From contig JAHFMP010000002.1 in NCBI GenBank assembly GCA_023267795.1, positions 1 through 21,135 on the forward strand: 21,135 nt of DNA, read 5' to 3'. Position 1 is the first letter of the stretch. Each line of letters starts with the position of its first letter. The position numbers and the translations under genes are program-made. The notes beneath the pieces are model-generated. The model did no database searches, was not told the origin of the DNA, and saw only the letters and a program-made list of their open reading frames with translations. Source of the stretch: Candidatus Woesearchaeota archaeon (lineage in GTDB: Archaea > Nanobdellota > Nanobdellia > Woesearchaeales > DSVV01). Shown one piece after another: positions 1-21,135 of the stretch.

Positions 1-1
1 C

Positions 2-70
2 AAAGGATTTGAAGAAAAGATAATTGAAGGAAACACAATCACAAAAAGGTCGTATGAACGAATAAAATGA
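2..70 (+). CDS. rnp1: RNase P protein component 1 (Rpp29), C-terminal fragment
   Basis: An open frame runs in from the left edge and stops at TGA 68-70, giving 22 residues that end in G-N-T-I-T-K-R-S-Y-E-R-I-K. Archaeal Rpp29 proteins typically end with a Gly-rich turn followed by a basic R-P-x-x-R-I/L-K-like tail, which this resembles. In archaeal superoperons rnp1 commonly sits directly upstream of the uS17 gene, as here, with a 12-nt gap. Rpp29 is a protein subunit of RNase P, which matures tRNA 5' ends. The fragment is too short to prove identity alone; position and tail together make it likely. The 5' part lies outside the window. Confidence 0.6.
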   Translation, partial: KGFEEKIIEGNTITKRSYERIK

Positions 71-82
71 TAAAAGGATGAT

Positions 83-427
83 ATGATGGCAAAAACAGAG
101 AAAATAATGCGAAATATCGGAATCACTGTGAAGGCGCCAGAAACAGCCTGTGTCAATGACAAAAATTGTCCTTTTCATGGAGAAAGGGCGCTGCGCGGAA
201 GATCATTAGTGGGAAAGATTGTTAGTATCAAGATGAAGAGGAATGCAATTATGGAGATTGAAAGAAGAGTTCCATTGCACAAATATGAGAGATTTGAAAA
301 AAGAAAAACAAGAATTATGGTTCATAATCCAGAATGTTTGAGTGCAAAAGAAAATGATAAAGTGCTTGTCATGGAAACAAGGAAAATAAGCAAGATGAAG
401 TCGTTTGTAATAGTAGAAAAATTATAA
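83..427 (+). CDS. rps17: 30S ribosomal protein uS17
   Basis: This 114-residue protein matches archaeal uS17, an OB-fold protein that binds 16S rRNA early in 30S assembly. Recognisable blocks are RNIGI near residue 10, the archaeal C-x5-CPFHG segment (about 23-33), the strand carrying V-G-K-I-V-S (about 43-48), and the HKYERFEKRKTRI and HNPEC blocks (about 66-85), ending in S-K-x-K-S-F-V-I-V-E. Two adjacent ATGs (83 and 86) could start it; an AGGATGAT Shine-Dalgarno-like stretch at 75-82 precedes them, so the choice is a one-residue question. It lies between the rnp1 end and uL14 in the canonical archaeal order. Confidence 0.95.
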   Translation: MMAKTEKIMRNIGITVKAPETACVNDKNCPFHGERALRGRSLVGKIVSIKMKRNAIMEIERRVPLHKYERFEKRKTRIMVHNPECLSAKENDKVLVMETRKISKMKSFVIVEKL

Positions 428-438
428 TAAAAATTATT

Positions 439-495
439 GGAGGAAAAATTCGTCATGAGGGCACGAAGTGTCTGAATGTTGAAATTTTTATTAAA
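439..495 (+). promoter_or_regulatory. uL14 leader: Shine-Dalgarno, palindrome, start codon
   Basis: A perfect GGAGG lies at 439-443, but the uL14 ATG is at 496, 52 nt downstream. Between them AAAAATT (444-450) can pair with AATTTTT (483-489). Inside, GCAC at 461-464 and GTGT at 468-471 flank a GAA loop (three Watson-Crick pairs plus a G-U). If this folds, GGAGG is 6 nt from the ATG. The leader also contains a six-codon open frame starting at ATG 455. The pairing is read directly from sequence; the effect on initiation is inferred. Confidence 0.6.
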
Positions 496-897
496 ATGAA
501 AGGATTGCGCGCAAATCTCACAAGACCGCTACCATTTGGAGCAACCATGGAAGTAGTGGATAATAGTGGTGCAAAAATCATCAGGTTGTTTACTGTCTAT
601 AAAATGAAAACAGTAAAAGGCAGAGTTACTGCTGGTGGTGTTAGTGATCTCATTATGGCAAACGTTATGAAAGGAAAGCCAGAAATGAAAAAAAAGAGTG
701 TCCTTGCTGTGATCATCAGGCAAAAGAAAGAATACAGGAGACAAGATGGATCTCGTGTACAATTTGAAGACAATGCTGCAGTAGTTGTTAAAGATAACAA
801 AGGAAATCCGCAGGGAACATTAATCAAAGGTCCTGTCGCAAAAGAGGTTTGTGAAAGATGGCCTGCAATTGCAAAAATCTCAACAATTATAGTATAA
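496..897 (+). CDS. rpl14: 50S ribosomal protein uL14
   Basis: The 133-residue product is archaeal uL14, a beta-barrel protein at the 50S subunit interface that contacts 16S rRNA and initiation factor 6. Diagnostic stretches are the VVDNSGAK block (about residues 20-27), the D-x-I-M-A-N-V segment, V-L-A-V-I-I-R-Q-K-K-E-Y-R-R (about 69-82), the F-E-D-N-A-A-V-V block (about 90-97), and the end G-P-V-A-K-E-V-x-E-R-W-P-x-I-A. Length and order are normal for archaea. The start at 496 fits the family N-terminus; the leader is unusual because the Shine-Dalgarno site is separated from the ATG by a palindrome. Confidence 0.96.
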   Translation: MKGLRANLTRPLPFGATMEVVDNSGAKIIRLFTVYKMKTVKGRVTAGGVSDLIMANVMKGKPEMKKKSVLAVIIRQKKEYRRQDGSRVQFEDNAAVVVKDNKGNPQGTLIKGPVAKEVCERWPAIAKISTIIV

Positions 898-918
898 ATA
901 AAATATAAAATAATACAT

Positions 919-937
919 GGAGTGTGAAATTTTTATA
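919..937 (+). promoter_or_regulatory. uL24 leader, version without palindrome
   Basis: The leader reads GGAGTGTGAAA immediately followed by TTTTTATA and then ATG at 938. The same two blocks flank the 2843-2925 leader of uS8, where a palindrome separates them. The GGAG is 15 nt from the ATG with no strong hairpin in between, although GTGA at 924-927 gives a 10-nt spacing. It looks like the empty or deleted form of the leader seen at uL14, uS8 and eL32. Confidence 0.55.
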
Positions 938-1327
938 ATGAAAAAAAAATGGTCATCAAGCTGGAAAGCAAGTATACAGCCGCGAAAGCAGCGTAAATAT
1001 AGAAAAAATGCTCCATTGCATGTAAAGAGGACAATGCTTCATTGTCACATTGCAAAAGATTTGAGAAAAAAATATGGTACCAGAAATAGAAGTCTGAGAA
1101 CTGGAGATAAAGTTAAAATCCTTGTTGGAGATTTCAAAGGCAAGGAAGGAAAAGTGAGTGCTATAAATACAAAAAAATTGAAAGTGTATATTGAGGGCAT
1201 CGAGCATATAAAAAAAAATGGTTCAAAAGTCAGAATACCTCTCGAGCCATCTAATTTGATGATTACAATGCTTGAAAAAGAGGATAAAAGGATCAAAAGA
1301 ATCAAAAAAGCAGTGGCAAAAACATGA
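938..1327 (+). CDS. rpl24: 50S ribosomal protein uL24
   Basis: The 129-residue archaeal uL24 carries an N-terminal S-S-W-K-A-S-x-Q-P-R-K-Q-R-K-Y segment, the archaeal/eukaryal extension, followed by a KOW domain with G-D-x-V-K-I-L-V-G-D-F-K-G-K-E-G-K-V at about residues 55-72. It binds domain I of 23S rRNA and starts 50S assembly. An in-frame ATG exists at 917, but the family starts at the K-K-K-W-S-S-S-W block, so 938 is preferred. Its TGA overlaps the ATG of eS4 by 4 nt (ATGA at 1324-1327), which suggests translational coupling. Confidence 0.95.
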   Translation: MKKKWSSSWKASIQPRKQRKYRKNAPLHVKRTMLHCHIAKDLRKKYGTRNRSLRTGDKVKILVGDFKGKEGKVSAINTKKLKVYIEGIEHIKKNGSKVRIPLEPSNLMITMLEKEDKRIKRIKKAVAKT

Positions 1328-2025
1328 AAAGGCACTTAAAACGATTAGCAGCACCCGCAACTTGGAATATCAAGAGAAAGAGCACAAAATTCATTGCAAG
1401 GCCATTTCCAAATGGGCATTCAATGCATCTATGTATTTCTCTTAATGTATTCATGAAAGAAATTGCAGGCTATGCAAAAACAACAAAAGAAGTCAAAACA
1501 ATTTTGCATAATAAACCCATTTTAGTAAATGGAAGAAGAAGAACAGATCATAGAAGTGCTGCTGGTTTTCTTGACGTTATTGAAATAGGTGATGCAACTG
1601 AAGCAGTTCGTGTAATCATCGATAGCAAAGGAAAAATAGGATATATTAAAATTCCGGCAAAAGAAGCAGCACTTAAGGTTTGTAAAATAATAGGAAAAAA
1701 ATTAATCAGGGGAAATAAACAGCAGCTAAATCTCAATGATGGGCAAAACTTCCTTGTTACTGGTGCAGAAAAATACAATGTAGGAGATTCTGTTGTCGTA
1801 GATATAAAAAACAATAAATTAGGAGAACATTTGCCGTTTGGCAAAAATGCAACAGTGTTTTTAATAGGTGGAAAACAAATAGGGTATCTCGGAAAAATAA
1901 TTGATATAAATAGTGAAAAAGTAATTATTCAATTACAAACTAAAGATAGAGAAGAATACAAAACAGGCAAAGAAAGCATCTTTGTTGTGGGAAAGGATGA
2001 TCATCCTATTATAACAGTTCAATAA
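1324..2025 (+). CDS. rps4e: 30S ribosomal protein eS4
   Basis: The 233-residue protein is the archaeal/eukaryal eS4, absent from bacteria, and one of the clearest signs that this is archaeal DNA. It begins M-K-R-H-L-K-R-L-A-A-P-x-x-W, has the S4-type RNA-binding block with V-L-V-N-G-R-x-R-T-D-x-R-like residues (about 66-78) and a D-V-I-E-I motif, and ends with a KOW-type region (I-G-Y-L-G-K-I, about 190-196) and H-P-I-I-T-V-Q. The start overlaps the uL24 stop by 4 nt. A 19-bp tandem duplication follows, which includes the stop codon. Confidence 0.96.
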   Translation: MKRHLKRLAAPATWNIKRKSTKFIARPFPNGHSMHLCISLNVFMKEIAGYAKTTKEVKTILHNKPILVNGRRRTDHRSAAGFLDVIEIGDATEAVRVIIDSKGKIGYIKIPAKEAALKVCKIIGKKLIRGNKQQLNLNDGQNFLVTGAEKYNVGDSVVVDIKNNKLGEHLPFGKNATVFLIGGKQIGYLGKIIDINSEKVIIQLQTKDREEYKTGKESIFVVGKDDHPIITVQ

Positions 2026-2048
2026 AAGGATAACAGTTCAATAACAGG
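2011..2048 (+). repeat. 19-bp tandem duplication over the eS4 stop codon
   Basis: Bases 2011-2029 and 2030-2048 are the same 19-mer (ATAACAGTTCAATAAAAGG and ATAACAGTTCAATAACAGG), with one difference. The first copy encodes the last residues of eS4 (I-T-V-Q) and its TAA stop; the second repeats the stop downstream. It looks like a recent slippage duplication. It pushes uL5 slightly further from eS4 without changing either protein. Confidence 0.9.
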
Positions 2049-2065
2049 CTCAGGGGGCTATAAAA

Positions 2066-2581
2066 ATGAATAGTATGAAAAGGATTCAAATTGAAAAAAT
2101 AACACTCAATATCGGAGCAGGAAAAGACCAGAAAAAGCTTGAAAAAGGGATACTTCTCTTGAAGCATATTACTGGAATAGAGCCTGTCAAAACAGTAACT
2201 CAAAAAAGAATTCCAACATGGGGGTTGCGTCCTGGATTACCTATAGGATGTAAACTCACAATCAGGGATCCAGTAATGATGAAAGATTTACTTACAAAAT
2301 TTTTCAAGGCAAAGAACAATGCATTGCAACAAAGTCAAGTAGATGAAAATGGAAACATTTCCTTTGGAATTCACGAATATATTGATATTCCTGGGATACA
2401 GTATAGTCCTGAAGTTGGAATTATGGGATTTGAAGTGTGTGTGACATTAAAACGTCCTGGATTTCGAGTCAAAGTAAGAAAAATACAAAAGAGAAAGATA
2501 AAAAAAAGTCACAGAATATCAAGGCAGGAAGCAATGGAGTTTATGAAAAAAGAATTTGATGTCACAGCAGTTGAAGAATAA
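2066..2581 (+). CDS. rpl5: 50S ribosomal protein uL5
   Basis: This 171-residue protein is uL5, which binds 5S rRNA with uL18 in the central protuberance and contacts P-site tRNA. Typical blocks are [16 protein letters not shown] at the N-terminus, [18 protein letters not shown] near residues 40-56, [13 protein letters not shown] near 95-107, and the [17 protein letters not shown] block. A GGGGG run about 10 nt upstream can act as the ribosome site. ATG 2075 is a possible internal start, but M-N-x-M fits the family. Confidence 0.95.
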
Positions 2582-2595
2582 CAAGGGGAACTAAA

Positions 2596-2826
2596 ATGAC
2601 ATATAGCTATTACAAAAAAGCATTAAAGCAGTTGAAAAACAAGCAAAACAAACTGAATAAATTTATCAAGCATAATGCACCAAAAGAAAGAACAACAGGT
2701 CAGGCAAGATTTCGATGCAGGCGCTGCTTTCGAACAGGTGCCTTCATCAAAAAATATGGCTTGAATTTGTGCAGGCAATGCTTTAGAGAAATTGCTCCAA
2801 AAATCGGCTTTAAAAAATTCCATTAA
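2596..2826 (+). CDS. rps14: 30S ribosomal protein uS14, zinc-binding
   Basis: The C-terminal half is the compact archaeal uS14 with the zinc ribbon C41-R-R-C44 and C59-R-Q-C62, followed by [12 protein letters not shown]. The protein is 76 residues, about 20 longer than the shortest archaeal uS14; the first 30 residues are lysine/glutamine-rich and end in [15 protein letters not shown] (2584-2588) provides a ribosome site ahead of the ATG, and no later ATG would preserve the domain. uS14 helps form the 30S head near the decoding region. All four zinc cysteines are present, in contrast to eL34 in this window. Confidence 0.94.
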
Positions 2827-2842
2827 AAAACAAAAAACAACA

Positions 2843-2925
2843 GGAGTGTGAAAAATCCTTCAAGAGCATCGCCATACACGAACGAAGTGAGTGTACAGGC
2901 ATCTGCGAATGTTGGGATTTTTATA
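2843..2925 (+). promoter_or_regulatory. uS8 leader: Shine-Dalgarno, palindrome, start codon
   Basis: GGAGTGTG (2843-2850) is 75 nt or more from the uS8 ATG at 2926. AAAAATCC at 2851-2858 is perfectly complementary to GGATTTTT at 2915-2922 (8 bp). Inside, TACAC (2875-2879) pairs with GTGTA (2891-2895) around a CGAACGAAG-type core. Folding would leave four bases (TGTG) on one side and three (ATA) on the other between GGAG and ATG, a 7-nt spacing. The intervening frame is open from GTG 2848, so a 26-residue extension cannot be excluded from sequence alone, but it would not fit the family N-terminus. Confidence 0.65.
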
Positions 2926-3318
2926 ATGACAGTAAATGATCCAATGGCAAATGTGTTTTCAAATATTATGAATTGTGAAAAAATAGGAAAGAATCAAGTC
3001 CTTGTAAAACCATCATCTAAACTCATCAAAAAAGTTTTGACATTATTGCAAGAGAAACGCTATATCGGAGCTTATGATGAAATCAAAGATGGCAGGGGGG
3101 ATATTCTCAACATTGCATTAATTGGTGCAATAAATATCTGTGGAGTAATTAAGCCACACTATTCTGTAAAATTAAACAACTATACAAAGTATGAAAAAAG
3201 ATACCTTCCTGCAAATGGCTTTGGAATTTTAGTAGTATCAACTCCAAAAGGAGTAATGACTCATGAACAAGCAAAAGAACAAAAGCTCGGAGGCAGATTA
3301 TTGGCATATTGCTATTAA
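2926..3318 (+). CDS. rps8: 30S ribosomal protein uS8
   Basis: With the ATG at 2926 the product is 130 residues, the usual archaeal uS8 length. It starts M-T-V-N-D-P-M-A-N-V-F-S-N-I, where the D-P-x-A-N-x-L/F-x-x-I block is the family signature, and ends with the T-P-K-G-V-M-T-H-E-Q-A-x-x-x-x-x-G-G-R-L-L-A-Y region. uS8 binds the central domain of 16S rRNA and is a primary 30S assembly protein; in bacteria it can also repress its own operon by binding its mRNA. Whether the palindromic leader here has such a role is unknown. Confidence 0.95.
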   Translation: MTVNDPMANVFSNIMNCEKIGKNQVLVKPSSKLIKKVLTLLQEKRYIGAYDEIKDGRGDILNIALIGAINICGVIKPHYSVKLNNYTKYEKRYLPANGFGILVVSTPKGVMTHEQAKEQKLGGRLLAYCY

Positions 3319-3368
3319 TAGATGATATAAATAAAATGTAAGAGAAGCTGGAAAAAATGTGAGAATAG

Positions 3369-3908
3369 ATGAAAGTAAAAAATTATAGGGAGGAAATAAG
3401 TGTCCCTGAAGGGACAATAGCACACGTAAGTGATACAATGATATCTATCACAAAAGGAAAAGCAACACAAAAGAGGGAATTTAGAGATCCGCGCCTCTCA
3501 CTAAAGGTAGAAAATAATATGATTTTACTTGAAGTTCCAAAAATGACAAAAAAGGAAAAGATGCTTGCTGGAACTATTGCTGCTCACATTAAAAACATGA
3601 TAAAAGGTGTAAATCAACAATATGTTTACAAATTAAAGATATGCTCTGGCCACTTTCCGATGAACATCACGCTTGCAGGAAAACAATTTTCTGTGAAAAA
3701 TTATGTTGGAGAAAAAGTGCCAAGAGTATTGGAAATAATGGATGGTGTAGAAATAAAGATAGATGGAAATGATATTACAGTAACAAGTGTTGACAAAGAA
3801 TCAGCAGGTCAAACAGCTGGTGCCATTGAATTACTTTGCAGAAGACCAGGATTTGACACAAGAATCTTCCAGCAGGGAATTTACATTATAGAAAAACCAG
3901 GAAAATAA
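3369..3908 (+). CDS. rpl6: 50S ribosomal protein uL6
   Basis: The 179-residue product is archaeal uL6, which has two tandem alpha/beta domains and lies near the factor-binding site and sarcin-ricin loop. Features include the N-terminal I-S-V-P-E-G block, the archaeal H-I-K-N-M-I-K-G-V segment (about residues 73-81) and Y-V-Y-K-L-K-I, H-F-P-M-N-I, and the C-terminal R-P-G-F-D-T-R-I-F-Q-x-G-I-Y motif. GTGAG at 3359-3363 may be its ribosome site. Its TAA stop (3906-3908) is the first triplet of a 14-bp perfect palindrome. Confidence 0.95.
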   Translation: MKVKNYREEISVPEGTIAHVSDTMISITKGKATQKREFRDPRLSLKVENNMILLEVPKMTKKEKMLAGTIAAHIKNMIKGVNQQYVYKLKICSGHFPMNITLAGKQFSVKNYVGEKVPRVLEIMDGVEIKIDGNDITVTSVDKESAGQTAGAIELLCRRPGFDTRIFQQGIYIIEKPGK

Positions 3909-3937
3909 AATTTGAAGCACAAAGTGCTTCAAATTTT
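3906..3937. repeat. Palindrome starting on the uL6 stop codon
   Basis: AAAATTTGAAGCAC (3907-3920) and GTGCTTCAAATTTT (3924-3937) form a perfect 14-bp inverted repeat around a 3-base loop. The left arm overlaps the TAA stop of uL6. Only TGAATAAACGG follows, not a T-run, so it does not look like a simple terminator inside an operon. It shares its plan (TAAAAT-type end, GCAC/GTGC at the loop) with the elements at 10095 and 12230. Possible roles are mRNA processing, 3'-end protection, or a mobile palindromic repeat. Confidence 0.8.
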
Positions 3938-3945
3938 GAATAAAC

Positions 3946-3999
3946 GGAGAGTGAAACAATTTTCCATCAGTGCATTGCAGGAATGTGAAAATTTTTAGT
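3946..3999 (+). promoter_or_regulatory. eL32 leader: Shine-Dalgarno, palindrome, start codon
   Basis: GGAG (3946-3949, within GGAGAGTGA) is 50 nt from ATG 4000. AATTTTC (3958-3964) pairs with GAAAATT (3987-3993), and two more A-T pairs are possible outside one mismatch (3955-3956 with 3995-3996). TGC/GCA around an ATT loop (3971-3979) caps the structure. Folding would leave 8 nt between GGAG and ATG. It sits directly behind the perfect palindrome at the uL6 stop, so two hairpins fill this gap. Confidence 0.6.
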
Positions 4000-4596
4000 A
4001 TGAATATACAAAAATTATTAAAAATCAAAAAAGAAAAGCTGGCAAAACAGCCAGCATTTTTAAGACGAAATTTCAAGAAAAATAAGAGAACAAGAGTGTC
4101 TGGAAATTGGCGTGCACCAAAAGGATTGCATAATAAGCTGAGAAGAAGAAGGCGTGGCATTGGCCAATGGGTTATGCCGGGATATAGAATGCCTGTTGCT
4201 GTTCGCGGATGCACCAGACAAGGATTATTGCCTGTTGTTGTCGAAAATATGACACAAATGCAAACACTTGATGCAATAAAACATATTATTATAGTAAAAA
4301 AAAGTGTTGGTAAAAAGAAAAGAGTGCAGATAGTAAAGGAAGCAGAAAAAAAGAATATACAAATTAGTGGTATAAAAGACCTTGCTGGCTATGTCAAAAG
4401 CATAGAAGAACAAATGGTACAAAATAAAAAATCAAAGAAAAAATACAAAAAAGAAGCTACTAAAAAAATAGAAGAGAAAAGAGAAATAGAAAAAAATAAC
4501 GAAATAAAGAACGAAGAAAAAACAGAAAAAAATGCAGATGAAACAGCAAAACAAGAACAAAAAGAATTAAATAAAATTCTTACAAAGAAAGAATAA
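4000..4596 (+). CDS. rpl32e: 50S ribosomal protein eL32 with charged C-terminal tail
   Basis: The N-terminal ~125 residues match archaeal/eukaryal eL32: R-R-N-F-K-K-N-K-R-T-R-V-S-G-N-W-R-x-P-K-G near residues 22-42, R-R-R-R-R-G-I-G near 48-55, and G-Y-R-M-P-x-x-V-R-G (about 61-70). Family members are about 130-150 residues; this one is 198, and roughly the last 55 residues are low-complexity lysine/glutamate with no family match. The tail may be disordered and rRNA-binding. GTG 3970 in frame would add ten residues, but ATG 4000 fits the family and the leader structure better. Confidence 0.93.
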   Translation: MNIQKLLKIKKEKLAKQPAFLRRNFKKNKRTRVSGNWRAPKGLHNKLRRRRRGIGQWVMPGYRMPVAVRGCTRQGLLPVVVENMTQMQTLDAIKHIIIVKKSVGKKKRVQIVKEAEKKNIQISGIKDLAGYVKSIEEQMVQNKKSKKKYKKEATKKIEEKREIEKNNEIKNEEKTEKNADETAKQEQKELNKILTKKE

Positions 4597-4629
4597 AAAA
4601 TAAATAAAGAATATACAAACGAAAATAAA

Positions 4630-5100
4630 ATGGAACTCAAACTACAAAAAAGATTGGCTGCAGAAGTTTTGAAATGCTCGCCAAAGCGTGTTATTTTTGA
4701 CAGCGAACAGCTTACAGAAATAAAAGAAGGAATTACAAAAGGGGATATTCGTTCATTAGTCAAGAAAGGAGCAATGAAAAAAGTGCAGATTGCAGGTATT
4801 TCGAGAAGTAGGGCAAAAGAGAGACAACAGCAGAGAAAAAAAGGAAGACAAAGAGGGTATGGTTCCAGAAAAGGAACAAAAAACGCCCGGTTGTCACAAA
4901 AGTGGCAATGGATAAACAGAATTCGAGTACAACGGGAGTTCCTCAAGGAATTACGCAACAAACAACATGTTGGCGCAGGAGCATATCACATGCTTTACCG
5001 CAAGGCAAAGGGTGGATTTTTCAGAAGTCTGCGACATTTGAGAATATACATGAGTGAAAATAAGTTGTTTGGAAAACAGCATAAAATAAAAAATGAGTAA
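4630..5100 (+). CDS. rpl19e: 50S ribosomal protein eL19
   Basis: The 156-residue product is eL19, found in archaea and eukaryotes only, with the typical start M-x-L-x-x-Q-K-R-L-A-A-E-V-L-K-C-S, a D-I-R-S-L-V-K-K-G block (about residues 39-47), the basic S-R-S-R-A-K-E-R segment and G-Y-G-S-R-K-G-T-K-N-A-R (about 75-86), and a long helical C-terminus. It forms an intersubunit bridge in the 50S subunit. No clear Shine-Dalgarno sequence is visible in the 33-nt A-rich gap after eL32. Confidence 0.95.
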   Translation: MELKLQKRLAAEVLKCSPKRVIFDSEQLTEIKEGITKGDIRSLVKKGAMKKVQIAGISRSRAKERQQQRKKGRQRGYGSRKGTKNARLSQKWQWINRIRVQREFLKELRNKQHVGAGAYHMLYRKAKGGFFRSLRHLRIYMSENKLFGKQHKIKNE

Positions 5101-5110
5101 GTGATTTACT

Positions 5111-5653
5111 ATGTCAACAACAAGAACAATACCTTACAGACGAAGAAGAGAAGATAAAACAAATTACAAAAAGCGATTGAAGTTTTTGCTTGCAAATAAG
5201 CCGCGCTTAGTAATACGAAGATCACTCAAAAACATGATACTTCAGGTTGTGGAATATGATGCAAAAGGCGATAAGATAATTGCTTCGGCACATACTCATG
5301 AATTGAAAAAATATAACTGGGACTACAATGGTGGCAATATACCAAGTGCATACTTAACAGGTCTTTTAATTGGAAAAAAGGCAACTGCAAAAAAATATAA
5401 AGATGTCATTGTTGATTTTGGCCTGCAAAATCCAATAAAAGGAACAAGGCTGTATGCAGCAATAAAAGGAGCGATTGATTCTGGCTTGCAGATTGTGCAA
5501 GGTGAAAATATTTTTCCAAAAAATGATCGTGTAAAGGGAGAACATATTGCAAATAATCCCCTCCTCAAAAATCCAAAAGTAAAGGAAATTACAAGAGCAT
5601 TTGAACAATGCAAAGAAAAAATCTTAAATGAATCAAATAAAGTTGATGGTTGA
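5111..5653 (+). CDS. rpl18: 50S ribosomal protein uL18
   Basis: The 180-residue protein is archaeal uL18, the 5S rRNA-binding partner of uL5. Blocks include Y-R-R-R-R-E-D-K-T-N-Y-K-K-R-L at residues 9-23, K-P-R-L-V-I-R-R-S-L-K-N (30-41), and the D-x-G-L-Q-N-P-x-K-G-T-R-L-Y-A-A-I-K-G-A-x-D-x-G-L segment (about 102-126). GTGAT (5101-5105) just after the eL19 stop gives a Shine-Dalgarno site 5 nt from the ATG. Length is normal for archaea. Confidence 0.95.
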   Translation: MSTTRTIPYRRRREDKTNYKKRLKFLLANKPRLVIRRSLKNMILQVVEYDAKGDKIIASAHTHELKKYNWDYNGGNIPSAYLTGLLIGKKATAKKYKDVIVDFGLQNPIKGTRLYAAIKGAIDSGLQIVQGENIFPKNDRVKGEHIANNPLLKNPKVKEITRAFEQCKEKILNESNKVDG

Positions 5654-5658
5654 TACTA

Positions 5659-6570
5659 ATGGTAAAAAAGAAAGAAGATAAAAAACAAGAAGAAGAAATG
5701 AAACAAGAAGAAGAAATGAAACACGAAGTAGTAAAAGAAGAAATTGAATCTGAGGTAGAACCCACATCAATAGCAGCTTCACCAGATGAAGTAAACATAC
5801 TATCAGAAACAGAGATCAAAGAAGTGGAAAAGGAGAAAAAGCCTGCACAAAAAACAAATATTGAAGCATGGATTCCCAAAACAGAGATAGGAAAAAAAGT
5901 CAAGTCAGGACAACTAACATCAATAGATGATATTCTTGACAGTGGAAGAGGAATTTTAGAGTATCAAATTGTTGATGCTTTATTTCCTGTATTAGAAAGT
6001 GATTTGCTTATGATTGGCCAGTCAAAGGGAAAATTTGGCGGTGGCAAAAGAAGGGCGTTTCGGCAAACTCAGAAAAAAACAAAGGAAGGGAATAAACCAA
6101 AGTTTACAACCTATGCTGTTATTGGAAACAAAGATGGATTTGTCGGTCTTGGTTCTGGAAAGGCAAAAGAAACAGTTCCTGCACGGGAAAAAGCGTTTAG
6201 AAATGCAAAACTTAACGTATTTAAAATAGTCAGAGGCTGTGGATCATGGGAATGCAACTGTAAAACACCGCATTCCATTCCTTATAAAGTACAGGCAAAA
6301 TGCGGATCAGTTAAACTAACATTAATGCCTGCACCAAAAGGAACTGGATTGTGCATTGAGAAAGAATGTGCAAAAATATTACATCTTGCTGGAATAAAAG
6401 ATGTATGGTCTAAAATTATTGGACAATCCAACACAAAAATGAATACTATTAAAGCATGTGAAATGGCATTGAAAAATCTTATGGCAACAAGGATAACTGT
6501 TGAAACAAAAGAAAAACTCAGTGTCTTGCAAGGAAGTGCTGCATTAAAAGCTGCTGAAGCAATGGAATAA
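5659..6570 (+). CDS. rps5: 30S ribosomal protein uS5 with acidic N-terminal extension
   Basis: From about residue 68 this is archaeal uS5: W-I-P-K-T-E-I-G-K-K-V-K-S-G, the G-K-F-G-G-G-K-R-R double-stranded-RNA-binding-like block, G-D/N-K-D-G-F-V-G-L-G-S-G-K-A-K-E, the R-G-C-G-S-W-E-C-x-C segment and M-P-A-P-K-G-T-G-L. uS5 shapes the mRNA entry tunnel and decoding fidelity. The protein is 303 residues against roughly 210-240 usual; the first ~67 are glutamate/lysine-rich and contain a duplicated K-Q-E-E-E-M unit. A TTG at 5650 overlapping the uL18 stop is possible, but ATG 5659 is preferred. Confidence 0.94.
   Translation: MVKKKEDKKQEEEMKQEEEMKHEVVKEEIESEVEPTSIAASPDEVNILSETEIKEVEKEKKPAQKTNIEAWIPKTEIGKKVKSGQLTSIDDILDSGRGILEYQIVDALFPVLESDLLMIGQSKGKFGGGKRRAFRQTQKKTKEGNKPKFTTYAVIGNKDGFVGLGSGKAKETVPAREKAFRNAKLNVFKIVRGCGSWECNCKTPHSIPYKVQAKCGSVKLTLMPAPKGTGLCIEKECAKILHLAGIKDVWSKIIGQSNTKMNTIKACEMALKNLMATRITVETKEKLSVLQGSAALKAAEAME
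5683..5718 (+). repeat. Perfect 18-bp tandem repeat in the uS5 extension
   Basis: AAACAAGAAGAAGAAATG occurs twice in direct succession (5683-5700 and 5701-5718) without differences, encoding K-Q-E-E-E-M twice in frame; a degenerate third unit (K-H-E-V-V-K) follows. It lies in the acidic N-terminal extension ahead of the conserved uS5 domain and points to growth of that extension by slippage. Confidence 0.9.
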
Positions 6571-6592
6571 AAAATAATAAAAAGGACAAAAA

Positions 6593-7042
6593 ATGGCTGA
6601 AAAAGAGATATTGAAGAAACTGCTTGTTGTGAGGGTAAGAGGAAGAGTCCGTTTATTAACAGGGATTAAAAATACAATGGATATGCTTCGCTTATACAAA
6701 ACAAATTATTGTGTTGTGCTTGATAATAATCTCATAAATAAAGGAATGATTCAAAAAGCAAAGGACTACCTTACATGGGGAGAAGTAGATACAACACTTA
6801 TAGAAGAGCTGTTTGCAAAGAGAGGAACAGAGTATACTGGTCCGCTAACAGATTCAAAAAAAAAAATTGAATACAAAAGCAGATATGTTGAACACAAAGG
6901 AAAAAAATATAATAAATTTTTCAAACTCAATCCTCCTCGAGGAGGCTATGGAAGAAAAGGAATTAAGACTTCATTTAATCTTGGAGGAGCAGTAGGGAAT
7001 AGGGGAGAGAAAATCAATGATATTGTCAGAAGAATGATGTGA
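6593..7042 (+). CDS. rpl30: 50S ribosomal protein uL30
   Basis: The 149-residue product is the long archaeal/eukaryal form of uL30 (bacterial ones are about 60). It starts with the L-V-V-R-V-R-G-R-V block, continues with T-M-D-M-L-R-L-Y-K-T-N-Y-C-V-V-L-D, and has the central D-Y-L-T-W-G-E-V-D segment (about residues 57-65) and the C-terminal F-K-L-N-P-P-R-G-G-Y-G-R-K-G-I-K motif. AGGA at 6581-6584 can act as ribosome site. uL15 follows 11 nt downstream. Confidence 0.95.
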   Translation: MAEKEILKKLLVVRVRGRVRLLTGIKNTMDMLRLYKTNYCVVLDNNLINKGMIQKAKDYLTWGEVDTTLIEELFAKRGTEYTGPLTDSKKKIEYKSRYVEHKGKKYNKFFKLNPPRGGYGRKGIKTSFNLGGAVGNRGEKINDIVRRMM

Positions 7043-7053
7043 AGCTGATCGCA

Positions 7054-7527
7054 ATGGCAACAAAACGAAAAAAGAATAGCAGACAACGTGGTTCCAAAAC
7101 CCATGGTTGGGGTGCAATGAAGAAGCACAGAGGAAGTGGAAATAGAGGAGGCAGAGGAAATGCAGGAACTGGAAAGAGATCCGACTGTAAAAAACCATCT
7201 GTCTGGGCATTGGAACATTTCTACGGCAAGCATGGCTTTACTACTGTTGGAGGCATAAAAAAAATCACTGTATGTAATATTGAAATGCTTGAGCAGAAAT
7301 ACCACAAACTACTTAAAGATGGCATCATGAAAAAAGAGAATGAAATATGTACTATTGATTTGCAAACACTCAATATTGGTAAGTTATTAAGTAAAGGCCA
7401 CCCAACAAAAAAATGGAATATTACAGTAAGACAAGCATCGTCAAATGCAGTAGAAAAAATAAAAGAAAAGGGTGGTCAAATCACTCAAACAGAGGAACAC
7501 CATGGCATTCAAGGACATTCTACTTAA
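7054..7527 (+). CDS. rpl15: 50S ribosomal protein uL15
   Basis: The 157-residue protein is archaeal uL15. The basic N-terminus has the family signature R-G-S-K-T-H-G-W-G-x-x-K-K-H-R-G-S-G-N-R-G-G-R-G-N-A-G-T-G-K (about residues 12-41), which threads through 23S rRNA, followed by the globular domain with T-V-G-G and a final K-G-G-Q-I region. A GTG at 7039 in frame would add five residues, but ATG 7054 matches the family start M-A-T-K-R-K-K. Its last 26 nt overlap the secY start in another frame, so uL15 and SecY are probably translationally coupled. Confidence 0.94.
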   Translation: MATKRKKNSRQRGSKTHGWGAMKKHRGSGNRGGRGNAGTGKRSDCKKPSVWALEHFYGKHGFTTVGGIKKITVCNIEMLEQKYHKLLKDGIMKKENEICTIDLQTLNIGKLLSKGHPTKKWNITVRQASSNAVEKIKEKGGQITQTEEHHGIQGHST

Positions 7528-8977
7528 TCTTCCTGAAGTAGCAGGTCCGACACAAAAGAAACTTGGCTTTCAGGAAAAGCTCAAATGGACTCTTCTTATT
7601 CTTGTCTTATTTTTTATTATGGGGATTATTCCATTGTTTGGATTAGGAGATAATGCGTTAGCACAGTTTGAATATCTTTCTATTATATTAGGAGCAGAAT
7701 TTGGGTCAATTATTTCATTAGGTATTGGTCCATTAGTCACTTCCTCTATTGTAATTCAGCTATTGAATGGAGCAGGAATTCTTAATTTTGATCTTAAAAG
7801 CTCTGATGGAAAACGATTATTTCAGGGAACACAAAAACTTGCAAGTATTTTTTTTATAATTTTTGAAGCTGTAATTTATGTAGTAATGGGTGGTCTTTCG
7901 CCAGGAGCATATTTTAATCCAGCAACACAACAATTTACTGCACAGGCTGTTGCAGGAACAACAGTTGTGCTTGCAACAGGAATTATTCTGACATTAAAAT
8001 TTTTATTGATATTCCAGCTTTTTCTTGGTGGCCTTATGATTATGTTGATGGATGAAATAATCAGCAAATGGGGCTTTGGATCCGGGATAAGCATATTTAT
8101 TGTTGCCGGTGTTTCCAAATCATTATTTGTCAGAGCATTTAGTTGGGTATCCGGACCTGGAAGCGTAAGTGGAGAATTCACATATTCTTCTGGAAAAATT
8201 CCACAATTTTTTCAGGCACTGTACAATGGCGATCCACAAACAGCAATTACTGCTGCAGCATTAGTAGGAACAACAATCATTATTTTTGGTATGGCTGTTT
8301 ATCTTCAAAGTATGAAAATTGAAATTCCTCTTTCCTTTGGTAGAATTAGAGGGCATGGCATTCGCTGGCCATTAAGTTTTACCTATGCAAGCAACATTCC
8401 GGTTATTTTAATTAGTGCATTGCTTGCAAACTTACAACTCTGGGCAAGACTTTTGCAAAATTGGGGTCATCCGTTTCTTGGAACACTCACAGCCTCAGGA
8501 GCACCTGCTTCTGGAATAATATCATGGATTGCGAGCCCTGGAGGAGCAAATGGAATGGTGGGGTTACTTTTAACCCAAGGAACCCTGTTCATTGGAATAA
8601 GGCCATATTTTCAGGCAATAGTATACATGTGTGTCATTATTTCAGGTTCAATTGTTTTCTCATACTTTTGGGTGCAAACAGCAGGAATGGATGCAAAGAG
8701 TCAGGCAAAAAATATGATTTCTTCTGGGTTGCAGATTCCGGGTTTTAGAAAAGATGAACGAATTTTGGAAAGATTATTGGAACGATATATTACTCCGTTA
8801 ACAATTATGGGTGGTGCAGCTGTTGGCTTATTAGCTTCTGTAGCAGATGTTCTTGGTGCACTAACACAAGGAACCTCACTTTTGCTCAGTGTCATGATTG
8901 TCTATAAATTATACGAAGAAATTGCGAAGGAGCATATGATGGATATGCATCCTGCATTGCGAAAAATAATGGAATAG
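7502..8977 (+). CDS. secY: Protein translocase subunit SecY (Sec61 alpha)
   Basis: The 491-residue product is the channel-forming subunit of the SecYE-beta translocon in the cytoplasmic membrane, with about ten hydrophobic spans. The start at ATG 7502 gives the archaeal N-terminus (L-P-E-V-x-x-P, then K-L-x-F-x-E-K-L-K-W-T). S-I-I-S-L-G-I-G-P-L-V-T-S-S-I-V-I-Q-L-L in the plug/TM2 region, the F-G-S/F-G-x-G-I-S motif near residue 193, and the P-L-S-F-G-R-I-R-G cytosolic loop near 280 are typical. GAGG (7492-7495) is the ribosome site, inside uL15. A late G-M-D-A-K-S-Q-A-K segment and the C-terminal E-R-L-L-E-R-Y-I-T-P-L-T block also match. Confidence 0.96.
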   Translation: MAFKDILLNLPEVAGPTQKKLGFQEKLKWTLLILVLFFIMGIIPLFGLGDNALAQFEYLSIILGAEFGSIISLGIGPLVTSSIVIQLLNGAGILNFDLKSSDGKRLFQGTQKLASIFFIIFEAVIYVVMGGLSPGAYFNPATQQFTAQAVAGTTVVLATGIILTLKFLLIFQLFLGGLMIMLMDEIISKWGFGSGISIFIVAGVSKSLFVRAFSWVSGPGSVSGEFTYSSGKIPQFFQALYNGDPQTAITAAALVGTTIIIFGMAVYLQSMKIEIPLSFGRIRGHGIRWPLSFTYASNIPVILISALLANLQLWARLLQNWGHPFLGTLTASGAPASGIISWIASPGGANGMVGLLLTQGTLFIGIRPYFQAIVYMCVIISGSIVFSYFWVQTAGMDAKSQAKNMISSGLQIPGFRKDERILERLLERYITPLTIMGGAAVGLLASVADVLGALTQGTSLLLSVMIVYKLYEEIAKEHMMDMHPALRKIME

Positions 8978-8984
8978 TGAAACT

Positions 8985-9746
8985 ATGATTTTTGATTTCC
9001 TGCTACAAATGCATCCAACTGTTCTTATCCTTCTTATAGGAATTTTTGTTTCAGTAATAATGGTATTTGCCTACAAATATATGACTGATCAAAGTTTGAT
9101 GAAGCAACTGAAAAGCGAAATTAAAGAACTGCAAACTGAAATGAAAGAGCTTCGGAATAATCCTACCAGGATGTCAGAAGTCAATAAACGAGCAATGGAA
9201 ACAAATATGAAATATATGATGCATTCAATGAAGCCGACATTGGTCACTTTTATTCCAGTAATCCTTATTTTTGGCTGGTTGAATAGTCATATTGCATATA
9301 ATCCTCTGATTGTTGGAGAAGAGTTTAGTGTGGAATTAGAATTCTATGATGGAATGACTGGAAAAATTATTCCAAGTTTTCCAGAAGGAATAACACTAAT
9401 AAATGGGGAAGAATATGTAATAAAAGACAATAAAATAAGATTGGTGTATAAAGGAGAGGTCGCAGGAGAATATACTCTTCAATATGCATTACAAAATGAT
9501 GCAGGAGAAATACTAAAAACATGGGAGAATAAAGTAATTATCACAGCAAAGGGGAGTAGAAAATATGCAGGCCCTATTTTCACAATAAAAGATGACATCC
9601 TCAAAACAATAAAAGTAAGTAATGAAAAATTTCATCCTTTTGGTACTTTTCAGCTCTTTGGTTGGTATCCAGGATGGATAGCATTGTACATTATTATTTC
9701 TCTTGTTTGCAGCTTAAGTTTGCGAAAATGGCTAAATATTTACTGA
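8985..9746 (+). CDS. DUF106 membrane protein (EMC3/TMCO1/YidC-like) with large insert
   Basis: The 253-residue protein has a hydrophobic span near residues 9-30, a charged coiled-coil-like segment (about 37-60), an M-K-Y-M-M-H-S-M-K-P stretch leading to a second span (about 82-100), and a third span at 226-247. This is the topology of archaeal DUF106, relatives of EMC3, TMCO1 and YidC that act as membrane-protein insertases; the gene is often found next to secY in archaea. Unusually, about 115 residues (100-215) lie between spans 2 and 3; they look beta-rich and Ig-like (V-I-K-D-N-K-I-R-L-V-Y-K-G-E). GTGA sits 4 nt from the ATG. The function of the insert is unknown. Confidence 0.75.
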   Translation: MIFDFLLQMHPTVLILLIGIFVSVIMVFAYKYMTDQSLMKQLKSEIKELQTEMKELRNNPTRMSEVNKRAMETNMKYMMHSMKPTLVTFIPVILIFGWLNSHIAYNPLIVGEEFSVELEFYDGMTGKIIPSFPEGITLINGEEYVIKDNKIRLVYKGEVAGEYTLQYALQNDAGEILKTWENKVIITAKGSRKYAGPIFTIKDDILKTIKVSNEKFHPFGTFQLFGWYPGWIALYIIISLVCSLSLRKWLNIY

Positions 9747-9757
9747 ACAAAGTAATA

Positions 9758-9765
9758 TTTATAAA
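9758..9765 (+). promoter_or_regulatory. TATA box for eL34/eL14
   Basis: TTTATAAA at 9758-9765 matches the archaeal TATA box and predicts a start site near 9787, leaving a short 5' leader with AGGGG (9803-9807) 8 nt before the eL34 ATG. GAACAA (9745-9750) and TTGTTC (9773-9778) flank the box as a 6-bp inverted repeat and could be an operator, but such a short repeat may be chance. Confidence 0.55.
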
Positions 9766-9815
9766 CAAACTCTTGTTCCAAAGAGAAAGATAAATGTAGT
9801 ACAGGGGAAAATAAA

Positions 9816-10097
9816 ATGGTAGCGCCACGATATAGATCACGGTCAAAGCGACGAGTTTATGTTAGAACACCTGGTAGTATAACAAAAATTCAATACAGAG
9901 CACGAAATCCAAAGCTTGGAACATGTCCTGTGACAGGACAAACATTGAAAGGAGTTCCGCGTGCCTCTACAGTAAAAATGCGAACACTTGCAAAAACCAA
10001 AAAACGACCACAGAGACCGTATGGTGGTGTTTTATCCAGCAAAGCAATGAGACGTGTTGTTATTAATGAAGCGCGCGCTTTATCGCAGTTAGAATAA
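9816..10097 (+). CDS. rpl34e: 50S ribosomal protein eL34, zinc cysteines largely lost
   Basis: The 93-residue protein begins P-R-Y-R-S-R-S-K-R-R-V-Y-V-R-T-P-G, the eL34 signature, and continues with L-K-G-V-P-R and K-R-P-Q-R-P-Y-G-G-V-L (about residues 70-80). Most archaeal eL34 proteins have two CxxC pairs that bind zinc. Here the first position reads C-P-V-T-G and the second pair is replaced by S-S-K-A, so only one cysteine is left and zinc binding is unlikely. It has its own TATA box after the DUF106 gene. The stop TAA is the first triplet of a palindrome. Confidence 0.92.
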   Translation: MVAPRYRSRSKRRVYVRTPGSITKIQYRARNPKLGTCPVTGQTLKGVPRASTVKMRTLAKTKKRPQRPYGGVLSSKAMRRVVINEARALSQLE

Positions 10098-10132
10098 AAT
10101 CCTAACATTCACTTCGTTCATGAAGGATTTTA
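10095..10132. repeat. Palindrome starting on the eL34 stop codon
   Basis: TAAAATCCT (10095-10103) and AGGATTTTA (10124-10132) form a perfect 9-bp inverted repeat; CAT and ATG pair further in, around a CACTTCGTT core. The first three bases are the eL34 stop. Downstream sequence is A-rich rather than T-rich. Same plan as the elements at 3906 and 12230. Confidence 0.75.
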
Positions 10133-10168
10133 GAAAAAATTATATTAAGACAAGAGAAAGATGAAAAT

Positions 10169-10486
10169 ATGGGAATATTTGAAGTAGGAAGAGTCTGCAT
10201 GAAAATAGCAGGCAGAGATGCAGGAAAGAAATGTGTTGTAGTAGAAGTCATAGACAGCAAAACAGTTCTTATTGATGGCGAAACACGGAGAAGAAAATGT
10301 AATATTGCACATCTTGAGCCTTTGGAGTTGTCTTTTGATATTGAATCTGGTGCTGATAATACAACTGTTGTCAAAGCTTTGAAAGAACAAGGTATTATTT
10401 GTAATGAGAAGAAAGCATCACAGAAGCAGGAAAAGCCACGACCAAAGAAAGAGAAAGTTGTGAAGAAAAAAGCAGCTGCAAAATAA
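10169..10486 (+). CDS. rpl14e: 50S ribosomal protein eL14
   Basis: The 105-residue product is archaeal eL14. It starts F-E-V-G-R-V-C-M-K-I-A-G-R-D-A-G-K-K-C-V-V-V, a KOW-type SH3 barrel, then D-S-K-T-V-L-I-D-G, R-R-R-K-C-N-I-A-H-L-E-P-L and a lysine-rich tail (the last ~25 residues). It lies on the large-subunit surface near the intersubunit bridges. It is the last gene of the + strand block and converges on pheT with 21 nt between the two stops; no clear terminator is visible there. In many archaea cmk and truB are nearby; they are absent here. Confidence 0.93.
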   Translation: MGIFEVGRVCMKIAGRDAGKKCVVVEVIDSKTVLIDGETRRRKCNIAHLEPLELSFDIESGADNTTVVKALKEQGIICNEKKASQKQEKPRPKKEKVVKKKAAAK

Positions 10487-10507
10487 GGAAAGATAAAAAA
10501 GTGAAAA

Positions 10508-12190
10508 CTATTTCTGCTTATCATGCAAGAATTTCCACAACTCTGTCAAATTCAATTCCAGTGCTGCAACAGGCATTTTCAACCCAAAATTCTGTAATAC
10601 TTCTGGATATACTTCACCAACATATGCAATCTTTACATCAGTATCTTTATTTGTTTCTTTACCTTTTAGAATAACTCCTCCTACTCTCCCTGGTAAAAAA
10701 CAGCCAAGTTCTTCATCAACAACAGCATAAGCAACTTCCAACATACGCAGAATATAATCCAACACTTGCCGTGCTTCAGTAAAACCTGCTTTTTGATGAC
10801 TGAAAACAACGCAAAGTCGAACAGATTCTTCTCCAAGAGTATGTTTTTCATCATCTTTCGTGAAAACTGTACCTATTTCAAAAATTTTTTGAGGATATTC
10901 ATAATTATTGTTGTGGTGCAAAGTTTGCAACAAACATGGCAGCAACCACGATCGTAAAGAATTATAATCCATACTTATAGCATCAACAATTTCGAGAACC
11001 TTATGAGGAACACGCATGTTTGTTGTTTGCATATTTTTGTCAATGAGATGAAAATTCGAAACTTCCATCATTTGCAATCCAATAAGAAGCTGAGCTATCT
11101 TTTCCTTAAAACTTTCAAAAGGATCTTCCTGCGCAATAGTCGCAACATACGGAATTTGCTCTTCAAAATTTTCATACCCATAAGCAATGGCAATGTCTTC
11201 TACAATATCTCTCTGATGCAAAATATCTGCCCTATATGCTGGTATAAGAACGCTATTTTCTGTAAGACCATATCCCATTTTTTCCACATATTTTTTTGCA
11301 TCTGTTTTATTCATTTCCAATCCAAGTATTTTGTTGATATATTCCAAATGAATTTCAATTTTTTTAGGAGTAAGATCAGGTGTTATCATTTTTTTATTTG
11401 AATACTCCATCTCAATGCTGTAAATTTCTCCTCCCATGTCTGCAAGCATTGTCACAATAATATTTAATGCAATCATCACATTGTTCAAATCAATTCCAGA
11501 ACATTCAATAAAAACCTCTTTTGTATCAATGTCCACTTTTCCAGTATCTTGAGAATTTGTAAAAGGAAGCATACTCAACACATTTCCAGCAGCGTCTATA
11601 AAAAAAGGATATTTTTTCCATGTTTCTGTCAGATGCTTGTATTCTTTTCCCATCGGATGAATGAGAGGAATATCAGAAGCGATAATACTTTGCTCAAAGC
11701 CAAGCGGTTTGAATTTAATTTTTTTAGGATCTTTTGCAATATATGTAACAGGAAACTGAATAAAATTCAACGGATAAATTCCATATGCAGATTTTTTTCT
11801 ATTTCTACCGTGAGTTGTTGCAAGTTTTTCCTGCACATACATGATTTCCTGAATTTGTTCGTCACTAAAAACCAAATTCTTGACAATTGCACATGCAGTA
11901 TATGGTCGCATAGTCACAGAACTATCAACAATCACTGTATATCCACTTTTTTTGAGACTATATTCCTGCAAACCTGTTTTAATACCTAAAAAAGAGCGCA
12001 TTGCGCGTGCAAATCCCTGTACACTGAGCATATCTGGTCTGTTTGGAAAAACTTCCACAATAATCTCTTTGTCATCAATACTTTCAAGATCAGTGCCTAT
12101 CATGGCAATGCGTTCTTTCATCTCTGCAACTGACAATTTTTTTCCGACAAGTGTTTCAAAAACGTGTCTGTTAAGGGTGACTGTTGGCAT
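10508..12190 (-). CDS. pheT: Phenylalanyl-tRNA synthetase beta subunit, archaeal type
   Basis: The 560-residue product is the beta subunit of the heterotetrameric PheRS. It starts M-P-T-V-T-L as archaeal PheT does, without the bacterial EMAP-like domain. Seen in order: the N-terminal domain with E-V-F-P-N-R-P-D-M-L-S-V-Q-G (about residues 46-59), the B3/B4 editing region (about 80-270), the B5 DNA-binding-like domain (about 270-345, ending near P-A-Y-R-A-D-I-L-H-x-x-D-I-V-E-D-I-A-I-A-Y-G), and a degenerate class II core with N-S-L-R-S-W-L-L-P and F-E-I-G-T-V-F near 405-440. It follows pheS on the same strand with 78 nt between them, filled partly by a palindrome. Confidence 0.95.
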   Translation of the reverse strand: MPTVTLNRHVFETLVGKKLSVAEMKERIAMIGTDLESIDDKEIIVEVFPNRPDMLSVQGFARAMRSFLGIKTGLQEYSLKKSGYTVIVDSSVTMRPYTACAIVKNLVFSDEQIQEIMYVQEKLATTHGRNRKKSAYGIYPLNFIQFPVTYIAKDPKKIKFKPLGFEQSIIASDIPLIHPMGKEYKHLTETWKKYPFFIDAAGNVLSMLPFTNSQDTGKVDIDTKEVFIECSGIDLNNVMIALNIIVTMLADMGGEIYSIEMEYSNKKMITPDLTPKKIEIHLEYINKILGLEMNKTDAKKYVEKMGYGLTENSVLIPAYRADILHQRDIVEDIAIAYGYENFEEQIPYVATIAQEDPFESFKEKIAQLLIGLQMMEVSNFHLIDKNMQTTNMRVPHKVLEIVDAISMDYNSLRSWLLPCLLQTLHHNNNYEYPQKIFEIGTVFTKDDEKHTLGEESVRLCVVFSHQKAGFTEARQVLDYILRMLEVAYAVVDEELGCFLPGRVGGVILKGKETNKDTDVKIAYVGEVYPEVLQNFGLKMPVAALELNLTELWKFLHDKQK

Positions 12191-12229
12191 TGTATTTGTT
12201 TTTACTCTTTTTTGTTTTTTTCATTTCAC

Positions 12230-12271
12230 TAAAATTCTCCATTAGCACGAAGTGCGAATGTGAGAATTTTA
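12230..12271. repeat. Palindrome starting on the pheS stop codon
   Basis: TAAAATTCTC (12230-12239) and GAGAATTTTA (12262-12271) form a 10-bp perfect inverted repeat; inside, CATTAGCAC and GTGCGAATG pair with one mismatch around a GAA loop, giving a nearly continuous ~19-bp stem. Read on the - strand, its first three bases (12271-12269) are the TAA of pheS. No T-run follows on the - strand. It lies between pheS and pheT. Confidence 0.8.
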
Positions 12272-13846
12272 TTTCATCCATATTTTCATCTGTTGCAACT
12301 GTTTCATATCATTTTTGTACAAATCGCGAATATCAGTAATGTGGTAGTATTCAGAAATAATTCGTTCCAAACCAAGACCCCATGCAAGCACAGGAACATC
12401 TTTACCCAGCAACGGAACAACAACTTCTGATCGAAATATGCCTGCACCACCTAACTCAATCCACTGATTTTTAATAGGGTGCCAAGCTTCTACTTCAAGT
12501 GATGGTTCTGTATAAGGAAAATAAGCAGGCCGCATCCTGATTTGTGTATATCCCATTTTTCCAAAAAACTGTCGCAGATATGCTTTGAGATTCTTTAAAT
12601 TCGCAGTTTCATCAATAACAATACCATCTACTTGATGGAATTCAAAAAGATGCTTCCAATCCATTGCTTCGTTTCTAAAAACTTTTCCAACATTAAAATA
12701 TTTTATTGGGAGTTTTTTGTGAAGAGTTTTTGGATATTCTCCAAGCTCTGCTAATTTCAATGCACTCAGTACAGTAGTGTGTGTTCGCAACAGAACTTTT
12801 TGTGATTCTTTTTCATGCCATGTTGTCTGCCATCCAGTACTTCCTGTTTTTGCCCCTGTTTCATGAACTTCTTTGATTTTTGCAAAATCTTTTGGTAATT
12901 TCCCTAGTGCAATTCCTTTTCCTGTCTCATCTTTAATAAAAAAAGTATCCTGCATTTGCCTGGCTGGGTGGTCTTGTGGCACAAAAAGAGAATCAAGGTC
13001 CCAGTAAGAAGTCTGAAGTAATTGTCCAGTCATCTCAACAAATCCCATGTCAAGCCAAATTTGCTTAATGTAAGAAATCGCTTGGTTCACAATGTGTCTT
13101 TTACCTCCTGAAAGATGCGGCACATTAATGCTTACATCATAATGGCGAAATATATTGTGTTTCCAACTATTGTTAGAAAGCATTTCAGGAGTAAGTTGTT
13201 CAACAAATTCTTTATTTAGATCATATGTGAGAAGTGTCAAGCCTAACTGTGTAAGATGCGCAGTCCGTAATTTGATGACATTTGTTTTAACAATATTTTT
13301 TCGTTGAGAAAGTTCAGTGAAAATTATTTTTTCTTCAGGAGATAGTTCCTTCATATCTCTTGGAAATTCTAAAGAATGCAAAAATGCTTCTTCTTTTGTT
13401 TGTTTTTTGAAAAGCAGTTGTCCTTCTGCTGTTGCATGAACAAGAATTTCATTGCCTTCTTTTTTAAGCGTGATAGCATTTCTTTTTCGAAGCAAACCAA
13501 TGCATATCGTTATTTCATTCTGATCTAGGCAGCTGTTTTTTTGGACGTCAAAAATAGAAATTGGTACAGAAACACTTTCCAGTGATTTCAAAAATTGTTT
13601 TTCAGGCAATCCTTTTTCTGCATAGAGTTTTCCATTGGCATCAAGCTCAACAACCTCTTGAATTGTTTGTGTAATTAAAACAATCCCTTTATTTTGCAGC
13701 CATTGCAATGCGCGCATAACTTCTACTTCCTGCAAGCCGCTGGCACTAACAAGTTCATGCAATGTAGTTAATTTATCCAAATATGGAAGCACTTTTCGTT
13801 CTAATGGATGCAACTTTGCAATCAATGCTTCAATAGCTTGGTTCAT
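12269..13846 (-). CDS. pheS: Phenylalanyl-tRNA synthetase alpha subunit, archaeal type
   Basis: The 525-residue protein has N-terminal winged-helix-like tRNA-binding domains (about residues 1-220) and a class II catalytic core: D-H-P-A-R-Q-M-Q-D-T-F-F (motif 1/substrate region, about 300), F-N-V-G-K-V-F-R-N-E-A-M-D (motif 2) and G-A-G-I-F-R-S-E...A-W-G-L-G-L-E-R-I (motif 3). The frame is open for 26 more residues upstream, but ATG 13846 is chosen because a TATA box at 13869-13877 lies about 26 nt ahead, predicting a leaderless mRNA, and because the extension would overlap the promoter. It pairs with pheT downstream. Confidence 0.95.
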   Translation of the reverse strand: MNQAIEALIAKLHPLERKVLPYLDKLTTLHELVSASGLQEVEVMRALQWLQNKGIVLITQTIQEVVELDANGKLYAEKGLPEKQFLKSLESVSVPISIFDVQKNSCLDQNEITICIGLLRKRNAITLKKEGNEILVHATAEGQLLFKKQTKEEAFLHSLEFPRDMKELSPEEKIIFTELSQRKNIVKTNVIKLRTAHLTQLGLTLLTYDLNKEFVEQLTPEMLSNNSWKHNIFRHYDVSINVPHLSGGKRHIVNQAISYIKQIWLDMGFVEMTGQLLQTSYWDLDSLFVPQDHPARQMQDTFFIKDETGKGIALGKLPKDFAKIKEVHETGAKTGSTGWQTTWHEKESQKVLLRTHTTVLSALKLAELGEYPKTLHKKLPIKYFNVGKVFRNEAMDWKHLFEFHQVDGIVIDETANLKNLKAYLRQFFGKMGYTQIRMRPAYFPYTEPSLEVEAWHPIKNQWIELGGAGIFRSEVVVPLLGKDVPVLAWGLGLERIISEYYHITDIRDLYKNDMKQLQQMKIWMK

Positions 13847-13868
13847 AAGAAGAAAAGAGGTGTGAAGG

Positions 13869-13877
13869 TATATAAAA
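13869..13877 (-). promoter_or_regulatory. TATA box for pheST
   Basis: On the - strand TTTTATATA (13877 to 13869) is a strong archaeal TATA box centred about 27 nt from the A of the pheS ATG, so transcription should begin at or next to the start codon. It lies only 7 nt beyond the stop of the trmB-like gene, so pheST can be transcribed independently of it. Confidence 0.65.
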
Positions 13878-13884
13878 GTTACTT

Positions 13885-14700
13885 CTACTTCAACACTTTC
13901 CCTGCAGGCTTCATTTCCAACCACGCAATGTTGAAAAGATCATGCATTGCTGTTGCAAAAAAAGGAGTGTTGATCCATATACCAATATCATACGTTGGAT
14001 GGACATCCTGATCATCAAGAACCATAAAAATAATTTCTTTATTGTCAACAATACAAAATCGCGCCAATGCATCTGTATGGCGAATATCTGCAACATCACC
14101 TAAATCCTTGACACTACCTATGTTCTCTTTTGTTAATGGTGCTGCAATGCGAATTTTCACGCCTCGCTTTTTGATTTTCTCGAGCGTTTGTTTTAATCCT
14201 TCAATCTTGCGAACTAATCCTTGTGCTGTTGTCATAATAATTACAGATTCTTCAGCGTTTCTAATTGTTAACTCCAAATGATTATACAAATTATGCCGTC
14301 CACGCAAACTGCCAGAAAGATCTGCTGGTTCAATAAGATCAATTCCCTGCGTGTGAAGATTAGTAAGTTCACCAACAAGCTCTGTGCCCTTCATATCTTC
14401 CAGGCGTTTGATGCGATCTTCTGTTTCTGTCTTCATATTTTTCTTCACTCGCTCAACAACTTCTGCTGGCGCTACAGCAAGGTACTTAATTGGTTTGCCA
14501 AGTTTCATCACAACAAAACCTTTCTTTTCCAAACTTTCAAGAACATCATAACTCCTGCTACGCGGTACATTTGCAATGTCACTCAACTCACCTGCAGTAG
14601 AAACTCCTCTGGATAATAATGCTGCCCAAATCTTCACTTCATACAAATTCAAGTGAAAATAACGCCGTAGTTTGCTTAAAAATTCTTCTTTTACTATCAT
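13885..14700 (-). CDS. TrmB-family transcriptional regulator
   Basis: The 271-residue protein has an N-terminal winged helix-turn-helix (about residues 10-75) with L-N-L-Y-E-V-K-I-W-A-A-L-L-S-R-G-V-S-T-A-G-E-L, then N-V-P-R-S-R-S-Y-D-V-L-E-S-L-E-K-K-G-F-V, typical of TrmB. A charged helix (about 85-110) leads to a C-terminal effector-type domain with I-R-I-A-A-P and D-I-R-H-T-D-A-L-A-R-F-C-I-V-D-N-K, similar to the PLD-like domains of TrmB relatives that sense sugars or other ligands. A GTG at 14715 is in frame, but GGAAGGTGTG just before ATG 14700 supports that start. The ligand and targets are unknown; pheST or the divergent thiF-like gene are candidates by position only. Confidence 0.85.
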   Translation of the reverse strand: MIVKEEFLSKLRRYFHLNLYEVKIWAALLSRGVSTAGELSDIANVPRSRSYDVLESLEKKGFVVMKLGKPIKYLAVAPAEVVERVKKNMKTETEDRIKRLEDMKGTELVGELTNLHTQGIDLIEPADLSGSLRGRHNLYNHLELTIRNAEESVIIMTTAQGLVRKIEGLKQTLEKIKKRGVKIRIAAPLTKENIGSVKDLGDVADIRHTDALARFCIVDNKEIIFMVLDDQDVHPTYDIGIWINTPFFATAMHDLFNIAWLEMKPAGKVLK

Positions 14701-14802
14701 GGTCACACCTTCCACTTTTACATACTAAAACTAATTTTTGACTCTCAAGTTAAAACATTTTAAATTTTAGGAGTAGTTCTACTATTAAAAGGTTACGTTT
14801 TT

Positions 14803-14987
14803 GAGTACGTATTAAGTCTATTGCACTATTCTCTAAAATTTTTCCACCACCACAGACACTTCACTTGTCCTTTTCTCTCCCCCTTAATGAGAATAAGGGG
14901 GAGAGAAAAGAGACAAGAAAGCAAAAATAGATAAAAATGGTGGCGGAAAAATTTGTGAAAAGTTATGAAGCGACTTAATACGTACTC
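14803..14987. repeat. 185-bp nested palindrome with 16-bp perfect terminal inverted repeats
   Basis: This fills most of the 327-bp gap between trmB and the thiF-like gene. The ends are perfect 16-bp inverted repeats, GAGTACGTATTAAGTC at 14803-14818 and its complement at 14972-14987. A second arm pair, 14836-14852 and 14938-14954, is 17 bp with one mismatch. A third pair, 14864-14886 and 14894-14917, is 23 bp with one bulged base and a 7-base loop; it contains a CCCCC/GGGGG run. Spacers between the outer two arm pairs are equal (17 nt each). No target-site duplication is obvious. It could be a MITE-like element, a regulatory cruciform or a structured RNA. Confidence 0.85.
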
Positions 14988-14998
14988 CACAAGAAATA

Positions 14999-15007
14999 TT
15001 TTATATA
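14999..15007 (+). promoter_or_regulatory. TATA box for the thiF-like gene
   Basis: TTTTATATA at 14999-15007 is centred 25 nt before ATG 15028, predicting a leaderless transcript. It lies just outside the right end of the 185-bp palindrome, which puts the palindrome immediately upstream of the promoter. Confidence 0.65.
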
Positions 15008-15027
15008 GGAAGAATTTCTCAACGATA

Positions 15028-16020
15028 ATGACAATAATAAATAGATACAACAGACAAGAAATACTCCCTGAAATTAGCGAAAAAGGACAGGGTATGCTGT
15101 GGAAGAGAAGTGTTGCAATTATAGGTATTGGAGCATTGGGGAGTGTCACTGCTTCTTTGCTGGCAAGAATTGGTATCAGAAAACTCCTTGTTTGGGACAG
15201 AGATATTGTTGAAAAACATAATTTGCAGAGGCAGATGATCTTTACTGAAGATGATATTAACAAACCAAAAGCAGCACAAGCAACTGCATATATGCAAAAA
15301 GTCAATAGTGAAATAACTATTGAGGCAGAAACAACAGAACTCAATCCTGAAACTATTCATACACTCAAAAACTACGACCTTATCCTCGATTGCACTGACA
15401 ACATGGAAACCCGCTTTTTGATTAATGATTTTTGTGTCAAAAATAAAATTCCATGGATATACTCAAGTGCTGTAGGAACAAAAGGAAGACTACTGACTAT
15501 TGTGCCTGAAAAAACACCTTGCTTTCGTTGTCTTTTTTCTCATCCAAAACCAGGGAGTTTAGAAACCTGTGATACAATCGGTGTTTTAAATACTATCACA
15601 ACAACTATTGCTGCACTACAAGTGACAGAAGCAATAAAGATACTGACAAAACAAGAACCAACAAAAGAGCTGCTTGCATATGACGTATGGACACAACAGC
15701 TTGATAAAATTCGTGTCAAAAGAAAAAGAGAATGTCTTTGTTGTCATAAACAAAAGTTTGATTTTCTAGTTGGGAAAGAAGAAATAGCAACTATAAAACT
15801 TTGTGGTCAAGGAAGAGTACAAATAAAAGGAAAAAAACCAAATATGGATGAATTGAATAATAGATTGGAGAAAGTTGGAAAAGTAAAAATCTCCTCGTAT
15901 GGAATATATTTTATCAGCAAAGAAACAGATTTTTTTTTGTTCAATGATGGTCGTTGTTTAATAAAAGCATGGACAAAAGAGCACGGAAAGTCATTGTATG
16001 GAAAGTATGTTGGGAATTGA
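15028..16020 (+). CDS. ThiF/MoeB/HesA-family adenylyltransferase (E1-like)
   Basis: The 330-residue protein adenylates the C-terminus of a small ubiquitin-like or sulfur-carrier partner in molybdopterin, thiamine or tRNA thiolation pathways. It has R-Y-N-R-Q at residues 6-10, the nucleotide-binding loop G33-I-G35-A-L-G38, D57-R-D59 followed by H-N-L-Q-R-Q, D-C-T-D-N near 121-125, and two CxxC pairs that normally hold zinc (C165/C168, C236/C239). C181 (E-T-C-D-T-I-G-V-L) is at the usual active-site cysteine region. The last ~80 residues (L-C-G-Q-G-R-V-Q-I to S-L-Y-G-K-Y-V-G) form an extra domain also seen in some bacterial members. No ThiS/MoaD-like partner is in the window. The earlier ATG 14965 is upstream of the TATA box and lies inside the palindrome, so it is rejected. 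Confidence 0.88.
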   Translation: MTIINRYNRQEILPEISEKGQGMLWKRSVAIIGIGALGSVTASLLARIGIRKLLVWDRDIVEKHNLQRQMIFTEDDINKPKAAQATAYMQKVNSEITIEAETTELNPETIHTLKNYDLILDCTDNMETRFLINDFCVKNKIPWIYSSAVGTKGRLLTIVPEKTPCFRCLFSHPKPGSLETCDTIGVLNTITTTIAALQVTEAIKILTKQEPTKELLAYDVWTQQLDKIRVKRKRECLCCHKQKFDFLVGKEEIATIKLCGQGRVQIKGKKPNMDELNNRLEKVGKVKISSYGIYFISKETDFFLFNDGRCLIKAWTKEHGKSLYGKYVGN

Positions 16021-16039
16021 AGCAAGATGAAATAATAAT

Positions 16040-16690
16040 TTAATTCCGATCCTTCTCCATCATATTTTCAATAACACGAGCAGTGTGCTCTGCATTATCA
16101 ACAATGGTTTCTAATGCTTCGTACAAATCTTTGAAAATGATTAACTCTCGAGGATCTCGCTGTTTTACTGCAAAAAGATCTGCCATTGCAAGATAATACA
16201 CATAATCAGCTTCTCGTTCTATGCCATGAATTCGAATAATTGTTTTGTTAATATGAGCAGGAGCATGAAGTTGCTGCATCAGTGCATGAACTTCCTTACA
16301 AGCATTATTCACCAGGATGGCAAATTGCTGAATTTCATCTGTTGATTTCAACAAACGAAGTAAAACAATACGCCGAGAAACATCACTAATACCATCCATA
16401 AGTGTTGCAAGCAACGATGATGCTCCATGAAGTGTTTGCATATGAACAACATTTGTATTAGAACGATTGAGACCCATGATAATAATATGACTTAACTCAT
16501 CGCAGCGATGCTCAAGTTCTTTAATATCAGCTACCCGTTGTCCACGCTCTTGATCAGAAAGTTTGTCATAAAAATCAACAAAATCTTTGAAGATAGTTGC
16601 GCCGCGTGAAACCTGACTACTGAGCTCAACGAGCATTCGAAAATATTTTCTGTCATCAGTTGGAAACAAAAGCTGCATAAGTTGATTCAT
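16040..16690 (-). CDS. DUF47/PhoU-like protein
   Basis: The 216-residue protein is predicted to be all helical, with the DUF47 (TIGR00153-type phosphate-transport regulator) pattern: L-F-P-x-D-x-x-x-F/Y near the N-terminus, E-H-R-C-D-E-L-S-H (about residues 65-73), and a repeat-like I-E-R-E-A-D-Y-V-Y-Y and L-Y-E-A-L-E-T-I-V-D-N-A-E-H-T-A-R-V near the end. E-x-x-x-D motifs in PhoU-like proteins bind metal clusters. DUF47 genes often accompany a PitA phosphate transporter; none is seen here. It converges with the thiF-like gene and diverges from the cobW-family gene. Confidence 0.85.
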   Translation of the reverse strand: MNQLMQLLFPTDDRKYFRMLVELSSQVSRGATIFKDFVDFYDKLSDQERGQRVADIKELEHRCDELSHIIIMGLNRSNTNVVHMQTLHGASSLLATLMDGISDVSRRIVLLRLLKSTDEIQQFAILVNNACKEVHALMQQLHAPAHINKTIIRIHGIEREADYVYYLAMADLFAVKQRDPRELIIFKDLYEALETIVDNAEHTARVIENMMEKDRN

Positions 16691-16713
16691 AAAAAATATT
16701 TGAGAAAAGCATC

Positions 16714-16721
16714 TATAAAAA
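16714..16721 (-). promoter_or_regulatory. TATA box for the DUF47 gene
   Basis: On the - strand TTTTTATA (16721 to 16714) is centred about 27 nt from the ATG at 16690, again predicting a leaderless mRNA. No Shine-Dalgarno sequence is visible. Confidence 0.5.
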
Positions 16722-16782
16722 TGTTTTTATTCTCGGTAATTTTGTTATGATGTGGTGTCGAAAATGGAAGATTTACACAAAG

Positions 16783-16790
16783 TATATATA
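16783..16790 (+). promoter_or_regulatory. TATA box for the cobW-family gene
   Basis: TATATATA at 16783-16790 predicts a start near 16812 and a 5' leader of about 20 nt; GTGAG at 16823-16827 could serve as ribosome site ahead of ATG 16833. The two divergent TATA boxes share the 142-bp gap between the DUF47 and cobW-family genes. Confidence 0.5.
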
Positions 16791-16832
16791 CAAACCAAAA
16801 AGCTAAAAAGAATATTGCATTTGTGAGAAAAT

Positions 16833-17834
16833 ATGGATAAAGTATATTCAACTAAAGAAAAGCAAAAGAGCAAAATAACGCATAAAAGAATTCCTGTCAC
16901 AATCATCACAGGCTATCTTGGCTCAGGAAAAACAACATTATTAAATCATATTCTTACAAATAACAAAGGAACAAAGTTTGCAGTAATTGTTAATGAATTT
17001 GGAAAAATTGGTATAGATAACCAGCTGATCATAAAGACAAAAGAAGATATTATTGAATTAAGTAATGGCTGTATCTGTTGTCAAGTACGAGGAGATATTA
17101 TTGCAATGATTCTCAAGATTCTGAAAAAACACGAAAATATGGAGCATCTTATTATCGAGACATCAGGAGTTGCAAATCCAATTCCAGTAGCACAGACATT
17201 TTTTCTCAAAGAGCTTCAAATATTGACAGAGCTTGATGCTATTATTACTGTTGTAGATGCGGATCATTTTGAACAAAATCTCAAAAGAAGCAATGGAGAA
17301 GATCAAATAAAGGCAGCAGATATTATTCTGCTGAACAAAAAAGATGTTATTAGTGAAAAGAAACGAATGGATATCAAGAAGAAAATAATAATGTTGGTAC
17401 CTCATGCACGGATTATTGAAACAATACAAAGTCAAGTACTGCTTCCTTTGATACTCAATATTGGACAGTTTGATGTGAAACGATTCTTAAATAAGAAAGG
17501 AAAATGGAAGCAAGAAGATCATCTCCACGATGAGTTTGGCAATCATATTGAGAAAGACGGAATTATTTCCTTCATGTTCAAAGCAGAAGGGCCGTTTGAT
17601 CTTGTAAAATTTCAGTTGTTTGCACAGCAGCTTCCGGAAAATATATTTCGAAGCAAAGGCATTATATACTTTAATGGATTAAATACAAAAGCAATCTACC
17701 AGCAAGTAGGAAGAAGAATTGATGTTAAGACAGCAGAGAAATGGCAAGGCAAGAGAGAAACACAGATGGTCTTCATTGGCAAAGATTTTGATTGCCAGAA
17801 ATTAGAGCATCAGTTAAAAGGTTGTCTTGTATAA
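16833..17834 (+). CDS. CobW/Zng1-family GTPase metallochaperone
   Basis: The 333-residue protein is a G3E-family GTPase that delivers metals (zinc or cobalt) to client proteins. Visible motifs: Walker A G-Y-L-G-S-G-K-T-T at residues 27-35, the metal-binding C80-I-C82-C83 of the CxCC signature, the E-T-S-G-V-A-N-P switch (109-116), N-K-K-D (168-171) for guanine, and the CobW C-terminal domain from about 245. A histidine cluster H230-L-H232 and H238 lies between the two domains and may add a metal site. A CPCC-containing protein starts 14 nt downstream. The substrate metal cannot be told from sequence. Confidence 0.92.
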   Translation: MDKVYSTKEKQKSKITHKRIPVTIITGYLGSGKTTLLNHILTNNKGTKFAVIVNEFGKIGIDNQLIIKTKEDIIELSNGCICCQVRGDIIAMILKILKKHENMEHLIIETSGVANPIPVAQTFFLKELQILTELDAIITVVDADHFEQNLKRSNGEDQIKAADIILLNKKDVISEKKRMDIKKKIIMLVPHARIIETIQSQVLLPLILNIGQFDVKRFLNKKGKWKQEDHLHDEFGNHIEKDGIISFMFKAEGPFDLVKFQLFAQQLPENIFRSKGIIYFNGLNTKAIYQQVGRRIDVKTAEKWQGKRETQMVFIGKDFDCQKLEHQLKGCLV

Positions 17835-17848
17835 GAAAGGATTTTTAT

Positions 17849-18439
17849 ATGGTACAATTCAGTCAACATCCAATAATTGAAGAAGGAATAGATGAATTAG
17901 TATCAGAGCAGGAAAAAAAAGAACGCATTAAGAAAGCTTTAGAAATACATATGTTGCAGAATCGAGAAGCGCATATGGCTCCTCAAGCTCAAACATTATT
18001 TTCTTTTACTCAAGGAGATCCAAATGCAGTGATTGGAAAGATTCATCAATTTGACCAACAAGCAGGAGAAGAACCAAAAAAAACCATTGAACAGCAGAGG
18101 ATTGAGCAACAGCAACAACAATGGCAAAGCAGTGAGCAAAAACATCAAGCAGCACCAGTGAGAACATGTCCATGCTGTGTGCAATTTTTGCAAAGCACAT
18201 TTCATATGAGCGACAAGCAGGCAAATGAATTTATTGGTGGTGCAACAGGCTCTCCTGCAACATATGGAAGCAATGCAGCAAGCGAAAATTATGGCAGTGG
18301 AGCTCCTTCTGGAGAGTATAGTGGTGCACCTTCTGGAAATTATAATAGTTCTTCTGGCATTGGATACAATCCAAACAGCTCTTCAAAAGAAGAAAATGAT
18401 TCAAAATATGAAGGGCAGAAATTAGGTTATGAACCTTAA
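17849..18439 (+). CDS. Uncharacterised Gln/Gly/Ser-rich protein with CPCC motif
   Basis: I do not recognise a family. From ATG 17849 (AGGA at 17838-17841 upstream) the product is 196 residues. A charged helical N-terminal part (residues 10-40, with E-E-K-K-E-R-I-K-K-A-L-like residues) is followed by a glutamine-rich stretch (82-100), a C107-P-C109-C110 motif, a short helix, and a Gly/Ser/Tyr/Asn-rich tail (130-185) with repeated G-A-P-S-G-x-Y units. Direct succession to the cobW-family gene suggests co-transcription. CPCC may bind metal or be redox-active, making it a candidate client or partner of the GTPase; this is inference. There is no signal peptide or membrane span. Confidence 0.6.
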   Translation: MVQFSQHPIIEEGIDELVSEQEKKERIKKALEIHMLQNREAHMAPQAQTLFSFTQGDPNAVIGKIHQFDQQAGEEPKKTIEQQRIEQQQQQWQSSEQKHQAAPVRTCPCCVQFLQSTFHMSDKQANEFIGGATGSPATYGSNAASENYGSGAPSGEYSGAPSGNYNSSSGIGYNPNSSSKEENDSKYEGQKLGYEP

Positions 18440-18552
18440 GAGAATTTTGCATGTTGATTTTGAAAGCAAGGAAGAAATTGATAAACTAATAAATGAAAGC
18501 CACTAAAATTTTACGATAAGGCAGCTGACGTTTTTTCTTTTCCTCCAAAACA

Positions 18553-18559
18553 TTTTTAA
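18553..18559 (+). promoter_or_regulatory. Weak TATA-like box for rpe-rpiB
   Basis: TTTTTAA at 18553-18559 is centred 27 nt from ATG 18583. It departs from the consensus more than the other boxes here, but no Shine-Dalgarno sequence precedes the ATG, so a leaderless transcript is plausible. Confidence 0.35.
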
Positions 18560-18582
18560 CTAAAATAACATTTTCTTCAGTC

Positions 18583-19656
18583 ATGAAATCAATCCAAATT
18601 GCCCCATCAATCTTAGCCCTCGAAAACCTGAACAATCTTGAATCAGAACTCTACACACTCGAGCAAGCAGGAGCTAATATTATTCACATTGATGTGATGG
18701 ATGGCATCTTTGTCGAAAACAAAACTCCATTTCTTGATCCTGCAACCATTGCAAGAGTCAAAAGTGCAACAACTCTTTCAGTAGATGTACACCTCATGGT
18801 GCAAGAACCAGAAAAATATGTTGATGGCGTCATAAGTGCAGGAGCAGATATGATCTCTCTTCATTGTGAAAGCAATGGAAATCATAATGAAACAATAAAA
18901 AAAATACAAAAAGCAGGAAGAAAAGCAGGAATTGCAATAAATCCAACAACAAACATGGAAAAAGCTCTTCCATTTTATGAGAACGCAGATTTTATTCTTG
19001 TCATGACAGTTGTTCCTGGTAGAGGAGGTCAAGAATATATCGAAGTAGTGAATGAAAAGATACAAAAATTAAGAGCATTATTTCCAGAAAAAGATATTGA
19101 AGTTGATGGTGGTCTAAAACAAGCTACTGTACATCTTCCAATAAATGCAGGAGCAAATATCATAGTGAGTGGTACAGGTATTTTCAACACTCAAAATTAC
19201 AAAGAAACAATACAAAAAATGAAACAAGCAATCATTATTGGTGCAGATCACGCCGGTTATCAGTTGAAAGAAAAAGTAAAACAATGGCTGGAAGAACAAA
19301 AGCAAAGTATTATTGATGTAGGTACAAATTCTGAAGAAAGTTCTGATTATCCTGATTTTGCAAAAAAAGTTGCAAAATCAGTAAGCAAGGATGCAACAAA
19401 AAAAGGGATTTTAATTTGTGGCACAGGAATTGGAATGAGCATTGCTGCAAATAAATATGAAAATGTCCGAGCAGCGCATGTTACTTCTGTATATGAAGCA
19501 GAAATGGCAAAAAAGCATAATGATGCGAATATTCTTTGTCTTGGTGCAAGAACAACACGTGTAGAAACAGCAATACAATGCATTGAAAAATGGCTTTGTT
19601 CTGAATTTGAAAGAGGAAAGCACGAAAGAAGAGTTGAGAAGATTGAATCTCACTAA
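18583..19656 (+). CDS. Fused ribulose-phosphate 3-epimerase and ribose-5-phosphate isomerase B
   Basis: Two enzymes are joined in one 357-residue frame. Residues 1-215 are an Rpe TIM barrel: P-S-I-L (8-11), H35-I-D37-V-M39, V-H70-L-M72, P-G-R-G-G-Q (145-150) and E-V-D175-G-G, with S196-G-T at the phosphate site. Residues 216-357 are RpiB: G-A-D222-H223-A-G-Y, D-Y-P-D, catalytic C279 in L-I-C-G-T-G-I-G-M-S-I-A-A-N-K, H312-N-D-A-N, and G-K-H-E-R-R-V near the end. Together they interconvert ribulose-5-P, xylulose-5-P and ribose-5-P. The usual P-G-F-G-G-Q reads P-G-R-G-G-Q here. Archaea more often use RpiA, so bacterial origin is possible. Confidence 0.92.
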   Translation: MKSIQIAPSILALENLNNLESELYTLEQAGANIIHIDVMDGIFVENKTPFLDPATIARVKSATTLSVDVHLMVQEPEKYVDGVISAGADMISLHCESNGNHNETIKKIQKAGRKAGIAINPTTNMEKALPFYENADFILVMTVVPGRGGQEYIEVVNEKIQKLRALFPEKDIEVDGGLKQATVHLPINAGANIIVSGTGIFNTQNYKETIQKMKQAIIIGADHAGYQLKEKVKQWLEEQKQSIIDVGTNSEESSDYPDFAKKVAKSVSKDATKKGILICGTGIGMSIAANKYENVRAAHVTSVYEAEMAKKHNDANILCLGARTTRVETAIQCIEKWLCSEFERGKHERRVEKIESH

Positions 19657-19693
19657 TTATTCTCAAATCCATGAATAAAAGAGGAGCAGTAAA

Positions 19694-19701
19694 TTTATAA
19701 A
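19694..19701 (+). promoter_or_regulatory. TATA box for tRNA-Gly
   Basis: TTTATAAA at 19694-19701 is centred about 29 nt before the first base of the tRNA, giving a predicted start around 19723. It supports the gene being transcribed as a single unit. Confidence 0.6.
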
Positions 19702-19726
19702 TTGTTAGTTTTTCTTTTCATGATAT

Positions 19727-19830
19727 GCGCCGGTAGTCCAACGGCTAGGAGTTCCATATGCGAAAGTATAGGAACTAGCAAATAGAAGCCTTCCAAGCTT
19801 TTGATCTGGGTTCGAATCCCGGCCGGCGCA
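19727..19830 (+). tRNA. tRNA-Gly(TCC) with 32-nt insertion between D and anticodon arms
   Basis: The acceptor arms GCGCCGG (19727-19733) and CCGGCGC (19823-19829) pair perfectly, with discriminator A 19830. The D arm is GTCC...GGA (19736-19750), the anticodon stem GAAGC/GCTTT (19785-19801) holds loop CTTCCAA with anticodon TCC at 19792-19794, and the T arm is CTGGG-TTCGAAT-CCCGG. No CCA is encoded. Between D stem and anticodon stem there are 34 nt (19751-19784) where two are expected, so about 32 nt look like an intron at a non-canonical site near position 25/26. Without it the tRNA is 72 nt. The insertion carries its own hairpin (GTTCC/GGAAC). Exact splice sites are uncertain. Confidence 0.88.
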
Positions 19831-19836
19831 TTTTTT
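19831..19836 (+). terminator. T-run after tRNA-Gly
   Basis: TTTTTT directly follows the tRNA, with another T6 run at 19842-19847. Archaeal RNA polymerase can terminate at oligo-T without a hairpin, so this is the probable end of the tRNA transcript. Confidence 0.45.
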
Positions 19837-19900
19837 ATTCATTTTTTGAATTCTTAGAAGATTCTTCTGTGTTTATGTTCGATGTTCCTGTATAAAGGTT

Positions 19901-20242
19901 TCAATTCTCTGGAACTTCTATAACTATTCTTCTTTTATTTTCAGGATGCATATACACTTGTGCTCCTTTCTTGAGCTTGAGAAAGTCTATCATCTTCTTA
20001 TTAATAACGAGTGCAAGAGAGGAGCCTACTTGAATGACTGTTCCATGTGCATCAAGGTTCCAGAGTCCTTTTTTCTTTGCAACTTCATCAATTGCATCGG
20101 ATGTTTTTTCATCAAAGATTTCTTCTCCACATTTTGTGCATACTTCTGCTGGAAAAAAGCCAAGGCTTTCTCCATAAATTTTGAATTCTACTTTTTTCTC
20201 TACAATCTTTCCACTACACTCTTCGCAGCTTGTTCTTTTCAT
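19901..20242 (-). CDS. YgiT-type zinc-finger antitoxin with AbrB-like domain
   Basis: The 113-residue protein has an N-terminal zinc finger C6-x2-C9...C35-x2-C38 with F-F-P-A-E-V-C-T-K-C-G-E-E-I as in YgiT/MqsA N-termini, and a C-terminal half (about 60-113) with V-I-Q-V-G-S-S-L-A-L-V-I-N-K and L-K-L-K-K-G-A-Q-V that looks like a SpoVT/AbrB swapped-hairpin DNA-binding domain. MqsA itself has an Xre-type HTH there. The frame is open upstream to 20287, but ATG 20242 follows GGTG at 20248-20251 and starts the family block M-K-x-x-x-C. It lies 11 nt after the toxin gene and probably neutralises it and represses the operon. Confidence 0.82.
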   Translation of the reverse strand: MKRTSCEECSGKIVEKKVEFKIYGESLGFFPAEVCTKCGEEIFDEKTSDAIDEVAKKKGLWNLDAHGTVIQVGSSLALVINKKMIDFLKLKKGAQVYMHPENKRRIVIEVPEN

Positions 20243-20253
20243 GTTGACACCAT

Positions 20254-20463
20254 TTACTCTATAAACACAGTTTTTATTTTGTAACAATTCTCTCCAATCT
20301 TTTTATATGCTACTTTGATATATGTGAACGATGCTAAATAACCCTCTGTTTGTTTACTCTTTGCGCCGCGTTCAATTGCCAGTTTTATTTGTTCTTTCGT
20401 TATGCCATGAATAACCATCTTTTCTTTTGCATGCTTTGTTAAAATAATCTCAATTTCAGGCAT
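20254..20463 (-). CDS. DUF4258-type putative toxin
   Basis: The 69-residue protein reads I-I-L-T-K-H-A-K-E-K-M (residues 6-16), then H-G-I-T-K-E-Q-I-K-L-A-I-E-R-G, K-Q-T-E-G, and Y-K-K-I-G-E-N-C-Y-K-I-K-T-V-F-I at the end, the usual pattern of DUF4258 proteins (compact RelE/MqsR-like fold) found as toxins beside YgiT-type antitoxins. The conserved histidine H11 in T-K-H-A is present. Toxin-first order and the 11-nt gap match mqsRA-like operons. Such toxins are mRNA interferases in characterised cases; activity here is inferred. Confidence 0.8.
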   Translation of the reverse strand: MPEIEIILTKHAKEKMVIHGITKEQIKLAIERGAKSKQTEGYLASFTYIKVAYKKIGENCYKIKTVFIE

Positions 20464-20488
20464 ATATATCTATTATAATGAATACTAA

Positions 20489-20497
20489 TATATAAAA
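20489..20497 (-). promoter_or_regulatory. TATA box for the toxin-antitoxin operon
   Basis: On the - strand TTTTATATA (20497 to 20489) is centred about 30 nt from the toxin ATG at 20463, predicting a leader of only a few bases. Read on the + strand, TATATAAAA could also drive a transcript starting near 20519 into the structured intergenic region. Confidence 0.55.
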
Positions 20498-20526
20498 TTT
20501 GTGGTGATTTTTGATGTGCCTGTGTA

Positions 20527-20670
20527 AAGAAGAATTGTTCGAACTTACCTATTTTAGTATGCTTGGCTCAACGGTGCATTTTCTCAGACGATAGACTTCT
20601 TTTGACTCAAAATTCTTCGAATTTTGCACTTCGTGTCATTTAACACCGGAAGCCGTCCCACAATTCTTTT
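20527..20670. other. Intergenic region with nested inverted repeats, possible structured RNA
   Basis: The 223-bp gap between the toxin and valS genes holds no gene-like frame but has nested pairing. AAGAATTGT (20530-20538) pairs with ACAATTCTT (20660-20668); GGCT (20565-20568) with AGCC (20651-20654); CGGTG (20572-20576) with CACCG (20644-20648). Inside lie CAAAATTC-TTC-GAATTTTG (20608-20626) and CAC-TTC-GTG (20627-20635). Strand and function are undetermined; it may be a noncoding RNA or decayed repeats. Confidence 0.3.
20608..20635. repeat. Palindromic element near valS with CACTTCGTG core
   Basis: CAAAATTC (20608-20615) and GAATTTTG (20619-20626) form a perfect 8-bp hairpin with a TTC loop, directly followed by CACTTCGTG (20627-20635). 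Both parts occur in the elements at 439 and 12230, where the CACTTCGTG core lies between the AAAATTC arms rather than beside them. It may be a rearranged member of that family. Confidence 0.55.
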
Positions 20671-20686
20671 GAGAACAACACTTTAT

Positions 20687-21135
20687 TTAGAAAATAACCT
20701 TCATCTTCAACTCATTCGCCACTTCCCTTTCTGCCTTCCCAAATACAATCTTTTGCGAAATTGTTATTGCAGTCAAATCATCAAACGCTTCTTCTAACAA
20801 TTTCTGCTTCTCTTTCTGGCAATCGATAGTTAAAATTTTGATAGGTTCTTTCAATGATACATTTTTCTCTGATTTTACTTTGCGCACTGCACTAATTATT
20901 GCAATAATTATATCACCTATCTTTTCATCTTCTTCCTGTATTGCTTTCATATCTGCCTTTGGCCATTTACTTATATGAATACTCTTGCACTTTTCTTTCT
21001 TTGCAAAATATTCCTGATACACTGCTTCTGTAATATGCGGCATAATTGGTGCCATTAATTTTAAGACTGTCAAAATTCCTGTATACAAACAATATTGTGC
21101 GGCCATGCGTGCATCTTTTCCTCTTCTCTCTGGAT
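20687..21135 (-). CDS. valS: Valyl-tRNA synthetase, C-terminal fragment
   Basis: The frame is open from the window edge to TAA at 20689-20687, giving about 148 residues that lack the start. It shows the anticodon-binding domain of class Ia synthetases: L-K-L-M-A-P-I-M-P-H-I-T-E-A-V-Y-Q, then S-I-H-I-S-K-W-P, and the I-I-A-I-I-S-A-V-R-K-V-K-S-E-K-N helix. The H-I-T-E-x-V/I-Y-Q and S-I-H-x-S-x-W-P pair is typical of ValRS rather than LeuRS or IleRS. It ends without the long C-terminal coiled-coil arm common in bacterial ValRS, as usual for archaea. The catalytic part is outside the window. Confidence 0.82.
   Translation of the reverse strand, partial: PERRGKDARMAAQYCLYTGILTVLKLMAPIMPHITEAVYQEYFAKKEKCKSIHISKWPKADMKAIQEEDEKIGDIIIAIISAVRKVKSEKNVSLKEPIKILTIDCQKEKQKLLEEAFDDLTAITISQKIVFGKAEREVANELKMKVIF

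Follow-up and report, generated by a model that had tools for sequence, protein, structure and literature searches.

How does translation start at a gene whose Shine-Dalgarno (SD) sequence and start codon are held apart by a palindrome? This question is raised by three ribosomal protein genes, uL14, uS8 and eL32, in a window of 21,135 nucleotides (the whole stretch of DNA that was analysed) from a Candidatus Woesearchaeota archaeon. The initial annotation proposed that the palindromes fold and bring the distal SD to a normal distance from the ATG, as in phage T4 gene 38, and suggested that initiation could thereby respond to temperature or protein binding. The coordinates of the SDs, inverted-repeat arms and ATGs were re-checked and found correct, and the genes were confirmed by Pfam. 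In the list below, R1 is a covariance model of the repeat, and the pairing probability is the highest value between the stretch that follows the SD and the stretch that precedes the ATG.

439..443, + strand: SD of uL14, GGAGG (sequence)
442..491, + strand: forward repeat copy bridging the SD-ATG interval of uL14; arms 444-450/483-489; R1 match E 1.3e-7; pairing probability 0.82
496..897, + strand: uL14 gene, ATG at 496 (Pfam PF00238)
2843..2846, + strand: SD of uS8, GGAG (sequence)
2849..2924, + strand: forward repeat copy in the long form, bridging the SD-ATG interval of uS8; arms 2851-2858/2915-2922; R1 match E 2.8e-7; pairing probability 0.90
2926..3318, + strand: uS8 gene, ATG at 2926 (Pfam PF00410)
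3946..3949, + strand: SD of eL32, GGAG (sequence)
3953..3998, + strand: forward repeat copy, weakened, in the SD-ATG interval of eL32; arms 3958-3964/3987-3993; R1 match E 1.1e-7; pairing probability 0.05
4000..4596, + strand: eL32 gene, ATG at 4000 (Pfam PF01655)

Folding and geometry of the three leaders

Comparison of the folded leaders with shuffled sequences supported the proposal for uL14 (z -3.15, with 0 of 200 shuffles equally stable) and uS8 (z -2.01, 7 of 200), but not for eL32 (z -0.67, 42 of 200), whose best structure differed from the bridge. Neither folding nor the pairing probability predicted formation of the bridge at eL32 in the window's genome. The folded distances had been given as 6, 7 and 8 nt, a count that begins at the final G of the SD and in eL32 crosses a C.U mismatch. 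A recount in the GGAGG register with the longest uninterrupted arms gave 6, 6 and 13 nt for uL14, uS8 and eL32, respectively.

The agreement of the three cases had also been taken to argue against chance. A sequence-blind scan for an SD, arms and an ATG, with the expectation derived from dinucleotide shuffles, detected 4 cases in the window against 3.6 expected, with uL14 and uS8 included and eL32 absent, and this argument does not stand alone. Among relatives, the scan yielded 4 cases against 0.6 expected at the locus of a congener (G002), 5 against 0.0 in G006 and 9 against 3.2 in G011. Because an excess also occurred in G006 and G011, the scan discriminates poorly and was rejected as evidence; geometry alone is no better than chance in the window. 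Nor are the three cases independent, as the hairpins ahead of uL14, uS8 and eL32 all belong to one dispersed palindromic repeat. They are beyond chance for a different reason, namely that they are homologous copies of a repeat that is spread over two congeneric genomes.

The repeat family and its placement beside coding regions

Searches with R1 detected 36 copies in the window's genome (G000; E≤5) and 112 copies, spread over 61 stretches, in the congener G002, Woesearchaeota MAG NC_groundwater_1851 (E≤0.05). Three weak matches were obtained in another congener, and none in 18 other relatives. A pattern search of G000 returned 10 matches at 8 places, 2 of which were apparently unrelated, with no match in the reversed-pattern control. 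Both repeat-rich genomes belong to a small uncultured archaeon and its close relative. Most copies are 42-50 nt long, with a long form of about 75-83 nt. The consensus consists of arms AAAAATYCTT..AAGRATTTTT enclosing a CATGA..GAATG core, in which a conserved tandem GA mismatch was recognized by inspection. Similarity among long-form copies was 0.86 and 0.86 within the two genomes and 0.83 between them, a difference too small to claim concerted evolution.

The palindrome itself is maintained: across 36 copies, 93.8% of 648 cells were paired, and both-side changes were found in 111 cells, compared with 28.3 in shuffles and at most 21 when the pairing was slid. The outer stems in G002 formed on average 7.85 of 8 pairs in copies at a start with an SD, 7.87 in copies flush with a stop codon and 7.87 in the others. 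Since the stems are equally intact away from starts, the compensatory changes are evidence that the palindrome is preserved, but not that translation preserves it.

The placement of the copies was oriented. In one orientation, 18 of the 26 classified copies in G000 and 47 of 112 in G002 ended beside an ATG, compared with 1 and 4 copies, respectively, in the reverse orientation. The GAATG-side end fell in the range -6..+12 nt from a called CDS start for 26 of the 112 copies and from a stop for 28, whereas random intergenic placements (24,400) fell near a start in 3.7% and near a stop in 3.5%; the other end of the repeat lay within this range of only 1 start and 1 stop. More than half of the repeat was inside a called CDS in 13 of 112 copies. 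Two copies at stop codons are present in the window.

10093..10134, - strand: reverse-orientation repeat copy at the stop of frame 9816-10097, which we take to be eL34, and before frame 10169-10486 (R1 match E 1.2e-7)
12228..12273, + strand: repeat copy at the stop of minus-strand frame 12269-13924, presumably pheS, and reverse relative to that gene (R1 match E 3.6e-9)

Because copies in reverse orientation adjoin stop codons, the repeat is not only a device of translation start. It is best explained as a lineage-specific palindromic repeat that has expanded within a single woesearchaeotal genus and come to lie beside the edges of coding regions. Neighbouring copies within 200 nt formed 24 pairs: 21 inverted pairs whose CDS-facing ends pointed outward, 2 pairs inverted in the opposite sense and 1 on the same strand. 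A single long duplex of the stop-side and start-side partners was not supported, the inner-stem likeness of the 21 doublets being 0.551 against 0.592 (sd 0.168) for random pairs.

These placements, together with the equally intact stems, lend some weight to a selfish repeat that is tolerated beside coding-region edges, with SD-independent initiation at the adjoining genes and no bridging role for the hairpin. The copies at stop codons and the inverted doublets of one kind both agree with this explanation, as does the core in G002, whose halves CATGA and GAATG were kept in 36 and 37 of 38 stop-flush copies and in 30 and 32 of 33 start copies with an SD, pointing to a constraint at the level of DNA. 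The core in G000 was unequal: of 6 stop-flush copies, 1 kept CATGA and 5 kept GAATG, whereas 11 and 14 of the 16 start copies with an SD did so, which speaks against this explanation. Judged by eye, a clear SD is missing from several genes in the operon of the bridged ribosomal proteins, so that SD-independent initiation is possible, a point against bridging. Overall, we consider this explanation unlikely, in view of the SD distribution given in the next section.

The repeat resembles the REP elements and REPINs, which are short imperfect palindromes in many, mostly extragenic, copies that form inverted doublets (PMC3116915, PMC3733652). The two share the repeated extragenic palindrome and the inverted doublets, but inspection of the consensus sequences (36 and 38 copies) showed no GTAG or CGTC terminal tag, and the repeat differs in being placed beside start and stop codons. 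A search for PF01797 (RAYT/Y1 transposase) gave 0 matches in G000 and 1 in G002, both genomes being incomplete, and the G002 contig with the match (9,072 bases) contained no repeat match at E≤1. A Y1 transposase was dismissed as the mover of the repeat, as it was linked to no copy in G000 or G002.

Shine-Dalgarno retention and spacing in two genomes

In many genes, the repeat sits exactly between the SD and the start codon. An SD (at least 5 nt, or GGAG) was present at the far foot of the hairpin in 31 of 47 ATG-flush copies in G002, compared with 2 of 65 other copies, and in 14 of 18 compared with 0 of 8 in G000; this argues against the hairpin being a bystander. In G002, an SD match at the foot was missing from 13 of 47 ATG-flush copies, and 2 more offered TGAT only, which counts against bridging. 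Some of these 47 frames are short and doubtful. No second SD of at least 5 nt was found near the ATG in 46 leaders, and 4 of 46 had a match of 4 nt (GTGA). In-frame stop codons between the hairpin start and the ATG in 41 of 49 leaders ruled out the hairpin as an N-terminal extension that is read through.

The hairpin stands at the start of ten orthologous genes in both genomes, with the SD at its foot kept in both for 8 of the 10 pairs, again at odds with a tolerated repeat. In the G002 exceptions, the HAD gene has lost the foot SD and the SD of eL40 lies further upstream. Among 81 outer-stem positions in nine orthologous leader pairs, 63 were identical; pairing persisted at 10 with changes on both sides and at 4 with a change on one side, and was missing in one or both genomes at the other 4. 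Arms that mutate without compensation while GGAG stays had been named as evidence against bridging; the idea largely survives this comparison.

The spacing was computed with Watson-Crick-only arms for 15 leaders of G000 and 32 of G002. The unfolded SD-ATG gap was 41-85 nt in these 47 leaders of the two genomes, and the predicted folded gap had a median of 6 nt in G000 and 5 nt in G002, with 12 of 15 leaders at 3-7 nt and 27 of 32 at 4-7 nt, respectively. The pairing probability was at least 0.5 in 12 of 15 and 29 of 32 leaders (41 of 47 together). These folded gaps are slightly shorter than the ordinary gaps in G002: among 71 long frames that have an SD, their starts being unverified, 40 had a gap of 7-9 nt.

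Ribosomal protein genes made up 6 of 15 bridged genes in G000 and 12 of 32 in G002, as raw counts. This share, along with the conserved core and its GA mismatch, would suit a regulatory element, on whose core a protein or a condition acts to switch a regulon of translation genes. The bridged genes also include transporters and genes of unknown function, and the G002 core was equally conserved in oppositely transcribed copies. An Rfam search of the window gave no match at the curated score, and one of stretches L137 and L040 (E≤1) gave a single match, below the cut-off and outside the repeats. These observations make a regulatory element quite improbable.

Excision of the hairpin from the transcript by an enzyme such as the tRNA splicing endonuclease would give back ordinary spacing, and some leaders look like ones without the hairpin.

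919..940, + strand: uL24 leader, with GGAG and flanks typical of bridged leaders and no hairpin (sequence)

The proteasome alpha leader in G002 has a similar appearance. The consensus forms no bulge-helix-bulge on inspection, and copies also abut stop codons, where removal has no obvious use; such an intron-like insert is highly improbable. Judged by its sequence, the uL24 leader may be a deletion scar or an empty site. The uS8 leader of genome G001 is an empty site, GAGGAG-AAAAAA-ATG.

Proposed split ribosome-binding sites and their significance

The reading that we favour is that a mobile-type repeat has split many ribosome-binding sites, at which initiation probably proceeds from the distal SD while the hairpin loops out, much like T4 genes 38 and 25. 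Use of the distal SD is suggested by the geometry, the retention of the SD and the absence of another SD. The hairpin would fold in the mRNA and, with the SD and the AUG held by the 30S subunit at either side of it, would leave roughly 4-7 nt of effective spacing in addition to the helix-foot width, which would need to offset the slight shortness of the folded gaps. The fold would have to be retained after insertion, because without it the old SD would be out of reach of the AUG. Bridging, with its T4 parallel, is the best-supported reading; the initial proposal was incomplete with respect to the non-independence of its cases, the stop-side copies and the weak eL32 hairpin.

To our knowledge, the split ribosome-binding sites otherwise known (T4 genes 38 and 25, and thrS) are single leaders. 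In E. coli thrS, the hairpin lies upstream of the SD and not between SD and AUG. Translational bypassing elements (byps) are mobile-type hairpin inserts inside reading frames, passed over by the ribosome in elongation; the repeat is likewise a hairpin insert of mobile type that the ribosome would have to pass, but lies ahead of the start codon. Byps are named for Magnusiomyces mitochondria (PMC8211752). RNA structure between SD and AUG cuts the gap from 22 to 5 nt in T4 gene 38 and from 27 to 11 nt in gene 25, and mutations that weaken the structure reduce initiation (PMC3014915). The repeat leaders share with them an over-long linear gap and an intervening structure that restores the distance, here by prediction only and with eL32 of the window failing; the T4 cases are single phage leaders, whereas here one repeat family stands at dozens of archaeal cellular starts, many of them of core genes, and the linear gaps are 41-85 nt. 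For thrS, a single gene in contrast to the many repeat leaders, the ribosome is said to accommodate a long leader hairpin that is still folded (PMC3936740).

More tentatively, a mobile palindromic element may home on the exact edges of coding regions, where one orientation splits ribosome-binding sites and is skipped via its own fold and the other caps stop codons, and the lineage may have come to depend on these folds for many ribosomal and core genes. For annotation, starts without an SD at the usual distance may hide one behind a hairpin. If true, bridging would be a family-based, routine mode of translation start for archaeal core genes, would show how a repeat can enter an SD-AUG interval of a few nucleotides while the gene survives, and would offer dozens of natural replicates for tests of how an archaeal 30S subunit deals with such an intervening hairpin.

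The repeat in the window and its genome

Re-reading of the sequence confirmed the positions of the Shine-Dalgarno (SD) cores, palindrome arms and ATG codons that the initial annotation had assigned to the leaders of uL14, uS8 and eL32, which belong to a ribosomal protein operon according to Pfam. A pattern derived from the window's copies, searched in the window's own genome (G000), returned 10 matches in 8 places, two of which resemble unrelated coding sequence, versus no match with the reversed pattern as a control. A covariance model of the repeat, built from eight copies, gave at least 36 matches in G000 at E ≤ 5, at least 23 of them below 0.005, when 150 of the 360 first-look candidates were scored. 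Further copies and other features of the window are given below; G002 is a congener, Woesearchaeota MAG NC_groundwater_1851.

10093-10134, repeat copy, sense opposite to the neighbouring upstream gene (covariance model match)
12228-12273, repeat copy, sense opposite to the neighbouring upstream gene (covariance model match)
3907-3937, perfect 14-bp palindrome of unrelated sequence, beginning inside the uL6 stop codon, the type of site where G002 has reverse repeat copies
919-940, uL24 leader, with SD and start flanks as in the bridged leaders, without a hairpin (GGAG to ATG, 15 nt)
18583-19656, fused ribulose-phosphate 3-epimerase and RpiB-type isomerase domains (Pfam)
19901-20463, reverse strand, two adjacent small genes, one with a DUF4258 match under the cut-off; an arrangement resembling a toxin-antitoxin pair

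Placement at gene edges and proposed bridging of SD and ATG

Placement was classified for 26 of the 36 G000 matches and for 112 G002 matches (E ≤ 0.05, 61 stretches). Forward copies had an end adjoining an ATG in 18 of 26 (G000) and 47 of 112 (G002) cases, and reverse copies in one and four, respectively. Relative to called CDS of 80 aa or more in G002 (-6 to +12 nt), 26 of the 112 copies had the GAATG-side end at a start and 28 had it at a stop, and the opposite end lay there in one copy each; random intergenic placements gave 3.7% and 3.5%. Close copy pairs in G002 were inverted in 21 of 24 cases, with the CDS-facing ends pointing outward. This gives some intergenic regions, among them uS14-uS8 and uS8-uL6 of G002, a layout in which the stop is followed by a reverse copy, an A-rich linker, an SD, a forward copy and finally the ATG. 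At L068 1501-1546 (G000:C82), a near-consensus reverse copy lies directly 3' of an ATG with GGAG ahead, and translates as the opening residues KKILTFALRALEGFLS of an open frame.

Genes with a hairpin at the start (identities of eL40, RpoP, SecE and eL39 from matches under the curated cut-off)
G000, ribosomal: uL14, uS8, eL32, eL37, uL22, uS2 (long leader), eL40; eL39 by likeness
G000, further: FtsZ, Spt4, FttA, proteasome alpha, others
G002, SD at hairpin foot, by likeness to G000: uS8, uL6, eL32, eL37, uL22, Spt4, FttA
G002, SD at hairpin foot: eL18, eL31, uL4, uL16, uS13, uS19, eL39; SecE, RpoP, A-type ATP synthase subunit, topoisomerase VI A; SRP54/FtsY GTPase, RuBisCO, others
G002, SD further upstream or weak at the foot (by eye): eL24, thermosome-type chaperonin, eL40, SBDS, Rrp4, Rpb7-type subunit

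An SD at the hairpin foot accompanied 14 of 18 ATG-flush copies versus none of 8 other copies in G000, and 31 of 47 versus 2 of 65 in G002. Among the copies flush with the ATG and with an SD at the foot (15 in G000, 32 in G002), the unfolded SD-ATG gap was 41-80 nt and 44-85 nt, respectively. With the hairpin folded, the median gap would be 6 nt (G000) and 5 nt (G002), which nearly restores the normal spacing asserted by the initial annotation; ordinary long frames of G002 have a slightly longer spacing (7-9 in 40 of 71). Pairing probability, taken as that of the best pair joining the segment that follows the SD to the segment that precedes the ATG, reached 0.5 or more in 12 of 15 leaders in G000 and in 29 of 32 in G002. 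No second SD of at least 5 nt was observed near the ATG in the 46 bridged genes, four of which have GTGA there, and an in-frame stop lay within the leader in 41 of 49 bridged genes. Phage T4 gene 38, the parallel drawn by the initial annotation, is the mechanistic counterpart of the proposed bridging, together with T4 gene 25. Among repeat classes, REP/REPIN elements come nearest, but two of the features that define them were not found for the woesearchaeotal repeat. No published description of such a repeat family was found in the titles and abstract openings of the open-licence papers listed, which were not all of those retrieved.

Distribution among relatives

Among 20 relatives searched with the covariance model, with 148-150 candidates scored in each genome and a cut-off of E ≤ 0.5, G002 gave at least 113 matches, the congener G001 gave three weak matches, and the 18 others gave none. 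A second model, made from the bridged leaders and searched in 287 genomes of the order, had matches with E ≤ 0.01 in five of them: the three congeners, G095, whose match (0.0023) is chance-like, and one contig of G255; with 18 candidates scored per genome, weak repeat families elsewhere in the order could escape this search. A pattern scan of named genomes, the listing of which may omit G000 itself, returned 44 stretches, 42 of them from Candidatus Woesearchaeota NC_groundwater_1851_Pr3_B (JACRKI) and two from single, possibly mis-binned contigs of other Woesearchaeota MAGs, one being the G255 contig. Two short contigs of other Woesearchaeota MAGs, L195 (JACQXV010000223) and L176 (JACRKJ010000024), carry one good copy each, possibly through mis-binning or transfer. 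Weak copies also lie ahead of what seems to be one and the same reading frame in G000 (L252 1501-1557, G000:C88) and G001 (L255 1501-1557, G001:C8), hinting that the repeat is older than the split from G001.

Conservation of the leaders and of the palindrome

Protein comparison identified nine gene pairs with a hairpin at the start in both G000 and G002, in addition to eL39, and the SD at the hairpin foot was kept in both genomes in 8 of the 10 orthologous pairs. The compensatory changes that the initial annotation had envisaged among relatives were present in part: 18 of 81 outer-stem positions differed across the nine pairs, ten on both sides and four on one side with pairing kept, while four were unpaired in one or both genomes. 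The clearest pair was FttA, with TTAAATCCAC/GTGGATTTAA versus AAAAATTCTC/GAGAATTTTT. Covariation across 36 and 38 copies was strong relative to both controls, the copies being related and their changes thus not independent events. At uS8, uL22 and one unknown gene, the hairpin is long in one genome and short in the other, which suggests turnover of the element in place. Hairpin-free leaders occur at uL14 and uS8 (G001), proteasome alpha (G002), and uL6 and uL24 (G000).

In G002, the stems of non-bridging copies were equally intact and the core of opposite-sense copies was equally conserved; in G000, the CATGA half of the core was not (1 of 6 opposite-sense copies versus 11 of 16 start copies with an SD). 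Conservation of the palindrome is therefore not attributable to translation alone, and a DNA-level or replicative cause is likely. Copies with an SD have a variant of their own in G002: five A/T closing pairs were present in 24 of 33 of them, whereas the number was 7 of 38 among stop-flush copies and 5 of 31 among the remainder, consistent with adaptation or with a subfamily. A translational role is indicated by the retained SD, by where it lies and by a spacing that folding would nearly restore.
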